In this document: positions 1-64,000 of the stretch, piece after piece
Layout of the letters: each line of letters opens with the position of its first letter
Position numbering within the stretch: position 1 is the first letter of the stretch
Assembly: GCA_012840135.1 (NCBI GenBank)
Contig: DUMA01000005.1
Location: forward strand, 79,518 to 143,517
DNA length: 64,000 nt
From: Thermoanaerobacterales bacterium
Lineage (GTDB): Bacteria; Bacillota; Thermosediminibacteria; Thermosediminibacterales; Tepidanaerobacteraceae
Direction: 5' to 3'
Notes under the pieces: generated by a model
Told to the model about the DNA's origin: nothing
The model's input: only the letters and a program-made list of their open reading frames with translations
Databases searched by the model: none
Made by a program: the position numbers and the translations under genes

Positions 1-1020
1 GAAGCTTTTGGCATGGAACCCGGCAGTATTGTCACCGGGCAGATGGTGGCAGCCCTTCGTAAACTGGGATTTGACAGGGTGTTCGATACGGACTTTACCG
101 CAGACCTCACCATCATGGAAGAGGGCAGCGAGTTCATAGAGCGCCTTGAAGCCGGAGGGAAATTGCCCCTCATCACTTCCTGCAGCCCGGGATGGATAAA
201 ATTCTGCGAGCATTTTTATCCGGAATTCCTCGACAATCTTTCCACCTGCAAATCTCCCCAGCAGATGATGGGCGCTCTGATAAAGACCTACTATGCCGCA
301 AAAGCAGGGCTTAATCCTGAAAATATAGTTGTGGTGTCGGTGATGCCGTGCACAGCCAAAAAATTCGAGGCTCAGAGAGGGGAAATGGTATCCAGCGGAT
401 ACATCGATGTGGATATAGCTATAACTACCAGGGAACTTTCCAGAATGATAAAGGAAATGGGAATAGATATTTCCAAACTGGAGCCCGAGGAATACGATCT
501 GCCGCTGGGCATATCCACCGGTGCCGGCGTCATATTCGGAGCCACCGGCGGGGTTATGGAAGCGGCCATCAGAACAGCATATGAACTGGTGAGCGGTAAG
601 GAGTTGGAAGACATTAATTTTACTCCGGTAAGAGGCCTTAACGGGATAAAAGAAGCGGAGCTAGCCATCAACGGCACCATTTTAAAAGCCGCCGTAGCAC
701 ATGGCCTGGCCAATGCGCGAAAGCTTCTCGAAGCCGTGAAAGCCGGACAAAAAACATACCATTTTATAGAAGTTATGGCATGTCCGGGCGGCTGTTTGGG
801 AGGAGGAGGCCAGATTATTCCCACGGATAATGACGTAAGACAAAAGCGCATGCAGGCCATATATGAGGCCGATAAATCCATGAGGCTAAGGAAATCCCAT
901 GAAAATCCGGCAGTACAGCAGCTTTACAGGGATTTTCTGATAAAGCCCTTGAGCCACAGGGCTCATGAACTTCTCCATACCGATTACACCCCAAGACCCA
1001 GGGTTTTGGCCCGGGAATAA
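1..1020 (+). CDS. hydA: [FeFe]-hydrogenase catalytic subunit, 3' part
   Basis: This is the H-cluster domain of an iron-only hydrogenase, which reduces protons or oxidises H2 and is often part of a bifurcating cytosolic complex in Clostridia. The reading frame is open to the window edge, so the N-terminal ferredoxin part lies outside; about 339 residues are seen. The three H-cluster signatures are present in order: TSCSPGW, MPCTAKKFE and MACPGGCLGGGG, followed by a C-terminal region rich in Tyr and Arg that resembles the small-subunit-like tail. HydE, one of its three maturases, is encoded at 24181-25245. A strong terminator overlaps the stop codon. Whether it is monomeric or an Hnd/Hyd-type subunit cannot be decided without the upstream genes. 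Confidence 0.95.
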   Translation, partial: EAFGMEPGSIVTGQMVAALRKLGFDRVFDTDFTADLTIMEEGSEFIERLEAGGKLPLITSCSPGWIKFCEHFYPEFLDNLSTCKSPQQMMGALIKTYYAAKAGLNPENIVVVSVMPCTAKKFEAQRGEMVSSGYIDVDIAITTRELSRMIKEMGIDISKLEPEEYDLPLGISTGAGVIFGATGGVMEAAIRTAYELVSGKELEDINFTPVRGLNGIKEAELAINGTILKAAVAHGLANARKLLEAVKAGQKTYHFIEVMACPGGCLGGGGQIIPTDNDVRQKRMQAIYEADKSMRLRKSHENPAVQQLYRDFLIKPLSHRAHELLHTDYTPRPRVLARE

Positions 1021-1036
1021 TCCCCGGGCTTTTTTG
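1009..1036 (+). terminator. Intrinsic terminator of hydA
   Basis: A perfect 7-bp stem, GCCCGGG (1009-1015) with CCCGGGC (1023-1029), is followed by a run of T residues. The stem overlaps the hydA stop codon at 1018-1020, so it separates hydA from the rnf operon. Confidence 0.9.
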
Positions 1037-1333
1037 TATTAATTTGAAAAATATTACAATCAAATTCTAACATATAATTATAGAACACGGGCTTTTTTTA
1101 TTGTATAATGAATATGTGAAATTAGCTTTATAATCATCCTGCTATATTTATTGACAACTTTAAAAATTTTTTTGGTATCTGAATTAAATAAATTGTATGC
1201 AATAACCGTTGTAATAATGTATACTATATACTTGTGAAAAGAAATATTAGCTTAAAAAGGATTATTTTAAAAGGTTTTTAAAAAAAAATGTCGAACTATT
1301 ATTAGGTTTTACTTTAAAAGGAGAGGTGAAACG
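1037..1333 (+). promoter_or_regulatory. AT-rich rnf operon upstream region
   Basis: This gene-free stretch lies between the hydA terminator and rnfC. A consensus -35 hexamer TTGACA is at 1151-1156, but its -10 partner is weak. A second candidate -10 (TATACT) is near 1220. A strong ribosome-binding site (GGAGAGGTG) precedes the rnfC ATG at 1334. No conserved riboswitch fold was recognised. Confidence 0.35.
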
Positions 1334-2650
1334 ATGCTCAAAACCTTCAGAGGAGGTATACATCCTCCTTACAATAAAGACCTTACAAAGCATAAACCTG
1401 TCGAGACGGCAAAATTGCCCGACAGGGTAATAATCCCCATGAGTCAGCATGTAGGGGCTCCATGCGAACCCATAGTAAAAGTTGGGGACCTGGTAAAAAA
1501 AGGCCAGAAGATTGGTGAAGCCAGGGCATTTGTATCAGCACCAATTCATGCCAGCATATCAGGCAAGGTGACGGCTGTGGAGCCAAGGCCTCATCCCGGT
1601 GGAGGCATGGTAATGTCGGTGGTGATAGAGTCCGATGGCAAGGACGAGCTGTTTGAAGGTATAAATGCTCCGAAACCCCTGGCAGAGCTCTCGCCTGACG
1701 AGATTAAAAACCTTATTCGGGAATCAGGCATAGTAGGTATGGGAGGTGCAGGTTTTCCCACTCAGGTAAAGTTGTCACCACCGCCCGGGAAGACCATTGA
1801 TACCATCATAGTAAACGGTGCCGAGTGCGAACCGTATCTCACGGCGGACCACAGGTTGATGGTTGAAAGACCCGATGATGTAGTATTAGGTCTTGAGGCA
1901 ATAATGAAGGCCACAGGAGTGAAAAATGGATATATTGCCATCGAAGAGAACAAGCCCGATGCCATTGAGGCCATCAGAAAGGCCATACAAGCAAAAGATG
2001 GCATCGAACTGGTAGAACTGGCTACCAAGTACCCTCAGGGCGGAGAAAAACAGCTCATAAATGCTGTCACCGGTCGGGAAGTGCCTTCGGGTGGTCTTCC
2101 TATGGATGTGCATGTTATAGTTGACAATGCCGGCACATGTGCTGCCATTGCAAATGCCATCAAAACCGGCATGCCTCTGGTGGAAAGGATAGCTACCGTA
2201 ACAGGCACAGCAGTAAATGAACCCAAGAACCTTTTAATAAGAATAGGAACACCCTTTTCCGAAATTATTGAACAGTGTGGAGGATTTAAGGGAGAAGCGG
2301 GCAAGGTTATTATGGGGGGCCCCATGATGGGTCTTGCCCAGTCGGTGCTGGATGTACCTGCCATAAAAGGGACTTCAGGTATACTTGTACTGGCTAAAAA
2401 TGATGTTGTTTTATCAGAGCAATCGCCTTGCATACGTTGCGCCCGCTGCGTGGATGCGTGCCCCATACATCTGTTGCCAACCACACTGGGTAAATTTGCT
2501 GAAAGAGGTATGTGGACCGAAGCCGAAGAGTATCACGCCCTCGATTGTATAGAGTGCGGATGCTGCGCTTACGTATGTCCTGCCCATATACCTTTGACTC
2601 AGCTCATAAGACTTGCCAAAAATCATATTATGGCTGCGAAAAAGAAATAG
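1334..2650 (+). CDS. rnfC: Rnf ion-translocating complex, subunit C
   Basis: RnfC is the cytoplasmic NADH-binding subunit of the Rnf complex, which couples ferredoxin oxidation to NAD+ reduction and exports Na+ or H+. The 438-residue length is that of clostridial RnfC. The N-terminal barrel-sandwich region (GGIHPP near residue 8) is followed by a flavin/nucleotide-binding Gly-rich stretch (GMGGAGFPT, about residue 135). Two ferredoxin-type clusters follow near the C-terminus, CIRCARCVDACP (about 365) and CIECGCCAYVCP (about 405). It is the first gene of an rnfCDGEAB operon. The long C-terminal extension of gammaproteobacterial RnfC is absent, as expected in Firmicutes. Confidence 0.96.
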   Translation: MLKTFRGGIHPPYNKDLTKHKPVETAKLPDRVIIPMSQHVGAPCEPIVKVGDLVKKGQKIGEARAFVSAPIHASISGKVTAVEPRPHPGGGMVMSVVIESDGKDELFEGINAPKPLAELSPDEIKNLIRESGIVGMGGAGFPTQVKLSPPPGKTIDTIIVNGAECEPYLTADHRLMVERPDDVVLGLEAIMKATGVKNGYIAIEENKPDAIEAIRKAIQAKDGIELVELATKYPQGGEKQLINAVTGREVPSGGLPMDVHVIVDNAGTCAAIANAIKTGMPLVERIATVTGTAVNEPKNLLIRIGTPFSEIIEQCGGFKGEAGKVIMGGPMMGLAQSVLDVPAIKGTSGILVLAKNDVVLSEQSPCIRCARCVDACPIHLLPTTLGKFAERGMWTEAEEYHALDCIECGCCAYVCPAHIPLTQLIRLAKNHIMAAKKK

Positions 2651-2729
2651 AAATAGATTTAAACGGAATATATATGACATAAGATTTAAATAAAATATTT
2701 ATTTATGAAGAGGCAGGAGGGATAATTGG

Positions 2730-3653
2730 ATGGGAGAATATAAGTTTATTACCACTTCATCTCCCCATATTCATTCGGGAGAAAGTGTTCAGAGAATTAT
2801 GTTCAACGTGGCAGGTGCTTTAATGTTGCCAGCAGCTGCCGGGATATATTTTTTCGGGTTGAGAGCTTTGGTTCTCATTATTATTACTACTCTCGCAGCC
2901 GTTCTGACCGAGGCGATTTTTCAAAAACTCAGGGGCAAGCCCATCACCGTTTGGGATGGCAGTGCCGTGGTAACTGGGATTCTTCTGGCATTGAACCTGC
3001 CGCCGGGACTTCCACTCTGGATGGCGGTGGTGGGCGCTGCAATAGCTATATCCCTGGGAAAACAAGTATACGGCGGTATTGGAATGAACCCCTTCAATCC
3101 GGCTCTCATTGGCAGGGTGTTTTTGATGATTACCTTCCCGGTACAGATGACTACATGGATAAATCCGGTGGATGGCACCACTGGCGCCACGCCTTTGCAA
3201 ATCATGAAAATGCAGGGGGTTTCTACTGATTATATAAAACTTTTCCTGGGAAATATAGGCGGTTCTTTAGGGGAAACTTCTGCTTTCATGATTATATTAG
3301 GAGGATTATACCTTTTGTATAAAGGCTATATTGAATGGAGAATTCCCGGATTTTATCTGGGGACAGTGGCAATCTTATCGGTAGTATTAGGTCGGGATCC
3401 GATCTTTGAACTTCTTTCAGGTGGCCTGATGCTGGGAGCCTTTTTCATGGCCACTGATATGGTAACCTCGCCTATAAGCAGGCTTGGCAAGATTATTTTT
3501 GGTATCGGAGCCGGAATCTTTACTGTAATTATAAGGTTTTACGGAGGGTACCCCGAAGGCGTGTCTTTTTCTATCCTTTTAATGAATGCCTTTACTCCGG
3601 TAATTAATAGATACACCGTGCCAAGGATTTACGGGGAGGTGAAGGTCAGATGA
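2730..3653 (+). CDS. rnfD: Rnf complex, subunit D
   Basis: RnfD is a membrane subunit of the Rnf complex that carries covalently bound FMN and belongs to the RnfD/NqrB family. The 307-residue protein has about nine hydrophobic segments. The Thr within GTTGATPLQ (about residue 150) fits the flavinylation site of the family. Its gene begins 79 bp after rnfC with the ribosome-binding site AGGAGGG and overlaps rnfG by 4 bp (ATGA), indicating translational coupling. Confidence 0.95.
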   Translation: MGEYKFITTSSPHIHSGESVQRIMFNVAGALMLPAAAGIYFFGLRALVLIIITTLAAVLTEAIFQKLRGKPITVWDGSAVVTGILLALNLPPGLPLWMAVVGAAIAISLGKQVYGGIGMNPFNPALIGRVFLMITFPVQMTTWINPVDGTTGATPLQIMKMQGVSTDYIKLFLGNIGGSLGETSAFMIILGGLYLLYKGYIEWRIPGFYLGTVAILSVVLGRDPIFELLSGGLMLGAFFMATDMVTSPISRLGKIIFGIGAGIFTVIIRFYGGYPEGVSFSILLMNAFTPVINRYTVPRIYGEVKVR

Positions 3654-4192
3654 ACCAGTATACGAGGATGATAGTGGTCCTTGTGGCAATTTCCCTTGCA
3701 GCCGGGGCATTACTGGCATTTTCTTATGAAGTGACAAACCCAAAGATTCAGGAGCAAGCCCAACAGGCCCTCGAGCAGGCGGTTATGAAAGTTATTCCTG
3801 GGGCGGAAAAAATGACAACGGTTGAAAAGGAAGGGATGACGCTCTATATAGGAACGGACAACCAGGGAAATAAAAAAGGCATCGCTTTTAAAACTACCGG
3901 CTCAGGTTTTAGTGGTCCTATAGAGATAATGGTTGGATATAATCCGAAAGAAGGCAAACTTACGGGTATTGAAATACTTTCAATGTCTGAAACTCCGGGC
4001 CTTGGTGCCAGGATAAAAGAACCGGCATTTACGGATCAGTTCAAGGGCAAATCCGTAAAGGATGATTTTATTCCTAAAAAGGATGTTAAGGTTATTACGG
4101 GTGCCACCATTTCTCCTGCGGCTGTTTCAAAAGCCATAAAAAGTTCCCTGGCTACAGTCACAAAAATTTATCCCGTGGGAGGCGATTTTTAA
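3650..4192 (+). CDS. rnfG: Rnf complex, subunit G
   Basis: RnfG is an extracytoplasmic flavoprotein of the Rnf complex, anchored by one N-terminal helix (about residues 7-26), that passes electrons between membrane subunits. The 180-residue protein ends with the flavinylation motif TGATISPAAV (about residue 150), whose Thr carries FMN in the FMN-binding domain family. The SETPGLGARI stretch is also family-typical. The start codon overlaps the rnfD stop and its stop overlaps the rnfE start, so D-G-E are tightly coupled. Confidence 0.95.
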   Translation: MNQYTRMIVVLVAISLAAGALLAFSYEVTNPKIQEQAQQALEQAVMKVIPGAEKMTTVEKEGMTLYIGTDNQGNKKGIAFKTTGSGFSGPIEIMVGYNPKEGKLTGIEILSMSETPGLGARIKEPAFTDQFKGKSVKDDFIPKKDVKVITGATISPAAVSKAIKSSLATVTKIYPVGGDF

Positions 4193-4797
4193 TGGTTAAA
4201 GATTTTGTCAACGGTCTTTGGGGAGAGAATCCAATATTTAGAGCGGTTATAGGCATATGCTCGGCCCTTGCGGTAACGACGGCCGGCCAGAATGGTATCG
4301 CCATGGGTCTGGCGTTGACATTTGTGCTTACATGTTCAAGTATACTGGTTTCGATTTTGAAAAATATCATTCCATCAAAAGTTAGAATACCGTGTTATAT
4401 TATCGTTATTGCTACCTTTACTACTATAGTTGACCTCTTTATGAAAGCTTATTTCCCGGCCTTATACCAGGTGATGGGGATCTTTATTCCCCTGATCGTG
4501 GTAAATTGCATAGTTTTGTGGAGAGCTGAGGGCTTTGCATCGAAAATGAGTTTAATCAGGTCTATCGCCGATGCTCTGGGGATGGGTCTTGGATATGCGT
4601 GGGCCATTACGCTCATTAGTATAGTGAGGGAAATTCTTGGTTCCGGAACCCTGTTTGGAATACACATAATGGGAGCGAATTTCACTCACTGGGTGATTAT
4701 GCTGCTTCCTCCGGGGGCATTTTTGGTGATGGGCATACTGGTAGGAATAATGAATATGATCACAAGAAAGCCCGTAAAAAATACTCACTGCCACTAA
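4192..4797 (+). CDS. rnfE: Rnf complex, subunit E
   Basis: RnfE is a polytopic membrane subunit of the Rnf complex, homologous to NqrD and to RnfA. The 201-residue protein has six predicted hydrophobic segments. One contains the VTTAGQNGIAMGLALTFVLT-type segment near residue 27, and the IPLIVVNCIV segment near residue 100 carries the conserved Cys that ligates the intramembrane [2Fe-2S] cluster with its partner RnfA. It lies within the operon, with only 15 bp to rnfA. Confidence 0.95.
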   Translation: MVKDFVNGLWGENPIFRAVIGICSALAVTTAGQNGIAMGLALTFVLTCSSILVSILKNIIPSKVRIPCYIIVIATFTTIVDLFMKAYFPALYQVMGIFIPLIVVNCIVLWRAEGFASKMSLIRSIADALGMGLGYAWAITLISIVREILGSGTLFGIHIMGANFTHWVIMLLPPGAFLVMGILVGIMNMITRKPVKNTHCH

Positions 4798-4812
4798 AGG
4801 AGGTGGTACATT

Positions 4813-5400
4813 ATGCTGAAGGAATTGTTTTTCATAATTGTAAGCTCGGTTTTGGTTAACAACTTTGTTTTTTCTAGATTTTTGGGCAATTGCCCCTTTC
4901 TAGGGGTCTCCAGTAAAACGGAAACTGCTGTAGGCATGGGCATGGCTACTACTTTCGTTTTGACTATGACGGCAGTTGCCGCTTACTTTATCCAGCATTA
5001 TATTCTGATGCCCTTTGGCCTGGCTCCCTTTTTACAGATAGTTTCTTTTATCCTCGTAATTGCTTCACTGGTGCAGCTGGTGGAGATGGTGGTATTAAAG
5101 ATAAGTCCTGCGCTATACAATGCTTTTGGTATATATCTGCCTTTAATTACTACTAACTGTATAGTGCTGGCGGTGGCGCTTTTAATTCCATTAAAAAATT
5201 ACAATCTTATTGAAAGTACTATATTCGGTTTAGGTGCAGGCTTAGGCTTTACTCTGGCTTTAATATTAATGTCCGGGATCCGGGAAGACATGGAATTTGG
5301 TGACGTGCCCGATGCTTTAAAAGGACCGGCTATAGTGTTTATTACCGCTGGCTTGCTTGCCATGATATTTTTGGGTTTTGCAGGCCTCGTGCCGCTATGA
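4813..5400 (+). CDS. rnfA: Rnf complex, subunit A
   Basis: RnfA is the membrane partner of RnfE and is related to NqrE. The 195-residue protein has six hydrophobic segments. Conserved Cys residues occur in FLGNCPFLGV (about residue 26) and LITTNCIVLA (about 113), matching the residues that hold the intramembrane iron-sulfur cluster. It is preceded by a strong AGGAGG site that overlaps the end of rnfE. Confidence 0.95.
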   Translation: MLKELFFIIVSSVLVNNFVFSRFLGNCPFLGVSSKTETAVGMGMATTFVLTMTAVAAYFIQHYILMPFGLAPFLQIVSFILVIASLVQLVEMVVLKISPALYNAFGIYLPLITTNCIVLAVALLIPLKNYNLIESTIFGLGAGLGFTLALILMSGIREDMEFGDVPDALKGPAIVFITAGLLAMIFLGFAGLVPL

Positions 5401-5491
5401 TATAATACCAGAGGAATATAGAGTTAATTGAAGAGTTAAATATAACCTGAATTTAAGAAGGTACTGTGGTGAAATATCGGAGGTGAAAGTA

Positions 5492-6526
5492 ATGCCAAAT
5501 TTGATATTAATTTCAACATTGAGCATGGCGGGTTTAGGCTTTATATTAGGGGGAGGCCTTGTAATTGCATCTAAAAAATTTGCTGTAGAAAATGACCCCA
5601 GAATTGATGAAGTTCTCGGAGCGTTGCCCGGTGCTAACTGTGGCGCCTGCGGTTTTCCCGGTTGTTCAGGCCTTGCAAAAGCCATTGTGGAGGGCAAAGC
5701 CCCTGCCAATGGATGTGTAGTGGGTGGACAAAATGTGGCAAAGAAGGTTGCCAGTATCATGGGCATGTCGGATGCGGGAGCTTCTGCTGATAGAAAAATA
5801 GCCCGGGTGTTGTGCCAGGGAGGAAAGGCCGAGGCCAGGCTCAAGGCTGATTACCATGGGGTAAAATCCTGCAGGGCAGCATCGATGGTGAACGGGGGGC
5901 CCAAAGGATGTCCTTATGCATGTATCGGCTTTGGAGATTGCGCCGGGGTTTGTCCCTTTGATGCCATCACCATGAGCGAGAATGGACTTCCGGTCATCGA
6001 TGAGGAAAAATGCACCGGTTGCGGTTTATGTGTGAAAGAATGTCCCAAGTCTGTAATAGCCTTAACACCTGAAAAAAATGAAGTTCACGTGCGCTGCAGA
6101 GCAACATTGAAGGGCAAGGATACCAGGGCGGTGTGCGATGTTGGCTGTATTGCCTGCAAAAAGTGCGAGAAAGAGTGCCCCTTTGACGCCATCCATGTCG
6201 TCAACAATGTAGCTGTTATAGATTATGAAAAGTGCCGCAACTGCATGAAGTGTGTTGAGGCATGCCCCACAAAGACCATAACGGCAGCTTTTACCGAACG
6301 TAAAAAAGCTGTCATAGATGATAAATGCATAGGCTGCACTATTTGTGCAAAAAATTGTCCGGCAAATGCCATAACAGGTGAAGTCAAGAAAAAACATGCA
6401 GTAAATCAGGAACTCTGCATCGGCTGTAGCATTTGTGAGGAGAAATGCCCCAAGGGTGCAATAACTATGGTCAGGAACGGACAGAAAGCGAATAATCACT
6501 GTGCATCCTGTAATGCAGCCAAATGA
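5492..6526 (+). CDS. rnfB: Rnf complex, subunit B
   Basis: RnfB is the ferredoxin-accepting iron-sulfur subunit. It has an N-terminal membrane anchor (about residues 5-25), a four-Cys domain (NCGACGFPGCSGLA, about 52), and then a long chain of ferredoxin-type clusters including CTGCGLCVKECP, CRNCMKCVEACP, CIGCTICAKNCP and CIGCSICEEKCP. It has more clusters than proteobacterial RnfB, as is usual in Clostridia. ATG 5492 is preferred because GGAGGTGA sits at 5479-5486, making the upstream GTG part of the ribosome-binding site. It is the last gene of the operon, with a terminator about 90 bp downstream. Confidence 0.94.
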   Translation: MPNLILISTLSMAGLGFILGGGLVIASKKFAVENDPRIDEVLGALPGANCGACGFPGCSGLAKAIVEGKAPANGCVVGGQNVAKKVASIMGMSDAGASADRKIARVLCQGGKAEARLKADYHGVKSCRAASMVNGGPKGCPYACIGFGDCAGVCPFDAITMSENGLPVIDEEKCTGCGLCVKECPKSVIALTPEKNEVHVRCRATLKGKDTRAVCDVGCIACKKCEKECPFDAIHVVNNVAVIDYEKCRNCMKCVEACPTKTITAAFTERKKAVIDDKCIGCTICAKNCPANAITGEVKKKHAVNQELCIGCSICEEKCPKGAITMVRNGQKANNHCASCNAAK

Positions 6527-6616
6527 GAGGCAGGAAGTACAAGGTTATAGGTGGCAAATAGAGGAAATTGGCAAAGCCAGTTTCAATATTGAAAAATTTA
6601 GTTTATCCTGACGTAA

Positions 6617-6652
6617 GAGGAGAATACTTGATAAAAAGTATCTCCTTTTTTT
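6617..6652 (+). terminator. Intrinsic terminator of the rnf operon
   Basis: An inverted repeat with a GGAG...ATACTT left arm and an AAGTAT-CTCC right arm is followed directly by seven T residues. It lies about 90 bp after the rnfB stop. Confidence 0.85.
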
Positions 6653-6851
6653 ATGCCCAAAAAGTGAGTCAGGTGACGGTTCTGTGACTCATCACTCCCA
6701 AAAACAAAATTTAAAGGCCGGTAAAACCGGCCAAAATATTGTTTAATGAGAAATTTTTATCTTGACAAATAATAGAATGAAGGATAATATAAATATTAAT
6801 ATAAGTAATCCAATCAATTAACTCGGAAATAAAATATAAGGGGGAATCATT
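6653..6851 (+). promoter_or_regulatory. Palindrome and promoter of the corrinoid methyltransferase cluster
   Basis: A perfect inverted repeat GGCCGGT/ACCGGCC with a three-base loop lies at about 6715-6731, with no T run, so it could be an operator. A strong promoter follows, TTGACA at 6762-6767 and GATAAT at 6783-6788. The GGGGGAA ribosome-binding site precedes the TTG start at 6852. No cobalamin riboswitch B12 box was seen. Confidence 0.6.
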
Positions 6852-7514
6852 TTGAAAGACATCGATATATTGAAGACCATTGCCGATAATGTAGTGGAGA
6901 TGGAAGAAGAACTTACGGCAAAAAATTCAAAAAAAGCATTGGAGATGAATATCAGTCCGCTCACCATCATCAATCAAGGGCTGGTAATCGGCATGAATGA
7001 GGCGGGCAGGCTCTTTGAGGAAAATGAATATTTTGTGCCGGAGCTGCTGCTATGCTCCGATGCCATGTACGCAGGACTTAAAGTGGTGACTCCCCATATT
7101 AAAAAAGAGGAAACTCATGTTTTGGGAAAGGTTGTCATAGGAGTTGTAGAAGGAGATACCCATGATATAGGGAAAAATCTGGTAAAAGTGCTTCTTCAGG
7201 CTTCAGGTTTTGAAATTATTGACCTGGGGAGGAATGTGCCTGCTCGAGACTTTGTAGATAAAGCAAAACAAGTCGATGCGGATCTCATCTGCCTTTCCAC
7301 ACTGATGACTACAACTATGGGAGAAATGAAAAAAGTAATTGAGCTGTTGAAAGAAGAAAGATTGCGGGATAGGGTCAGAGTGCTGGTAGGCGGGGGCCCC
7401 ATATCCGAAAGCTTTGCCCGGAACATAGGAGCGGACGGCTATGGTGAAAATGCGGCAGGAGCGGTCAGGGTTGCAAAGAGGGTTTTGAATATACCCGATG
7501 CACTGGCATCATGA
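6852..7514 (+). CDS. Corrinoid protein of a methyltransferase system
   Basis: This is a small corrinoid carrier of the MtaC/MtbC/MttC type, which shuttles a methyl group on cobalamin between a substrate-demethylating enzyme and a second methyltransferase. The 220-residue protein has an N-terminal helical cap (residues 1-90) and a Rossmann B12-binding domain. That domain holds the lower-ligand motif GDTHDIGKN (about residue 101), STLMTTT and VGGGP. The start is TTG with a GGGGGAA site. It heads a cluster with three UroD-fold proteins and a RACE activator. The natural methyl donor is not evident, because no MtaB, MttB or MtrH-type gene is in the window. Confidence 0.92.
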   Translation: MKDIDILKTIADNVVEMEEELTAKNSKKALEMNISPLTIINQGLVIGMNEAGRLFEENEYFVPELLLCSDAMYAGLKVVTPHIKKEETHVLGKVVIGVVEGDTHDIGKNLVKVLLQASGFEIIDLGRNVPARDFVDKAKQVDADLICLSTLMTTTMGEMKKVIELLKEERLRDRVRVLVGGGPISESFARNIGADGYGENAAGAVRVAKRVLNIPDALAS

Positions 7515-7605
7515 AGCGAAATTTTGCTTCCGAAGGAGTTTTACTCTAGTCAAAGCATAGCCGGAGTACATCCGAAAACTTGTAGTGAAAAAAGGAGAAA
7601 GGGTC

Positions 7606-8634
7606 ATGCGTGAAATAAATTTTAAGACACGATTACTTAATGCTATAAATAAAAAACCTGTAGACCGGGTCCCTGTCTTATGTCCCGGAGGCATGATGAA
7701 TATGGCGGTGGTGGATGTGATGAAAGCCACTTCCTGCTTCTGGCCTGAGGCTCATATCGACCCGGAACAAATGGCAAGATTATCCGTTGGGGTCCATTTG
7801 CTGGGAGGCATTGAAAACGCGGGGGTCCCATTTTGCATGACTGTGGAAGCGGAAGCCATGGGTGCAAAAGTCTATATGGGCACCCGGGAGACCGAACCCC
7901 GGGTTGTGGAATATCCTTTAAATGCTATCGATGAATGGAGAAAACTTCCTGAACTTAACGAAACCCATTATCGGGTGGAGGTGGTGCTTGAAGCTATAAA
8001 AATACTTAAAAAAACCTATCCGGAAATACCTGTCATAGGCAACCTTACCGGGCCCATCAGTCTTGCCACATCTTTGATGGAACCCATGGATTTTTATAAA
8101 GCCCTCCGGAAAAACCCCGGTGAGGCCATGGAATTTCTGGACTTTGTAGCCGAAAATATAGTAAAATTTGGAGTTGCTATGACAAAAGCCGGAGCAGATG
8201 TCATAAACCTCGCAGATCCCAGCGGCACCGGAGAGATACTGGGGCCAAAGGTCTTTGGTGAAGCTGCTGTTCCGGTGATAAATAAAATATCGGAATCCAT
8301 AGAAGATGCTACCGGTGTACCTGTTATGGTCCATATTTGCGGGAGACTGCTTCCGGTACTTGACCAGTTGAAAAATATCAAAAGCAGGGTGTTGAGCATC
8401 GATGCCATAACAAATCTCCGAAAGGTGAAGCAAGCCCTACCTGAGAAGGTGGTCATGGGTAATGTCAGCACCTTTCTGCTGGAAAAAGGGACCCCGGAAA
8501 GGGTCAGGAAAGCCGCAAAGGTGTCGATAAACCAGGGGGCAGGTATATTATCCCCCGCCTGCGGCATAGGGGCCAACACTCCAATTGAAAACATAAGAGC
8601 TATGGCCGATGCCGCAAAAATCGGAAGTGTGTAA
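7606..8634 (+). CDS. UroD-fold methyltransferase (MtaA/MtbA type), zinc motif intact
   Basis: This is a methylcobamide:CoM/tetrahydrofolate-type methyltransferase of the uroporphyrinogen decarboxylase superfamily. Such enzymes use a zinc site to activate the methyl-accepting thiol. The His-x-Cys of MVHICGRL (about residue 242) and the Cys in SPACGIGANTP (about 317) give the expected H-x-C...C zinc ligands. The protein is 342 residues from ATG 7606, chosen because GGAGAAAGGG sits directly upstream. It lies about 90 bp after the corrinoid gene, presumably in one transcript. In an acetogen the acceptor could be tetrahydrofolate rather than CoM; that is inference. Confidence 0.85.
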   Translation: MREINFKTRLLNAINKKPVDRVPVLCPGGMMNMAVVDVMKATSCFWPEAHIDPEQMARLSVGVHLLGGIENAGVPFCMTVEAEAMGAKVYMGTRETEPRVVEYPLNAIDEWRKLPELNETHYRVEVVLEAIKILKKTYPEIPVIGNLTGPISLATSLMEPMDFYKALRKNPGEAMEFLDFVAENIVKFGVAMTKAGADVINLADPSGTGEILGPKVFGEAAVPVINKISESIEDATGVPVMVHICGRLLPVLDQLKNIKSRVLSIDAITNLRKVKQALPEKVVMGNVSTFLLEKGTPERVRKAAKVSINQGAGILSPACGIGANTPIENIRAMADAAKIGSV

Positions 8635-8677
8635 AAGTAGATGGTTCGAATAATGCATGGCATGGAAGAGGGTACTT

Positions 8678-9568
8678 GTGAAAATGTTTAAAATCGGCAG
8701 ACCGGCAGTTTCTAAAAAGGATAGAGTGTTTGCAGCCCTGGAGGGCAAGGTCCTGGACAGACCCCCCTGCGGAGAGATTGCTTTTCCCGGTAAATCAAAC
8801 GACAGTGCATTATTGGAACATTTTATTTATAGGCTGAACGCCGACCTTATTACATTTACCGTAGACCCTTACAACTCAGGCTTTTCTATAAGTTTTGAAA
8901 ACCCATCGGATATAAAAAACCTTGCTAAAAATACAGATTGCTTTTTACTGGGAGGCATTCCCGGAGTTTTCTGGCAGGCTATCTCGGAAATGGGTCTTGA
9001 GACGGCGGCTAGAATGTCTAAAAAAAGTCCGCTGGAGTTTAGAAACTATATGAGAAGTTTAGGTAAAAGGCATCTTGAAATTGTTCTGGAACTTCTGGAA
9101 AAAGGTGCCGACGGCATTATGATATTTGATGACCTTGCAGGTTCAAAAGGACCTTTTTTTTCACCGGTATCTTATAGAGAATTGGTTTTTCCGGAGCTTT
9201 CGAAACTGGTATTTGAAATAAAATCCAGGGGGAAACCCGTATTTTTTCATTCTGACGGTCACATTACCGGATTTCTCCAGGATTTGATAAGCATGGGGAT
9301 TGATGCCATACATGGTTTTGAAGGGAAAACCCCGGATGAGATAAAAGACATAAAAGAGATAATGGCAGATAGAGCGGCATTCATGGGCAATATAACACTT
9401 TCATATAACCAGGGGGAAGAAGAAGCGGTCTTTGACGCCATAAAAAAAATACAGCATATCTTCACGGGCGGTCGTTATATTTTTTCTTCCGATGGGAGCT
9501 GTTTTCCCGATACCATAAATAATTTGATCCAAATCTACTCTTATTTTCACTCATTTTGGGAGGAATAA
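8678..9568 (+). CDS. UroD-fold protein lacking the zinc cysteines
   Basis: This is the second uroporphyrinogen decarboxylase-superfamily protein of the cluster, about 297 residues from a GTG at 8678. In place of the H-x-C zinc motif it has FFHSDGHITGF (about residue 190), and the distal Cys position reads FSSDGSCFPDT. It resembles the HSDG subgroup of UroD-like proteins found near corrinoid genes, so it may act on a different substrate from its two neighbours. The start is uncertain: an upstream ATG exists at 8657, but GAAGAGGG favours the GTG. The gene ends directly against the activator gene. Confidence 0.75.
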   Translation: MKMFKIGRPAVSKKDRVFAALEGKVLDRPPCGEIAFPGKSNDSALLEHFIYRLNADLITFTVDPYNSGFSISFENPSDIKNLAKNTDCFLLGGIPGVFWQAISEMGLETAARMSKKSPLEFRNYMRSLGKRHLEIVLELLEKGADGIMIFDDLAGSKGPFFSPVSYRELVFPELSKLVFEIKSRGKPVFFHSDGHITGFLQDLISMGIDAIHGFEGKTPDEIKDIKEIMADRAAFMGNITLSYNQGEEEAVFDAIKKIQHIFTGGRYIFSSDGSCFPDTINNLIQIYSYFHSFWEE

Positions 9569-11446
9569 ATGAATAACAAAATAGAGATAACTCTGATTCC
9601 TGAAAACAGAAAAATTAATGCAAAAGCCGGAGAGAGTTTGATGAATGCCCTGAGAAAAGCGGGGATTCCGATGGAATTTCCATGCGGTGGTTGTGGCACC
9701 TGCGGCAGGTGCAGGGTCAGGGTAAAAAAAGCCGGTCCTCCTAAACCTGAAGAACTGAAACTTCTTTCAAAAGGGGAACTGGAAAAAGGCATTCGTCTTG
9801 CCTGCCTGTATTTACTGGAAAACGATGTGGAAATAGAACCACTCTTTGAAAACAAAAAGAGTGTTGTGCTGGAAAAAAGTAACATCGGAGAGTTTACTAT
9901 TGACCCATATATCATAAAAGTGCCTTTCGATCTACCGAGGAAATTAGAAGCCGGCATTTCTTTAGAAGAGCATGTCACGGAGATCGTCGGGTATCCAATA
10001 GACCAGGAATATAGGCTAAAGATACTGAAGTTCCTGTCAAACCGTGGTTACATGGGTGAGTCATCTGAAAACAAAATTAAGATATCGAATTACACAGCCA
10101 TTATAAGGGATGGAAAGATTGTCGGGATTGAAGAGGGAAATACCTCAGAACTTTTATATGGTATTGCAGTTGATATAGGAACCACTACAGTAGTAGTTTC
10201 TCTTGTGAACCTGAAAAGCGGCCGGGAGGAGGCGGTAAAGTCCGAGCTGAATCCGCAAAAAAGCTACGGCCTGGATGTCCTGTCACGCATAAGCTTCGCC
10301 AGAGAAACCAAAGAACAACTGGATTTACTCCAGAAAAGCATTATCGGATGTATAAATAATCTCATACAAGAAGCTGCTGAATCAAGCGGTATTAATAAGG
10401 AATACATCTATGAGATATCCGTAGCTGCCAATACCACCATGATGCACCTTTTTCTGGGACTTAATCCCGAGTCGATAGGCTATGCTCCATATAGCCCGGT
10501 TTTAAAAGGCGACATTGAAATAAACGCAGAGGACCTGGGACTTATGATCTCCCCTTTTGGGAAAGTATATTGTCTCCCATCCATATCAGGATATGTAGGT
10601 GCCGACATCACCGCGGGTGTTCTTGCCACCGGCATGCATAAAAACAGTGAGAAGTCACTTCTGATGGATATAGGGACCAATGGGGAGCTGGTATTGTTTG
10701 ATGGTAAAGAGCTTACTGCGTGTTCATCACCAGCCGGCCCGGCCCTGGAAGGTGTGAATATCGGCTGCGGCATGCGGGCGGCGGAAGGAGCCATAGAGCA
10801 AGTCCGGATAACCGATGAAGTAAAAATAAAGACCATTGGTAACATTGAACCTTTCGGCCTCTGCGGGAGTGGAATCATTGATTTGGTATCCGAACTTATA
10901 AAAGCAGGTATCGTAGATGTTTCAGGCAAAATAAATCCTGCCGCTGCGAAACTGCTGCCTGAAAGCGTGGCTGTCCGTATCGTTGAATATGATGGAAAGC
11001 CGGCCTTTATGGTAACACAACCCAGGGAAGATATACCGGCCATTTATTTAACTTCCCGGGATATACGCCAGGTCCAGCTGGCCAAAGGCGCTCTGTGGGC
11101 AGGAATAACCGCACTTTTAGAACAAAAGGGGTTAAAACCCGGGGATTTGGGAAAGGTGTATGTGGCAGGAGCCTTCGGTGCCCATCTTCGACCGGAAAGC
11201 CTGATAGGTATCGGAATGGCGGCCATGGAGTGGAAAGATAAGATAATTTTTGTTGGCAACACCTCAAAGGCCGGTGCAGCGATGTGCTTGCTTTCTAAAA
11301 AGATAAGGGAAGAAATGAAGGAGCTTACCGATAAAGTAAAATATGTAGAACTTTCCATGCTGCCTGATTTTGACAGGGTGTTTACCCGAAGCTTGAAATT
11401 TCCGAAGGGGGATATGTGTCATGGTCGGCAGACAGAGGATAATTGA
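9569..11446 (+). CDS. RACE-type reductive activator of corrinoid proteins
   Basis: This protein restores inactive Co(II) corrinoid to Co(I) in an ATP-dependent reaction. The 625 residues comprise an N-terminal plant-type [2Fe-2S] domain (CGGCGTCGRCRV, about 40-51, plus the later Cys in ACLYLL) and a linker. The rest is a large ASKHA-type ATPase domain (DUF4445) with VDIGTTTVVVSLV (about 203), MDIGTNGELVLF (about 366) and LCGSGIIDLV (about 431). It serves the corrinoid protein encoded at 6852. Its 3' end overlaps the next methyltransferase gene by 26 bp. Confidence 0.9.
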   Translation: MNNKIEITLIPENRKINAKAGESLMNALRKAGIPMEFPCGGCGTCGRCRVRVKKAGPPKPEELKLLSKGELEKGIRLACLYLLENDVEIEPLFENKKSVVLEKSNIGEFTIDPYIIKVPFDLPRKLEAGISLEEHVTEIVGYPIDQEYRLKILKFLSNRGYMGESSENKIKISNYTAIIRDGKIVGIEEGNTSELLYGIAVDIGTTTVVVSLVNLKSGREEAVKSELNPQKSYGLDVLSRISFARETKEQLDLLQKSIIGCINNLIQEAAESSGINKEYIYEISVAANTTMMHLFLGLNPESIGYAPYSPVLKGDIEINAEDLGLMISPFGKVYCLPSISGYVGADITAGVLATGMHKNSEKSLLMDIGTNGELVLFDGKELTACSSPAGPALEGVNIGCGMRAAEGAIEQVRITDEVKIKTIGNIEPFGLCGSGIIDLVSELIKAGIVDVSGKINPAAAKLLPESVAVRIVEYDGKPAFMVTQPREDIPAIYLTSRDIRQVQLAKGALWAGITALLEQKGLKPGDLGKVYVAGAFGAHLRPESLIGIGMAAMEWKDKIIFVGNTSKAGAAMCLLSKKIREEMKELTDKVKYVELSMLPDFDRVFTRSLKFPKGDMCHGRQTEDN

Positions 11447-12446
11447 CATGTTCCTTGGTAAAAATACAGCCGCCGCTTCGGCTTTTGCTACCGAGTTCTG
11501 GGCTTTAAACCGGAGGGGGTATACCATAAAGGAATTTCTGGATAATCCTTTTAAACTTGCTCCTGTGGTTATAGAAGAGGCTCTGAATATTGACTCGGAT
11601 ATATTTTTCCTGCTGGCGGGCCTTACATCGGTACCTGTCATGGCTTTGGGAGGCGAACTGAAATTTCCCGAAAAGGGTGCGCCTTTTATGGAAAATCCGC
11701 TCATTAGGGATAAATCGGATTTATTTAAACTTGATATAAATAAGATAAAATCCGATAGGAATGTAAATTCTCTACGGCAGATAGCAGATTTCATAAATGA
11801 AAAGGTAAAAGAAAAAATGATCCTTGCGGTCAACTGCCGTGCACCTTTCACCCAGGCTGCACAAATGGTGGGCCCGGATACATTTATGAGAATGCTGAGG
11901 AAAGATGAGAATTTTGCAGATGAAGTTTTAAGATTTTCCACCGAGATTTTCCTGGAATATGTTACTCTCTTTATAGAAAGCGGGATAGAAATGATATATA
12001 TATCCGACCCTTCGGCGTCGGGGGATTTGATATCAAAGAGGCATTTTGAAAAGTTTGCCTTTCCTTATCTTGATAAGATAAACCGATATATAAAAAGCAA
12101 AGGGGCTAAAACCTTTTTTCATATCTGTGGTGATACAGGAGACCGCCTGGATTTGATAAGGGAAATCGGACCGGATATTATGTCTGTAGACCACAAAGTA
12201 GATATTGGCGAAGCGAAAAGACTATTGGAAGATAAAGTGATCCTGGCGGGAAACATAGACCCTTCATCGGTGATGGAATACGGGAGCGTTGCCGATGTAG
12301 CCAGGGCAGCCAAGGAGTGCATTAAAAAAGCAGGGCATGGAAGGTTCATACTGATGCCGGGATGCGAAATTTCTGGAGAAACGCCGCTAGAAAATATAAA
12401 GGAGATGCTTAAAATTGGACATTCATCAAAGTTAAATAAAGATTGA
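11421..12446 (+). CDS. UroD-fold methyltransferase, zinc motif intact
   Basis: This is the third UroD-superfamily methyltransferase of the cluster, with 341 residues. It keeps the zinc-type ligands FFHICGDTGDRLDL (about residue 233) and LMPGCEISGETP (about 312), like the first paralogue and unlike the second. The start ATG lies within the end of the activator gene. The three paralogues with one corrinoid protein suggest either a methyl-group relay or several substrates sharing one carrier. Confidence 0.85.
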   Translation: MVGRQRIIDMFLGKNTAAASAFATEFWALNRRGYTIKEFLDNPFKLAPVVIEEALNIDSDIFFLLAGLTSVPVMALGGELKFPEKGAPFMENPLIRDKSDLFKLDINKIKSDRNVNSLRQIADFINEKVKEKMILAVNCRAPFTQAAQMVGPDTFMRMLRKDENFADEVLRFSTEIFLEYVTLFIESGIEMIYISDPSASGDLISKRHFEKFAFPYLDKINRYIKSKGAKTFFHICGDTGDRLDLIREIGPDIMSVDHKVDIGEAKRLLEDKVILAGNIDPSSVMEYGSVADVARAAKECIKKAGHGRFILMPGCEISGETPLENIKEMLKIGHSSKLNKD

Positions 12447-12580
12447 TCGGGATGAAACTTTTCCATCGGGAAATTTTATTTCTGCTTGTGACGATTTGAG
12501 GTATGAATATTCCGGTGTAAAAAGTCGATTTTGAGTGCCTTAGAGTTTTTACACTAATCAATTATTGGAGGGAAATTGAA
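12447..12580 (+). promoter_or_regulatory. Upstream region of mccAB with an inverted repeat
   Basis: An inverted repeat GTGTAAAAA (12515-12523) and TTTTTACAC (12546-12554) sits between the methyltransferase cluster and the cysteine genes. It could be an operator or leader hairpin. S-box and T-box signatures were looked for and not seen. Confidence 0.35.
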
Positions 12581-13507
12581 ATGAGTAAAGTTGTGAACGA
12601 CATAAGAGAACTTATAGGTCAAACACCAATACTGAAAATCAATAATTTTTCACTGCCTAAAGGAGTAAATATCTATGCAAAGCTGGAATATTTCAACCCC
12701 GGTGGCAGTGTAAAAGATAGGATTGGAAACTTCATGCTGGAAGCAGCCGAAAAGCAAGGATTAATCAAAAAAGGGGGAACAGTTATAGAGCCCACGGCAG
12801 GCAACACGGGTATCGGCATTGCTCTGGCCGCATTAAACAGGGGATACAGGGTCATTTTCGTAATACCGGAGAAGTTTTCCGTAGAAAAGCAGGAACTCAT
12901 GAAAGCTTTGGGGGCTGAAATCATTCATACTCCCACCGATAAGGGCATGGAAGGAGCCATTGAGAAAGCGAAGGACCTGGCTGAAAACATCGAGGGCTCT
13001 TTTATACCAAATCAATTCGAAAACATGGCAAACCCTATGGCCCATTATAAAACTACCGGCCCGGAAATATATAAGCAGCTCGACGGTAAGATAGATTATT
13101 TTGTAGCAGGAGTGGGGAGCGGCGGTACCTTTACAGGAACTGCAAGGTTTTTAAAAGAAAAAGACCCCAGGATAAAGGCGGTGGCTGTGGAACCGGTGGG
13201 TTCCATTCTTGGAGGAGGGCCCAAAGGGCCCCATAAAACCGAAGGCATCGGCGTGGATTTTATTCCCAAAACTCTGGATGTTAAACTCATTGATAAGGTA
13301 GTAACTGTTTCTGATGAGGATGCTTTTAATATGGTAAAAGAGCTGGCAAAAAAAGAAGGGGTGCTGGTAGGTAGTTCTTCAGGTGCCGCTTTTTATGCGA
13401 CCTTACAGATTGCCGGGGAGCTTACCTCACCGGCAAACATAGTAACCATCTTTCCTGATGGTAGTGAGCGGTATTTGAGCAAAAAGATTTACCAGGGAGG
13501 AATATAA
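12581..13507 (+). CDS. mccA: Cysteine synthase / O-acetylserine-dependent cystathionine beta-synthase
   Basis: This is a PLP-dependent fold-II enzyme of 308 residues. The PLP lysine is in GGSVKDRIG (about residue 45) and the phosphate loop is GVGSGGTFTGTA (about 180). The substrate loop reads EPTAGNTGIGIA, where typical CysK has TSGNTG; TAGNTG is the form I associate with MccA (YrhA), which condenses O-acetylserine with homocysteine. The adjacent cystathionine lyase gene, 1 bp away, supports a role in reverse transsulfuration (methionine to cysteine). Plain CysK activity remains possible. Confidence 0.8.
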   Translation: MSKVVNDIRELIGQTPILKINNFSLPKGVNIYAKLEYFNPGGSVKDRIGNFMLEAAEKQGLIKKGGTVIEPTAGNTGIGIALAALNRGYRVIFVIPEKFSVEKQELMKALGAEIIHTPTDKGMEGAIEKAKDLAENIEGSFIPNQFENMANPMAHYKTTGPEIYKQLDGKIDYFVAGVGSGGTFTGTARFLKEKDPRIKAVAVEPVGSILGGGPKGPHKTEGIGVDFIPKTLDVKLIDKVVTVSDEDAFNMVKELAKKEGVLVGSSSGAAFYATLQIAGELTSPANIVTIFPDGSERYLSKKIYQGGI

Positions 13508-13508
13508 A

Positions 13509-14645
13509 TTGAGAGAAGATACCAAAGTTCTTCATACGGGCTTTGAAATAGATGACAGGACGGGAGCGGTAAGTTATCCTATATATCAGGTTTCCACTTA
13601 CAGACAAAAAGGGCCGGGAGAGCACTTGGGTTATGAGTATTCCCGTACTGGAAATCCTACAAGGGAAACCTTGGAAAATGTAATCGCAAGCCTGGAGGAA
13701 GGCAGAAATGGTTTTGCCTTTGCTTCCGGGATGGCAGCTATCACGGCGGTTTTCATGCTTTTTGCAAAAGGGGATAACATCATAGTTTCCGATGATGTCT
13801 ATGGCGGGACTTATAGAGTTTTAAGCAAAATCTTCGATAATCTAGGGATAGAAGCAACTTATGTAAACACTAGCGAATTACATCAGGTGGAAAGGGCTAT
13901 CAAAAAAAACACTCGGGCGATATATATAGAAACCCCCACAAACCCATTGTTAAAAATAACCGACATTAATGAAGTTTCAAGGCTTGCAAAAAAGTTTAAT
14001 CTTAAAGTTATCGTAGACAACACCTTTATGACCCCTTACTGGCAAAAGCCTTTAGCCCTTGGGGCGGATATTGTCATTCACAGCGCCACCAAGTATCTTG
14101 GCGGACACAGTGACGTAGTAGCAGGACTGGTGGTAGTAAAGGAAAAAGAACTGGCAGAAAAGCTTCATTTTATACAAAACTCTACCGGGGGGATCCTTGG
14201 CCCCTTTGACTCATGGCTTTTGATGAGGGGTATAAAGACTCTGGGAGTGCGCATGGAGCGCCATGAACAAAATGCCAGGGAACTTTCGTCATGGCTTGTT
14301 ACATTACCGGATGTAAAAAAGGTATACTACCCTGGACTTTCGGGTCACCAGGGCCATGAAATCCAGAAAAAGCAAGCCGGAGGATTTGGGGGCATGATAT
14401 CCTTCGAGCTTCAAACTCCAGAACTGGCGGATAAACTTCTAAGGAATGTAAAAGTCATTACTCTTGCCGAAAGTTTAGGAGCGGTTGAAAGCCTCATAGG
14501 CCTTCCGGCTAAAATGACCCATGCCTCTATTCCCGAAGGAGAACGAAAGGCCAGAGGTATCAGCGACAGCCTGGTGCGCCTTTCGGTAGGTATAGAAAAT
14601 GTAGAAGACCTGAAGGAAGATATCCTTTCCGCTTTGGGTTTATAA
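13509..14645 (+). CDS. mccB: Cystathionine gamma-lyase / gamma-synthase family enzyme
   Basis: This is a PLP-dependent Cys/Met metabolism enzyme of 378 residues. The cofactor lysine is in SATKYLGGHSD (about residue 196). The N-terminal YSRTGNPTRETLE and the active-site YGGTYRVL are family-typical. It follows the mccA-like gene by one base and starts at TTG with the GGAGG site in the mccA end. Together they would convert homocysteine to cystathionine and then cysteine. Motifs cannot separate lyase (MccB) from synthase (MetB); the partner gene favours the lyase. Confidence 0.82.
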   Translation: MREDTKVLHTGFEIDDRTGAVSYPIYQVSTYRQKGPGEHLGYEYSRTGNPTRETLENVIASLEEGRNGFAFASGMAAITAVFMLFAKGDNIIVSDDVYGGTYRVLSKIFDNLGIEATYVNTSELHQVERAIKKNTRAIYIETPTNPLLKITDINEVSRLAKKFNLKVIVDNTFMTPYWQKPLALGADIVIHSATKYLGGHSDVVAGLVVVKEKELAEKLHFIQNSTGGILGPFDSWLLMRGIKTLGVRMERHEQNARELSSWLVTLPDVKKVYYPGLSGHQGHEIQKKQAGGFGGMISFELQTPELADKLLRNVKVITLAESLGAVESLIGLPAKMTHASIPEGERKARGISDSLVRLSVGIENVEDLKEDILSALGL

Positions 14646-14791
14646 TGCCATTCGATTTCACAAGGACAATGGGAAGCCGGTCAGGCTCTAGGCATGTCAC
14701 GTTTTAATTCGCAGATTTATCTAATACTATGGTACTGCCTTAATTGTAATATATTAAAAAAGTCAAGCATATTTAACATTATATTTATAAT

Positions 14792-14816
14792 GGTGCTTGA
14801 ATATAGCACCTTTTTT
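14792..14816 (+). terminator. Intrinsic terminator of mccAB
   Basis: GGTGCT (14792-14797) pairs with AGCACC (14805-14810), followed by six T residues. The vapBC promoter overlaps it. Confidence 0.8.
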
Positions 14817-14826
14817 ATAGTATAAT
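14797..14826 (+). promoter_or_regulatory. Promoter of vapBC
   Basis: A -35-like TTGAAT (14797-14802) and a perfect -10 TATAAT (14821-14826) are separated by 18 bp. The AGAGGTGATG site and the antitoxin ATG follow within 30 bp. Confidence 0.6.
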
Positions 14827-14848
14827 ATATGTCAAGAGGTGATGTCAT

Positions 14849-15055
14849 ATGAAGACGACATTATATGTCAACAGGAAGCTGTTAGAGGAAGCCATGCGGT
14901 TGCTGGGCACCAGCAAGATGACTGAGGCAGTAAATAAAGCTCTGGAAGATTTTATTCGTCGGAGCAAACTTGAGAGGCTGGCCAACCGTATAGGCAATAC
15001 CGACCTAGCTTTAAACCAGTCTGAACTGGAGGAAATGCGGAAAGATGAGTTTTAA
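14849..15055 (+). CDS. vapB: VapB-type antitoxin
   Basis: This small 68-residue protein has an N-terminal ribbon-helix-helix-like DNA-binding part (beta strand MKTTLYVN, then helices around residues 8-40) and an acidic tail that would bind the toxin. It overlaps the PIN-domain toxin gene by 11 bp. Such antitoxins repress their own promoter, which lies immediately upstream. Confidence 0.85.
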   Translation: MKTTLYVNRKLLEEAMRLLGTSKMTEAVNKALEDFIRRSKLERLANRIGNTDLALNQSELEEMRKDEF

Positions 15056-15473
15056 GTATCTGGTTGACACTTCCATATGGATCGAAGTTTTAAAAAAAGA
15101 TGGTGATTCAAAAGTACAGGAATGGATGAAAATGGCATTGTTAGAGGAAAAAGTTGTAATTACTCCTGTTATAAAAGCCGAGATATTATCCGGTGCAATA
15201 AATGAAAAACAATTTACTCAGCTTAAAGAAGAACTTGACTCATTGATTGTTCTAGATAAGGAATCCGCTGTATGGGATAAAACCGCATTTCTAAATTTTA
15301 CTCTACACCGGAAGGGGATAAATATACCACTGACCGATGTCCTGATTGCAACATGGGCTTTAATATACGATTGCATTTTAGTCCATCAGGATAAGCATTA
15401 TGAAATGATAAAAGATGTTGAAAAGAGTTTAAAAACACTTTGCTTTGGTTATAATGCATCGCCGGTTATTTAA
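15045..15473 (+). CDS. vapC: VapC-type PIN-domain toxin ribonuclease
   Basis: This 142-residue PIN-domain protein is of the Mg2+-dependent RNase type. The acidic active-site residues are visible: D8 in VDTSIWIE, the Glu of KAEILSG (about 46), D in PLTDVLIA (about 97) and D in VHQDKHY (about 115). It is translated from a start inside the antitoxin gene. Toxin genes of this family usually cleave tRNA or rRNA; the target here is unknown. Confidence 0.88.
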   Translation: MSFKYLVDTSIWIEVLKKDGDSKVQEWMKMALLEEKVVITPVIKAEILSGAINEKQFTQLKEELDSLIVLDKESAVWDKTAFLNFTLHRKGINIPLTDVLIATWALIYDCILVHQDKHYEMIKDVEKSLKTLCFGYNASPVI

Positions 15474-15478
15474 ATAAA

Positions 15479-15853
15479 TTGGGGCATAAGGCCTTTTTCT
15501 TTCCAAGGGATGGATATGGTGATATTGCGGTGCTTGTTGACAAACCTATAGCTGCTTTTTCACACGTTCTGGCAGGCAAATATGCCGGACTTGGCACCAT
15601 AGGATATAACCATACTTTGCTGACAAAAGAATTTGGCCCAAGAGTTAGACTGGTTTCTGTATTGACAGATGCTATCATACCTCCGGATGAAGTGCTCAAA
15701 AACGAACTTTGCATAAAATGCGAAATGTGTAAAAAATGTTGCCCTACTCAGGCTTTTACTACAACCGAAAATATAATCGCAGAAATGGATAAGAAAAAAT
15801 GCGCCGAATATCATTATCGATTAAAAAAAGCTTTTTGCTATCCCTGCGGGTAG
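15479..15853 (+). pseudogene. Remnant of a 4Fe-4S protein (QueG/reductive-dehalogenase-like fold)
   Basis: About 124 codons encode an internal segment of an iron-sulfur protein. It includes an AGLGTIGYNHTLLTKEFG stretch and one ferredoxin motif, CIKCEMCKKCCPTQAF, then stops shortly after an isolated CYPCG. This arrangement is seen in epoxyqueuosine-reductase-like proteins, which are much longer and begin well before this point. There is no ribosome-binding site, and vapC ends 5 bp upstream. The piece is best read as a decayed gene whose 5' part was lost, perhaps when vapBC arrived. Confidence 0.65.
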
Positions 15854-15920
15854 GCAGGTAGCATTGATTTCCCTCTCCCCTGCAAAATAACTCCGGTAAT
15901 ATGAAATAAATTTCCCAAAA

Positions 15921-16538
15921 TCATGGAGTTCCCACAATCAGCTTCACTATTTTTCCCCGCAGGTCTTCGACTTTCTGAAGCTGTATTCCTGCGGATATTA
16001 CATTCTGGACGGTGCGCCGGTTGATGTTTGAACCTATTAGATGTAGTGATATAGGGTTTAAAACATCCATGAGCCAACCAATGACGGGAGATTCACTGCG
16101 GACGTGTTCCAGAAGTATGATTTTTCCGTCCGGCTTGCAGACCCGTTTAACTTCCGCCAGACCCTTGACCGGGTCGGGGACTGAACAGAACACACATGTT
16201 GCCACGACAGTATCAAAAGTATTGTCGGGAAAATCCATAGCCTGGGCATCCATTTCAAGTAGTTTTATAGGTGCCCTGGCTAGATGGAGTTTTTTCCTGG
16301 CCCTGGCGAGCATACCGGGGCTGAAGTCAATGGCAGTCACTTCACATCCCGGAGGATAATAAGGAAAGTTATTTCCAGTCCCCACTCCCACTTCGAGTAC
16401 TTTTCCCGAAGCCCGGGAAAGAGCTTTTTTGCGCAATTCGGGAGATATCATGCGGTCCATCCAGTCATAAAATATCGAGGTGCGGTCGTACCTGCGACGG
16501 ATAACTTCGGTCATATCTGATTTTGCTCTATTTTCCAT
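15921..16538 (-). CDS. Class I SAM-dependent methyltransferase (UbiE/PmtA-like)
   Basis: This is a 205-residue Rossmann-fold methyltransferase. Motif I is VLEVGVGTGNNFPYY (about residue 47), followed by the acidic AIDFSPGML (motif II), MDAQAMDFPDNTFD and the post-motif LLEHVRS. The family methylates lipids, quinones or small molecules; the substrate here is unknown. It is transcribed on its own towards the QueG-like remnant. A ribosome-binding site AAGAT/GAGG-like stretch lies just upstream of the ATG. Confidence 0.85.
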   Translation of the reverse strand: MENRAKSDMTEVIRRRYDRTSIFYDWMDRMISPELRKKALSRASGKVLEVGVGTGNNFPYYPPGCEVTAIDFSPGMLARARKKLHLARAPIKLLEMDAQAMDFPDNTFDTVVATCVFCSVPDPVKGLAEVKRVCKPDGKIILLEHVRSESPVIGWLMDVLNPISLHLIGSNINRRTVQNVISAGIQLQKVEDLRGKIVKLIVGTP

Positions 16539-16695
16539 CTTGCCTCTTACCTTTCTCTCAGGTCTTTTTTTAGAACAGTGTATCTGACATTAAGAATAGC
16601 TATAGATTTCACTTCTATTATAGTATTTCTTATAAAAGATTAAATATCCTGCTCGTGATGTCTGTGATATTTTTGTGAAATATATTCGAGATTAG

Positions 16696-16749
16696 TTGAC
16701 TAAAAACATAGGAATAGTATAAAATAAAAATATACCCCATTAGGGTATA
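16696..16749 (+). promoter_or_regulatory. CsoR-type promoter/operator 1
   Basis: TTGACT (16696-16701) and TATAAA (16718-16723) are spaced by 16 bp. A palindromic operator TATACCCCATTAGGGTATA follows at 16731-16749. The same layout recurs before the genes at 21740, 25461 and 30150. The site would be bound across the transcription start by a CsoR/CstR-family repressor; no such repressor gene is in the window. Confidence 0.8.
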
Positions 16750-16770
16750 AAAATCTAAAGGAGGGTAAAA

Positions 16771-17046
16771 ATGGATAAGAAACACGGTGGTTTATTTCAT
16801 GGGTTATTGATGATGCTGTGTTGTTTGCTTCCTCTGGTTTTGATTTACGCTTTTTCCAGGTTCGGCGCCAGGAGTGTCTTATCATACGGTTTTCTATTGC
16901 TCTGTCCGCTGATGCACATCTTTATGATGAAGGGTATGTTTGGTGGGCACGATAAGGAAAGCTGTCATGGAGATAAAAATTTCGAAAGTGAAAAGAAGTT
17001 AAGCGATGAACCGCAAAAAATAGAAAGGTTGAAGGGAAATGCGTAA
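16771..17046 (+). CDS. Small metal-island membrane protein (DUF2933-like)
   Basis: This 91-residue protein has two hydrophobic segments (about 9-27 and 34-50) followed by a His/Cys/Met-containing cytoplasmic or external stretch, HIFMMKGMFGGHDKESCHG. Small proteins of this type are common in copper-resistance clusters of Firmicutes. It is the first gene behind a CsoR-type operator, with an AGGAGGG site. The precise role is unknown; metal binding at the Met/His/Cys tail is inference. Confidence 0.65.
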   Translation: MDKKHGGLFHGLLMMLCCLLPLVLIYAFSRFGARSVLSYGFLLLCPLMHIFMMKGMFGGHDKESCHGDKNFESEKKLSDEPQKIERLKGNA

Positions 17047-17578
17047 GATCATAACATGGGTTGTGGCAATTGCATTTGCAGCAACAGCTTTGATTTTCTT
17101 TTATTTTCAGCAGAGCAACTCTAAAAGCAAAGCGAACACAGGAGAAGGAAACCGTATAGAACAATCCACTGTAGTAGATCCTGAAAAGCTTTTAGACGGA
17201 ATAGATGAAAGCAAATTATTTGCCGTCACCAGACGCACCGAAGGCGGAGCCGTAACTGTGGATGCAGCCTTTTTGAATATATTGAAACCCGAGGAAAAAG
17301 ATTTGATTTTTTATGTAACCTTAAACACCCATACTGTTGATCTTTCTTCGTATGATATAGCTAAAATTGCGGTTTTATCCAATGAGTCGAAAACCGTAAA
17401 CGAGGGATTTACATGGCAGGCCATCAGTGATGACGGACACCATCGCAGTGGAATATTAACGATAAAAAATGACGGTCTCTTTAACAACAATACAGGGTTT
17501 TTAGAGCTAAATCTCCGGACCATAGGTGCGGTTCCGGACAGGAAATTCAAATGGGATAAGAGCGATTGGAAAAAATAG
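17039..17578 (+). CDS. Secreted or membrane-anchored hypothetical protein
   Basis: This 179-residue protein has one N-terminal hydrophobic helix (residues 4-22) and a soluble extracytoplasmic domain. It overlaps the previous gene by 8 bp and lies 9 bp before the CcdA-like gene. No Cys or His cluster is visible, and I do not recognise the family. The beta-rich segment around residues 60-170 (for example AVTVDAAFLNIL and LDLSSYDIA-like strands) suggests an immunoglobulin-like or cupredoxin-like fold, but without copper ligands. Confidence 0.6.
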   Translation: MRKIITWVVAIAFAATALIFFYFQQSNSKSKANTGEGNRIEQSTVVDPEKLLDGIDESKLFAVTRRTEGGAVTVDAAFLNILKPEEKDLIFYVTLNTHTVDLSSYDIAKIAVLSNESKTVNEGFTWQAISDDGHHRSGILTIKNDGLFNNNTGFLELNLRTIGAVPDRKFKWDKSDWKK

Positions 17579-17587
17579 AGGTGCATT

Positions 17588-18328
17588 ATGGTTTCAACAT
17601 TGACTCTCTATGGAATTTCATTTATAGGAGGGCTTCTGTCTTTTTTCTCTCCATGCATCATTCCCATGGTGACGGTGTATTTCTCACTGATAACCGGAAT
17701 GAGCATAAAAGAGCTAAAATCGGCTCTTCCGGCAGAATTAAAAAGGAGAGCTTTTATCAATACCCTCTTTTTTGTGCTGGCTTTTACCATAGTATTTACA
17801 CTGGCAGGCGGTATGTCAGGCAAAATAGCGGGCTTTTTTAAAGGAAATATAGGTATACTCAATATCATCGGCGGTATTTTTATATCTCTGGTTGGCCTGA
17901 ATATGTTGGGAATACTCAAATTGCCATCACTTCATATGAACATGGACATTCCCGACGGCAAATTGCCGCCAATGGGTTATGCCCGGTCCTTCTTTTTGGG
18001 ACTGTTTTTCGCCATTGCATGTTCCCATTGCATAGGTCCAACACTTTATTCATTCCTGCTCATTGCGGGGACCCTTTCGGCGGCAAAACAGGGAATGATG
18101 CTGATGTTCATATTTTCACTGGGCCTTGCGATACCGTATTTGATCCTTTCGGTGGCCTTCGGCAAATATTATGATAGGTTAAAGTCATTGATGAGTCGGG
18201 GAACTCCTCAAAAGGTGCTGGGTGCAATCATGATTATTTTCGGGATAATGATTCTGACCGGAAATTTCACAAAAATAACCGGGTTGTTGTCCAGAATTTT
18301 ACCATATAAATTACCCTTTGGGATGTAA
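17588..18328 (+). CDS. ccdA: CcdA/DsbD-type transmembrane thiol-disulfide transporter
   Basis: This 246-residue protein with six hydrophobic segments moves reducing equivalents across the membrane via a pair of membrane Cys residues. These are seen in FFSPCIIPMVTVYF (about residue 18) and ACSHCIGPTLYS (about 146). It belongs to the copper-operator operon at 16771. In such islands CcdA-like proteins may keep extracellular thiols or metal sites reduced. A thioredoxin-like partner is not encoded nearby. Confidence 0.85.
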   Translation: MVSTLTLYGISFIGGLLSFFSPCIIPMVTVYFSLITGMSIKELKSALPAELKRRAFINTLFFVLAFTIVFTLAGGMSGKIAGFFKGNIGILNIIGGIFISLVGLNMLGILKLPSLHMNMDIPDGKLPPMGYARSFFLGLFFAIACSHCIGPTLYSFLLIAGTLSAAKQGMMLMFIFSLGLAIPYLILSVAFGKYYDRLKSLMSRGTPQKVLGAIMIIFGIMILTGNFTKITGLLSRILPYKLPFGM

Positions 18329-18368
18329 GAAATAATGCTCCAGATTTACAGGAAAGGAGATATGAATT

Positions 18369-20642
18369 ATTTTAACTGATATAAAAGACAAAAACCTGAA
18401 AAATACAGAAACCAAAATCCTCTTATTTATTGTTTTCACACTGTCAGGATTTTTATTTTCCCTGGAATTTATAATGACACGAATTTTCTCATATCTTGCG
18501 TGGTACCATTATGCTTTTATCATAATATCCACTGCCATCCTGGGCCTAGGTCTGGGCGGTATATGGGTCCAAAGACAAATAGCTGAAAACAAAAATGATA
18601 TAGATGCCATTTCTGTTACCGATTTATTGTGGGTTTTATTGCTATCTTATATTGCGATATCTCTGACACTCTACATTAATCTGTTTAACTTTTTCCCCAT
18701 ACTATATATGTTTATAGGTATAATTCCATTTACCATCGGCGGTGCAATAATATCCATAATCTTTACAAAAATGGTGCGTTACGTGAATGTACTATATTTT
18801 GCAGACTTATTGGGCACAGGCATCTTTGCGCTGGCATCATTCTATATTTTGAATAACTATGGAATGATGGTCTCTTTATTATTTCTCTTTGCTGTTTTAT
18901 TAATAATCCTCGGTCTTGATTCATTTATTTCTAAAAATGTGTCGGTATCTTTGATAGTCATTGTATTATTGCTAATATCCATTGTGGTATCTACCCGGGA
19001 TTTATCCGGCATGGAAAAGAATTTTGGCTATCCATTAACCAGCCAAAAACTCAAGGTTTATGATATATCTGATGATGGCAAAACAAAAATAGAATATACC
19101 AAATGGGATGCTTTTTCCAGGACGGATGTCATTGATTATGGTAACGAAAAGGAAAAAACGATTTTTATAGATAGCAGTTCTGCAGCCTTTATGTACCGGT
19201 TTAACGGAGATCTAAAATTAGTTTCCGGTTTAAAAAACTCTGTTGGTTTTTTACCTTATATATTGCAAAAAAATCCTAAAACTTTAGTAATAGGACCGGG
19301 TGGAGGTAGAGATATACTGCTGGCACTTCTTGCCGGCAGCAAAGATATTACTGCGGTGGAGATAAATAAAAGCAGTGTAGATGCGGTAGAAAAAAATTCC
19401 TCCTTCACGGGTGACCTGTATAATCTCCCCCAGGTAAAAACACACATTCAGGATGGAAGAAACTTTATTGAAAGGACAAAAGAAAAATATGACACCGTTT
19501 TTTTGTCTCTAGTCATGACACAGACCGCAAGTTCCGGCAGTTTAGCTTTGAACGAAAACTACATTTATACCCAAGAGGCGATTTCAAAATATCTTGAACA
19601 CTTGACAGATAACGGACAACTGGTATTTGCAGCCCATGATGAAGAAGATACGAGAAGAATAATCACGACCGTATTGAGCGTTCTTAAAAAGAAGGGGATT
19701 CCTTACCGGGATGCTTTACATCAGATAGCTATAGTAGCCGATAAAATTGAACAGACCCATAATCATGACCCAAAGCATTTACATTTTCCCGTTATAATCA
19801 TACGCAATCAACCTTTTATTCAAACTCAGAGTATCCAGTTGATCAAAACTGTTCTACAAAACAACATGGAGCCTGTTTTTATTCCGCATATATTTGAAAA
19901 TAAAAAATTGCCGCTATCAAAATATAAAGATGTCGATGATATCATAAAAAGTAGTGCTAGCAATGCTATCCCAACGACCGACGACCGGCCTTTCTTTTAC
20001 GATTTTTCTTTTGGCTTGCCGAAAGCCGTTTATCTTGTTTTGTTAGTTGTATTTTTTGCAATATATAAATGGATCGTGCCGAACTATAAAAAAATGGATA
20101 ATCGAGACAAAAGCTTGGTAAATTACTTTTTTGCGATAGGTATCGGCTTTATGGCTCTGGAGATTGCTCTAATACAAAAAAACATCCTTTTCCTGGGCCA
20201 CCCGTCATTATCTTTTCTTGCCACGGTTATCCTATTGCTGGTGGGTTGCAGTATCGGAAGTTTGACCGGCAAAATACTTGAAAAAGAGATAAAAATATTG
20301 CCTTTGGTTCTATCTGGCATTATAGTCCTGGTGACCATCTTATATAAATATGCGTTATTGACATATATTGCTCAAGCTATATATGTAAAGATAGTTATCC
20401 TAGCCTTGATATTGCTTCCTTTGGGTACTATAATGGGAGTTTTCTTCCCAACAGGTATAAGACAATTAGCAAACACGGATCTGGTCCCTTTTATGTGGGG
20501 AGTAAATGGTGTCGCTTCATTGCTCGGGTCCACTTTGGCTACGGTCATTGCTATGTTTTTCGGTTTTTCATATTCGATGATTTTTAGTGCTGCCGCGTAC
20601 TTCTCTTTAACCTTTTTTGTTAAGAAATTTCAAGCAGGATAA
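18369..20642 (+). CDS. Spermidine-synthase-like polytopic membrane protein
   Basis: This large protein (about 757 codons) has a hydrophobic N-terminal half (around six helices), a central SAM-dependent domain and a further set of helices at the C-terminus. The SAM domain has VIGPGGGRDILLALLAG (about 300), TAVEINKSS and a DGRNFIE motif. This is the layout of membrane-embedded spermidine-synthase-like proteins; real polyamine activity is unproven. An ATG at 18474 would cut into the first helix. The frame stays open upstream to an ATT codon at 18369, 8 bp after AAAGGAGA, so a non-standard start is likely. Confidence 0.75.
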   Translation: MLTDIKDKNLKNTETKILLFIVFTLSGFLFSLEFIMTRIFSYLAWYHYAFIIISTAILGLGLGGIWVQRQIAENKNDIDAISVTDLLWVLLLSYIAISLTLYINLFNFFPILYMFIGIIPFTIGGAIISIIFTKMVRYVNVLYFADLLGTGIFALASFYILNNYGMMVSLLFLFAVLLIILGLDSFISKNVSVSLIVIVLLLISIVVSTRDLSGMEKNFGYPLTSQKLKVYDISDDGKTKIEYTKWDAFSRTDVIDYGNEKEKTIFIDSSSAAFMYRFNGDLKLVSGLKNSVGFLPYILQKNPKTLVIGPGGGRDILLALLAGSKDITAVEINKSSVDAVEKNSSFTGDLYNLPQVKTHIQDGRNFIERTKEKYDTVFLSLVMTQTASSGSLALNENYIYTQEAISKYLEHLTDNGQLVFAAHDEEDTRRIITTVLSVLKKKGIPYRDALHQIAIVADKIEQTHNHDPKHLHFPVIIIRNQPFIQTQSIQLIKTVLQNNMEPVFIPHIFENKKLPLSKYKDVDDIIKSSASNAIPTTDDRPFFYDFSFGLPKAVYLVLLVVFFAIYKWIVPNYKKMDNRDKSLVNYFFAIGIGFMALEIALIQKNILFLGHPSLSFLATVILLLVGCSIGSLTGKILEKEIKILPLVLSGIIVLVTILYKYALLTYIAQAIYVKIVILALILLPLGTIMGVFFPTGIRQLANTDLVPFMWGVNGVASLLGSTLATVIAMFFGFSYSMIFSAAAYFSLTFFVKKFQAG

Positions 20643-20727
20643 ACTTATTCCATTGACTTAAACGTATACAGCAATAAAATGATTAACTAAAAAATGCTAA
20701 GAAGGGGTTTAACCCGGGAGGTGTCCA

Positions 20728-21465
20728 ATGAACATTTTATTCAAACTGGGACCGTTTACGATTTACAAACTGGGATTTTTTGTGGCACTTGGAATCCTGG
20801 CAGGTATGTACCTGGTGTTGAAGGAAGCAAAAAGGAAGAATTTAAATGAGGACGACGTGTTGAACTTTACCACATTCATTATTATATCGGGATTTATAGG
20901 AGCACGGCTGCTATTTGTCCTCCTCGATTTACCTTTTTATCTTAAAAATCCTGCTATGATACTACATGTAAATGAAGGGGGCCTATCCTTTCACGGCGCC
21001 ATACTGGGTGGGTTGATAGCGGCGGTCATTTATACCCGGATGAAGAAAATCAACTTTTTTAAACTGGCGGATATAGTTGCGCCTTCCATTGCTCTGGCTT
21101 ACGGCATAGGCCGCATCGGATGCGATATATACGGAAAAGTGACGAATGTTCCGTGGGCTGTAATGGTGGAAGGTGTTCCCAGGCATCCTGCCCAGCTTTA
21201 TTCCGCCCTGGCGGGTTATACAATATTCATAATATTATGGAACCGCCGGAAAAAAATCCGCTATGACGGAGAGCTTTTTGTGAACTTTGTGGTGCTATAT
21301 TCTATCTATCGATTTATCATCGAATTTTTCAGAGACAGCGTAATGGCGGGGCCTCTCTCCGTAGCCCAGTGGGCGAGCTTGGGGCTTGTATTGCTGGGGG
21401 TTATATATAATCAGGTGAGGATAAGCAAAGTTCTATATAAGAGCTTACCCCCTAACCATTTATAA
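20728..21465 (+). CDS. lgt: Prolipoprotein diacylglyceryl transferase family protein
   Basis: This 245-residue, seven-helix membrane protein of the Lgt family is preceded by a GGGAGGTG site. Conserved Lgt elements are present: GARLLFVLLD (about 58), SFHGAILGGL (about 90), YGIGRIGCDIYGK (about 128) and HPAQLYSAL (about 152). The usual GRIGNFxNGE motif is changed to GRIGCDIYGK, so it could be a specialised paralogue rather than the housekeeping enzyme. It is probably cotranscribed with the CcdA operon. Confidence 0.8.
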   Translation: MNILFKLGPFTIYKLGFFVALGILAGMYLVLKEAKRKNLNEDDVLNFTTFIIISGFIGARLLFVLLDLPFYLKNPAMILHVNEGGLSFHGAILGGLIAAVIYTRMKKINFFKLADIVAPSIALAYGIGRIGCDIYGKVTNVPWAVMVEGVPRHPAQLYSALAGYTIFIILWNRRKKIRYDGELFVNFVVLYSIYRFIIEFFRDSVMAGPLSVAQWASLGLVLLGVIYNQVRISKVLYKSLPPNHL

Positions 21466-21713
21466 TATATTGAAATAAAAACCAGTTCAAGAATCGCAAA
21501 AGCTGAAAATAGCAGGAACTACATTATTCTTGTCACCCATAACCACAAATTGGAAAAATAGTGGATAGGCTGATAAGATTAATAGCTGGGAAAATGGTTT
21601 CACCCGAACCAAATGCATTTAGACTTCAGGATAGTAAGGGTAAAGTAATAAGAATAAAATAGTTGACAAGATATATAGGAATAGTATAAAATAAATATAC
21701 CCATTAGGGGTAT
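21466..21713 (+). promoter_or_regulatory. Intergenic region with CsoR-type promoter/operator 2
   Basis: The first 190 bp hold no recognisable gene. TTGACA (21663-21668) and TATAAA (21685-21690) with 16-bp spacing are followed by the operator ATACCCATTAGGGGTAT at 21697-21713. The promoter core ATAGGAATAGTATAAAATAA is identical to that of operator 1, so one was probably copied from the other. Confidence 0.8.
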
Positions 21714-21739
21714 AAAATCCATGAGGGGGGGTATTTACT

Positions 21740-22042
21740 ATGGATTTAAATATAATATGGATACTTTTAGCTGCAGGCTTTATGTTTCTTATGATGAGAG
21801 GAGGCGGTTGCTGCGGAGGTCATGGCGGCCATGGAGGACATGGAGGGTATAGCGGAAATGGAGGTCATTCCCATGGAGGATATTCTCATGGAAGCTCTCA
21901 AAATGACATGGAAACTATAGATTTTGTGACAGACCCTGTATGCGGTATGAAGGTTTCAAAAAAAGATGCGGTTATCAGAACTATAGATGGAAAAACCTAT
22001 TATTTCTGTAGTAAAGACTGCGCTGATTCTTTTAAGGGTTAA
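21740..22042 (+). CDS. Gly/His-rich YHS-domain metal-binding protein
   Basis: This 100-residue protein has an N-terminal hydrophobic helix (residues 3-19), a CC pair, and a Gly/His-rich segment with repeated GGHGG units. It ends in a YHS domain (DPVCGMKVSKKDAV, then YYFCSKDCADSF). YHS domains bind heavy metals through their Cys residues and often occur in copper ATPases. The gene is directly downstream of a CsoR-type operator, which supports a membrane-anchored copper-sequestering role. That function is inferred. Confidence 0.85.
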   Translation: MDLNIIWILLAAGFMFLMMRGGGCCGGHGGHGGHGGYSGNGGHSHGGYSHGSSQNDMETIDFVTDPVCGMKVSKKDAVIRTIDGKTYYFCSKDCADSFKG

Positions 22043-22068
22043 AACCAAAAATTGCAGGAGGCGATATC

Positions 22069-22206
22069 ATGGCTAACTGGTTCAGTAAATTCCTGGAAAA
22101 ACTTGCTAAAGCCAATGAGAAAGAGTTTGCCGGCAAAAAGATGGATTGCTGTGAGTTGCACAGGAACCAGGATAAAGACTATAAACCCAAAGTTGAAAAG
22201 CACTAA
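22069..22206 (+). CDS. LDCC-motif-like small metal-binding protein
   Basis: This 45-residue protein begins with MANWFSKFLEKLAKANEKEF and then has the dicysteine motif KKMDCCELHR. It matches my recollection of the small LDCC-motif putative metal-binding proteins of Clostridia. It follows the YHS gene by 26 bp with a CAGGAGGCGAT site and is presumably under the same copper operator. No enzymatic role is known to me. Confidence 0.75.
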   Translation: MANWFSKFLEKLAKANEKEFAGKKMDCCELHRNQDKDYKPKVEKH

Positions 22207-22221
22207 TGTTTTTAAAAATTT

Positions 22222-22252
22222 GAGTCAGAGAACAAACCTCTGACTTTTTTTA
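22222..22252 (+). terminator. Intrinsic terminator after the YHS/LDCC genes
   Basis: GAGTCAGAG (22222-22230) can pair with CTCTGACTT (from about 22238), followed by a T run. Confidence 0.85.
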
Positions 22253-22435
22253 TGAAACTTAGTTTTATTAACCTCAAATATAATCATTTGTCTTTGAGAA
22301 AAAAGTTAAGAACTTTATAAACTAATGGTAGGTACATTTATAATTAAAGTTGTCAAAATTAAAAAAGGAAACAGCGATCCTTTGTGGAATATAATAATAT
22401 ACTAATTATTATATCTTGGAATAGGGAGAGGTAAT

Positions 22436-23317
22436 ATGAAACTAAACAAGGATAATGCGGTTTTAGGATTTATCGGCACAGGAGTTATGGGCAAGAGCAT
22501 GGCTTTAAATCTAATGAAGGCAGGTTACAGGGTTCTGGTTTATAACAGAACCAGGTCCAAGGCGGAAGATTTGATAAAACAAGGCGCCCTATGGAAAGAT
22601 ACGGTAGCTGACGTGGCAAAAGAGGCAAATGTCATTATAACAATGGTAGGGTACCCAAGGGATGTGGAAGAAGTCTACCTGGGCGAAAAGGGAATTATAA
22701 ATAATGCAAAACCCGGGTCATATCTGATAGACATGACCACGTCAAGTCCCATGCTTGCAAAAAGGATTTATAATGCGGCCAAAGATAAAGGCCTATACGC
22801 CCTGGATGCACCGGTGTCCGGCGGTGATATCGGCGCCCGGGAAGCCAGGCTTTCCATCATGGTAGGAGGAGATCCGGAGACTTTTGAAGCGGTAAAACCT
22901 GTATTTGATGCCATGGGCAAAAATATAGTGTTACAGGGGGGGCCAGGTGCGGGGCAATATACCAAGATGTGCAACCAAATAGCCATCGCATCGGGAATGA
23001 TAGGAGTTTGCGAAGCCATGGCCTATGCCAAAAAGGCAGGCCTTGATCCGACGACGGTATTAAAGAGCATAGAGTCGGGAGCGGCGGGCAGTTGGTCTTT
23101 GAGCAATCTTGCCCCCAGGATGATAAAGGGTGATTTTACTCCGGGATTTTATATAAAACACTTTATAAAGGACATGAAGATTGCCCTGGAGTCGGCAAAA
23201 GAGATGGGGCTTAAGACGCCAGGTCTTGAACTTGCACTTTCTTTATATGAAAAGCTTGCCGCCGAAGGAGAAGAAAATAGCGGTACCCAGGCACTTTTCA
23301 AATTATATGATAGATAA
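22436..23317 (+). CDS. 3-hydroxyisobutyrate dehydrogenase-family reductase
   Basis: This is a beta-hydroxyacid dehydrogenase of 293 residues. It has an N-terminal Rossmann motif (GFIGTGVMGKSMALNLMKAG, residues 10-29), the substrate-binding DAPVSGGDIGARE (about 122) and the catalytic-Lys helix GQYTKMCNQIA (about 170). The NRTRSKAED stretch after the second strand favours NADP(H) over NAD(H). Members act on tartronate semialdehyde, 3-hydroxyisobutyrate or related acids. It stands alone between metal-island operons, with a GGGAGAGG site, so its substrate is not indicated by context. Confidence 0.85.
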   Translation: MKLNKDNAVLGFIGTGVMGKSMALNLMKAGYRVLVYNRTRSKAEDLIKQGALWKDTVADVAKEANVIITMVGYPRDVEEVYLGEKGIINNAKPGSYLIDMTTSSPMLAKRIYNAAKDKGLYALDAPVSGGDIGAREARLSIMVGGDPETFEAVKPVFDAMGKNIVLQGGPGAGQYTKMCNQIAIASGMIGVCEAMAYAKKAGLDPTTVLKSIESGAAGSWSLSNLAPRMIKGDFTPGFYIKHFIKDMKIALESAKEMGLKTPGLELALSLYEKLAAEGEENSGTQALFKLYDR

Positions 23318-23487
23318 ATTAAAGAGTCAGGTTATTCTTTCACCCCTTTCGCTTATAATTTCACGATCATGTTATAAAAAAACTTATGAAGAACTTATGA
23401 AGAAAAAAATAAAAACTACTTCATAATTTCTTCAAAATCCTCCTGTATAATGCAGGTAGAAATAAAAATCAGGAAGGAGGAGTCGAA
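23318..23487 (+). promoter_or_regulatory. Response-regulator-type promoter module, copy A
   Basis: Two perfect tandem copies of ACTTATGAAGA (23382-23392 and 23393-23403) have an 11-bp period. Two CTTCAnAATnn repeats in the other orientation follow (23419-23440), and then TATAAT at 23446-23451. The same 110-bp module occurs at 26060-26175. An 11-bp tandem is the classic footprint of OmpR-family dimers, and such a regulator is encoded at 27823. Confidence 0.7.
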
Positions 23488-23715
23488 ATGATGGGGTTTG
23501 GGTTAGGTCATATGTTCGGCGGAGGTCTTCTAGGCATAATATTTTTCGGGCTGATCATATATGCAATTTTTACTCTAATAAACGGCACCCGGTTCAATGA
23601 AGATCAGTATAACAGGCGAAATGACGCCCTGGAGATTCTTAACGAAAAATATGCCCGGGGAGAAATTTCAGATGAAGAATATGTGAGAAAGAAAGCAATG
23701 CTTTTAAATGCATAG
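23488..23715 (+). CDS. SHOCT-domain small membrane protein
   Basis: This 75-residue protein has one hydrophobic segment (about residues 12-32) followed by a C-terminal SHOCT motif (ALEILNEKYARGEISDEEYVRKKAML). SHOCT is a short helical motif found at the ends of many small membrane proteins and thought to mediate oligomerisation. The gene starts behind a GGAAGGAGG site, downstream of promoter module A. A related gene follows 38 bp later. Confidence 0.85.
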   Translation: MMGFGLGHMFGGGLLGIIFFGLIIYAIFTLINGTRFNEDQYNRRNDALEILNEKYARGEISDEEYVRKKAMLLNA

Positions 23716-23753
23716 AAAAGCAAAGATATTCCTTACCGAAAAGGAGGTATTTT

Positions 23754-24011
23754 ATGATGTGGGGTTATGGATGCGGTTTTGGCTTGGGAACCTTTGCGTC
23801 AAATGCCTGGCCGTGGGTACTGGGTTCAAACATTTTGGGCTTATTGATTTTTGCAGGCGTGATTTATTTCATTGTAAAACTCATCGCCAGAGAAAAGTCC
23901 GGCAGCCGGATAAGCTCAAGCAAAGCTCTGGAAATATTAAGGCAAAGGTTTGCTCTTGGCGAGATTTCTGAAGATGAATACAACCATAAAAAGAAAATAT
24001 TAAGTTCTTAA
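23754..24011 (+). CDS. SHOCT-domain small membrane protein
   Basis: This 85-residue paralogue of the preceding protein has an N-terminal hydrophobic segment (about 21-41) and a C-terminal SHOCT motif (ALEILRQRFALGEISEDEYNHKKKIL). The two genes form an operon ending at a terminator near 24037. Their role is unknown; the shared promoter module links them to the PspA operon at 26208. Confidence 0.85.
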   Translation: MMWGYGCGFGLGTFASNAWPWVLGSNILGLLIFAGVIYFIVKLIAREKSGSRISSSKALEILRQRFALGEISEDEYNHKKKILSS

Positions 24012-24036
24012 AAACCTTTAAGCAATGAATGTAAAA

Positions 24037-24066
24037 GAAGCGCCACTATTATGGCGCCTCTTTTTA
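24037..24066 (+). terminator. Intrinsic terminator (duplicated cassette, copy 1)
   Basis: GCGCC and GGCGC arms around a seven-to-eight-base loop are followed by five T residues. The preceding 22 bp (AAAACCTTTAAGCAATGAAT and flank) and the stem recur at 32624-32677 after copA. Confidence 0.8.
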
Positions 24067-24180
24067 TAATGCAAGGAAAGCCAAAATACCCCCTCTGTAC
24101 AATCATGCAATAATAATTGTTGCCTTATCCGTTATCAAACATTTCAAGCACATGCGTTACCACTTATATCATAGGTAAAA

Positions 24181-25245
24181 TTATAAAGCTATGGCATTAT
24201 CCATTTTTTTCTTTAAAGAATGTCCATACCCTTTACTTATGCTCCGACCTATGGAGAAAATCCTTCTTTTTATGCAGCTGTTGCACTGTTTTGCATTTTC
24301 CCGGATGCATATTTTGTTGGGATATAGTTCATAAAACTCGCGATATCTCACCGGAGACACATTCGGCATTATTACATTGGCTCCGGCTTGAAGGGCTTTT
24401 TCCCTGCCGTCGGCAGGCCTTAAGGTGGCAAGGGCCGTAGTCGCAGGTATGTGAGTATTTTTAGTAACTATCCTTGTCAATGCGATGACCTTGAGGGTCA
24501 TCTCCACGGTTCCATTGGGATTTCCTGCCAGAGGGGTGTCCTGATGGCAAATATATGGCCCCACCCCTATCATATCAAGGTCCAGTTCCTTAAACTTAAG
24601 GATATCCTGTGCTAAATCTTCGATGCTTTGGCCGGGGAGTCCTATCATTATACCAGAACCGGTCTGATAACCTATTTGTTTCAGCCATTTCAGTATGTTC
24701 ATGCGATTTTCAAAACTGGAATCAGGGTGGAGTTTGGCATAAAGTTCAGGGTTTGAAGTTTCAAATCTCATGAGGTACCTATCTGCTCCGGCTTCAAAGA
24801 ATCTTACATAGTCATCATAGGAGCGCTCGCCGATGCTCAATGTAATGGCTAAATCAGCATTGCTCTTTATAAGCTTAATTAGCTCCACCAGCTTATCCGT
24901 GGTGTAATACATATCTTCGCCCGATTGCAGCACCACGGTCTTATAGCCAATATGTGATGCTAGAATTGCAGTATTAAGAATTTCGTCGATTTCCATGCGA
25001 TAGCGTTTTATTTTTTTATTGTCTCGACGAATCCCACAATAGTGGCAATTATTCCTGCAGTAATTGGAAAACTCTATCAAGCCCCTAAGGTGAACTTCGT
25101 CTCCTACATATTTTTTTCTTATCTTATCGGCTTTTTTATAGAGAAGTTCCAGCTGTTCGGGATCTTCCAGTGACAGCAAACAGCAAAGTTCTTCTTTTGC
25201 AAGATCCTCTTCGGAGTCTATTTTTTCCCATATGTTGTTTAACAA
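24181..25245 (-). CDS. hydE: [FeFe]-hydrogenase maturase HydE (radical SAM)
   Basis: HydE is a radical-SAM enzyme of the BioB-like group that helps build the diiron subcluster of the hydrogenase H-cluster. The SAM-cluster motif is CRNNCHYCGIRRDN (C-x3-C-x2-C), near residue 63. The region after it (TVVLQSGED, TLSIGERS, MRFETSNPELY, GSGIMIGLPGQ, DMIGVGPYICH) follows the HydE pattern. TTG 25245 is taken as the start because AGGGGGAA lies just before it; an ATG at 25278 lacks a site. It matures the hydA product encoded at the window start; hydF and hydG are not here. Confidence 0.92.
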   Translation of the reverse strand: MLNNIWEKIDSEEDLAKEELCCLLSLEDPEQLELLYKKADKIRKKYVGDEVHLRGLIEFSNYCRNNCHYCGIRRDNKKIKRYRMEIDEILNTAILASHIGYKTVVLQSGEDMYYTTDKLVELIKLIKSNADLAITLSIGERSYDDYVRFFEAGADRYLMRFETSNPELYAKLHPDSSFENRMNILKWLKQIGYQTGSGIMIGLPGQSIEDLAQDILKFKELDLDMIGVGPYICHQDTPLAGNPNGTVEMTLKVIALTRIVTKNTHIPATTALATLRPADGREKALQAGANVIMPNVSPVRYREFYELYPNKICIRENAKQCNSCIKRRIFSIGRSISKGYGHSLKKKMDNAIAL

Positions 25246-25376
25246 GTAAATTCCCCCTGATGAAAACCAGTTTTCCATGTAGTTTTGCTAATATAACTTT
25301 AACACAGTTTGGAAAGACGTTCAATATAGATTTTTCCTCAATCTTCAATCCATTTGTCTTTATATTTTTCATGGAC

Positions 25377-25435
25377 TTGACAAAAAATTAGATTAGTGGT
25401 AAATTTAATAACATAAAAATACCCCATAGGGGTAT
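25377..25435 (+). promoter_or_regulatory. CsoR-type promoter/operator 3
   Basis: TTGACA (25377-25382) is followed after 17 bp by a weak -10 TAAATT. The best operator of the set, ATACCCCATAGGGGTAT, lies at 25419-25435 and is palindromic except around its centre. Confidence 0.8.
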
Positions 25436-25460
25436 AATAAATATTGAGGGAGGTTTTATC

Positions 25461-25640
25461 ATGGCTAAAGATCCTGTATGTGGTATGACGGTGGATGAAA
25501 AAGATGCATTTGCGACATCTACTTATCACGGCAAGACCTACTATTTCTGCTCAAAAGCATGTCAGATAAGTTTTGACAGGAACCCCGAGAAATATTTATA
25601 CACCGACATGGATATGGACCACAATCATCACAAATGCTAA
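25461..25640 (+). CDS. YHS-domain protein
   Basis: This 59-residue protein consists almost entirely of a YHS domain (DPVCGMTVDEKDAFATST, YYFCSKACQISF) with a His-rich tail (MDMDHNHHKC). It is monocistronic, behind CsoR-type operator 3 with a GGGAGG site, and followed by a terminator. Likely role: cytosolic copper binding or delivery to CopA. A CopZ-type chaperone gene is absent from the window, so this protein may substitute for it; that is inference. Confidence 0.85.
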   Translation: MAKDPVCGMTVDEKDAFATSTYHGKTYYFCSKACQISFDRNPEKYLYTDMDMDHNHHKC

Positions 25641-25695
25641 GATAAATATCAGCCTTTATATTGATGGAAAGGTAGTAAAACTTATAGTAAACCAA

Positions 25696-25726
25696 AGAAG
25701 CACCTTATTAGGGTGCTTCTCTTTTT
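25696..25726 (+). terminator. Intrinsic terminator of the YHS gene
   Basis: AGAAGCACC (25696-25704) and GGTGCTTCT (25712-25720) form a 9-bp stem followed by CTTTTT. It can also end the convergent gene at 25742. Confidence 0.85.
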
Positions 25727-25741
25727 AGTATTAATCTTTTC

Positions 25742-26056
25742 TTAATGGCATGAGGTATTTCCAGATAAAGAATCATTCAAGGAATCGGCGCCATTCAAAT
25801 TCTGGTGCATTTTCCACATTCCTTCACGCCCGATGGATTGCATGTAATCAGCCATGTCTCCATAACCTTTTGCCCTCATGTAGTCAATCATCTGCTGGAA
25901 GTTTTCTTTAGATAAAAAGTTTGGGGGAATCTGTGTACTTTCTCTTTCCGGTATATACTTGTTGTCAATTGGCTGAATACTTTTGGCATAAGTTAAGCCG
26001 GAAAGCACAAGGATGAAAAGAGCTATTAATCCAACAATCAATAATTTTTTATTCAT
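25742..26056 (-). CDS. Secreted Met-rich small protein
   Basis: This 104-residue protein has a signal peptide or anchor (residues 4-24, ending LTYAKS) and a helical, Met-rich mature part (FQQMIDYMRAKGYGDMADYM, then GREGMWKMHQN), ending in SCH. Methionine and His content suggest periplasmic-side metal binding. It is divergent from the PspA operon and shares its regulatory module B; its GAAAGGGG site is part of that module. I do not recognise a named family. Confidence 0.7.
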   Translation of the reverse strand: MNKKLLIVGLIALFILVLSGLTYAKSIQPIDNKYIPERESTQIPPNFLSKENFQQMIDYMRAKGYGDMADYMQSIGREGMWKMHQNLNGADSLNDSLSGNTSCH

Positions 26057-26059
26057 TTT

Positions 26060-26175
26060 TTAACCCCTTTCGCTTTTAATTTTACAATTATATCATATAA
26101 AAAACTTATGAAGAGCTTATGAAGAAAAAAAATAAAACACGGCTTCATATTTTCTTCAAAATTTGACTTTATAAT
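26060..26175. promoter_or_regulatory. Response-regulator-type promoter module, copy B
   Basis: ACTTATGAAGA (26104-26114) and GCTTATGAAGA (26115-26125) form an 11-bp tandem. CTTCATATTTT and CTTCAAAATTT (26143-26164) follow, then TATAAT (26170-26175). Order and spacing match copy A at 23340-23451. The left end contains the start region of the divergent gene at 25742. Confidence 0.7.
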
Positions 26176-26207
26176 TTTAATTAGAAAATACAAAGGAGGG
26201 ATATGCT

Positions 26208-26912
26208 ATGGGCATTTTTAGCAGAGTGGCCAATATATTTAAAGCTAAAGCCAATACAGTTTTGAACGAATTGGAAAATCCGGAAGAAACTCTGAATTAT
26301 TCCATCGTTGAAATGAAGGAGCAGCTAAATAAAATAAAAAAGTCGCTTGTTGACATTACCACGGTCAAAAAAGGTCTGGAGGACGAGCTTGAAGACATTC
26401 AGGGCAAGATTCAGATCGCGGAAAACCAGGCAGAGCTGGCAGTCGCTTCAAATCGTGAGGACCTGGCCAGAGCCGCTCTGGAAAAGAAACAAAATCTTGT
26501 CGAAGAAAAGGAAAGACTCTCACGGCAGATAGAGGAGTTAAGTGGGAAACAGAGTATTATTCAAAAAAACAAGGAACACCTTGAATCGGAATTATCCGAG
26601 CTGGAAACGAAAAAACAGGAATTAATTGCTATGAACAGGGCTGCTGAAGCCCAGATGGCGGTAAAAGAAGCCCTGACCGGTATATCCAGTGAAATGAATG
26701 ACATAAGAGGCAGGATAGAAAGGGCTGAAAAAAGGATAAAAGAAAAAAAGGCTAAGGTATCGGCCATGGATGAACTAATTGAAATGGGTGCCCTGGAAGA
26801 ATTAGAGGAAAGGGATAATGTAGAAGCGGAATTGAACAAGATTCATCGGGAAGAGCTGATTAAGCAGGAGTTGGATAGACTAAAGAAGAAACACCAAGGG
26901 GGGAATGAATAA
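26208..26912 (+). CDS. pspA: PspA/IM30-family membrane-stress protein
   Basis: This 234-residue, almost entirely helical, coiled-coil protein of the ESCRT-III-like PspA/Vipp1 family binds stressed membranes. The N-terminal amphipathic helix MGIFSRVANIFKAKANTVLN and the following PEETLNYSIVEMKEQL are family hallmarks. It is preceded by AAGGAGGG and promoter module B. Its 3' end abuts the next gene, with a stop/start overlap at 26912. Control by the nearby two-component system is inferred. Confidence 0.92.
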   Translation: MGIFSRVANIFKAKANTVLNELENPEETLNYSIVEMKEQLNKIKKSLVDITTVKKGLEDELEDIQGKIQIAENQAELAVASNREDLARAALEKKQNLVEEKERLSRQIEELSGKQSIIQKNKEHLESELSELETKKQELIAMNRAAEAQMAVKEALTGISSEMNDIRGRIERAEKRIKEKKAKVSAMDELIEMGALEELEERDNVEAELNKIHREELIKQELDRLKKKHQGGNE

Positions 26913-27568
26913 TGGGATGCGGTGGCTTTGGAGGTTTTTTCAGCCCCTATTATTATTATCCGAGAAGGGGATGTTCCCATGGTGAAAATGAACCATACTA
27001 CCGTGAACAGAATGATACCGAAGAAAAATTGCTGGTATTAAAAAGGATGTATGCTGAAGGAATTATTGACGAGGAAGGTTACAGAGCATATAAGCAAAGG
27101 ATACTTGAAGGCTCGGTGGATTTTGAGGATTTAATGGAAATACGAAAAAATCACCATCGTGCCCATGAACACCATATGGATGAAAATCATCAAGTTAAAC
27201 CCGAAAGTAAAAGCAAATATCAGATTAAGCTGGATACTTTGAAACAATCCAGGGGAAAAATCCTGGAAATAAAACAAAAGCTGTCCGAAAAAATAAAAGA
27301 ATTGACCCGGGAAAAAGAAGCTATGGAAAAGATGGCCGAGACCGTATTAAAAGCCGGTGATCAAAAAGCAGAAGAGTTTATAAGTAAAAAGCTAGAATTA
27401 GAAGAAACACTCCAGAATTTAATCAAGAGAGACCGCGATTTACAGAAGGAAGTCGATAAAATTGACACTATGGTAAATATGCTCAATATAAAACAACTGG
27501 AACTGGAAGCAATGCAAATGCAGGAAGAAATATCTAATGTAAAAATGGTACTGGACGAAAACTCATAG
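26912..27568 (+). CDS. SHOCT/coiled-coil partner of PspA
   Basis: This 218-residue protein has a Gly/Tyr-rich, His-containing N-terminus (GCGGFGGFFSPYYYYP), a SHOCT-like segment (LLVLKRMYAEGIIDEEGYRAYKQRIL, about residues 41-66) and a His-rich linker (HHRAHEHHMDENH). A long coiled coil fills the C-terminal 120 residues. It is coupled to pspA through an overlapping stop/start and probably binds it. No named family was recognised. Confidence 0.8.
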   Translation: MGCGGFGGFFSPYYYYPRRGCSHGENEPYYREQNDTEEKLLVLKRMYAEGIIDEEGYRAYKQRILEGSVDFEDLMEIRKNHHRAHEHHMDENHQVKPESKSKYQIKLDTLKQSRGKILEIKQKLSEKIKELTREKEAMEKMAETVLKAGDQKAEEFISKKLELEETLQNLIKRDRDLQKEVDKIDTMVNMLNIKQLELEAMQMQEEISNVKMVLDENS

Positions 27569-27613
27569 AAAAGACGCGGGATAAATAAAAATGGCGTTGA
27601 GAGGGTTTCAGAA

Positions 27614-27706
27614 AGCAAGGCTGTAGAAATATTAAAATAAAGATATGCCAGAGGAGAAATAAATGAAGAAGAGTATAAACGCAGAAAGAAAATGTTGTTG
27701 ACTTAA
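27614..27706 (+). pseudogene. Decayed SHOCT-domain gene
   Basis: The frame from 27614 encodes SKAVEILK, a TAA stop, then RYARGEINEEEYKRRKKMLL. This is clearly the SHOCT motif of the genes at 23488 and 23754, with one nonsense codon and no usable start. It marks a lost third copy at the end of the pspA operon. Confidence 0.8.
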
Positions 27707-27822
27707 ATATTTATACGCGTTTAATGTATAACATTTGGCCGGTGGTGTTTCCACCGGCTTTTAAGTGTAAAATATAATGAGAATTAAAATTAAAAAAATG
27801 ATATTATAAATTCAGGGGTGTT

Positions 27823-28512
27823 ATGATGCTTAATATTCTTGTGGTGGATGATGAAGAAAACATAGTCAACGTGTTAAAGGCTTATCTGGAAAAGGAAGGA
27901 TACAGGGTTTTTACAGCATATGGAGGAAAAGAAGCTCTTGATATTTTTAGTAAGGAACGCATCGATTTTGTAGTGCTTGACCTAATGCTTCCCGATATTT
28001 CCGGAGAGCAGGTATGCAAGAAAATCCGGGTGAGGTCCCAGGTCCCCATCCTCATGCTTACTGCAAAGGCAGAGGAATCTAATAAAATAAACGGATTGGG
28101 GCTTGGAGCGGATGATTACATGGTGAAACCTTTTAGTCCCAGGGAACTGGTGGCCAGGGTCAAGGCCATATTGCGCAGGCTTGATAGGGAACAGACCATA
28201 AAAGCCGATATTATCGAATTTAATGATGGGAAATTGTTGATCGATAAAGAAAAAATGCAGGTAAAAAATAATAATATCCTGGTGGACCTGACGCCTACAG
28301 AATATAAACTCTTGCTGGTGTTAGTCCAGAATCCTGGGAAGGTCTTTACCCGAGACGAGCTGATAGAAAAAGTTCTGGGATATGATTATGAAGGATTTGA
28401 CAGGACTATAGACGCCCATATTAAGAACATAAGGCATAAGCTGCAGGATTATGAAAATGAACTTATAACCACGGTTTACGGTGTGGGTTATAAATTTATG
28501 GAAAACCAATGA
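27823..28512 (+). CDS. OmpR-family response regulator
   Basis: This 229-residue protein has a receiver domain (DDEEN at 10-14; phospho-acceptor Asp in VVLDLMLPD, about 54; Lys in MVKPFSPREL, about 105) and a C-terminal winged-helix DNA-binding domain (DLTPTEYKLLLVL, TIDAHIKNIRHKL, VYGVGYKF). It is encoded with a histidine kinase 66 bp downstream. The 11-bp tandem repeats at 23382 and 26104 are good candidate binding sites. Confidence 0.95.
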   Translation: MMLNILVVDDEENIVNVLKAYLEKEGYRVFTAYGGKEALDIFSKERIDFVVLDLMLPDISGEQVCKKIRVRSQVPILMLTAKAEESNKINGLGLGADDYMVKPFSPRELVARVKAILRRLDREQTIKADIIEFNDGKLLIDKEKMQVKNNNILVDLTPTEYKLLLVLVQNPGKVFTRDELIEKVLGYDYEGFDRTIDAHIKNIRHKLQDYENELITTVYGVGYKFMENQ

Positions 28513-28578
28513 CAACTTTGGCACTTGTTATATGATCAAATTACGTCGAATTGGTTATTAATATATGGGGGATAATTT

Positions 28579-29976
28579 ATGATAAAAAATTTAAAGACAA
28601 GGATTACGCTGTTAATTTTGGGCGGCACTCTTTTTGCTATAATACTGGTCAGCGTAATCACCAATATAAATCTATTCGGTAGCTTTAATGCCTATATGAA
28701 AAATGAACAAAAAAACAGGATCAATCAGATCTTGGAGTTGATAAAAAATACCTATAGTCTGGAAAATGCGTGGACAGAATCTAACCTTAAAAATATACAG
28801 TTTTCACCCCTTATAAAGGAGTTTGACGTGGTTATAAGGACACTTGATGGAAAGATAGTTTTTGCCCATCCAATGGAGTATAACATGATGGAAATACACA
28901 AGCAAATGATGGGATGGATGAAAAATCACATGATGGGGGGAGCCGTTGAACCAGGTAATTATGTTTCAGAGAAATATGATTTAATAGTAAAGGGTAAAAA
29001 TATAGGCAGTGTTGAAATCGGTTATGTAGGACCTTTTACCATTTCTGAAAGGGAAATACAATTTTCCAGGCAGATAAATACTTCGATTATTTACGCCGCA
29101 GTAATTGCGGTAATGGCATCGGTGGCCCTTGGTATTTATTCCTCAAAAATAATGTCAAGCCCCATTTTAATAATCACCGATGCAGCCAACCAAATAAGGA
29201 AAGGAAATTTAGACATACAAGTGAAAGTGCCTACAGGTGTTACGGAACTTAAGCAGCTTTCCGAGTCCATAAATCACCTGGCCAGGTCCCTAAGTGAACA
29301 GGAAAAGTTAAGAAAAAGATTGACTCAGGATATTTCTCATGAGCTCCGGACTCCCCTGACCATTTTACAAAGCCATATAGAAGCCATCAGTGACGGAATA
29401 TGGGAACCCACCATGGATAAACTTGCCATTTGCAAAAATGAAGTCGAAAGACTCATAAAACTTGTGGAACAGCTCAAGGACCTTGCCGATATAGAAAATC
29501 ATACAATTGCGCGGGAAATAGAAAAATACAATTTATCAGAGTCAATAATGCAAATTTTAGAAGCTTTTACACTCGAGTTTAAAGAAAAGGACATAAAGCT
29601 TGCCACAAATATAACACAAAATGTATATATCTATGGAGATAAAGACAAGATAGGCCGAGCTATAATCAATATCATTTCAAATGCCTTAAAATATACTAAT
29701 CCAGGGGGCTCTGTGTATGTCTCATTAAATGATGCGAAAAATGATATTAAAATTATAATAGAGGATACCGGTATAGGAATAGACCAAAAAGATCTTCCAT
29801 ACATCTTTGAAAGGTTTTATAGAAGCGATGAATCAAGAAGCAGAAAGACGGGAGGAACAGGCATCGGTTTGACCATAGCAAAAACCCTCATAGAGACTCA
29901 TGGAGGCAAGATAATGGTAGAAAGCCAGAAAGGCAAAGGCACCAGGTTTACTGTTGTTTTACCAAAAAAAGCATAA
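28579..29976 (+). CDS. Sensor histidine kinase with Met/His-rich sensor loop
   Basis: This 465-residue kinase has TM1 (about 10-30), an extracytoplasmic domain, TM2 (about 166-190), HAMP, HisKA (ISHELRTPLTIL, His about 256), the N box IISNALKYT, EDTGIGIDQKDLPYIFERF and GTGIGLTIAK. The sensor domain contains an unusual run of Met and His residues (MEYNMMEIHKQMMGWMKNHM, about 97-116), suggesting direct sensing of a soft metal such as Cu(I) or Ag(I). The gene pairs with the regulator at 27823 and lies just before the copA operator. Confidence 0.93.
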   Translation: MIKNLKTRITLLILGGTLFAIILVSVITNINLFGSFNAYMKNEQKNRINQILELIKNTYSLENAWTESNLKNIQFSPLIKEFDVVIRTLDGKIVFAHPMEYNMMEIHKQMMGWMKNHMMGGAVEPGNYVSEKYDLIVKGKNIGSVEIGYVGPFTISEREIQFSRQINTSIIYAAVIAVMASVALGIYSSKIMSSPILIITDAANQIRKGNLDIQVKVPTGVTELKQLSESINHLARSLSEQEKLRKRLTQDISHELRTPLTILQSHIEAISDGIWEPTMDKLAICKNEVERLIKLVEQLKDLADIENHTIAREIEKYNLSESIMQILEAFTLEFKEKDIKLATNITQNVYIYGDKDKIGRAIINIISNALKYTNPGGSVYVSLNDAKNDIKIIIEDTGIGIDQKDLPYIFERFYRSDESRSRKTGGTGIGLTIAKTLIETHGGKIMVESQKGKGTRFTVVLPKKA

Positions 29977-29993
29977 AATAAATTTACCTCCTA

Positions 29994-30149
29994 TTGACAA
30001 AAAATAAAACAAAGATATAATAAAAGACAGATACCCATAGGGGGTATAAAATATGAAGATGTCGGAAGCCGGAATTTAGAGTTTAAGATAGAGAGTTCCG
30101 ACTTAGCCGGCACATTAAGCTAAACTTATCTAAAAGGAGGAATTTATAT
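29994..30149 (+). promoter_or_regulatory. CsoR-type promoter/operator 4 and copA leader
   Basis: TTGACA (29994-29999) and TATAAT (30016-30021) are spaced by 16 bp, and the operator ATACCCATAGGGGGTAT is at 30031-30047. The roughly 100-nt leader contains GTCGGAA and TTCCGAC arms that could form a hairpin, and then the AAAGGAGG site of copA. Confidence 0.8.
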
Positions 30150-32561
30150 ATGTCGGGCAGTGTCAGCAAGGCAGGAATTAAGATAAAAGGTATGACCTGT
30201 GCCTCCTGTGCCGCCAGGATAGAAAAGGCCATTTCCAAAATGCCTGGGGTTCAGCAGGTCAATGTGAATTTTGCTGCCGAAAAGGCCAATATAACATATG
30301 ATTCAGGCAAGCTTACAGTGGGTGACTTTATCCAGAAGATAAAAGATGTAGGATATGATGTAATCCTGGATAAAGTGGAACTGGGACTAAAGAACATGAA
30401 TTGTGCCTCATGCGCGGCAAAAATAGAAAAAGCCCTCGCCAAAGCACCGGGAGTTTATAAGGCCTCGGTAAATTTTGCCACGGAGACAGCTACGGTGGAG
30501 TACAACAGCAGTGAGATAGATATTAAGAATCTAATAAATATTGTCAGGAAAACAGGCTATGATGCTTTTGAAAAAACCGAGATGAATGTAGATCGGGAAA
30601 AACAAGAGAGAGAGCGGGAAATAAGGTCTTTAGGAAGACTTGTGGTAATATCAACAATACTTACAATCCCGCTGGTTATATCTATGGTGCTGAGGATTTT
30701 AGATAAACCGGGCGGCATTCTTGACAATCCATGGTTTCAGATAGCTCTTTCAGCACCTGTCCAGTTCATCATCGGTTACAGGTATTACAGGGGCGCCTAC
30801 CATGCTTTAAGAGGCGGTGGTGCCAATATGGACGTTTTGATTGCCATGGGCACCACAGCGGCCTTCTTCTACAGCCTGTATAATGTATTTACGTTACCTA
30901 TGGAAGTAATACACAATTATTTGTACTTTGAAGCTTCTGCGGTGATCATTACCCTCATCACCCTTGGCAAATATCTGGAGGCGGTGGCCAAGGGCAGGAC
31001 TTCCGAGGCCATCAAAAAGCTCATGGGCCTACAAGCCAAGACCGCCCGGGTAATAAGGAACAACCAGGAAATGGATATTCCGGTGGAAGAAGTGGAAGTG
31101 GGAGACATAGTGGTGGTAAGGCCCGGGGAGAAAATACCGGTTGACGGCAAAATAATAGAAGGTTATTCATCGGTGGATGAGTCCATGCTAACCGGCGAGA
31201 GCATACCGGTGGAGAAAAAGGTGGGAGACGAAGTGGTGGGTGCCACGTTGAACAAGACCGGCACCTTCAAGTTCGAGGCCACCAAAGTCGGAAAGGATAC
31301 GGCACTAGCCCAGATAATAAAGATGGTGGAAGATGCCCAGGGTTCCAAGGCTCCCATACAGAAGCTGGCAGATCAGATTTCAGGAATATTCGTTCCGATA
31401 GTAATAGTTATCGCTGCCATTTCTTTCGGGGTATGGTATTTTATCTTTGGCAACTTCACTGCAGGCCTTATCAATGCAGTTTCGGTTCTTGTCATAGCTT
31501 GCCCCTGCGCCCTGGGCCTTGCTACCCCTACTTCAGTCATGGTAGGTACCGGCAAGGGTGCTGAAAATGGTGTCCTGATAAAAGGCGGTGAGCACCTGGA
31601 GCGTGCTCATAAAATAAAGGCCATCGTCCTGGATAAAACGGGAACCATTACCAAAGGAAAGCCCGAAGTTACCGACATTGTATCCCTGGGAGATATGAAA
31701 CCCGAAGAGATATTGATATTTGCGGCATCATCCGAGAAAGGTTCCGAACACCCCCTGGGGGAGGCTATTGTCAATAAAGCCAAAGATGCAAATATGAAAC
31801 TTTTCGATCCGGAAAATTTCGAAGCCATTCCGGGGCACGGCATATACTCAAAAATCCAGGGCAGAGAAATACATTTTGGCAACCGGCGGCTTATGGCAAA
31901 ACAAAATCTTCCAACAGAGGGCATTGAAAACCTGCTTACAAAATTAGAAGACGAAGGAAAGACCGCCATGATCATGGCCATCGACGGCAAAATAGAAGGC
32001 GTGGTGGCGGTGGCGGATACCGTGAAGGACCATTCTAAAGAGGCCATAGATGAACTTAAGAAACTGGGTATTGAAGTGTGGATGATCACCGGCGACAATA
32101 AGCGCACGGCCAATGCCATTGCAAGGCAGGTAGGAATTGATCACGTGCTGGCAGAAGTGCTGCCGGAAAATAAGGCCCAGGAAGTGGAAAAACTCAAGAA
32201 GCAGGGCAAGCTTACCGCCATGGTGGGAGACGGCATCAACGACGCTCCGGCTCTTGCTGCCGCCGATGTAGGCATAGCCATAGGCACAGGCACTGATGTG
32301 GCCATGGAGGCCGCCGATATTACCCTTATGAGTGGGGACCTTAGAGGAATAGTCACTGCCATCAAGCTAAGCCGTGCCACCATGAGAAACATCAAGCAGA
32401 ACCTCTTCTGGGCATTTATATACAATACTGTGGGGATACCCTTTGCGGCCCTGGGATTTTTAAGCCCCGCCATCGCAGGAGGAGCCATGGCCTTCAGCTC
32501 GGTATCGGTGGTAACCAATGCTTTAAGGCTCAGAAAGTTTAAGCCTGAAACTGCAATGTAG
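30150..32561 (+). CDS. copA: Copper-exporting P1B-type ATPase
   Basis: CopA is a P-type ATPase that pumps Cu(I) out of the cytosol. The 803 residues contain two N-terminal heavy-metal domains, [15 protein letters not shown] (about 12-26) and [15 protein letters not shown] (about 82-96). These precede eight membrane helices, the ion-site CPC motif in [11 protein letters not shown] (about 451), the phosphorylated Asp in [13 protein letters not shown] (about 494), the HP motif SEHPLGE, and the hinge [16 protein letters not shown]. It is monocistronic behind CsoR-type operator 4 and ends at a terminator. Confidence 0.97.
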
Positions 32562-32870
32562 TACATGCCGACCTAATAGAATCAAAATACTGATATATTG
32601 CCTATAGAGGTATACGGAAATCTAAAAACCTTTAAGCAATGAATTAAAGAAGCGCTAATATAATGGCGCTTCTTTTTATAATAACGCTATGCATAGTAAA
32701 AGCACGACATCCTCTTGCACAGTTTAAACAAATATAACCGCTTCTCAGGGATGGCTTCGCGTCTAGGTTGAATTTTTTGAGACAGCGTTCAGATAAAGAA
32801 AGAAGCACCACTATCATAGCGCTTCTGAGAGAGCTTTTTACTTAAGAGGGCTCTCAATACTTGTTGAAAT
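32562..32870. terminator. copA terminator (cassette copy 2) and surrounding non-coding DNA
   Basis: AAGAAGCGC (32647-32655) pairs with GCGCTTCT (32666-32673), followed by five T residues. The 21 bp before it repeat those of the terminator at 24037. A decayed third copy may lie at 32800-32825. The inverted arms GAGAGC and GCTCTC at about 32827-32860 could terminate the catalase fragment from the other side. No gene is seen. Confidence 0.75.
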
Positions 32871-33266
32871 TTAAAAAATGTGCTTACTTGCCAGATATTC
32901 CCTCACGAGCATGAGAGTTTCTCCAAACCTTTGGAAGTGCACCACTTCCCGTTCACGGAGGAAAGATAGCGTAGCTATCACCCCGGCGTCGTCAGTTAAA
33001 TTTATCAGGTGTTCGTAGGCGGTGCGAGCCTTCTGTTCTGCGGCCAGATCTTCATGCAGGTCGGCTATAGGGTCACCGGTGGCCTGGATATATGCGGCGG
33101 TCCATGGGACACCGGCAGCATCATGGGGATACAGAGCATGATCGTGCTGGGCATAGTGGTCGCCCATACCGGCCCGGCGGAGCTGTTCTGGTGTTGCTCC
33201 ATCGGTAAGTTTATATATCAATGTTCCTATAATTTCCCAGTGGGCCATCTCTTCGGTGCCAATATG
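32871..33266 (-). pseudogene. cotJC: 3' fragment of a manganese catalase gene (CotJC-like), split by the element
   Basis: The 3' two thirds of a manganese-catalase-type spore-coat protein gene is present. The frame reads IGTEEMAHWE, IYKLT, GDHYAQHD, AAGVPWTAAYIQATGDPIADLHEDLAAEQKART and REREVVHFQRF, closely following the CotJC family. The metal-ligand positions Glu-x2-His (EEMAHWE), Glu in AAEQKA and His in EVVHFQ are kept, but the N-terminal helix with the first Glu ligand is missing. Upstream of ATT-GGC-ACC (33263-33255) the frame meets a stop at 33269-33267, 17-20 bp from the recombinase stop codon. The 5' part must lie elsewhere, most likely past the right end of the inserted element. Confidence 0.85.
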
Positions 33267-33285
33267 TTATCAATGATAAAATGGA
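33255..33285. other. Predicted attachment junction (left end of the integrated element)
   Basis: Catalase homology stops at about 33263-33266 and the recombinase stop codon is at 33286-33288. The crossover of a large serine recombinase should therefore lie within these bases. The short core cannot be defined without the other junction. Confidence 0.7.
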
Positions 33286-34839
33286 CTATAAATTTGGCAA
33301 TTTGGGGTATATTTTTAGTTTGAAATCCTCTACTTTCCCACTCCACCTTCCTCCTTTTTCTTTTATGTAGACTACTTTTTCAAGGACCTCTTTCAGAAGC
33401 TCATTTTTTTCTTTAGGAGTGTTAAGGCTCCAATAAGAATTTATCGTATTTTCCAATTTAGGGATGATATTTTTTTTGCTTTCCTCTCTGGCAGATATTT
33501 TTTCTAATTTATTTTCTAATTCTTTTTTATCTCTTTTTGCAGCAGTTATTTTTTCGTTTAATATTTTTGATCGCTTCAGGAATACTTCGATAGAATAGAT
33601 TCCTTGTTCCAGCAAGTCATGCAAATTATTTAATTGCTTGTCTAAAGTTTTTAAGTCATTATCAATGTTTTCTATAGACTGTTTTATTATATCAGCTTCT
33701 AAGTTACCTTCCAGCGTTTCCTGCTGCTGTATCTTTACTTTATACTTTTTGAGCCAATCCTCTAAGACGCCCAGTAATTTTTTTTCTACAAGGTATAGCG
33801 GGGAGCTGATATTTTTGCAGGTGGGTCCGGTGCATAAAAGAGTATCCGGATAACCGTTTTTATAGGGTTTTCTATTCATTTTTCGGCCGCACATACCGCA
33901 GACAATCAATCCGGCCAGAGGATTTTCAACTTTATATCTGGTCGGAACGGGTAAGGACGGGTTTTCGGCCAGATATTTTTGCGCCAGGTTAAATGTTTCC
34001 TCATCTATGATCGGATCATGCAATCCGTCAACCACAACCGCATTTTTGGCCCGGGGCCTTTCTTTTATCATTTCGCCATTTTTTATTTTTTTTATTTGCG
34101 GCCGCGCTTTCCACCTGATTTTCCCGATGTAGACAGGATTGGATAAAATTCCTCGAATGGTGGAGGTGGTCCAGTCTCCGCCCTTGCGGGTTGGTATTTT
34201 CATTTCGTTTAATCTATTCATGATTAAAGATACACCGATTCTATTGGTACCCGTATACCACTTATAAATTAATCGAACCACGTTTGCTTCGTCAGGGTTT
34301 ACTTCAAGCGTATATCCGGTATCGTTATCAAGTTTTTTTCGTGTATAGCCATAAGGAGGTATATTACCGACATATTTTCCTTCTTTTGCGGACAGAGTTC
34401 TGCCGCGTTGCAGACGTCTGTTTATGGTTTTGTATTCCCTCCTGGACATAAACAGGCCGAATTCAAAGTATTCCTCGTCAAATTCGTTTGAAGGGTCATA
34501 TATTTTCATAGGTGTAATGATTTTTGTGTTTGAGTATTTGAAAGTTTGTGCCACTATTCCCTGATCTATGGTATCTCCACGCGCCAGACGCTCTACTTCG
34601 ACAACAAGAACACCTTCCCACATTCCTCGCTCTACTTCGCTTAGAAGTTCCTGCATAACCGGTCTTGCGGCGATAGTTTCTCCCGATACGATTTCTTTAT
34701 ATATTTTGGTTATATTTATTTTTAACTTTTTTGCCAGCTCAAACAGGATTTTCTCATGCCTGGCCAGGGTTTCACCTTCCCCGCGTGCTTCGGCTTCAAT
34801 GTCGGCTCTGGATTTTCGAAGATACATGCAGTATGCCAA
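33286..34839 (-). CDS. Large serine recombinase (site-specific integrase/excisionase)
   Basis: This protein of about 517 residues has a resolvase catalytic domain (YLRKSRAD with the nucleophilic Ser; VERLARGDTIDQG), a recombinase domain (GYTRKKLDNDTGYTLEVNPD, then WTTSTIRGILSNPVYIGKIRWK), a zinc ribbon (CGMCGRKM...CTGPTCKN) and a C-terminal coiled coil. This is the architecture of phage and ICE integrases and of SpoIVCA. TTG 34839 is preferred because GGAAAGGATG lies upstream; an ATG at 34866 is poorly placed. Its 3' end abuts the split catalase, so it almost certainly performed the insertion and could reverse it. Confidence 0.95.
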   Translation of the reverse strand: MAYCMYLRKSRADIEAEARGEGETLARHEKILFELAKKLKINITKIYKEIVSGETIAARPVMQELLSEVERGMWEGVLVVEVERLARGDTIDQGIVAQTFKYSNTKIITPMKIYDPSNEFDEEYFEFGLFMSRREYKTINRRLQRGRTLSAKEGKYVGNIPPYGYTRKKLDNDTGYTLEVNPDEANVVRLIYKWYTGTNRIGVSLIMNRLNEMKIPTRKGGDWTTSTIRGILSNPVYIGKIRWKARPQIKKIKNGEMIKERPRAKNAVVVDGLHDPIIDEETFNLAQKYLAENPSLPVPTRYKVENPLAGLIVCGMCGRKMNRKPYKNGYPDTLLCTGPTCKNISSPLYLVEKKLLGVLEDWLKKYKVKIQQQETLEGNLEADIIKQSIENIDNDLKTLDKQLNNLHDLLEQGIYSIEVFLKRSKILNEKITAAKRDKKELENKLEKISAREESKKNIIPKLENTINSYWSLNTPKEKNELLKEVLEKVVYIKEKGGRWSGKVEDFKLKIYPKLPNL

Positions 34840-34924
34840 TGTTAAACATCCTTTCCACGCTGTCATGGAACATCTTCTTAATTAGAACAGGTCCGCTATT
34901 TCATTTAAAGATATTTTTGCTTTT

Positions 34925-35143
34925 TCATAAGGTATAAACCTTGGTGGTTTTCCCGCACTTCCAGCAAATTCTGTCCCACGCATATATGTTAATACCGTAT
35001 GTTTTTATGTATTCGAGAATCAGTTCATGGAATTTAAGCGTTGATTTACAGCGAGGAAAATTGGAGCACCCTGCGAAATTACCGTATTTTCCGGAATGAA
35101 GAATGTAATGTCCGTCACATAACCTGCACTTTACTTTTTTCAT
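34925..35143 (-). CDS. Zinc-ribbon protein (topoisomerase C4-like)
   Basis: This 72-residue protein begins with a four-Cys ribbon (CRLCDGHY...GNFAGCSNFPRCKST) of the type found at the end of type IA topoisomerases. It ends with a second CxxC (CWKCGKTT) near its C-terminus. Longer relatives continue beyond this second pair, so it may be truncated, although it has its own ribbon and a start with an AAGGTGTGAT-like site. Nucleic-acid binding is likely; the role is unknown. Confidence 0.7.
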   Translation of the reverse strand: MKKVKCRLCDGHYILHSGKYGNFAGCSNFPRCKSTLKFHELILEYIKTYGINIYAWDRICWKCGKTTKVYTL

Positions 35144-35247
35144 TTATCACACCTTATTTCATTAATCTACGTAATGTCAAAATAGTCGGCGATTTTAAGA
35201 GTTTCTGAGTCCGGTAAACGATTTTCATAACTTTTAATTAGGTGCTT

Positions 35248-35595
35248 TCACCCAACTCTAACATTATATCGGCTGCAGCTTTCAGCCACTTTATCTGCTT
35301 CGATTTCGAACGGTTGATGATGCATGTCTAGTCCGACGATATATCCTGCTTTTGGCATATCTTTGATTATGTGCTTTATTTCGTGTATAAAAACTTTGCA
35401 TTGGGTTTCGTAGTTTATGTTGCCGTTAAGTGCCAGGTGGTAGTAGCCTTTCCTGCTCACATATGTAAAGCCATACACGGTGGGCGGGAGGTTTGCAATG
35501 GTTACCCGTATGCCGAATGAATTCATAACTTCATAAAATGGCATGGTGCCATCCGTTAATGCCCTGAACAGGGGTTCATCTAAAAGCTCGAACAT
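35248..35595 (-). CDS. ImmA/IrrE-type metallopeptidase
   Basis: This 115-residue zinc peptidase has the signature FIHEIKHIIKD (HExxH, about residue 70) and the downstream acidic FEIEADKVAE helix that provides the third ligand. Such proteases cleave XRE-family repressors to derepress integrated elements (ICEBs1 ImmA and ImmR are the model). Here it lies on the same strand as, and two genes downstream of, the XRE repressor gene at 35951. It would be a candidate derepression switch for this element. The N-terminal part is short compared with ImmA. Confidence 0.85.
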   Translation of the reverse strand: MFELLDEPLFRALTDGTMPFYEVMNSFGIRVTIANLPPTVYGFTYVSRKGYYHLALNGNINYETQCKVFIHEIKHIIKDMPKAGYIVGLDMHHQPFEIEADKVAESCSRYNVRVG

Positions 35596-35620
35596 TCTGC
35601 AGCCCCCTTAAGTCGAGAGT

Positions 35621-35929
35621 TTATCTTATGCGGCGCAATATTACTTCTTCGTGTTTTGATACTTCTGCTTCGATTCTGTCCAGTTTATCGCTGTTCTGTT
35701 TATATCCATCGAACAGGGCCGAGAGTTTCTCGCCGTGTTCATGTTCGATTTTAACCACGGTTTTTTCAACCTTGTCAATTCTTTGTTCTATCTGATTAAA
35801 TCTTTCATCTACCTGGTTAAATCTTTCCCGCATTTCTGATTTCATTCCATCCATGTCAATAGTCAGTTTGCTTACTTGAGCAAGAACAAGTTCCAGTAAC
35901 TCCCTATCTGATGCATTATTATTGCTCAT
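35621..35929 (-). CDS. Coiled-coil hypothetical protein
   Basis: This protein of about 102 residues is dominated by heptad repeats (FNQVDERFNQIEQRIDKVEK and following). It lies between the ImmA-like and XRE genes in one operon. ATG 35929 is preferred since AGGAGG lies nine bases upstream; a nearer ATG at 35938 overlaps that site. A similar DERF/KIDEKF pattern occurs in the element protein at 51516. Function unknown. Confidence 0.75.
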   Translation of the reverse strand: MSNNNASDRELLELVLAQVSKLTIDMDGMKSEMRERFNQVDERFNQIEQRIDKVEKTVVKIEHEHGEKLSALFDGYKQNSDKLDRIEAEVSKHEEVILRRIR

Positions 35930-35950
35930 AGCTCTCATCCTCCTATTTTT

Positions 35951-36361
35951 TTATAAATCATCATTTGCGGCCTCTTCGTCCTCAATGGCCTTTATTACCC
36001 GAATTATTTTTTTAACGTCATTCGGCGTCATTTCTCGAATCTGTTTGAAAAGAAGCTTTAGGTCCTCGCGCTCCTTCAACTCATTCCAGAACTGCGCCAG
36101 CTCCGGATCATCGGAGACGGAGTCGGTGATTTTATCGGCAGTGGAGGGGGTGTCGAGCTGATCGTCTTTGTCCGACAGAAAATAATTAACCGGAACCCCT
36201 AGAGCTTTTGCAATAGCTTCGAGGGTTGATAAAGAAGGATTACTTCGTCCTGATTCTATATCAGCAATAAATGAATGCGAAATGTGCGCTAATTTCCCTA
36301 ATTCTCTTAGTGAAAGGTTTTTTTCTGTTCTGATTTTCTTCAACTTTTCGCCTAACAACAT
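35951..36361 (-). CDS. XRE-family repressor
   Basis: This protein of about 136 residues has an N-terminal Cro/CI-type helix-turn-helix (LRELGKLAHISHSFIADIESGRSNPSLSTLEAIAKAL, about 17-53) and an acidic C-terminal part that could be the oligomerisation domain and ImmA target. ATG 36361 follows a GGAGGATAT site. It is transcribed divergently from a second XRE gene, the classic lysis/lysogeny or ICE-switch layout. Confidence 0.9.
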   Translation of the reverse strand: MLLGEKLKKIRTEKNLSLRELGKLAHISHSFIADIESGRSNPSLSTLEAIAKALGVPVNYFLSDKDDQLDTPSTADKITDSVSDDPELAQFWNELKEREDLKLLFKQIREMTPNDVKKIIRVIKAIEDEEAANDDL

Positions 36362-36586
36362 TATATATCCTCCGTTCGATAATACCATACAAGATTATTA
36401 TATAATTTGGCATTGCAAATGTATATATAATTAATGTATGTAAATAACGAACAAAATACTGAGATATAATAAGATAATAGCTTTTAATTTGGTATAAATA
36501 GTTTAAAACGGTCGTGAATAACGAACTTGGCATTTTACAAACGGTCGTTATCAACATACAATAAAAATGAAGGGAGGCTAAAAAAC
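36362..36586. promoter_or_regulatory. Divergent operator region of the element's genetic switch
   Basis: Four related boxes occur between the two XRE genes: CGTTCGATAAT (36372-36382), ATAACGAAC (36451-36459), ACGGTCGTGAATAACGAAC (36507-36525) and ACGGTCGTTATCAAC (36541-36555). A further GTCGTT/AACGAC palindrome lies in the 3' end of the rightward XRE gene. The half-site looks like GTTCGnTA or TAACGAAC. The spacing suits competing repressors. Confidence 0.6.
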
Positions 36587-36850
36587 GTGATAGGAACCAC
36601 GCTTAGAAGACTAAGAAAACAAAAAGGGTTTACTTTGCGAAAATTTGCAAAGCTTTCGGGACTATCGCATAGTTTTATAAGCGATATAGAAAATGGTCGT
36701 TGTAATCCATCGATTGAAAGTTTACAAAAGATAGCAAATGCTTTAGATGTAAAGCCTCATATTTTTTTGACTGAATCGGTCGTTGGAAACGACCTCGATA
36801 AAAAACCAACCAGCAAACTGCATGATTTATATATTCGACGGTTGGATTAA
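36587..36850 (+). CDS. XRE-family regulator (divergent, Cro-like)
   Basis: This 87-residue protein starts at GTG 36587 behind AGGGAGG. The helix-turn-helix (LRKFAKLSGLSHSFISDIENGRCNPSIESLQKIANAL) closely resembles that of the divergent repressor (both have GLSHSFI or AHISHSFI and DIE(S/N)GR(S/C)NPS). The two proteins may therefore recognise the same boxes. It probably acts like Cro at the head of the rightward operon. Confidence 0.85.
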   Translation: MIGTTLRRLRKQKGFTLRKFAKLSGLSHSFISDIENGRCNPSIESLQKIANALDVKPHIFLTESVVGNDLDKKPTSKLHDLYIRRLD

Positions 36851-36912
36851 TTCTCCTTCGCTTTAACAGGACACAATCGTCTTTGCATATTATATCCCAG
36901 GGGGTGGACGTA

Positions 36913-37083
36913 ATGGCTTTGGTTAAGGAATACAAGCTCGGGAATACAAAAATAGAAATTTATGATGATGCATATAAGGATAAAACCCAGGAGGATATAG
37001 ACCGGATACTTAAACGAATAGCAAATATTATTTCAAAATCAGTATATTCCGCCGGATATGAAGAAAAAACAGGAGGCGCATAA
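36913..37083 (+). CDS. Small hypothetical element protein
   Basis: This 56-residue protein starts at ATG 36913 behind CAGGGGGTGG. Composition is mixed alpha/beta (KIEIYDDAYKDKTQEDIDRILKRIANI). I recognise no domain. It is the first of several short rightward genes with strong ribosome-binding sites. Confidence 0.65.
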   Translation: MALVKEYKLGNTKIEIYDDAYKDKTQEDIDRILKRIANIISKSVYSAGYEEKTGGA

Positions 37084-37084
37084 G

Positions 37085-37249
37085 TTGAAACAGAAACATA
37101 TCGATTTTGCAAATATTGAAGTTAATATCCTCGTGCGGCCCGAAAATAAAACTGCCGTTAAAAAGGCGATAGAACAGCTTGTTTTATGGGGAGCGATAGG
37201 TAACTATGAGAAGAAGGATATTATAAAAAGAATTAATGAAGTGGGGTGA
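37085..37249 (+). CDS. Small hypothetical element protein
   Basis: This 54-residue protein starts at TTG 37085; AGGAGG lies inside the end of the previous gene. Sequence LKQKHIDFANIEVNILVRPE, then helices. No known domain; translationally linked to the preceding gene. Confidence 0.6.
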   Translation: MKQKHIDFANIEVNILVRPENKTAVKKAIEQLVLWGAIGNYEKKDIIKRINEVG

Positions 37250-37284
37250 TGCCCCAAAATTTTTAACAGAAGGAGGGACAAGCA

Positions 37285-37428
37285 GTGTGGATATCATTCC
37301 GGCCGATAAAGGATAAAGAGCTTGTTTTAAGGGTTGTTGACGGTCTGGTAAAGTACAGGCCAGTGAAGGTCCATAAAAGCGAAGATGGCTGGATCATAAG
37401 TATCAAGCTACAATATCGAGCGGCATAA
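37285..37428 (+). CDS. Small hypothetical element protein
   Basis: This 47-residue basic protein starts at GTG 37285 behind AAGGAGGGA. The beta-rich sequence (KELVLRVVDGLVKYRPVKVH) resembles no family I know. It is followed 14 bp later by the sigma-like gene. Confidence 0.6.
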   Translation: MWISFRPIKDKELVLRVVDGLVKYRPVKVHKSEDGWIISIKLQYRAA

Positions 37429-37441
37429 AGGAGGTTGCAAA

Positions 37442-37993
37442 ATGGCATGGTCGAGTTGGTCGGAGCTTGAAGAAAGTTACAAAGGAACAGTATTAGCTCT
37501 GGAAGAAGCCAGGGCGAGGTTGATAAACGAATATAAGGGTGAAAATAATAGCTTTTGGTCTGACAAAGAGAATCTTGGCAGTATGGTAGCTGATGTAACA
37601 GAAGTGGCCAGGATTCTCAAACAAAAAGTATTGTATGAGTTTAATTCATTATCAGCGGAAGAGCTGGCGTTTTTGACGGACAGGCAGCGGGAAATAGCTG
37701 AGCTTCGGCAGCGGTATAACTACTATGAGATAGCACAAATGACAGGTTTACGGCCCGATGAGGCGTTTCACATATTCCAGCAGGCCGTGGCAAAAATTAA
37801 AAAAATTAAACACTGGCAGGAGAATAACATACCGCTGGGCCTCAGTCCTCAGCAAGAACAGATATACATATTATACCGTCAAGGGAAGAAAACAAAAGAA
37901 ATTGCTGAGATGCTTAAAACCTCATGTTCAAATGTCCGTTACCAGCTCACAACAATTAAAAAAAAGTTATTAGTAAAAACATGCAATAATTGA
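37442..37993 (+). CDS. Sigma-70 region 4-like phage-type transcription factor
   Basis: This 183-residue protein has two helix-turn-helix segments of sigma region 4 type, LTDRQREIAELRQRYNYYEI (about 78-97, with the following helix) and LSPQQEQIYILYRQGKKTKE (about 134-153, with EIAEMLKTSCSNVRY). Duplicated region-4-like domains occur in phage late regulators of the ArpU/RinA kind. It may switch on the downstream element genes. Starts at ATG behind AAAGGAGG. Confidence 0.75.
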   Translation: MAWSSWSELEESYKGTVLALEEARARLINEYKGENNSFWSDKENLGSMVADVTEVARILKQKVLYEFNSLSAEELAFLTDRQREIAELRQRYNYYEIAQMTGLRPDEAFHIFQQAVAKIKKIKHWQENNIPLGLSPQQEQIYILYRQGKKTKEIAEMLKTSCSNVRYQLTTIKKKLLVKTCNN

Positions 37994-38071
37994 CCACACT
38001 ACCAGTGTGTCCAAAAACAGGGAGCCGAAAGGCTTATTTATTTTGCCCATTAAAACCGGGAGGTGATATAA

Positions 38072-38425
38072 ATGGATATGAGGCTTTTCTCTATATTGGA
38101 AAAGCATGACAACTGGTCCAACGACGAAGGAGAAGAAAAAAACTTACAGGCCAAAGAGGCAATATGCGTTTTTTACGAGGAATTGCTGAAATACAAGCCA
38201 GTAAAAGATGGAAAAGCTATTATTATTCATAAAAGAATGTTTAATGAGGTATGTGTCAAGATACTGGCAAATATAAAACAAGCCTTTAAGGAGCAGAAGT
38301 ATATGAGGGCGGCTAATGAAATAATAACGCTAATGCATTATGAGCCAGGGAGAAGAATGGGAAGAACAATACATGAAAGTCTTAAAAAGCTGCTGAAAGA
38401 AGAATTGAGCCTGCAATCCTCATAA
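38072..38425 (+). CDS. Hypothetical element protein
   Basis: This 117-residue helical protein behind a GGGAGGTGAT site has no recognised motif. It lies between the sigma-like and ssb genes and is followed by a CAACAACCC hairpin. Confidence 0.65.
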   Translation: MDMRLFSILEKHDNWSNDEGEEKNLQAKEAICVFYEELLKYKPVKDGKAIIIHKRMFNEVCVKILANIKQAFKEQKYMRAANEIITLMHYEPGRRMGRTIHESLKKLLKEELSLQSS

Positions 38426-38498
38426 AAGGAAAAGGCTCATTTGTTTTGCATTAAAAAAACAACAACCCGCCGAAAGGCGGAAAAAGGAGAGGATAAAC

Positions 38499-38825
38499 GT
38501 GATTAATAACGTAACGCTTGTTGGCAGGCTTACCAAGGAGCCGGAATTAAAGGAGGCCAACAATGCTTCGGTTTGTTCTTTCACTATTGCCGTGGATAGG
38601 AACTATAAAAACAGCGCAGGGGAAAGAGAAACTGATTTTATCCCTATCACAGCCTGGAGAAAGCTGGCCGAAATCTGTGCGAAGAATTTAAGTAAGGGAA
38701 GGATGGTGGGAATCACAGGCAGGATTCAAACGCGGTCATGGGATACCGAAGATGGTAAAAGGGCATGGGCAATGGAAGTGGTGGCGGAGAACGTGGTTTT
38801 CCTGGATAAAAAGAAAGATGACTAG
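38499..38825 (+). CDS. ssb: Single-stranded DNA-binding protein
   Basis: This 108-residue SSB has an OB fold (INNVTLVGRLTKEPELKE, VCSFTIAVDRNYKN, TDFIPITAWRKLAEIC, KGRMVGITGRIQTRSW). The acidic C-terminal tail with DDDIPF that recruits repair proteins is missing; it ends in KKKDD. This is common for short element-encoded SSBs. The preceding GTG and AAAGGAGAGG fit the start. It lies directly before the palindrome cluster at 38825. Confidence 0.93.
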   Translation: MINNVTLVGRLTKEPELKEANNASVCSFTIAVDRNYKNSAGERETDFIPITAWRKLAEICAKNLSKGRMVGITGRIQTRSWDTEDGKRAWAMEVVAENVVFLDKKKDD

Positions 38826-38949
38826 CTGTGGATACTGCCGGTCCTGATGGATTTGTGGGCAAGTCGGAAAAGCGTGACTTGCCCACAAGCTCCACAGGCC
38901 CTTGGATAAGTCTCGCAAGATGCTCGACTTATCCACAGTATCGCACAGC
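38825..38949. repeat. Three-stem palindrome cluster with DnaA box behind ssb
   Basis: An outer 13-bp stem (38825-38837 with 38936-38949, one bulge) encloses two perfect hairpins. TGTGGGCAAGTC (38854-38865) pairs with GACTTGCCCACA (38876-38887), and TGGATAAGTC (38903-38912) pairs with GACTTATCCA (38926-38935). TTATCCACA at 38929-38937 is a consensus DnaA box and several arms are one or two changes from it. There is no ORF in the stretch. Possible roles are a single-strand origin, a replication origin or a structured RNA. Confidence 0.75.
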
Positions 38950-39008
38950 TTCTGCTACTGTTTTTTTATATATATTTTTATTTATTTTTTCCCTGGGGGT
39001 TGGACTGT

Positions 39009-39458
39009 ATGTTAAAGATTATACCCTGCAGCTTAAAGGAAGCAAATGAGTTCATTGATAATTTTCATAGACACCACGGTCCGGTGGTTGGACATAAATT
39101 TTCGATTGCAGCAGTGGATGAAAAGGGAAAAGTGAGGGGAGTAGCGGTAGCGGGCAGGCCGGTGGCCAGATTGTTGGACGATGGTTTTACGCTTGAGGTG
39201 ACCAGGTTGTGCACTGACGGAGTAAGAAACGGTTGCTCATTTTTATATGGGGCTATTCGCCGCATCGCCAAAGATATGGGATATAAAAAAGTTGTAACAT
39301 ATACCCTGATCACTGAACCGGGTTCATCTCTAAAAGCAGCAGGATGGAAATGCGTAAGTAAGACAAAAGGAGGTACCTGGAACCGGCCAAAAAGTAAAAG
39401 AATTAGAATTGATAAACATCCCACCGTGCCGAAACTAAGATGGGAAGTTATCTTATAG
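39009..39458 (+). CDS. Phage/element GNAT-like protein (XF1762 family)
   Basis: This protein of about 149 residues belongs to a family common in phages and ICEs (HRHHGPVVGHKFSIAA, then DDGFTLEVTRLCTDGVRNGCSFLYGAIRRIAKDMGY). The core resembles a GNAT acyltransferase, but its substrate is not known. The Cys/Gly/Trp-containing C-terminus (GWKCVSKTKGGTW) is typical of the family. It precedes the DNA methylase gene and may work with it. Confidence 0.8.
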   Translation: MLKIIPCSLKEANEFIDNFHRHHGPVVGHKFSIAAVDEKGKVRGVAVAGRPVARLLDDGFTLEVTRLCTDGVRNGCSFLYGAIRRIAKDMGYKKVVTYTLITEPGSSLKAAGWKCVSKTKGGTWNRPKSKRIRIDKHPTVPKLRWEVIL

Positions 39459-39476
39459 TCATTGGGAGGTGATATT

Positions 39477-40283
39477 TTGGGGCCTGTTTTGCGATATCCC
39501 GGGGCTAAATGGTCCATAGCGGATTGGATCATACAGCACTTTACGCCACATCAGGTTTATTTAGAGCCGTTTTTCGGCTCGGGTGCTGTATTTTTTAATA
39601 AGAGGCCTTCCAGAGTTGAGACCATTAATGATATTGACGGAGAGATTGTGAATTTGTTTCGCGTAATCAGGGAACGACCACAAGAATTGGCATCTCTGAT
39701 TGAGATGACCCCCTGGGCGAGGGATGAGTATTACATGTCTTTTGAAAGGACCGGTCATCCTCTGGAAGATGCCCGCAGGTTTCTTGTGAGGTGCTGGCAG
39801 GCTCATGGGAGTGATTATGCGACCAAACCGGGATGGAGGCACTGTATTGCCGGGAGAGATGCAAGTTACAGCCCTGTATGGGCGCAGCTGCCGCAGAGAA
39901 TTATGGAAGTTACTTACAGACTCAAAGATGCACAAATAGAAAATCAGCCGGCGGTAAAACTTATAGAAAGATACAGAAATCCAGATGTATTAATATATGC
40001 CGACCCGCCTTATATTTTATCCACCAGGGCAAGAAAACGCCGGTATACCTATGAGATGAACGACAGCGAACATATAGAGCTGCTTGAAGTACTGAATGAG
40101 CATCCGGGACCTGTTATTGTTTCAGGTTACTCAAACCAAATTTATGATAAGTATTTAAGACACTGGGTTAAGGAATCTATAAAAGCATTGGCTGAAAAAG
40201 GCCGGGTCAAAGAAGAAATAATCTGGATAAATCCCATTGCTGCCGAATATAACAGGCAATACAGTTTTTTAAGCGGCATATAA
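39477..40283 (+). CDS. Dam-type N6-adenine DNA methyltransferase
   Basis: This protein of about 268 residues belongs to the D12 class. Motif I reads YLEPFFGSGAVFF (about 30), with RYPGAKW near the N-terminus, NDIDGEIVNLFR, and catalytic YADPPYILSTRARK (motif IV, about 173). There is no restriction endonuclease gene beside it, so it is an orphan methylase. It could mark element DNA for replication control or protect it from host restriction. TTG 39477 behind GGGAGGTGAT is taken as the start. Confidence 0.92.
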   Translation: MGPVLRYPGAKWSIADWIIQHFTPHQVYLEPFFGSGAVFFNKRPSRVETINDIDGEIVNLFRVIRERPQELASLIEMTPWARDEYYMSFERTGHPLEDARRFLVRCWQAHGSDYATKPGWRHCIAGRDASYSPVWAQLPQRIMEVTYRLKDAQIENQPAVKLIERYRNPDVLIYADPPYILSTRARKRRYTYEMNDSEHIELLEVLNEHPGPVIVSGYSNQIYDKYLRHWVKESIKALAEKGRVKEEIIWINPIAAEYNRQYSFLSGI

Positions 40284-40299
40284 AAGAGGTGATAATAAA

Positions 40300-41004
40300 G
40301 TGACCGATACTATAATAACGACCTGGTGGAGTGCCGCCGGCGGTGTAGGCAAAACCACTCTTGCTGTAGCTCATGCCCAGGAACTTGCAAAGCAGCATAA
40401 GGATGACGTTGCCCTGATGGATTTTAGTGAGGCCAGGCCAGATATATACAAACTTCTAGACCAGGCTTTTTTAGATCCGAATAAAGTTTTAAATGCTATC
40501 GAAAATGGTGCGATAGCAAATATAAAAGATTTTATGTCTAAAAAAGGCAATATGTATGTTTTTACAGGGATCCCTTTAGAACAATTTGAGATGTTCCAGG
40601 AAAAGCATTTTTCGGCCATTATCCGGTCTGCTAAAGAAAATTTCAAACACATTATCATCGACACAAATGCCGGAATATTTTTCTCGGCCACAGCGGCAGC
40701 CCTTAAAGCCAGCGATAAGATAAACGTTGTTTTAAGACCGGATATCCTCTGTTTGGAAGATACGGCGACGATGATCAATTTTCTGTCCGAACGGTGGGGT
40801 ATAGACATAAACAGATTCAGATTTAATCTCAACCGAATCTTGCCTGGGAATCTGGATCTTGAAACTGCCGAAAGAGTCCTTGGAAGGGAGATTATAGAAA
40901 TATCCTTAAAACTGGGGAAAATACAAATGCCTTTTAAGAAGCCTAAAAAGGGCTTTTTTAATTTCCTGGAAAGGAGTATACACAATGCTTATAAATCCGT
41001 TTGA
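40300..41004 (+). CDS. tadZ: ParA/MinD-like ATPase of the Tad locus (TadZ/CpaE)
   Basis: This 234-residue P-loop ATPase with a deviant Walker A (SAAGGVGKTTLAVAHA, about 11-26) is followed by IIIDTNAG (Walker B). Position immediately before tadA, with a 20-bp overlap, is that of TadZ/CpaE, which places the pilus machine in the cell. It lacks the long receiver-like N-terminal domain of CpaE. GTG start behind AGAGGTGAT. Confidence 0.85.
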   Translation: MTDTIITTWWSAAGGVGKTTLAVAHAQELAKQHKDDVALMDFSEARPDIYKLLDQAFLDPNKVLNAIENGAIANIKDFMSKKGNMYVFTGIPLEQFEMFQEKHFSAIIRSAKENFKHIIIDTNAGIFFSATAAALKASDKINVVLRPDILCLEDTATMINFLSERWGIDINRFRFNLNRILPGNLDLETAERVLGREIIEISLKLGKIQMPFKKPKKGFFNFLERSIHNAYKSV

Positions 41005-42106
41005 GGTCCGTCCTGATAACGAAGCAGAACCGGAAAAGCCCCCAAAAGACTTAGCTGGCGAAATTGTAGACGAGCTGGTCATGAATAAATCCGAACTAAT
41101 TACCGCCGTCCAGGAAGAAAAGGCATCAAACGACACTCTCATACAAGAGATTAGAAATATCATCCGGGATAAAAAAATATGGGTTGAGGATTTAACATAT
41201 TTTGCCAAAAGAGTAGCAGATATCCTTTTCGGTTACGGCATACTTCAGCCGTATATCGATGACCCTGATATATCCGACATACTGGTGAATTCCAAAAACG
41301 TGGTATTCATAAAAAAATTCGGTACAAAGCTTAGGGTGCCGGTGGACTTCGGAAGTGAAGAAAATCTTCTGAAATACTGCTATAAAGTTGCGGCCATGTG
41401 TGGAGGCAAGCTGGATGAAAACTCTAACGCTGAAGCGGTTTTAACGGATAGAAAACGTAATATGAGGATAGTTATATCTCTGAAGCCTGTAAATGTTTTG
41501 TCGCCGTCCATCTGCATCCGTAAGCCCACTACCGGTTACACCCTGGCCGAGCTGGTGGACAAAGGTATGATTACCCAGAGCGAAAAAACATTCTTTGAAA
41601 CTGCTGTAAAGGAACGGAAAACAATAGTCATTGCCGGTAAGGGAGGCAGTGGGAAAACTACGCTGTTGGGTGCTTTGATTGATGAAATGCCGGAATATGA
41701 AAGGGGGCTTTTAATCCAGGAGACTTTCGAGATTAAACCGAGGCATCCTGATGTGGTCTGTAAACTGGTAAAGCTGTCGGATAATCCCGAAGTGAAGGAT
41801 TATACTCTCTTTGAACTGACAAAGATAGGGCTGCTGATGTCCCTGGACCGTATTTTCATCGGTGAGATTAAGGACAGGGAAGCCTTTGACTTTTTCAATG
41901 CGGTATATACCGGCCATACCGGGTCCATGGCCACGGTTCATGCCAATTCTGCCGGAGAGGTGGTAAACAGACTTGTGCAGCTGATGAAAAGGTGCGGGAC
42001 GGATATTCCTTTTGATGACCTGAGAGAAATGCTTTATTCGTCCCTGGACCTTGTTGTGTTTATGAAGGACTATAAAGTCGTCGAGATTGAAGAGGTGAGG
42101 GAGTGA
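40985..42106 (+). CDS. tadA: Tad pilus secretion ATPase (TadA/CpaF)
   Basis: This 373-residue secretion ATPase of the VirB11/CpaF group has an N-terminal domain with GYGILQPYIDDPDISDILVN (about 83-102) and Walker A IAGKGGSGKTTLLGAL (about 215). An Asp box (GLLIQETFEIKPRHP), Walker B (IFIGEIKDREAF) and the His box TGHTGSMATVHANS follow. It powers pilus assembly. A clear N-terminal match to the CpaF family distinguishes it from PilB-type ATPases. Confidence 0.94.
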   Translation: MLINPFEVRPDNEAEPEKPPKDLAGEIVDELVMNKSELITAVQEEKASNDTLIQEIRNIIRDKKIWVEDLTYFAKRVADILFGYGILQPYIDDPDISDILVNSKNVVFIKKFGTKLRVPVDFGSEENLLKYCYKVAAMCGGKLDENSNAEAVLTDRKRNMRIVISLKPVNVLSPSICIRKPTTGYTLAELVDKGMITQSEKTFFETAVKERKTIVIAGKGGSGKTTLLGALIDEMPEYERGLLIQETFEIKPRHPDVVCKLVKLSDNPEVKDYTLFELTKIGLLMSLDRIFIGEIKDREAFDFFNAVYTGHTGSMATVHANSAGEVVNRLVQLMKRCGTDIPFDDLREMLYSSLDLVVFMKDYKVVEIEEVRE

Positions 42107-42112
42107 GTCGTT

Positions 42113-43018
42113 CTGAGATTCATATTTGCGGCAAATGCTGTTTTGCTTTTTACTGCAGGTTATTTACTGCTTGACATAAAGTTAAACGTTTCCCGGTTTA
42201 AGCGCTTTTACTTCAGGGAATACGATAAGATTTTAAAGAAAGTCCTGGGAAACAGCGGCTTTTTAAAGAGAAGATATGACGACATCCGGAATGTCATACT
42301 GCGGTCGGGGATAAAGAATTACATACCGCTGGATGCTGGTGTATTTATCGTTTTGTGTATGGGTTTATTCGTAATGGTGTTTTTCTTTTTTAGAAAATTG
42401 GGCATCATGGCGGCTTTGATGTATGCGGGAGCGGCGGTATATGTGCCGTTTGCCGTTCTGTCTTTTATGACCGTGTTGAATCAGAGAAAGTTAAAAGGTA
42501 TGTATCTAAACTTCCTGAGCACTTTTTCGGGGTTTTTTAACATCGAAGGAAATATGGTAAATTCCATAAAGTCAACTTCAGAGTATGTCGGAGAGCCTTT
42601 GCGGTCCATACTCAGAAGGCATGTGATGGTGTACGAAAGGTCGATGAAAAGTATGGAGGAATTTTTGGACGGAATTATGGCAGAAATAAGCGACAGGGAG
42701 TTCAGGAAGTTTTTTAAGTTTGCAAAGCTCCACGCAAAATACGGCGAGAATTTCGGTAAGGCTTTATTCAAGCTTCGGGAGCAGGGGGAAAAGCTTTCAA
42801 ACGTGGAGAGCATGAAAGGAGCCGGTTCTTCCGTGGGGACCATGGTAATACTGCTGATGGTAGTAATAAATCTTTTGTTGATATTAAATCTCTCCAATGA
42901 CCCGGATGTGGTGTACACCCTTAAAAATACCATGACGGGGCAGGTGATAGCGGTTTCAAATGCGGCGGCGATTATTTTCGGGCTTTATATGATCAAGAAT
43001 ATCAATTCAGCAGGTTAG
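42113..43018 (+). CDS. tadB: Tad inner-membrane platform protein (TadB-like)
   Basis: This is a T2SS-F-type membrane protein of about 300 residues with hydrophobic segments near residues 12-25, 75-110 and 245-300, and a central cytoplasmic helical domain. It is one half of the TadB/TadC platform. No ATG, GTG or TTG lies near a ribosome-binding site. CTG 42113 follows GAGGTGAGGGAG and keeps the first helix; a TTG at 42143 would cut into it. Start uncertain. Confidence 0.85.
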   Translation: MRFIFAANAVLLFTAGYLLLDIKLNVSRFKRFYFREYDKILKKVLGNSGFLKRRYDDIRNVILRSGIKNYIPLDAGVFIVLCMGLFVMVFFFFRKLGIMAALMYAGAAVYVPFAVLSFMTVLNQRKLKGMYLNFLSTFSGFFNIEGNMVNSIKSTSEYVGEPLRSILRRHVMVYERSMKSMEEFLDGIMAEISDREFRKFFKFAKLHAKYGENFGKALFKLREQGEKLSNVESMKGAGSSVGTMVILLMVVINLLLILNLSNDPDVVYTLKNTMTGQVIAVSNAAAIIFGLYMIKNINSAG

Positions 43019-43030
43019 GAGGTGGACTAA

Positions 43031-43852
43031 ATTCTTTATCCCTTCATCCTTTTGACTGTATTGCTGGCAGCAGTTTTTTATATCGTGCTTGACGAATACC
43101 GGATATATTCATTCAGAAAAAGGATTTATTCCCTGAGTTTGAAAGATAGCATCACGGAAGCTGTCAATAGAACTGTTAAAAAGAATACTCTTGAGAAGAT
43201 AAGAGAAAAACTCCGAAGAGCCGGAAATCCTTTAAGCCTTACACCGGAAACATACATTTTGGCCAGAACGGGGCTTTTTATTTTTGCCATTTTTTATATC
43301 TTTCTCGTCGGCATGAAAGGCGCTCAGGCTGTTCTTTTTGCCATTGTTGCCTTCTTTGCCCTGGATATTTACATTTACTTTGAGCAGAAAGACAGGGAAG
43401 AGACTTTCAGAAACGAGATGCCTGAGATCGTGGATATGTTTGAGCTTGGAGCTGCAGCCGACGTGCCGATGGAGGATGTATTCCTTATAGCCGCTGAATC
43501 TGCGGAGTCTAAGGAGGTGAAAAAGGAGCTGGCGAAACTCTCCGCGGAATACTTCATCACCAGAGACAAGGAGGTGTGTCTTAAGAGATTCTGCAAAAAC
43601 ATAGGGCTGCCGGAGGTGAACGTGCTTTCCATGGCCCTGCTGCAGGGGGAAAAAACCGGGAGGACCCTGGATATACTTTCTTCTCTTTCTTCATCCCTGT
43701 TTAATACCGCCACGGCAAAGATAGTGCGGCAGGACAAAATGACTGACTATAAAGTCCTGGCGGCAATTTTTGTCCTGATGGCGTCAGTGGTGATGCTTTA
43801 TATGTATCCGTATTTTACCAATCTGGAAGGAGGATTGAAAAGCGTATTTTAA
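43031..43852 (+). CDS. tadC: Tad inner-membrane platform protein (TadC-like)
   Basis: This is the second T2SS-F-type protein, about 273 residues, with hydrophobic segments at both ends and a helical middle (EMPEIVDMFELGAAADVPMEDVF, typical of the family). It partners TadB. An in-frame ATT at 43031 lies eight bases after AGGAGG, while the first TTG (43052) has no site and trims the first helix. A rare ATT start is therefore proposed. Confidence 0.87.
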   Translation: MLYPFILLTVLLAAVFYIVLDEYRIYSFRKRIYSLSLKDSITEAVNRTVKKNTLEKIREKLRRAGNPLSLTPETYILARTGLFIFAIFYIFLVGMKGAQAVLFAIVAFFALDIYIYFEQKDREETFRNEMPEIVDMFELGAAADVPMEDVFLIAAESAESKEVKKELAKLSAEYFITRDKEVCLKRFCKNIGLPEVNVLSMALLQGEKTGRTLDILSSLSSSLFNTATAKIVRQDKMTDYKVLAAIFVLMASVVMLYMYPYFTNLEGGLKSVF

Positions 43853-43883
43853 CCAAATATCAATAGGAGGAGGTGAAAAATAC

Positions 43884-44078
43884 ATGATGAAAAAGCTTAA
43901 AGAGTTCTTTAAAAAACATCTCTTTAATAGAAAAGGCAACGATATTGTAGCCGTAGCTTTAATTCTGCTCTTTATAATCCTTGCGGTGGCTCCATATTTA
44001 AGGAATCTGGGCCAAACCACAAGCAACGGGGTAAATAACCTCAATACTCAGATGGAAGATGTGCTAAATGGCAATTAA
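43884..44078 (+). CDS. Small Flp/Tad-type prepilin
   Basis: This 64-residue protein has a basic leader (MMKKLKEFFKKHLFNRKG) followed by NDIVAVALILLFIILAV and a short polar tail. The KG|N junction before a hydrophobic helix is the expected processing site for the prepilin peptidase at 59424. It is the likeliest major pilin of the locus, although it lacks the Glu-Tyr of canonical Flp. GGAGGAGGTG site. Confidence 0.75.
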   Translation: MMKKLKEFFKKHLFNRKGNDIVAVALILLFIILAVAPYLRNLGQTTSNGVNNLNTQMEDVLNGN

Positions 44079-44128
44079 TCCGGGGAGGTGATGAGGAGGG
44101 AGGGAAATATCCCCTCCCTCCAAAAAAA

Positions 44129-44575
44129 TTGTTTGGGAAAATAACCGCTTTGTTGAAAAAGTATGTCGGAAACCAAAAAGGCAATGAGATAGTCGCCTTT
44201 GTGCTGGTGCTGCCTTTTTTAATACTTCCCATAGCCAACACCGTCAACATGCTGACGGATCTGGTAATATACGACACAATAAGACAGGCTGCAAGGGAAG
44301 CTCTCTTAAGGATGGAGATTGAAGGCGGGCTTACTTCTGACGGACTGTACACGCTGGAGGGTTATCTGCAATCTAAAGGGCTGGATATGAATAAAGTTCA
44401 TTTAGATTACACTCCCTATCCGATTGAATATGGTGACGAAGTGAGAGTTAAGATTTCGTATGAGTATAAGGCCAGGAGATATACGATAGGCCTGGGAGGG
44501 ATAAGAAGGGTTGATGAAAATGCGACAATGGCTTATGGCCCTTTATCGTCTGTTTCAAAGAAATATGAGAGATAA
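44129..44575 (+). CDS. TadE-like pseudopilin
   Basis: This 148-residue protein starts with a short basic leader ending NQKG, then NEIVAFVLVLPFLILPIANT, and carries a small extracytoplasmic domain. It shares the KG(N) processing site with the neighbours. TadE-type proteins are minor pilins of Tad pili. It overlaps the next gene by about 56 bp. TTG start behind a GGAGGGAGGG-like region in the spacer. Confidence 0.75.
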   Translation: MFGKITALLKKYVGNQKGNEIVAFVLVLPFLILPIANTVNMLTDLVIYDTIRQAAREALLRMEIEGGLTSDGLYTLEGYLQSKGLDMNKVHLDYTPYPIEYGDEVRVKISYEYKARRYTIGLGGIRRVDENATMAYGPLSSVSKKYER

Positions 44576-45068
44576 AAAAGGGTCAGGGGTTCTGATTTTT
44601 GGCCTTCTTTTTTTAATCCCTTTTATGACTTTCAGTATGTTTCTGATAGAAAGCAAACTGCTTTACACCGAAAAAAGCATGGCCGATAATGCGGTGGTGG
44701 CTGCCGGTCTTGCAGCTTTGAAAAGCAACAATCCTTATGATGCGGCCTATGGGGAATATTACCTTGACCCGGCGGCGGCCAGAAACACCTTCAATCAATA
44801 CTTAAAGGCAAACATGAAACTTGATGACGGCTACAATCCCCTGCCCGGCAGTGTGGCCGCCGGGACGGTAAGAATTGATGAATTCCGGGTATACAATCCC
44901 GGTGATTATCCTGCTACATGCCCCTGGGGAGTGTCCATAAATCGAACGGCAATCCACGTGGTTGTGAGATTCCAGGTGAAAAGACCTGCATTGACGGGGC
45001 TTTTCGGGGAAACGGTGAACGTAACAATCCACCGGGATGTGGACAATTTCTATAGGTTGGAGGAATGA
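44520..45068 (+). CDS. TadE/TadF-like pseudopilin
   Basis: This protein of about 182 residues has a leader ending RDKKG, then SGVLIFGLLFLIPFMTF, and a longer extracytoplasmic part. It begins inside the previous gene and ends 3 bp before the CpaB gene. The KG site again suggests processing by the element's own prepilin peptidase. Confidence 0.72.
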   Translation: MRQWLMALYRLFQRNMRDKKGSGVLIFGLLFLIPFMTFSMFLIESKLLYTEKSMADNAVVAAGLAALKSNNPYDAAYGEYYLDPAAARNTFNQYLKANMKLDDGYNPLPGSVAAGTVRIDEFRVYNPGDYPATCPWGVSINRTAIHVVVRFQVKRPALTGLFGETVNVTIHRDVDNFYRLEE

Positions 45069-45071
45069 TGA

Positions 45072-45728
45072 ATGCCTATTTACAACAGAAGAAGGATCGT
45101 ATTGTTGATTGTGAGTCTGATTCTGGCAGCCGGTATTACTTTTTTTGAGTATACATATTTCAGCAGTATGGCTAAGAAGGAACAGACGGTTCGGGTCATC
45201 GTTGCAGGTTCAAATATCTCTGCCGGGTCCAGAATCGACGGTATGGGGAGCGTAAAAGACATACCCGCATCGGCGTATGTTAAAGACATGTTGAGGGCCG
45301 ACCGGCCTGTTTCCGGTTTTGCAAAGGTGGATATTTCTAAGGGGTCATATATTCTCCGGAGTATGATTTCAGAATCAAAGGTCCCGGTAATAAAGGACGG
45401 CATGAGACGCGTCACCATCGGTGCAAATCTCGTATCTGCCCTGGCAGGGAGGATTAAAGCCGGGGATTATGTGGATGTGGGTTATATCCCCGGGAAGGAG
45501 ACGAAAGAAGGGAGCGGGCAGCCGGCGGTCATAGCGGAAAACGTCCAGATTTACAACATCGTAAACAATAAAGCTGGTGATACTGATAAACCAAAAGATA
45601 ACAAGGATAACCAATACGATACCGATTCCGTCATCCCGGCGGCGGTGACTCTGATAGTGACGCCGGAGCAGGCGGTGACGATCAAGGATATGGAAAGCAG
45701 GGGAAGTCTGTTTTTGCTGGGGTATTAA
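45072..45728 (+). CDS. cpaB: CpaB/RcpC-type SAF-domain pilus protein
   Basis: This 218-residue protein has an N-terminal anchor (residues 7-30) and a SAF domain (VRVIVAGSNISAGSRI, ADRPVSGFAKVDISKGSYIL). A second domain has VTIGANLVSALAGRIKAGDYVDV, as in Flp pilus assembly protein CpaB/RcpC. It may bind peptidoglycan or the pilus channel; Gram-positive hosts lack the outer-membrane secretin it accompanies elsewhere. Confidence 0.82.
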   Translation: MPIYNRRRIVLLIVSLILAAGITFFEYTYFSSMAKKEQTVRVIVAGSNISAGSRIDGMGSVKDIPASAYVKDMLRADRPVSGFAKVDISKGSYILRSMISESKVPVIKDGMRRVTIGANLVSALAGRIKAGDYVDVGYIPGKETKEGSGQPAVIAENVQIYNIVNNKAGDTDKPKDNKDNQYDTDSVIPAAVTLIVTPEQAVTIKDMESRGSLFLLGY

Positions 45729-45750
45729 AATTCAAAGGAGGTCTTTATAT

Positions 45751-45918
45751 ATGCAGGAGCAAAAAGAAAGAGACATACGTTGCGGGACGTGTGGGAGATT
45801 AGGGTTAAGGTATGGCAAATACGCCATGCTTGAAAACTTTTGTACACTCAATGGCAAGAAGCGTTTTCCCAATGACATGAAAGGATGCCTTGCTTGGGAG
45901 GAGCGGAAGGAGGTATGA
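45751..45918 (+). CDS. Small four-Cys zinc-finger-like protein
   Basis: This 55-residue protein has CGTCGRL, a KYAMLENFCTLNG segment and GCLAWEERKEV, giving a possible C-x2-C...C...C metal site. It is paralogous to the protein at 47248. Starts behind AAAGGAGGTC and overlaps the next gene (ATGA). The role is unknown. Confidence 0.75.
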   Translation: MQEQKERDIRCGTCGRLGLRYGKYAMLENFCTLNGKKRFPNDMKGCLAWEERKEV

Positions 45919-46283
45919 AAAAAATAAGCAATTTGTTGAACGGTTTATATGAGGTGTTTTTTGTAAAAGAAGGAGAAACATTTGAATATTACTTATTCAA
46001 ACTTGTTCAATCTAAGGTTATGTTGCTGGGAGCCTTAATGATACTTACCGCCATCTTGGTCGAGTATTTGTATGGCTATGTAAGCAATTCTCCATTTGCT
46101 GTAACTGTTTCGGCTGTTCTTATGTCAAACAGTATTTGGATAGCTATTAAAGCTATTCCGATTATAAGATGCAGTCTTTTCGACAAACGATACGTCCAAG
46201 CGGAAAGGCTTTTTTATTATATTTTTAGCCTTATATATATCATCTTTATGTTATATATGATAGGCAGAACATTGATGGTTTAA
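45915..46283 (+). CDS. Hypothetical membrane protein
   Basis: This 122-residue protein has three or four hydrophobic segments (about 37-60, 63-85 and 95-120). It is coupled to the small Cys protein upstream through an overlapping stop/start. No family recognised. It ends against the convergent gene at 46280. Confidence 0.65.
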   Translation: MKKISNLLNGLYEVFFVKEGETFEYYLFKLVQSKVMLLGALMILTAILVEYLYGYVSNSPFAVTVSAVLMSNSIWIAIKAIPIIRCSLFDKRYVQAERLFYYIFSLIYIIFMLYMIGRTLMV

Positions 46284-47116
46284 GGAAAATTTATTCCGGA
46301 TGCCTTATATATCACACTTAAAAATAAATACATCAATCCACTAATAAAAAAGCAACTTACAAAAGACATCCATATATAAGTTAAAACAAAACGTTTTGTA
46401 AGTTTGTCAGTAATTTTACCGTTGAACAGTTTAAAGCAATACAAAGAGCTGATAACTATTAATATTAAAAGGAACACTAATCCGAATAGCTGAAAGAAAA
46501 TAAAGAGTATTTCCATGTTATTTGAACTCAGGAATAATTCTACGAACTTTATGGGAACTTCGCGTGGTGGTGTAATTACGATAGTATTTTTAATAGTTGG
46601 GAGCTCAGGCGGTGTATTAATTGGATATTTTACAAGAAGAATGATTACAAGCAGAGGAACCCAGCTCAGTATTGCAATTAAAGAATTTTTTAAGGGTAGT
46701 TTTTGACGAAATATCAAATATAAAAATATTGTGGTAGTTAATCCCAGAAGAATTATTAATGAAAACGTGATTAAGATAAGATTTTGGTAATATAAGTAAA
46801 AATATGCACCTAAACATATAATCAATATAATTATAAATGCTGTTAACCAAAAATCATCATTACTACCGGGGTAAGAAGTAGAAGAATTTGGCTTTGCTGT
46901 ATTTAGATAAATATTGGTGTTGTAGTTTTTATTATCGACATTTTTATAAATTGAATCGATTTTAATATAAGCATTCCCCACATTCGTGCCAATATTAATA
47001 TTATTATATATCTCATTTGAAGTATATTGTTTTTGATTTTTTATAATAAAAGGTAGTAGTCCAAATATAATAGTTAAAATTATACTCAAAATACTTAATA
47101 CTATACCTGAATTCAT
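46280..47116 (-). CDS. Hypothetical multi-pass membrane protein, AT-rich
   Basis: This 278-residue protein has about six hydrophobic segments and an Asn/Tyr-rich loop near residues 30-85 (for example NNINIGTNVGNAYIKIDSIY). It is transcribed against all its neighbours and its DNA is distinctly richer in A+T than the surrounding element, a sign of separate acquisition. Ribosome-binding site AAGGAGAT precedes the ATG. I recognise no family; a role in exclusion or immunity is conceivable only by position. Confidence 0.65.
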   Translation of the reverse strand: MNSGIVLSILSIILTIIFGLLPFIIKNQKQYTSNEIYNNINIGTNVGNAYIKIDSIYKNVDNKNYNTNIYLNTAKPNSSTSYPGSNDDFWLTAFIIILIICLGAYFYLYYQNLILITFSLIILLGLTTTIFLYLIFRQKLPLKNSLIAILSWVPLLVIILLVKYPINTPPELPTIKNTIVITPPREVPIKFVELFLSSNNMEILFIFFQLFGLVFLLILIVISSLYCFKLFNGKITDKLTKRFVLTYIWMSFVSCFFISGLMYLFLSVIYKASGINFP

Positions 47117-47247
47117 AAAGCATCTCCTTATTTAAAGCATTTTATATTATTTAACTGTATACTGTTTAATTTTATTCTACAATAAAATACAAATTATTAC
47201 AATTATAAATCAAATACTAAAAGAAGCGATATGATTTGAAAAACAAC

Positions 47248-47415
47248 ATGCAGGAGACAAGGGAAAAGTGCTGCGGCACGTGTAAATTTCTGGAGTCAAG
47301 GCCGGGGAAATATAACCTTCCGAAGACGTATTGCGGGCTGAACGGAAAGGTGCGGTTCAGAAACGAGATGAAAGAATGTATAGGATGGAAGGAGAGGAAG
47401 GAGGGAAAATGGTGA
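47248..47415 (+). CDS. Small four-Cys zinc-finger-like protein, paralogue
   Basis: This 55-residue protein, EKCCGTCKFLESRPGKYN, TYCGLNGKVRFRNEMKECIGW, is clearly homologous to that at 45751 (CGTC...KY...C-LNGK-RF-N-MK-C-W). An upstream TTG at 47236 is possible. It overlaps the next short gene by 7 bp. Confidence 0.72.
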   Translation: MQETREKCCGTCKFLESRPGKYNLPKTYCGLNGKVRFRNEMKECIGWKERKEGKW

Positions 47416-47561
47416 CTGCAAAGGATATAAACGCCAGAATATCTGAGCAGGTAGTCGCGTATAAAGAAGCTTATAGAAATGGCAGAAAAACAGAAATGGC
47501 CAGGTGCGTCCGCAGGATCAGCAGGCTTCTTTCAGAGAAAAGGAGGAGTAAAGAGAGCTGA
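47409..47561 (+). CDS. Small basic hypothetical protein
   Basis: This 50-residue protein, MVTAKDINARISEQVVAYKE, then an Arg/Lys-rich end, is basic and helical. It starts inside the end of the preceding gene with AGGAGGGA. Unknown function; nucleic-acid binding is plausible from charge. Confidence 0.55.
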   Translation: MVTAKDINARISEQVVAYKEAYRNGRKTEMARCVRRISRLLSEKRRSKES

Positions 47562-47667
47562 TGGCGGGTGTTGGAAGTGTTCGCAATACTACGATGAAAA
47601 AAGTTGAGAAAATTATCTGCAAATGATACAATAAATTCGAACAATGATTGTTTCGGGAGGGCTTTAT

Positions 47668-48027
47668 ATGGAATCGGTCCAGTCGAAGGAAGACATAATA
47701 GCCGCAAGAAAGCAGCGCCTGGAGAAAGAATTGAGCAAAATTGTTTCAACGTTGATTGAAAAATATGATCCGCTGAAAATCATACTTTTTGGGTCCCTTG
47801 CAACGGGCAATATCCATGAGTACAGCGATATAGATTTGGTTGTAATTAAAAATACTACTAAAAACTTTTATGATAGGCTTGAAGAAATGGTAGATTTGCT
47901 AAAGAAAGATGTCGGCACTGATATTATCGTATATACTCCTGAAGAGGCCAAGGAATTAGAAGAAAGCGATATGTTTTTTAGAGAAGAAGTAATAAAGAAA
48001 GGAAAGGTGCTTTATGAAGCAAAATAA
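47668..48027 (+). CDS. MntA-like minimal nucleotidyltransferase (antitoxin type)
   Basis: This 119-residue protein has the polymerase-beta nucleotidyltransferase motif GSLATGNIHEYSDIDLVVI (about residues 44-62) with the GS and DxD residues intact. In HepT/MntA modules such enzymes modify the HEPN toxin by adding nucleotides. It overlaps a HEPN-domain gene by 14 bp, which supports that reading. ATG 47668 behind GGGAGGGC is chosen over an upstream ATG. Confidence 0.82.
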   Translation: MESVQSKEDIIAARKQRLEKELSKIVSTLIEKYDPLKIILFGSLATGNIHEYSDIDLVVIKNTTKNFYDRLEEMVDLLKKDVGTDIIVYTPEEAKELEESDMFFREEVIKKGKVLYEAK

Positions 48028-48562
48028 ATGGGTAAATTTTTTCTTAGGTGATATTAAGGCAGCAAGTATTATGTTTCGAGAAGAAATGTATAACCATGCA
48101 TGTTTTCATGCTCATCAAGCTGCGGAAAAGGCTTTAAAAGGTTTTCTAGAGGAAAATAAAGTAAATCCTCCAAAGGAACATGATCTTATTGATCTAACTA
48201 AAAGGTGTCAAAAAATAGATAATTATTTTTCCAATATATTATCAAAAGTAGACTTCTTAAACCAATTTTATATACCATCACGTTATCCCACAGCTTTTAT
48301 TGGTTCAACATCAACCGGAATGCCCAGCAAAAACCAGGCCGAAAAAGCCCTTGGATATGCGAAAGAAATAACCGATTTCTGCCTCGATGCAATCAGGCAG
48401 AAGGCTGCCGAAAAGGAAGAAAAGAAGGAAGGACATGCTGAAAACCGCCAGGATAAAAATAATGATATTGACTGGATTGAAGACATTCGGCGGAAGATTG
48501 CCGAGAATGAAAATAAGCCCCGGCCTAAAATGAATGAGCAGGATCGGGGCTTTGACAGATAA
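48014..48562 (+). CDS. HEPN-domain protein (HepT-like) with charged tail
   Basis: This 182-residue protein has a HEPN four-helix domain (residues 1-125; REEMYNHACFHAHQAAEKALKGFL) and a long Lys/Glu-rich tail ending in EQDRGFDR. The classic HEPN RNase motif R-x4-6-H can be read as REEMYNH. The tail is not part of typical HEPN proteins. Adjacent to the nucleotidyltransferase, it may form a toxin-antitoxin pair, although many HEPN/NT pairs have other roles. Confidence 0.78.
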   Translation: MKQNKWVNFFLGDIKAASIMFREEMYNHACFHAHQAAEKALKGFLEENKVNPPKEHDLIDLTKRCQKIDNYFSNILSKVDFLNQFYIPSRYPTAFIGSTSTGMPSKNQAEKALGYAKEITDFCLDAIRQKAAEKEEKKEGHAENRQDKNNDIDWIEDIRRKIAENENKPRPKMNEQDRGFDR

Positions 48563-48654
48563 AACAACAACCCGCCGAAAGGCGGAATAAACAGTTGAGA
48601 TTGCTATCTTGAAAGAGTTTTTTAAATAGAGACTGGTGCAAATGGAGGGTTTTT

Positions 48655-48951
48655 ATGCTTAAAACTATAAAAGATTATTGCACTTATAAAACACATGAAA
48701 AGACACTTTTTTATGTAGGAACTATATACGTTAATTTATTTGTATCGTATATAGTTTCTATAATTATAACGCTTTATACTTTTCCCAAAATGCTAATATT
48801 ATTTGCTAATAGCTCATTTTCGGTTTTAATACAAAAGGTAGCGCAAGTTCATTTATTTGCAGGTATTATTTTTTTCACATTAGATTTTTTGATTTTCGCT
48901 CCTATTAGTAAAAAGAGATTTTTAAAGATTAATAATTCTATAAAGGAGTGA
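48655..48951 (+). CDS. Hypothetical small membrane protein
   Basis: This 98-residue protein has two hydrophobic segments (about 23-50 and 62-85) joined by short loops. It is AT-rich, behind a GGAGGG site, and lies between two similar sequence blocks (48537 and 49032), suggesting insertion. Family unknown. Confidence 0.55.
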   Translation: MLKTIKDYCTYKTHEKTLFYVGTIYVNLFVSYIVSIIITLYTFPKMLILFANSSFSVLIQKVAQVHLFAGIIFFTLDFLIFAPISKKRFLKINNSIKE

Positions 48952-48955
48952 TTTC

Positions 48956-49021
48956 TTGAAAAAACATTTTGTACTGGAAACCAACGGAAAGAGTAATTCC
49001 CAGGGACAAGTTTTTTATTAA
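48956..49021 (+). CDS. Possible 21-residue ORF
   Basis: A TTG at 48956 follows AAGGAG by eight bases and gives MKKHFVLETNGKSNSQGQVF plus Tyr. It may be a remnant of a larger gene. Little support beyond the ribosome-binding site. Confidence 0.25.
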   Translation: MKKHFVLETNGKSNSQGQVFY

Positions 49022-49182
49022 AAAAAAGAGATGGATCGGGGTTTTGACAGGTAGCAAATATAAAAAACATCAACCCACCGCAGGGCGGAAAAGTAGTTTT
49101 TTAAATTAAGAAGCTGCGTTAGCAGGATATTATTAACTTTTCTAGAATATATTCCTATATATCATTTTTTGGGGGATTAATC

Positions 49183-50343
49183 TTGGCACTTAAAGATTCT
49201 TCACCGGAAAAATGGGTATATAAGGAACATACACGAATAAAACATAATATTTTAATGAATTACTTGTCTCCATGGATGGTCAAACTTGGAAAATATTACC
49301 GACATATAATTTTTGTTGATGGTTTTGCCGGAAGAGGAGAATATTTTGATGAAAATGGAAAGTTATTGGCAGTAGGTTCACCCATTAAAGCTTTACAGGT
49401 AGCAAATTCCTTACTGGAAAAGGCTAAAGAAAAAAACAGGCCCCCGTACTTTGATAATTTTACATGTATTTGTCTGGAAAAAGATACTGATAATTATAAA
49501 AATCTTAAAGAAGTGTTAAGCCGTGAGTACGAAAAACTTAAATTTAAAAACAGCTTAGATTATATATTAAAAAATGATGAATTTGCACTTGCAGCAGAAG
49601 ATATAATACGAAAAATCAAATATGAGTTAGCTCCTTCCTTTTTCTTTATTGATCCGTTCGGTTTTAGTGGTGTACCTTTTAAGCTGATAAAAGAAATATT
49701 GTCCTTACCTAGAACGGAAGTTTTTTTTAATTTGATGACGAGAGACATAAATAGATTTTTAAACTTAGAAAGCAATAGAGAAAATTTGCGCAGTCTTTAT
49801 TCAAACATGAAATGGAAGGATATATGTAGTGCATTGTATGGACAAGAAAGGGATGTAGCATTAAAGAATTTATTTATTGAAAACCTTTATAGTGAGGGTA
49901 AAAGTAAATATGTTTCTTCGTTTAGGATGTGCATGAATGAGAGATATCAAACACTTTATTACTTGATTCATGCTACCAATCATTTTGATGGTTTTAAAAT
50001 TATGAAAGATATTATGTTTAAACAAAGTTCTTTTGGCAATTATGAATATTCAGGTCCTTATGATGCTAAAAGAAAAGGTCAAATAAGCCTATTTGATTTG
50101 AGCGGTGCCGACTATGTGGACACTAATAGGCTTGAAAAGATATTAATAGATAGATATAAAAACAAATATGTTAAATGGGAACAGATATTAAAGGATATTT
50201 ACAAAGATACTGAGTATATAGAAACTCATATAAGAAAGGCTGTTAATAATCTTATCAAAAAAGGGTTAGCATTTGTTGAAAAAAATACTGAAAATAAAAA
50301 AGTCGGGAAAATTGGTCCTGGTGATATGGTTAAATTTTTATAG
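49183..50343 (+). CDS. tcmP: Three-Cys-motif partner protein TcmP
   Basis: This 386-residue protein matches what I know of the TcmP family: WVYKEHTRIKHNILMNYL near the N-terminus, HIIFVDGFAGRGEYFDENG (about 45-63) and FFIDPFGFSGVPFKLI (about 160). FVDGFAGRG resembles SAM-binding motif I and IDPFG a catalytic loop of methyltransferase-like enzymes. It is coded with a radical-SAM-like gene 13 bp downstream, its usual partner. TTG start behind GGGGGA. Biological role unsettled. Confidence 0.82.
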   Translation: MALKDSSPEKWVYKEHTRIKHNILMNYLSPWMVKLGKYYRHIIFVDGFAGRGEYFDENGKLLAVGSPIKALQVANSLLEKAKEKNRPPYFDNFTCICLEKDTDNYKNLKEVLSREYEKLKFKNSLDYILKNDEFALAAEDIIRKIKYELAPSFFFIDPFGFSGVPFKLIKEILSLPRTEVFFNLMTRDINRFLNLESNRENLRSLYSNMKWKDICSALYGQERDVALKNLFIENLYSEGKSKYVSSFRMCMNERYQTLYYLIHATNHFDGFKIMKDIMFKQSSFGNYEYSGPYDAKRKGQISLFDLSGADYVDTNRLEKILIDRYKNKYVKWEQILKDIYKDTEYIETHIRKAVNNLIKKGLAFVEKNTENKKVGKIGPGDMVKFL

Positions 50344-50356
50344 GAAGTGAATTGAT

Positions 50357-51142
50357 TTGGAGTATATAAAAAGAAAATCCTTGTTATATAAGACAGGTGT
50401 TGAATATGGAGATTTTACAATAAACCATGTTTTGGGTTGTTCGCATGGATGCAGATTTCCCTGTTATGCCATGATGCTAAATAAGCGTTTTGGCAGAGTA
50501 AAAAGTTATGAGGATTGGTGTCAACCTAAGATTGTAGAGAATGCACTTGAAATTCTTGATAAAGAAATTCCCAAGTATAAAAATAAGATAGAGTTTGTGA
50601 ATTTATGTTTTACAACAGATCCGTTTATGTGTGGTTATCCGGAAATTCAAAAGCTTTCTCTCGAAATAATTAACAAATTGATATCTAATGGAATTAAAGT
50701 TATGGTGCTTACTAAGGGAATTTATCCAAAAGATTTATGTGATAGTGAAAAATACGGGGCTGATAGTATTTTTGGAATAACGCTAGTCTCACTAAATGAA
50801 TTGTTTAGACAGAAATATGAACCGGGAGCATCCAATTACAAAGATCGTATAAATGCTTTAAAAAGGCTCCATGATTCCGGTTTGAAAACCTGGGTCAGTA
50901 TAGAACCTTATCCTACGCCTAATATAATAAAGCAAGATTTAAGAGATATCCTAGAGGCAGTGTCTTTTGTAGATAAGATTGTATTCGGGCGGTGGAACTA
51001 TAATTCAAAGACAAGATGCTATTCGGGTGAGAAACAGTTTTATAATCAGCAGGCGGATATAGTTAAAAATTTTTGTAAGGCTTTAGGAAAAGATTACCAC
51101 ATAAAAGAGGGGACAATAACGGAAGATATTGTGGTTAAATAA
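50357..51142 (+). CDS. Radical-SAM-like partner of TcmP (three-Cys motif)
   Basis: This 261-residue protein has N-terminal CSHGCRFPCYAMM (C-x3-C-x3-C, about residues 28-40), a spacing variant of the radical-SAM cluster motif. A TIM-barrel-like pattern follows (FVNLCFTTDPFMC, IKVMVLTKGIYPKDL, FGITLVSLNE, KTWVSIEPYPTP, DKIVFGRWNY). It belongs to the phage Gp37/68-like group that accompanies TcmP. TTG start overlaps the AGGAAGTGA site. The chemistry is unknown. Confidence 0.82.
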   Translation: MEYIKRKSLLYKTGVEYGDFTINHVLGCSHGCRFPCYAMMLNKRFGRVKSYEDWCQPKIVENALEILDKEIPKYKNKIEFVNLCFTTDPFMCGYPEIQKLSLEIINKLISNGIKVMVLTKGIYPKDLCDSEKYGADSIFGITLVSLNELFRQKYEPGASNYKDRINALKRLHDSGLKTWVSIEPYPTPNIIKQDLRDILEAVSFVDKIVFGRWNYNSKTRCYSGEKQFYNQQADIVKNFCKALGKDYHIKEGTITEDIVVK

Positions 51143-51428
51143 TGTGGCTTTACATCGTGCTCCGCACACCATGTAAAGCTTTTATTATATCCTTTTTTTC
51201 GGGGCCTGGGCACCATTTCCCCTTCGGGTTAATCGTGCCCTTTTATGAAAGAAGGCTTCCGCCTCACGGCCCCAGCCATTATAAACACCGGCAGGGCTTT
51301 AAGTCAAGGGGTTCGCTTCGCCGCCGTGAGCATAAAAGGCCTCCGCCCCGGAGGGTCCCCTCCATTTATCCCTCCCGGCGCCCCTTGACTCCGCCCGCCG
51401 GTTTTTGTTCGGCAGCCAAGCCGTGAGG
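51143..51428. repeat. Structured non-coding element, copy 1
   Basis: There is no gene from 51143 to 51515; most of this stretch is one copy of a repeat whose second copy is at 63750-63995. In order: a hairpin GCTTTACAT/ATGTAAAGC (about 51149-51181) with a T-rich tail; GGGCAC/GTGCCC around CCCCTTCGGG; CTCACGGC pairing with a later GCCGTGAG; and AGTCAAGGGG pairing with CCCCTTGACT. The last two pairings interleave, so an H-type pseudoknot is predicted. GC-rich, unlike the neighbouring genes. The first hairpin probably also terminates the TcmP operon. Confidence 0.8.
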
Positions 51429-51515
51429 CGGTTTTGAAAAAGCGGAAAAAAAGGAGGGGATATATGGAAAATTGCGGCTGTTTGTTGTATAATAACCTTA
51501 AGCAGAGGAGGGAAG

Positions 51516-51926
51516 GTGATGAGCATGGCGGAAAAGGAAATAACAAACAAGACAAAAAGCGAGATAGCGGCGAGTGAGGATAATAATATTTCTCCCAGGG
51601 AACCGAAAATATTCGAATCAGGATATTTCTACCTGTCGCAGCAGATAAATGATTTAAGGGACCGCATGGACGCAAAATTTGATAAGATTGATGAAAAGTT
51701 TAGTAAGATCGATGAAAAATTTGATAAAGTTGATGCAAAATTTGATTCTATGAGAAAAGAAACTGATGCTAGGTTCGATAAAATTGACGCCAGATTCGAA
51801 AAGATTAATGAAAAGTTGGATAAATTCAGTGATAAGATTGATAGTTCTCGAAAATGGGCTATCGGTTCAGTTATAGCGGTTTTGGTCGGTACTATTAGTG
51901 TAATTGTTAATTTAGTGTTGAAATAA
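51516..51926 (+). CDS. Coiled-coil protein with C-terminal membrane anchor
   Basis: This 136-residue protein has a central run of heptads of the form FDKIDEKFSKIDEKFDKVDA (about residues 51-105) and a single C-terminal hydrophobic helix (WAIGSVIAVLVGTISVIVNL). It resembles phage XhlA-like or DUF1640-like anchored coiled coils and the element protein at 35621. GTG 51516 or ATG 51525 may start it, behind AGGAGGGAAGG. Confidence 0.75.
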   Translation: MMSMAEKEITNKTKSEIAASEDNNISPREPKIFESGYFYLSQQINDLRDRMDAKFDKIDEKFSKIDEKFDKVDAKFDSMRKETDARFDKIDARFEKINEKLDKFSDKIDSSRKWAIGSVIAVLVGTISVIVNLVLK

Positions 51927-51977
51927 CATCAAGGGCGGGACAACCTCGCCCTGTATTTGCGAAGGGAGGAATTTCAC

Positions 51978-52925
51978 ATGAAAAAGATGTTGTCGATCGT
52001 CGTGTTGGCTGTGTTTATTTTCGGCCTCATGATTCCTTTTGCCCTGGCCGATGAGCAGGCAGCAGAGAAGCTGCCGTATCAGGAGTTTATAGATAAGGGG
52101 TGGCTGTATAAGGAAGCATGGAATAACCAAGGCGAATGGGAGATTGCCGAAGGAAAGGTAATAGAAGTAGCTTATCACCCGAACCTGAGACAAAATAATA
52201 GAATTATAACGGTTGTGGGAGATAAGAAATATGGAAGATTATATGATTTAACGGAGCGGTATAAAGTATCTGATTATTACCTAAGCCTATATAAGCCTGA
52301 TACCCAGGAATTTTGGGATAGAGAAGCTAAGATGGGAAGGGCGGTAGCCGATGGGTTAATTACCATAAACGGTGTAAACTGGCAGGAGTCAAAATATAAG
52401 GACATGATTTTAAAAGGAACTTTCGCAAGGTGGCCAATGCTGAACGATCCTGCGTATTTGAAATACATGCTGAACCCGAAGTATAACAGTATGACGAGCG
52501 AATACATATACTTCTGCGATGGGGTTGACCTTTACCTCAACAGTGACAGGATGGACGTAAGGTATGAATTAAAAGAAACAAAAAAGAAACTTCCGATAAA
52601 GGTGTTCTCCGACGGCGGCAATTCCATGATACCTTTGAGAGGCGTGTTGGAAGAACTGGGAGGCTTCATAGACTACAACAGCAAGACTAAGGAAATCACG
52701 ATAAAGGACAAAGGGCATACGGTAGAATTGAAGCTGGGTTCCGACATCGCGAAAATTGACGGCGTAGTCAAAAAAATGCCTAAGCCGGTCTATACGGTTA
52801 ACGGATATACGGTAATACCGCTGCGGTTTGTGAGCGAGAATTTGGACCACTGGGTAGGATTTTTCCCTGAAGACGGCAACAGGATCGCAATTTTAAGGGC
52901 TAAAGACTCTCCGCCGACAAGATAA
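51978..52925 (+). CDS. Secreted copper-amine-oxidase-like stalk-domain protein
   Basis: This protein of about 315 residues has a signal peptide (MKKMLSIVVLAVFIFGLMIP, cleavage after ALA) and a unique N-terminal domain. A C-terminal stalk domain of the copper-amine-oxidase N-terminal type follows (VFSDGGNSMIPLRGVLEELGG and VYTVNGYTVIPLRFVSENL). No enzyme site is seen. ATG 51978 behind GGGAGG is chosen. It precedes the giant PKD protein and may be displayed with it. Confidence 0.82.
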   Translation: MKKMLSIVVLAVFIFGLMIPFALADEQAAEKLPYQEFIDKGWLYKEAWNNQGEWEIAEGKVIEVAYHPNLRQNNRIITVVGDKKYGRLYDLTERYKVSDYYLSLYKPDTQEFWDREAKMGRAVADGLITINGVNWQESKYKDMILKGTFARWPMLNDPAYLKYMLNPKYNSMTSEYIYFCDGVDLYLNSDRMDVRYELKETKKKLPIKVFSDGGNSMIPLRGVLEELGGFIDYNSKTKEITIKDKGHTVELKLGSDIAKIDGVVKKMPKPVYTVNGYTVIPLRFVSENLDHWVGFFPEDGNRIAILRAKDSPPTR

Positions 52926-53004
52926 ATAAAAACAGGAGCTGTTTCAGAAAAAGAAGCAGCTCCTTTCTTATGTTCTTAATTTGTATGAAGGGAGCTGATA
53001 TATT

Positions 53005-56000
53005 TTGCGTAGACGGCACAAAAGTATTATTTCTTTTATCCTCATCATACTACTCACTATAGGTTTGTTGTCTATACCACCGGAAAGAACCTCTTATGCC
53101 GCTGTAATAGACGATACAGGAGATTTAAACCTGCAAAACAACGACCCTATAACGATGAGTCCTTCTCCGTCGAAAAACCCAGTTCCAAATCCTATACCGA
53201 ATAATGGCAAAGTAGTGTACTCAGGCAAATGGAACGTTTACGTTAATAAAAAACTTGCAGGCTATGACAAAGCGGTCAAAAATCTTGTGTCTTCATCCAA
53301 AAAAGCCGATCAATACAACTTCGTGCAGTTTTCTAAAATCAGCCAATGGATATCGGTATTCGATGGCGATCCCACGTTTATCAACGCCAATGCAGGCAAG
53401 TTTAAAGTTACAATATCCGGATCGCAGAGGATATATTTGGGCTATCTTGCAAATCTGTGCGGCGGATATGTAGGCAAATGGGAAGTTACGGGCGAAGAAG
53501 GTTCTACCGGAAATGTGTATGCCGATCCGAGAGACAGGCCGACGGCAAATATAAGCGTGCCCCGGTCCGTTAAGGAAGGTGAATCGGTAAAGATAACCCT
53601 GAGCGGCCAGGCCTTTTCGGTGCTGGATGATGTTGTGTCAGATGCTCTGGATATTCCGACCAAGCAGGTTATAGCTTCATTCAACATTGACGGCCAGCCG
53701 GTATTCAGCGGGAAGAAGTTTGACAATACAAATTCCTACAGCGAAACGATAACGCAGAAGTTTGCCGCCGGGTCTCACACCCTCACGCTCTTTATAAAAG
53801 ACAACGTAAACAGATATACCAGGAAGGACGTAACGATTAACGTCGTATCAAGTACCCCGCCCCCACCACCCGCAGGAAACATCAATGCAGACTTGAAGAT
53901 GACCCTTAATCCTTCGAAATTGAAGACGGGGACAACCGGCAATATAGACGTTTCACTTGACGCAACCGGCTGTACTTCCACCGGTAGCGGGCCCTTTGCT
54001 TACCGCTGGTGGGTAAAATTGAACGGAACGTATATAACTCCTTCAGACGGTGTAAATCCAGGAGACGGAAGTCCGTATTATTCCACTGTTGCCAAAAACG
54101 CCAAACCGGGGGATGTAATCTGGGCGAAAGTTAAAGCATACGACTACAGCATAAACAAATACAGCGAAGCCGAAACCCAGAAGACCGTTCTGGAAGAAGG
54201 AGAAGAACCTCCTGAAGAAGAACCAGAACCGGAACCGGTACCTCCGGAGCCGGAGAACATACCCCCTGTGGCGAGGTTTACGATGCCCTCCAGAACAGGT
54301 CAGGGCACAACAGTAGACGTTGTTAACCGGTCCTACGACATTGACGGCGAGATTGTTGACGCAGAGTGGGATGTATCTCCTTCCTCCGGAGTGGATGACA
54401 ACCTGGGCTTTGATGGAGGAACAATAGCATTTTTACAAACAGGCACGTATGAAGTGACTTTAACCGTAACCGATGACAGGGGTGACAGCGACAGTGTCAC
54501 GAAGGAAATAGAAGTTACCAATGATCCCCCTGAAGCGGTTATATCGGCACCGGATGAAGTCATCCAGGGCGACGATGTGGTTATAAAGTCTAAATCCTAT
54601 GACCCTGACGGCGAAATAGCTTCTACGGAATGGAACATATCTCCTGCCGATGGTGTTGTGGGAACACTGGAAGGCGACAGCAGTACAATATATTTTGATA
54701 AAACAGGGGAATATAAACTTACGCTTACTGTTGAAGATGAATTTGGCTTAACTGACACCGCAGAAAAAACAATCACTGTAAAACCGGCCATTCCCGTGGC
54801 TTATTTCGATTATATCGGCACGTTAAAAGAAAACAGGAAGATTATCTTGGATGCTTCGCAGAGCACAACTTCCGCACGATATCCTATGGTCTGGGATGCT
54901 ACGGAATGGGAGATAACTCCACCTTTCGGAGTAACGGCAGAAAATATTAAAATCGTTGCTTCTTCAGACATGCAGAAAAGGACGGTAATGTTCAAGAAGG
55001 CAGGGGATTATACGGTCAGAGTCCGGGTTAAAAACAGCGCCGGCAACTATTCCGAGTGGTACGAAAGAACATTGACCGTATATCCTGACCAGCCGCCCAT
55101 TGCTGATTTTTATGTACAGTCCACGGTGCTCAGAGATCCTTCAAACAGTAACAAAGCAAAAATAGAGTTAATTGACAGCTCATATTCTCCCGACGGCGAC
55201 TATATATCTTCACGAATATGGAAATACAAATACGACAGCGATAACGACGGCAGCTTCGATGACGAAAGCTGGGCCACCCTGGACGGCGGAAATAATGTAA
55301 ACCCGGTACTATATACCAGCCAGGTGGGGAAATATCTCTTTGAGCTAACCGTAAAAGAAAGCTTCGTGGAGGAAACAATACCGGAATTTATAACAGCTTC
55401 CGATACAAGGATCGACGACACATCCGATAAGGATGTTGAGAACAAGGTGTCTGAAGTCATTAACCTCCAGCCCACAGTGGATTTTGAAGCAATAAAGAAA
55501 ATTAAAGCCGATATAGTGTTTACCGTAGGCAAGACTGATTCCTCCAAAACAGCAAATCTCAACAGCAAGATAAACAGCATAGTCCAGACAAAGCTTGCCG
55601 CAAACAACATAGATTCACAGATTACTGCCGTGGAGACGGCCACTACTTCAACTCAGACACAGGACCCATCGACGATCTTTAATAACTGGAAGAGCTTTTA
55701 TGTCGGCGTCTCGGGCACGCCGCCATCCAATGCATGGAGTTACGATCCTTCACTTAATGCAGTTGTATGCAATATCGGCAGCAGACCAGCGCTCGGATGG
55801 TATAATCCCAATGGGTTCGGCACAAAGGACCTTACCATAAACTATAAACTCGGGATAAGAAACGATGCAACGGCATTTGAACATGGCGAAATGGGATTTA
55901 TGTTCAGGATGCAGGATGAAAACAATTATTATGTGTATATAATAGATAACCATTCCGCCTGCGGAAATGTGCGCTATGATCAGAGAAGCTTACTCGCAAA

Positions 56001-58521
56001 AGTGGTCGACGGAAGCTTCCAGGTAATAAAAACCGGCGGGTCTTTTCCATACTTCTATCGCGGGCAGACGTGGAACATCCGAATAGAAGTAAAAGGAAAT
56101 AATATCAAGATATATAGAGAAGGCAGCCTTGATATTGAATGGACAGACACCAGCACCAGTTATTACAGCCAGGGAAGTTATGGATTTTATGTCTGGGACC
56201 AGCCCAGCGCTTATTATAAAGATATACAAATAACCACCGAAAACATAAAGACACTGGATGAGGCCCTTAAAACCACCACCTGGCGGGATAATTCAGTTAG
56301 ATTTGTGGTGAATATAAGCGATATAGAACTGCCGGAACTGAGCGATTCAACCAAACTTGCCAATATACTTTCAAACATGCTATCGAACGGCATATACTTC
56401 ATCGGCCTGGGCACCGATACCAATAAAGCCCAATACCAGACCTTCATATCAAGGAATGATGGTAAAGGGGCGTTCTACTACAACGCAAACATGGATACAG
56501 CTCTCAATCAGACGGCGGATTATATTATCAGCATAATCCAGGCCATGCCTAAAACAATAGACCAGTATGTGTTACTGGGTGAGCAGGTAACATACAACAC
56601 ATATTACAGCGACCCTGAAAACGATCCGAAATACACCGAACGATGGAAATATACTCATAACCCGAACTACTTCGAAAACAGTCTTGGCCTTGCATCCTTT
56701 TCCGGGCAGTATATATCAGGGCCTGTTACTGTGTTTGATAAGGTGGGTAAATATGATGTTATCTTCCAGGCAAGGGACAATCCCAAAAATGACATTCGAT
56801 TTGACAACTACCGTCTCTGGAGCTATATGCCGCTTAATAAATTAGTTCTTTACGTTCATAGAAAGCCTATAGCTCAATACGTTGTTTCAATGACTCCCGT
56901 AAATAACATTGTAACAAAAACTTATCAACAGCAGGATATTGATTTTTCAGGCAAAGGCGGCCACACCGCATATTGGGACCCTGTGTTTACGGCTCCGTCC
57001 GGCGAAGAGATAAAGACGATCGAATTTAAGACGGCACCGGCTTATGATGACCGTTACGAGCAGCAGCAAGTTACGGGATATAAAAACGGAACATGGTACG
57101 TCATAAAGGATTACCAGGACATTCATGGAAATTATTCGGGCGCTGTATCGGACGTAATTGATGTGACCGGTCAGGGGTTTACGCAAATACAATTTTACTT
57201 CGTAATGCATGACTCATCGGACTCCGCATCCGGCAGTCCGGACAGCTCTTACTATAAAATAACGACAACAGCAGGCGGGATAACGTCATATAATGTTACT
57301 CTGACGAGTATTTCATATGACCTGGATCATCAATCTGAACCGGCTAAGGGAATCGTTCAAGAAGAGTGGAAATGGAAGGAGGCAACCGCTACTTCCTGGA
57401 ACACCGGAAAGCCCAGCACTCTGGCATTAAACAAAAACTATTTAGTTTGGCTCAGGGTAAAAGACAAGGAAGGTGCCTGGAGCGATCCCTACGTAAAAAC
57501 TCTTTCTACAATGAATGAAAACCTGCCGCCGGTGGCTCAGTTTACTGTAAATCCATCCACTCAAGTTATAAATAAGCCCATAACCATAACCGACCAGAGC
57601 TATGATCCGAATGGGGACCCGATAGCAGAGTGGAAATGGCGGGTGAAAAAGCCTGACGGCACATGGGTTGACTACGGTGGGACAAAACCAACAAATATAA
57701 CCTCTTTGGGTATCGGAACTTATACAATAGAACTGACGGTGAGAGATAATCCCAGAGTTGGAACAACACTGTGGTCTGAGCCTTATACTCAGACTGTAAC
57801 GGTCATACCGGAAAATAACAAACCTATAGCTCGTTTTACAATAGGACCGAATCCAATAATATCCGATGAACCATATAATCTGAATGATACATCTTATGAT
57901 CCCGACGGTGACCCAATCGTGGCCAGGGAATGGAAGGTCCAAAAGCCTGACGGAAGCTGGGTAACGATAAATGATTGGAAACCCACCTTTGAGGATATGG
58001 GCTTTGACGATGACGGGACATATAAAATACAGCTCCGGGTGCTGGATGATCCCAACGGAAGGCATCCTGTACTGACGCCGATGTGGAGCGATCCTTATGT
58101 GGTGACTGTGCAGGTAGAGGCAAAATTGATAATAATCGGGGATTCTGATAAAAATGTATATCATACTGGCCAGGCTCTTCTGCTCAATGCCAGGACCGAA
58201 GGAAAGGCATTTAAGGTAGAGGCTCAGATGTGGTTTCCGCACAATGAATATACTTCAACGAATATAACCACACTTAAACCGGATTCTGCCTTAACGGACC
58301 CACCCCAGGATGTGATGACCTGGCACAGCAGACGGCAGCGAGGAGATAGGGATATCATCGTAATTATCCCCATGAAGACAGCCGACGGCACGTATCCAGT
58401 GAAGTTTACGGCGTACAAAAGAAAAAGTGACGGAAGTGTAAAAACTGCCGAAGACACCATATACGTCAAGGTCAAGGGTACCATATACGATTACTCTCAT
58501 AGTGAGATTATTGGGAAATAA
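53005..58521 (+). CDS. Giant PKD-repeat surface protein with degenerate vWA-like region
   Basis: This 1838-residue secreted protein has a signal peptide (residues 1-33), an acidic Pro/Glu linker (about 395-415) and several PKD-like repeats starting near 418 (NIPPVARF), 506, 595, 696, 1507 (NLPPVAQF) and 1605 (NKPIARF). Between 830 and 1200 a vWA-like pattern (KADIVFTVGKTDSS...IYFIGLGTDTNKAQY) appears interrupted by a lectin-like insert (about 892-1075; MGFMFRMQDENNYYVYI). No LPXTG or transmembrane anchor is seen at the C-terminus. It may be the adhesin at the tip of the Tad pilus, taking the place of a TadG-like vWA protein; that is inference. TTG start behind AGGGAGCTGA. Confidence 0.85.
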   Translation: MRRRHKSIISFILIILLTIGLLSIPPERTSYAAVIDDTGDLNLQNNDPITMSPSPSKNPVPNPIPNNGKVVYSGKWNVYVNKKLAGYDKAVKNLVSSSKKADQYNFVQFSKISQWISVFDGDPTFINANAGKFKVTISGSQRIYLGYLANLCGGYVGKWEVTGEEGSTGNVYADPRDRPTANISVPRSVKEGESVKITLSGQAFSVLDDVVSDALDIPTKQVIASFNIDGQPVFSGKKFDNTNSYSETITQKFAAGSHTLTLFIKDNVNRYTRKDVTINVVSSTPPPPPAGNINADLKMTLNPSKLKTGTTGNIDVSLDATGCTSTGSGPFAYRWWVKLNGTYITPSDGVNPGDGSPYYSTVAKNAKPGDVIWAKVKAYDYSINKYSEAETQKTVLEEGEEPPEEEPEPEPVPPEPENIPPVARFTMPSRTGQGTTVDVVNRSYDIDGEIVDAEWDVSPSSGVDDNLGFDGGTIAFLQTGTYEVTLTVTDDRGDSDSVTKEIEVTNDPPEAVISAPDEVIQGDDVVIKSKSYDPDGEIASTEWNISPADGVVGTLEGDSSTIYFDKTGEYKLTLTVEDEFGLTDTAEKTITVKPAIPVAYFDYIGTLKENRKIILDASQSTTSARYPMVWDATEWEITPPFGVTAENIKIVASSDMQKRTVMFKKAGDYTVRVRVKNSAGNYSEWYERTLTVYPDQPPIADFYVQSTVLRDPSNSNKAKIELIDSSYSPDGDYISSRIWKYKYDSDNDGSFDDESWATLDGGNNVNPVLYTSQVGKYLFELTVKESFVEETIPEFITASDTRIDDTSDKDVENKVSEVINLQPTVDFEAIKKIKADIVFTVGKTDSSKTANLNSKINSIVQTKLAANNIDSQITAVETATTSTQTQDPSTIFNNWKSFYVGVSGTPPSNAWSYDPSLNAVVCNIGSRPALGWYNPNGFGTKDLTINYKLGIRNDATAFEHGEMGFMFRMQDENNYYVYIIDNHSACGNVRYDQRSLLAKVVDGSFQVIKTGGSFPYFYRGQTWNIRIEVKGNNIKIYREGSLDIEWTDTSTSYYSQGSYGFYVWDQPSAYYKDIQITTENIKTLDEALKTTTWRDNSVRFVVNISDIELPELSDSTKLANILSNMLSNGIYFIGLGTDTNKAQYQTFISRNDGKGAFYYNANMDTALNQTADYIISIIQAMPKTIDQYVLLGEQVTYNTYYSDPENDPKYTERWKYTHNPNYFENSLGLASFSGQYISGPVTVFDKVGKYDVIFQARDNPKNDIRFDNYRLWSYMPLNKLVLYVHRKPIAQYVVSMTPVNNIVTKTYQQQDIDFSGKGGHTAYWDPVFTAPSGEEIKTIEFKTAPAYDDRYEQQQVTGYKNGTWYVIKDYQDIHGNYSGAVSDVIDVTGQGFTQIQFYFVMHDSSDSASGSPDSSYYKITTTAGGITSYNVTLTSISYDLDHQSEPAKGIVQEEWKWKEATATSWNTGKPSTLALNKNYLVWLRVKDKEGAWSDPYVKTLSTMNENLPPVAQFTVNPSTQVINKPITITDQSYDPNGDPIAEWKWRVKKPDGTWVDYGGTKPTNITSLGIGTYTIELTVRDNPRVGTTLWSEPYTQTVTVIPENNKPIARFTIGPNPIISDEPYNLNDTSYDPDGDPIVAREWKVQKPDGSWVTINDWKPTFEDMGFDDDGTYKIQLRVLDDPNGRHPVLTPMWSDPYVVTVQVEAKLIIIGDSDKNVYHTGQALLLNARTEGKAFKVEAQMWFPHNEYTSTNITTLKPDSALTDPPQDVMTWHSRRQRGDRDIIVIIPMKTADGTYPVKFTAYKRKSDGSVKTAEDTIYVKVKGTIYDYSHSEIIGK

Positions 58522-58590
58522 AACAACAACCCCCGGCCTTCGGGCCGGGGTAAACCACCCGCTTTAAGGGTGGACATGATTTTAGGATTT
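58522..58590. repeat. Element hairpins after the PKD gene
   Basis: AACAACAACC is followed by CCCCGGCC/GGCCGGGG around TTCG, and then by a second hairpin CCACCC/GGGTGG (58555-58572). This is one member of the CAACAACCC-hairpin family of the element. No T run follows. Confidence 0.6.
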
Positions 58591-58695
58591 TTATTCAGTC
58601 AACACACGACGACGCAGGAAGAAGAATATGAAGAATATGGGGAACAGGATAATTAGGAGAGATATTATGAAAAACCAGAATATTGTCTGAGTCAT
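58591..58695 (-). CDS. 34-residue single-helix membrane peptide
   Basis: An ATG at 58695 lies seven bases after a strong AAAGGAGGA site and encodes MTQTIFWFFIISLLIILFPI, a Phe-rich continuation, then LRRRVLTE. This is one hydrophobic helix with a basic C-terminal end, the look of type I toxins such as TxpA/BsrG-like peptides or of small membrane regulators. No other ORF on either strand is convincing here; the plus strand could yield an antisense RNA. Not identified by name. Confidence 0.6.
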   Translation of the reverse strand: MTQTIFWFFIISLLIILFPIFFIFFFLRRRVLTE

Positions 58696-58936
58696 GCATA
58701 GCTCCTCCTTTCATTTTTTAAGGCCTTTTGCTTAGACCTGGTATATAATATTCATTTTAATTTTTGGTGACACCGCTAAGCATCTTTTATTATCTTGATT
58801 AATCAACAACACTCCGCAGTAAGGTGGAAAACAGCCCACGGCCTCCAGACCGGGGAAAAGTTTAATTTTCAAAATAGGCATGTATTAAGAAAAATAATAT
58901 AATGGAGGCGAAGAAATCAACTGGGAGAGGATTTTA
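58696..58936. other. Non-coding region upstream of the small peptide, with hairpin repeats
   Basis: An AT-rich stretch (58740-58760) could hold the leftward promoter of the peptide gene (ATATTATATAC on the minus strand). At 58803-58828 a degenerate CAACAAC-hairpin unit (CTCCGCAGTAAGGTGG) occurs, then GGCCTCCAGACCGG. No gene seen. Confidence 0.4.
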
Positions 58937-59427
58937 ATGGATTCGGTTGCTGCTGCTATAGTAGGCGGCGCTATTTCAGCTATTCTTATCCTTATAAAAG
59001 AATTTTTTATGGATCATAAAAACTATAAAGAGCTAAAAGCAAAGATTGGAGACACATGTGGAGGTGATTTAACAAATCAGCATAAAAAAATTGAAGGGCT
59101 TATCAATGAAGGGCATAATAGCATAAAGGAAGTGCTCAAAAGACATGCTCTATTTTACACAGAGTGGAGGATATACAGAAAAGTCTTATTAAAGAAACGG
59201 CAGATCAGGAAAATAGGTATAACAATTTAACAGAAAAGCAAAAGGAAATAAAAGAACATCTGGAAGGAATCCGCCAGCTTGAAAAAGAATGGGAGGAAGT
59301 TGTGACTCGGAATAAAGAACTGAGAGAACAGTATGATAGTTTACTTAAAGAATATGAAAGGTTAAAAAAAGAAAACTACTTACTGAAAAATAAAATCAAG
59401 GAGAACGAAAAAGGGCGTGAAAGATGA
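58937..59427 (+). pseudogene. Membrane-anchored coiled-coil gene, apparently frameshifted
   Basis: Two overlapping frames make one plausible protein. The frame from 58937 gives a hydrophobic start (AAAIVGGAISAILILIKEFF) and helices to about 59160. The frame from 59164 (no ribosome-binding site) continues as a coiled coil, EDIQKSLIKETADQENRYNN through KENYLLKNKIKENEK, to 59427. A single-base change near 59160 would join them. The gene immediately precedes the prepilin peptidase. It could instead be two genes, or a sequencing error. Confidence 0.5.
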
Positions 59428-59873
59428 AACGCTCTTTTTTATATTATGATATCGTAAAGGAGGTATTAACCATAGCATATTTACCCGTAGCTTTACTTCT
59501 TGGATATCTAAGTTTCATTGACATCAAAAAGAGGGAAGTGCCGGATCTTGCGGTGCTTGCCCTCTTTCTTTATTCCTTTTTTATTGTACAGGATCTAAAG
59601 GCTTCTTTTATCGTGGGAGGAAGCATTTTTATCGTTCAACTGCTGCTTTCTGTTGTAACCAACGGCGGTGTGGGTGGAGGGGATATAAAGCTTTTTTCTG
59701 TCATGGCGTTTCTTTTGGGATATGATCTTTACCTTCTGGCATTGCCTATGGCGGTTCTCATGGTTGTGACTGTGCTGTATTGCTTAATCACTAAGAAAGG
59801 CTTGCGGTATTCGGTGCCTTTTGCGCCGTATATTTTTATTTCATTTCTATATTTACTGGGGGTGTATTCTTGA
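59424..59873 (+). CDS. Prepilin peptidase (TadV/CpaA type, A24 family)
   Basis: This 149-residue polytopic aspartic protease has the two catalytic motifs: Asp in FIDIKKREVPD (about residue 34) and GxGD-type GVGGGDIKLF (about 82-91). It lacks the N-terminal methylase domain, as in TadV/CpaA. It would cleave the three KG-containing prepilins encoded at 43884-45068, 14 kb away. It overlaps the neighbours by 4 bp on both sides. Confidence 0.92.
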   Translation: MKRSFLYYDIVKEVLTIAYLPVALLLGYLSFIDIKKREVPDLAVLALFLYSFFIVQDLKASFIVGGSIFIVQLLLSVVTNGGVGGGDIKLFSVMAFLLGYDLYLLALPMAVLMVVTVLYCLITKKGLRYSVPFAPYIFISFLYLLGVYS

Positions 59874-60547
59874 AAGATCATTTTAAATACTTTGCCGCTT
59901 TCTGTTTTGACAGAGGATTGTACATTATAGATATAATGCGGGGATACTGCGATAAAAAATGCGATTCGTGCGGGAAGTGCAGAAACAGCACTATAATTAA
60001 AGCTTTAACCGGAGATAAAATAGATTTTTACGTTGAATATCTTATTAAACATCAGTTAAGAGTGGCGGAACTTTGTTTGAAGACGGCCGATTTTCTGGGG
60101 CTGAGCAGAGAAAGAACCAGTCTGCTGATCCAGTGTGCTTTGTTTCATGACGTGGGTAAATTTTTTATCCCCGAAGGGTTGTTGATGAAAAAAGGTCCAT
60201 TAACGGAAGAAGAATATGAAGATGTAAAAAAACATGTGGAGCTTGGAGTTTCTTATCTTGAACAGAAGCATTTTAATGAGGAATTAGTGAAAATTATAAA
60301 ACATCACCATGAGCGCTTTGACGGAGCCGGATATCCCGATGGTCTTTCGGGCGATATAATACCGTATCTTTCGCGAATACTGGCGGTTTGCGATTCTTTT
60401 GATGCAATGATTTACGGCAGGCATTATAAAAAGCCCATTAATAAAGAAACGGCAATTAAGGAAATTTTGAGCAAATCTGGAAGCCAGTTTGATCCAGAGA
60501 TAGTAGATGCTTTTATCTCTCAGTTTATGAAAAGGGAGGTTGTGTAG
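59870..60547 (+). CDS. HD-GYP-type phosphodiesterase
   Basis: This 225-residue protein has a short N-terminal Cys cluster (CDKKCDSCGKCRNS, about 24-37) and an HD-GYP domain (HDVGKFFIPEGLL at about 92; HHHERFDGAGYPDGLSGD at about 144). Such enzymes degrade cyclic di-GMP, a common control of pilus production, and this one is encoded beside the prepilin peptidase. The Cys cluster hints at redox or metal input. Fused receiver domain is absent. Confidence 0.9.
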   Translation: MKDHFKYFAAFCFDRGLYIIDIMRGYCDKKCDSCGKCRNSTIIKALTGDKIDFYVEYLIKHQLRVAELCLKTADFLGLSRERTSLLIQCALFHDVGKFFIPEGLLMKKGPLTEEEYEDVKKHVELGVSYLEQKHFNEELVKIIKHHHERFDGAGYPDGLSGDIIPYLSRILAVCDSFDAMIYGRHYKKPINKETAIKEILSKSGSQFDPEIVDAFISQFMKREVV

Positions 60548-60549
60548 AA

Positions 60550-61578
60550 ATGTTTAAAATAGGTCTTGATCTTGGTTACGGTTACGTGAAAGGGGTAAAC
60601 GAGACAGGGAAGGGAATCGTTTTCCCTTCCCTGGTTTCCGCCGCATACGACAGGCCGCTTTCTACCCTGTTCGGCGGGCAAAAGGAAAATCCGATAAACA
60701 ACATGCATCTGGTTATCACCAATGGAGAGAAAGAGGAATATTTTGTGGGCGAACTGGCCCGGCGGGAGGGACATAATGTTTCTTATGCCTTTGACGAGGA
60801 TAAAATCAATCATCCGTCCACAAAGGCGCTCCTGGCAGCGGCTTCGATGATTCTATTTCCGGAGGAGGATGTGCCGGTACACCTTGTCACAGGGCTCCCT
60901 CTGGAACAGTTCGTAAAACAGAAGGCTGAATTTGAAGACATGCTGAAGAACTTTAAGGTTATAGTTTCCTTCAAGGGAGACCAGAAGGTTAAGATCATAA
61001 AATTCGCCAGGGTGACGATATTCCCCCAGGCTGCAGGGGCCGTATACGGCGCCATACTGGACAATATACAGAAATATCTTATCCAGGGCAGCTATATAGG
61101 CCTTATAGATATTGGCTTTAAGACCACAGACTTTATTACTTTCATTGCAGAGGACAAGCTGGTCCTCCGGGAGGATCTTTCCGGCACCATAAATCTCGGT
61201 ATGGCCGCCGTAAACAATGCCGCCGACAAGCTGTTCACCCAGAAGACAGGAAGTAAATTGGACATACCTGAGCTTATGCGGTTGATAAACACCGGGAAGA
61301 TTTTCTATAAAGGCAAAGAACTGGACTTTTCCCAGGAGCTTGCCACAGTGAAAGCCGAAATATCCAGAGTCATAAAGGACAGGATCAAATCGGCCTGGGG
61401 AAGCAAGATTGACTACTTTAACGTGGTCTTTCTTGCAGGCGGCGGGGCAAAGGAGCTTCAATCCGGCCTTTCTGACATATACGAAAAAACGATTCTGGTG
61501 GAAGATCCCCAGTTTGCCAATGCCAAAGGTTTTTTGAAAGTGGCTTCGATAGAGGAAAGGAAGGTGGCCGCTTCGTGA
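60550..61578 (+). CDS. parM: ParM-like plasmid-segregation actin
   Basis: This 342-residue actin-like ATPase of the ParM/StbA/Alp group has phosphate-binding loop 1 GLDLGYGYVKG (about 5-15), phosphate 2 DIGFKTTDF (about 189) and the adenosine motif FLAGGGAKEL (about 298). Such proteins form filaments that push plasmid copies apart with the help of ParR bound to parC. The GTTAAC array and the ParR-like gene directly downstream fit a type II partition system. GGGAGG site two bases past the previous stop codon region. Confidence 0.88.
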   Translation: MFKIGLDLGYGYVKGVNETGKGIVFPSLVSAAYDRPLSTLFGGQKENPINNMHLVITNGEKEEYFVGELARREGHNVSYAFDEDKINHPSTKALLAAASMILFPEEDVPVHLVTGLPLEQFVKQKAEFEDMLKNFKVIVSFKGDQKVKIIKFARVTIFPQAAGAVYGAILDNIQKYLIQGSYIGLIDIGFKTTDFITFIAEDKLVLREDLSGTINLGMAAVNNAADKLFTQKTGSKLDIPELMRLINTGKIFYKGKELDFSQELATVKAEISRVIKDRIKSAWGSKIDYFNVVFLAGGGAKELQSGLSDIYEKTILVEDPQFANAKGFLKVASIEERKVAAS

Positions 61579-61748
61579 ACGGTATAGACCCTTACAGAAA
61601 TGCCTGGAATTTGATGAAGCAGATGGTGGACGAGTATTCCAAGGAGAAAAAGTATCTTACCAACAGAGAGATTAAGTATATCATCAGAACGTGCGAGAGA
61701 GGGATTGATGTTTATACGGCCTTCAATCCGGATTTTAAGAAGGATTGA
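61575..61748 (+). CDS. Small protein between parM and the repeat array
   Basis: This 57-residue helical protein starts at GTG 61575, overlapping the parM stop by 4 bp, behind GGAAAGGAAGGTGG. Sequence NGIDPYRNAWNLMKQMVDEY, then a charged part. The coupling suggests an accessory partition factor; no family known to me. Confidence 0.7.
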   Translation: MNGIDPYRNAWNLMKQMVDEYSKEKKYLTNREIKYIIRTCERGIDVYTAFNPDFKKD

Positions 61749-61776
61749 GGGCCTCTTTCCTTTGAGGCTTTATTAT

Positions 61777-62438
61777 GTTAACATCTGCATCCCCGGTAAT
61801 ACAAGGCCTTCAGGGTGGAATTTCTGGTTTTTGTTAACATAAACAGAGCTTATAATGTTAACATTTTCCGATTTTTATTGTCTCTAAACCGCAATGTTAT
61901 TGAAATTAACGGTGTTAACAAGTTTGCGTTAACAGCCGTATGCCTTGGTTTTTAAGGCTGTGCGGGTAATATTTTTGGTTTTTGTTAACATATTTTAGAT
62001 TTATCTTGTTAACATCTTTTGCAATTTGGGTTCTTAAATCCGCATGGATTCTGGTTTTAGCGTGTTAACAGCTTCTTGTTAACAGCTACAAGCATTACAA
62101 TATAAAGCTTTTGTGACAGTATTTTTGTTTTTTGTTAACAATTTTAAAATTTACTTGTTAACACTTTTCCGGTTTAGAAGCTTCAAACCTGCATTGTTAC
62201 TGCAACAGCCATGTAAACATGTTTGTGTTAACAGCGGAAAGCCTTGATATTAAAGGCTTAAAAGGCTGTATAACTGAATTTTGTTAACATGTGAGTTATT
62301 ATATTGTTAACATTTTTATAATTCATGCAAGATAAACCCGCATTACTGCTGGTTTTAACAATGTTAACGGCGCATGTTAACACATATATTTTTTATCATG
62401 ATGTAATCCTTGTCATATAAGGGTTTGATCATGTTAAC
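61777..62438. repeat. TGTTAACA palindrome array with 150-bp higher-order period (candidate parC)
   Basis: Seventeen GTTAAC boxes (most as TGTTAACA) start at 61777, 61833, 61857, 61914, 61928, 61984, 62008, 62064, 62078, 62134, 62157, 62227, 62283, 62306, 62363, 62376 and 62433. A variant GTAAAC sits at 62213, exactly where the rhythm predicts a box. Gaps run 56, 24, 57, 14 and repeat, giving about 4.4 units of roughly 150 bp. The last box is 15 bp before the ParR-like start. No gene lies within. Most likely a centromere with autoregulatory function; iterons of an origin are the alternative. Confidence 0.85.
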
Positions 62439-62452
62439 GGGAGATGAAATTA

Positions 62453-62773
62453 ATGAGCAAGACTTACGGCTTCAGGCTGGGAGAAAATGACGGCGATCTT
62501 GAAAAGATATTAGAACCCATGACGGGAAGGGATAGAAGTTTTTACATCAAGACGGCCATCAGGTTTTATGCCGCCTGCGGAGAAAAAATAGACAGCATGG
62601 CCGCCGAAATAAGACAAATCCGCACACTTCTGGAAAGCGGCAGTCTTCCGCCTGCTAAAAAAGACAAAAGACCTTCGCCGGAAGGTCCCGAAGAAACACT
62701 GAAAAATCCCGGCATTGATGCGGAGGAAATTATCCGGGAAAGCATCATGGATATCATCAACTGGGGGAAATAA
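62453..62773 (+). CDS. parR: ParR-like ribbon-helix-helix DNA-binding protein
   Basis: This 106-residue protein has an N-terminal ribbon-helix-helix pattern (KTYGFRLGENDGDLEKILEP, then GRDRSFYIKTAIRFYAACGE) and an unstructured, charged C-terminal tail (PPAKKDKRPSPEGPEE). This is the plan of ParR proteins, whose tails contact ParM filaments. ATG 62453 is preferred since GGGAG lies nine bases upstream; ATG 62444 is too close. The last GTTAAC box overlaps its promoter region. Confidence 0.75.
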   Translation: MSKTYGFRLGENDGDLEKILEPMTGRDRSFYIKTAIRFYAACGEKIDSMAAEIRQIRTLLESGSLPPAKKDKRPSPEGPEETLKNPGIDAEEIIRESIMDIINWGK

Positions 62774-62793
62774 ATCCTTAGGAGGTTTTTAAA

Positions 62794-63504
62794 ATGATTA
62801 ACAATGATTCTTCAGAAAAAATAGATGAGCTTTCAGATATTCTGCAGGTAGAAGGAGTAAAAGCAAAAGGTTATGGAATTATACCAAAGATTGTCATGCA
62901 GGACCCGAGGCTTACCATATCTGCCAAAGCCATTTATGCCTATATGTGTTCTTTTGCCGGAAGCGGCACAACGGCCTTTCCGTGTGTGGAAAAGATTTGT
63001 AAAGACCTTGGAATAAAGGATTATAACACTTTTAAAAAACACCGCAATTTGCTTGAAAAATATGGTTACATAAGAGTGGAGCAAAACAGAAAAAACGGTT
63101 TTTTTGATAAAAACGTCTACACGATTATCGATAAACCGGCTCCGGTTGAAACAGTTTCCGATGATGATGAGATTGAAAATTTGTTTTTCAAGGTGGTCGG
63201 AAGAAGAAAGGATGGTTTTATAAAGATTTTGAAAAGCAAGTTTGATCGGAAGGATATTATCAACAAGATCAGATTTTTGGAAGAGTATAAAAAGACGCAT
63301 GAGGTAAAATCTCCTGAAGGCTTTATCTTTGAGGCCTTGAAAAATGGTTATGAACCTAATGAGGATTTCAATAAAATCGACATGGTTGTTTGTGCTGAAT
63401 GTGACGGTTTGGGATACATTTTTGACCCTGATAAGAATATAGCTTATCAATGTCATACATGCCAGGGCAGGGGAAAAATCAGCGCCGAAGCTGAAAAAGC
63501 TTGA
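62794..63504 (+). CDS. Winged-helix replication-initiator-like protein with zinc ribbon
   Basis: This 236-residue protein has an N-terminal helix-turn-helix/winged-helix (KAKGYGIIPKIVMQDPRLTI, SAKAIYAYMCSFAG, CVEKICKDLGIKDYNTFKKHRNLLEKYGYI). A middle helical domain and a C-terminal CxxC...CxxC ribbon (CAECDGLGYIFDP...CHTCQGRGKI) follow. The first domain resembles plasmid initiators and HTH_36 regulators. Its position behind parR and before short iterated boxes supports a replication role, which is not proven. AGGAGG site. Confidence 0.72.
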   Translation: MINNDSSEKIDELSDILQVEGVKAKGYGIIPKIVMQDPRLTISAKAIYAYMCSFAGSGTTAFPCVEKICKDLGIKDYNTFKKHRNLLEKYGYIRVEQNRKNGFFDKNVYTIIDKPAPVETVSDDDEIENLFFKVVGRRKDGFIKILKSKFDRKDIINKIRFLEEYKKTHEVKSPEGFIFEALKNGYEPNEDFNKIDMVVCAECDGLGYIFDPDKNIAYQCHTCQGRGKISAEAEKA

Positions 63505-63535
63505 TATATAAGGATTTTTACCGTTAGTGAAATTT

Positions 63536-63638
63536 CCCGTAACGGGAAAAACCCGATACGGGAAATTCCCGTTACGGAAAAATTCACGTACTAAAATTAA
63601 CAGTATATATTAAAATTAACAGTATATATAAAATTAAC
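63536..63638. repeat. Two sets of short iterated boxes (candidate origin or operator)
   Basis: Three palindromic boxes, CCCGTAACGGG (63536), CCCGATACGGG (63552) and CCCGTTACGG (63568), are exactly 16 bp apart and are flanked by GTGAA and TTCAC. Then TAAAATTAACAGTATATAT is directly repeated at 63592 and 63611, and its first ten bases recur at 63629. Confidence 0.75.
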
Positions 63639-63686
63639 AACAACCTTTTTTCTCAGCTACCGCTGAGGTTGTTGTTTTTTTTAAAA
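63632..63686 (+). terminator. Intrinsic terminator after the iterated boxes
   Basis: AACAACAACC pairs with GGTTGTTGTT across an inner CTCAGC/GCTGAG hairpin, followed by a T run of eight. It also begins with the CAACAACC sequence shared by other hairpins of the element. Confidence 0.75.
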
Positions 63687-63749
63687 TTAAAAGCTTAATA
63701 AAGACGGCGATATAAGCAGATTTGTCCGAGTCTGAATACACCTGAATTG

Positions 63750-63995
63750 TGGCTTTGCATCGTGCCGTCGGAGGCCTCCGGCACCATGCAAAGCTTTTGA
63801 TTATATTTTTTTTCTCAGGTCCGGGCACCATTTCCCCTTCGGGTCAATCGTGCCCTTTTATGGAAGCAGGCTCCCGCCTCACGGCCCCGGCGATTATAAA
63901 TGCCGGCGATGCCTTAGTCAAGGGATGCCGTGAGCATAAACGGCCTCCGCCCCTGAAGGGTCCCCTCCATTTATCCCTCCCGGCACCCTTGACAC
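63750..63995. repeat. Structured non-coding element, copy 2 (to window edge)
   Basis: This is the second copy of the element at 51143-51428. Hairpin GCTTTGCAT/ATGCAAAGC replaces GCTTTACAT/ATGTAAAGC (a compensatory A-T to G-C pair). GGGCAC/GTGCCC, CTCACGGC with GCCGTGAG, and GTCAAGGG with CCCTTGAC are all kept. CGGC/GCCG pairing around ATTATAAAT is stronger here. It may continue past the window. Confidence 0.8.
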
Positions 63996-64000
63996 GTCAC

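Follow-up and report, generated by a model that had tools for sequence, protein, structure and literature searches.

The best-studied promoters acting on single-stranded DNA (ssDNA) are those of enterobacterial plasmids. Two papers describe Frpo1 and Frpo2 of F as T-strand hairpins, which carry a -35 and a -10 box and are present as two same-orientation copies approximately 5 kb apart, upstream of early genes (PMC9849209, PMC11541004). In F, a DUF932 gene (64438-65259) lies behind the region taken here for Frpo1, which was placed using two near-identical upstream stretches and the description in PMC9849209. Single-strand origins (ssos) have been described in ICEs; sso1 of ICEBs1, for instance, is described as a structured ssDNA with three stem-loops (PMC4595007). 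The STAXI motif (Weinberg 2010) is located near SSB and antirestriction genes and is suspected to act as ssDNA (PMC2864571).

The element described here was found in a window of 64,000 nt, the whole stretch of DNA that was analysed. It resembles Frpo1 and Frpo2 in being a predicted T-strand hairpin with -35 and -10 boxes, whose copies share one orientation; SSB and DUF932 genes are also found behind Frpo1/Frpo2 in F, given our own placement of Frpo. Unlike Frpo, however, it possesses a near-invariant apical core, is spread over several phyla and has T4SS or surface-protein genes behind some of its copies. A comparison with the core profile revealed no sequence homology to Frpo of F: the best scores were below 7 bits in F (50000-68000) and ColIb-P9 (1-40000), and R388 gave no match. 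The element shares with sso1 of ICEBs1 that it would be a structured ssDNA in an ICE, but sso1 is described with three stem-loops, and the window element would form one long hairpin with promoter boxes, which is present in several copies. STAXI has SSB and antirestriction neighbours in common with the element, but is a repeated pseudoknot, and no match to it above cut-off was found at the homologous loci. In the literature searched, outside of which most subscription papers lie, six core strings were absent and no title described such an element. The breadth of the element across phyla, the promoter boxes on its minus strand and its conjugation context speak for an element acting as ssDNA. On balance, the evidence tips towards an ssDNA promoter of a conjugative element, which would be Frpo-like and yet unrelated in sequence to Frpo of F.

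Copy 1 (51143-51389) and copy 2 (63748-63993) are 80% identical over 246 nt in a DNA alignment (E 2.3e-60), lie in the same orientation and are separated by 12.6 kb, which bears out the repeat at around 80% similarity reported in a preliminary description of this DNA. The window stops inside copy 2, where its contig also runs out (C37:143517). Contig C1 has an end that overlaps the end of contig C37 with identical sequence and carries copy 2 on; thus, a third similarity match is the remainder of copy 2. The assembly break (window end 64000/end of contig C1) falls inside the copy 2 hairpin. The two copies and the paired segments of copy 1 are located as follows:

51143..51450, plus strand (orientation of the downstream genes): copy 1, the whole element recovered by similarity
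63748..64000, plus strand: copy 2, cut by the contig end and continued in contig C1 (L003/L057)
51147..51179, plus strand: 5' hairpin GCTTTACAT..ATGTAAAGC, then T-rich to 51199; terminator-like for the upstream gene (by eye)
51208..51240, plus strand: second 5' hairpin, GGGCAC..GTGCCC (by eye)
51259..51270, plus strand: outer stem arm CCGCCTCACGGC, pairs with 51420-51431 in the minus-strand fold
51303..51311, plus strand: stem arm GTCAAGGGG, which carries the -35 duplex and pairs with 51381-51389
51381..51389, plus strand: stem arm CCCCTTGAC, partner of GTCAAGGGG
51420..51431, plus strand: outer stem arm GCCGTGAGGCGG, pairs with 51259-51270

No Rfam family accounts for these copies. A search of the window against Rfam, including the HEARO/omega-RNA family raised in the preliminary description, gave no family at gathering score and only matches far below the cut-offs at each copy. 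Among 14 homologous loci, the sole gathering match was a tRNA in L048, and lax scans stayed far below cut-off. HEARO is a mobile-element-associated structure and in this respect like the window element, and an omega RNA had been considered for a mobile gene downstream and the GCCGTGAG motif; however, HEARO (RF02033) has no match in the window's genome (0/1 genomes), and this candidate was rejected. The radC motif (RF01754), linked to radC by name and listed for Proteobacteria, was likewise rejected, since none of six genomes or records contained a match over cut-off (four had weak ones). A 94-aa ORF (51142-51426) overlaps and spans the copy 1 element, probably incidentally, and a short minus-strand ORF starting from the ATG of the core was dropped, its frames differing between the copies (by eye).

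The paired differences between the two copies pointed out earlier are present in the sequence as GCTTTACAT/ATGTAAAGC versus GCTTTGCAT/ATGCAAAGC and AGTCAAGGGG/CCCCTTGACT versus GTCAAGGG/CCCTTGAC. The first of these, the 5' hairpin at 51147-51179, which was not reported by a terminator scan of the window, has counterparts with changed pairs in copy 2 and the Thermosediminibacter-type copies, and the counterpart of the AGTCAAGGGG/CCCCTTGACT stem in nine Thermosediminibacter-type relatives is GGCAAGGGG/CCCCTTGCC. Outside the core, the element contains the GTCAAGGGG/CCCCTTGAC stem and, in the window, also a 12-bp outer stem. The preliminary description had further proposed a pseudoknot. The CTCACGGC/GCCGTGAG complementarity is indeed present in the window copy; however, 51259-51270 pairs with 51420-51431 over 12 bp in the minus-strand fold and the inner GCCGTGAG has its partner in the adjacent CTCCCGGC, so two nested stems fit better and the pseudoknot is not supported. 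When the window copy was aligned with nine Thermosediminibacter-type copies, 2 of the 58 predicted pairs differed in both bases, in either case only in the window copy: the -35 pair, which is GC in the nine relatives, is UA there, and a pair of the inner GCCG/CGGC stem that is GC in eight relatives and an unpaired A.C in one is CG in the window copy. The same ten-copy alignment contains 36 G.U cells versus 7 A.C cells on the minus strand, a count that is biased because the structure was predicted on this strand.

Strand-by-strand folding is a fairer test, since each strand is folded alone. For this comparison, 69 profile matches were reduced to 48 copies by removing duplicates and sequences with short flanks or N. 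In 47 of them the minus strand gives the better fold with DNA parameters, and in 46 with RNA parameters (one tie, one reverse); the minus-strand fold of window copy 1 has a z score of -7.3. The minus strand is thus the folding strand by these predictions, and the element is probably not an RNA. The preliminary description was right about a new, conserved and structured two-copy element with some compensatory change, and a 'transfer site' was among its options; the reading as a plus-strand RNA was not supported. A riboswitch-like or antitermination leader of the downstream operons on the plus strand deserves hardly any credence: the element is located in 5' flanks after terminator-like hairpins and its plus strand also folds in the window copy (z -5.1 as RNA), but that strand is the worse one in 47/48 copies as DNA and 46/48 as RNA (one tie), the conserved G.T pairs of the core would become A.C, and the window has a promoter-like site downstream of the element. 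This site was one of 2 promoter-like sites found in a scan of the window, compared to 0.5 expected:

51465..51493, plus strand: ordinary sigma-70-like promoter for double-stranded DNA, TGGAAA-17-TATAAT (10 of 12), in front of the downstream gene

The apex of the hairpin is formed by a core of around 50-60 bases, which is nearly invariant, contains conserved G.T pairs on the minus strand and reads GAGGAATAAATGGAGGGGACCC - variable hairpin - GGGG(C/A)GGAGGCCGTTTATGCCGC on this strand:

51326..51375, minus strand: apical core of copy 1, GGGATAAATGGAGGGGACCC..GGGGCGGAGGCC.TTTATGC
63930..63980, minus strand: apical core of copy 2 (profile)

A DNA similarity search detected the element in 12 of 199 genomes, its own included, several of which have same-contig sets of two or three, and relatives occur as same-orientation sets of two to four copies. 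With a 22-nt pattern derived from the most conserved part, 30 matching stretches were obtained from genome contigs, including those of Moorella, Thermosediminibacter, Thermoanaerobacter wiegelii, Rhodanobacteraceae, Nevskiaceae and Obscuribacterales; the conservation among these loci is partly due to selection, as an exact 22-mer forces identity over those bases. Viral contigs gave no match to the pattern. The plasmid matches and those of a core model described below were not selected in this way. Plasmid searches added records of Xanthomonas, Shinella, Paracoccus, Eleftheria, Burkholderia and Curtobacterium; a match in Acuticoccus was dropped as no core was found by profile, and the window copy itself had no phage or plasmid match when used as query. 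A 63-position core model, whose E-values are rough and whose training set contained several of the matched sequences, matches 21/398 genomes of the window's own phylum, 2/299 genomes in the order of a Rhodanobacteraceae genome and 19/194 genomes in the class of an Obscuribacterales genome, the starting genome being included each time. All seven same-contig core sets of the own-phylum search have a single orientation. In two genomes of the Obscuribacterales class, two cores were seen only around 560 nt apart on the same strand (G736:C1:505208-505829 and G851:C303:2709-3330). The core is found in Firmicutes, Melainabacteria-class genomes and plasmids of Proteobacteria and Actinobacteria, its carriers being conjugative plasmids and genomic islands; copies L023 and L036 from MAGs titled Delta and Chloroflexi look Melainabacterial and were not counted as phyla. 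Weak core profile matches were obtained for pLNU-11 (12.7 bits), which was used solely in the orientation tally described below, and pTP10 (12.2 bits). A stricter gapped pattern gave no match in L056, though the profile finds the core there.

None of the 13 pairs inside the core is changed on both sides. In an arm-swap test of 22 clusters, seven beat all swaps and twelve rank in the top three, an only partly positive outcome: the Melainabacteria-type representatives L036, L042 and L044 are in the lower half, and 12 of 42 swaps did as well as or better than L010, a decayed copy that represents the window's own cluster. The invariance of the core is a point against an ssDNA promoter, as an ordinary promoter does not need it, and the core is probably a binding or folding module. 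Near-invariance is what is expected of a protein site, and the RSF1010-type primase sites are a precedent for a DNA-binding or processing site of an element-encoded protein, be it an accessory transfer origin, a relaxosome or a primase site. However, the core occurs with MOBF, MOBQ, MOBP and MobL relaxases and in several copies per element, which weakly argues against such a site, and this explanation is considered quite unlikely.

Promoter boxes are found downstream of the core on the minus strand:

51278..51283, minus strand: -10 box TATAAT of copy 1; positions 2, 4 and 5 paired 0.01, position 3 paired 0.32 (ssDNA fold, L001)
51302..51307, minus strand: -35 box TTGACT of copy 1; paired 0.95-1.0 (ssDNA fold, L001)
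63893..63898, minus strand: -10 box TATAAT of copy 2 (by eye)
63916..63921, minus strand: -35 box TTGACT of copy 2, spacer 17 (by eye)

Boxes of the type TTG(A/C)C - 16-19 nt - TATAAT-like are present in 26 of 27 Firmicute-type copies (all but L009), with TTGCCG, TTGCCC, TTGACC and TTGACT as -35 and TATAAT, TACAAT and CACAAT as -10 versions. These boxes match at 8-11 of 12 positions with p values up to 0.027 (300 letter shuffles each), and on the matching plus-strand side p<0.03 was reached in 2 of 48 copies. The 21 non-Firmicute copies have no convincing boxes (best p 0.027). The predicted fold rebuilds the -35 and -10 in 25 Firmicute copies including window copy 1, and in none of the 21 non-Firmicute copies. 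These 25 of 48 copies were chosen for TTG and at least five of six TATAAT positions, and their mean pairing in the predicted ssDNA fold is 0.85 in the -35, 0.69 in the spacer, 0.23 at positions 2-5 of the -10 and 0.73 downstream; L010 and L021 average more than 0.5 paired at these -10 positions. The predicted fold, with its -35 duplex and mostly open -10, would resemble a promoter that is already open.

As a duplex, the minus-strand boxes of the window copy are a plausible leftward promoter (11 of 12), and a small regulatory RNA might be transcribed from it through the 5' hairpins; in L004, a terminator-like stem follows the leftward start. A duplex promoter scan of L004 detected no promoter, its spacer of 19 nt exceeding the limit of the scan. 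We give little credence to such an RNA: the core, the most conserved part, is upstream of the start and would be outside the RNA, many copies have spacers of 18-19 nt, which is long if the promoter acts as a duplex, no Rfam family matched above cut-off, and the window scan showed no terminator after the leftward start.

The element of the window contains T4SS genes and a recombinase, and the elements of its relatives carry T4SS or relaxase genes. Two genes of the window belong to this setting:

33286..34866, minus strand: large serine recombinase (Recombinase, Resolvase; Pfam), likely the integrase of the host conjugative element
60550..61578, plus strand: actin-like protein of the ParM type, belonging to the same element and present as well in those of G013 and G283

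More broadly, 33286-64000 and L057 contain recombinase, T2SSE ATPase, A24 peptidase, ParM-like actin, VirD4, TrbL and VirB4-like genes. A search for the MobL family found no MobL relaxase in the window's genome, unlike in those of the relatives G013 and G283; its T-strand was thus inferred from relatives. During conjugation, the relaxase gene as a rule enters the recipient last. In R388 and its relatives, the stb genes are located at the 3' side of the nick and are the first to enter (PMC3098194). The oriT side, which is predicted and not mapped, was deduced from the position of the stb or relaxase genes, including the looser relaxase-last rule. Of 14 core-bearing records or genomes (11 plasmids, G013, G283 and the window's own), six were left out because no relaxase or stb gene was seen or because they are unannotated, and in seven of the eight judged replicons the folding strand is the predicted T-strand. 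The stb rule fits the plasmids of X. albilineans and X. euroxanthea, each with two copies, and a Burkholderia plasmid without a recognised relaxase, in whose relaxase candidate LPD7 alone was found. The relaxase-last rule fits Curtobacterium (MobF), pLNU-11 (MobA/L, weak core), G013 (MobL, three copies) and G283 (MobL, four copies), which shares its genus code with a Moorella mulderi match. Under the stb/traL rule, pVEIS01 does not fit, its core being on the wrong strand, though it is codirectional with the relaxase.

Downstream genes were defined as the longest ORF within 600 nt, and 19 of the 23 listed were scanned with Pfam, the first ten chosen by eye. RadC was found three times, the ArdC N-domain three times (all in Moorella loci), SSB twice (one match below the curated cut-off), and SpoVG and KfrA_N once each; the remaining nine belong to another family or to none. 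Two Xanthomonas plasmids have a DUF932 gene behind their copies. Copy 1 is followed by genes for a 136-aa protein with no family and for surface-type proteins, which are not classic early genes:

51450..51466, plus strand: Shine-Dalgarno-like AAAGGAGGGG and ATG (51464), just downstream of copy 1 (by eye)
51516..51926, plus strand: gene downstream of copy 1, 136 aa, no Pfam family

The arguments from strand and geometry apply identically to an sso, in which the folded T-strand would recruit RNA polymerase or primase only to prime the complementary strand, the genes behind it being incidental; ssos have been described in ICEs (PMC4595007), and with several copies per element less time would be spent in single-stranded form. 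However, copies are repeatedly found a few hundred nt at most ahead of RadC, ArdC, SSB or DUF932 genes, and the ribosome-binding-like site behind copy 1 is not needed for priming. A function restricted to priming is thus rather unlikely, and the element is most likely an Frpo-like promoter of a new family, which might also serve as a primer site. For such a promoter, the transferred strand would be the one complementary to the downstream genes; folded as a long hairpin, it would restore in its stem a -35 and a -10 usable by the RNA polymerase of the recipient, thereby mimicking an open promoter. From the base of the hairpin, the polymerase would run onto the 5' tail of this strand, which is the template for the genes behind the element; these could then be expressed before second-strand synthesis, with ordinary promoters taking over afterwards; the RNA might also prime second-strand synthesis. 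A more far-reaching and tentative proposal, which seems possible but doubtful, is that the elements are pan-bacterial zygotic promoters, in which the near-invariant apical ssDNA core is read by a factor common to the hosts and loads transcription onto the T-strand of conjugative elements with many mobility types, switching on genes element-wide, beyond a single leading operon, before the DNA has become double-stranded. With the 63-position core model, conjugative elements of Firmicutes, Proteobacteria, Actinobacteria and Melainabacteria could be searched for genes expressed early and for the side on which oriT lies, and the reading of an incoming strand before it is double becomes testable via the element.

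Further observations concern the surroundings of the two copies. Directly upstream of copy 1, 49183-51142 holds a gene pair that looks like cargo of the conjugative element; one gene encodes a 386-aa protein whose GMT-like wHTH match is weak, falling just short of the cut-off, and the other a radical SAM protein. A nucleotidyltransferase-like and HEPN-like gene pair was noticed at 47644-48562 (by eye), and a nucleotidyltransferase gene is also found behind the copy in L027. Between an HTH gene and copy 2, the stretch 63520-63640 contains short repeats, both inverted and direct (CCCGTAACGGG-like; AAATTAACAGTATATAT twice; by eye), which are possibly an operator or a replication site.
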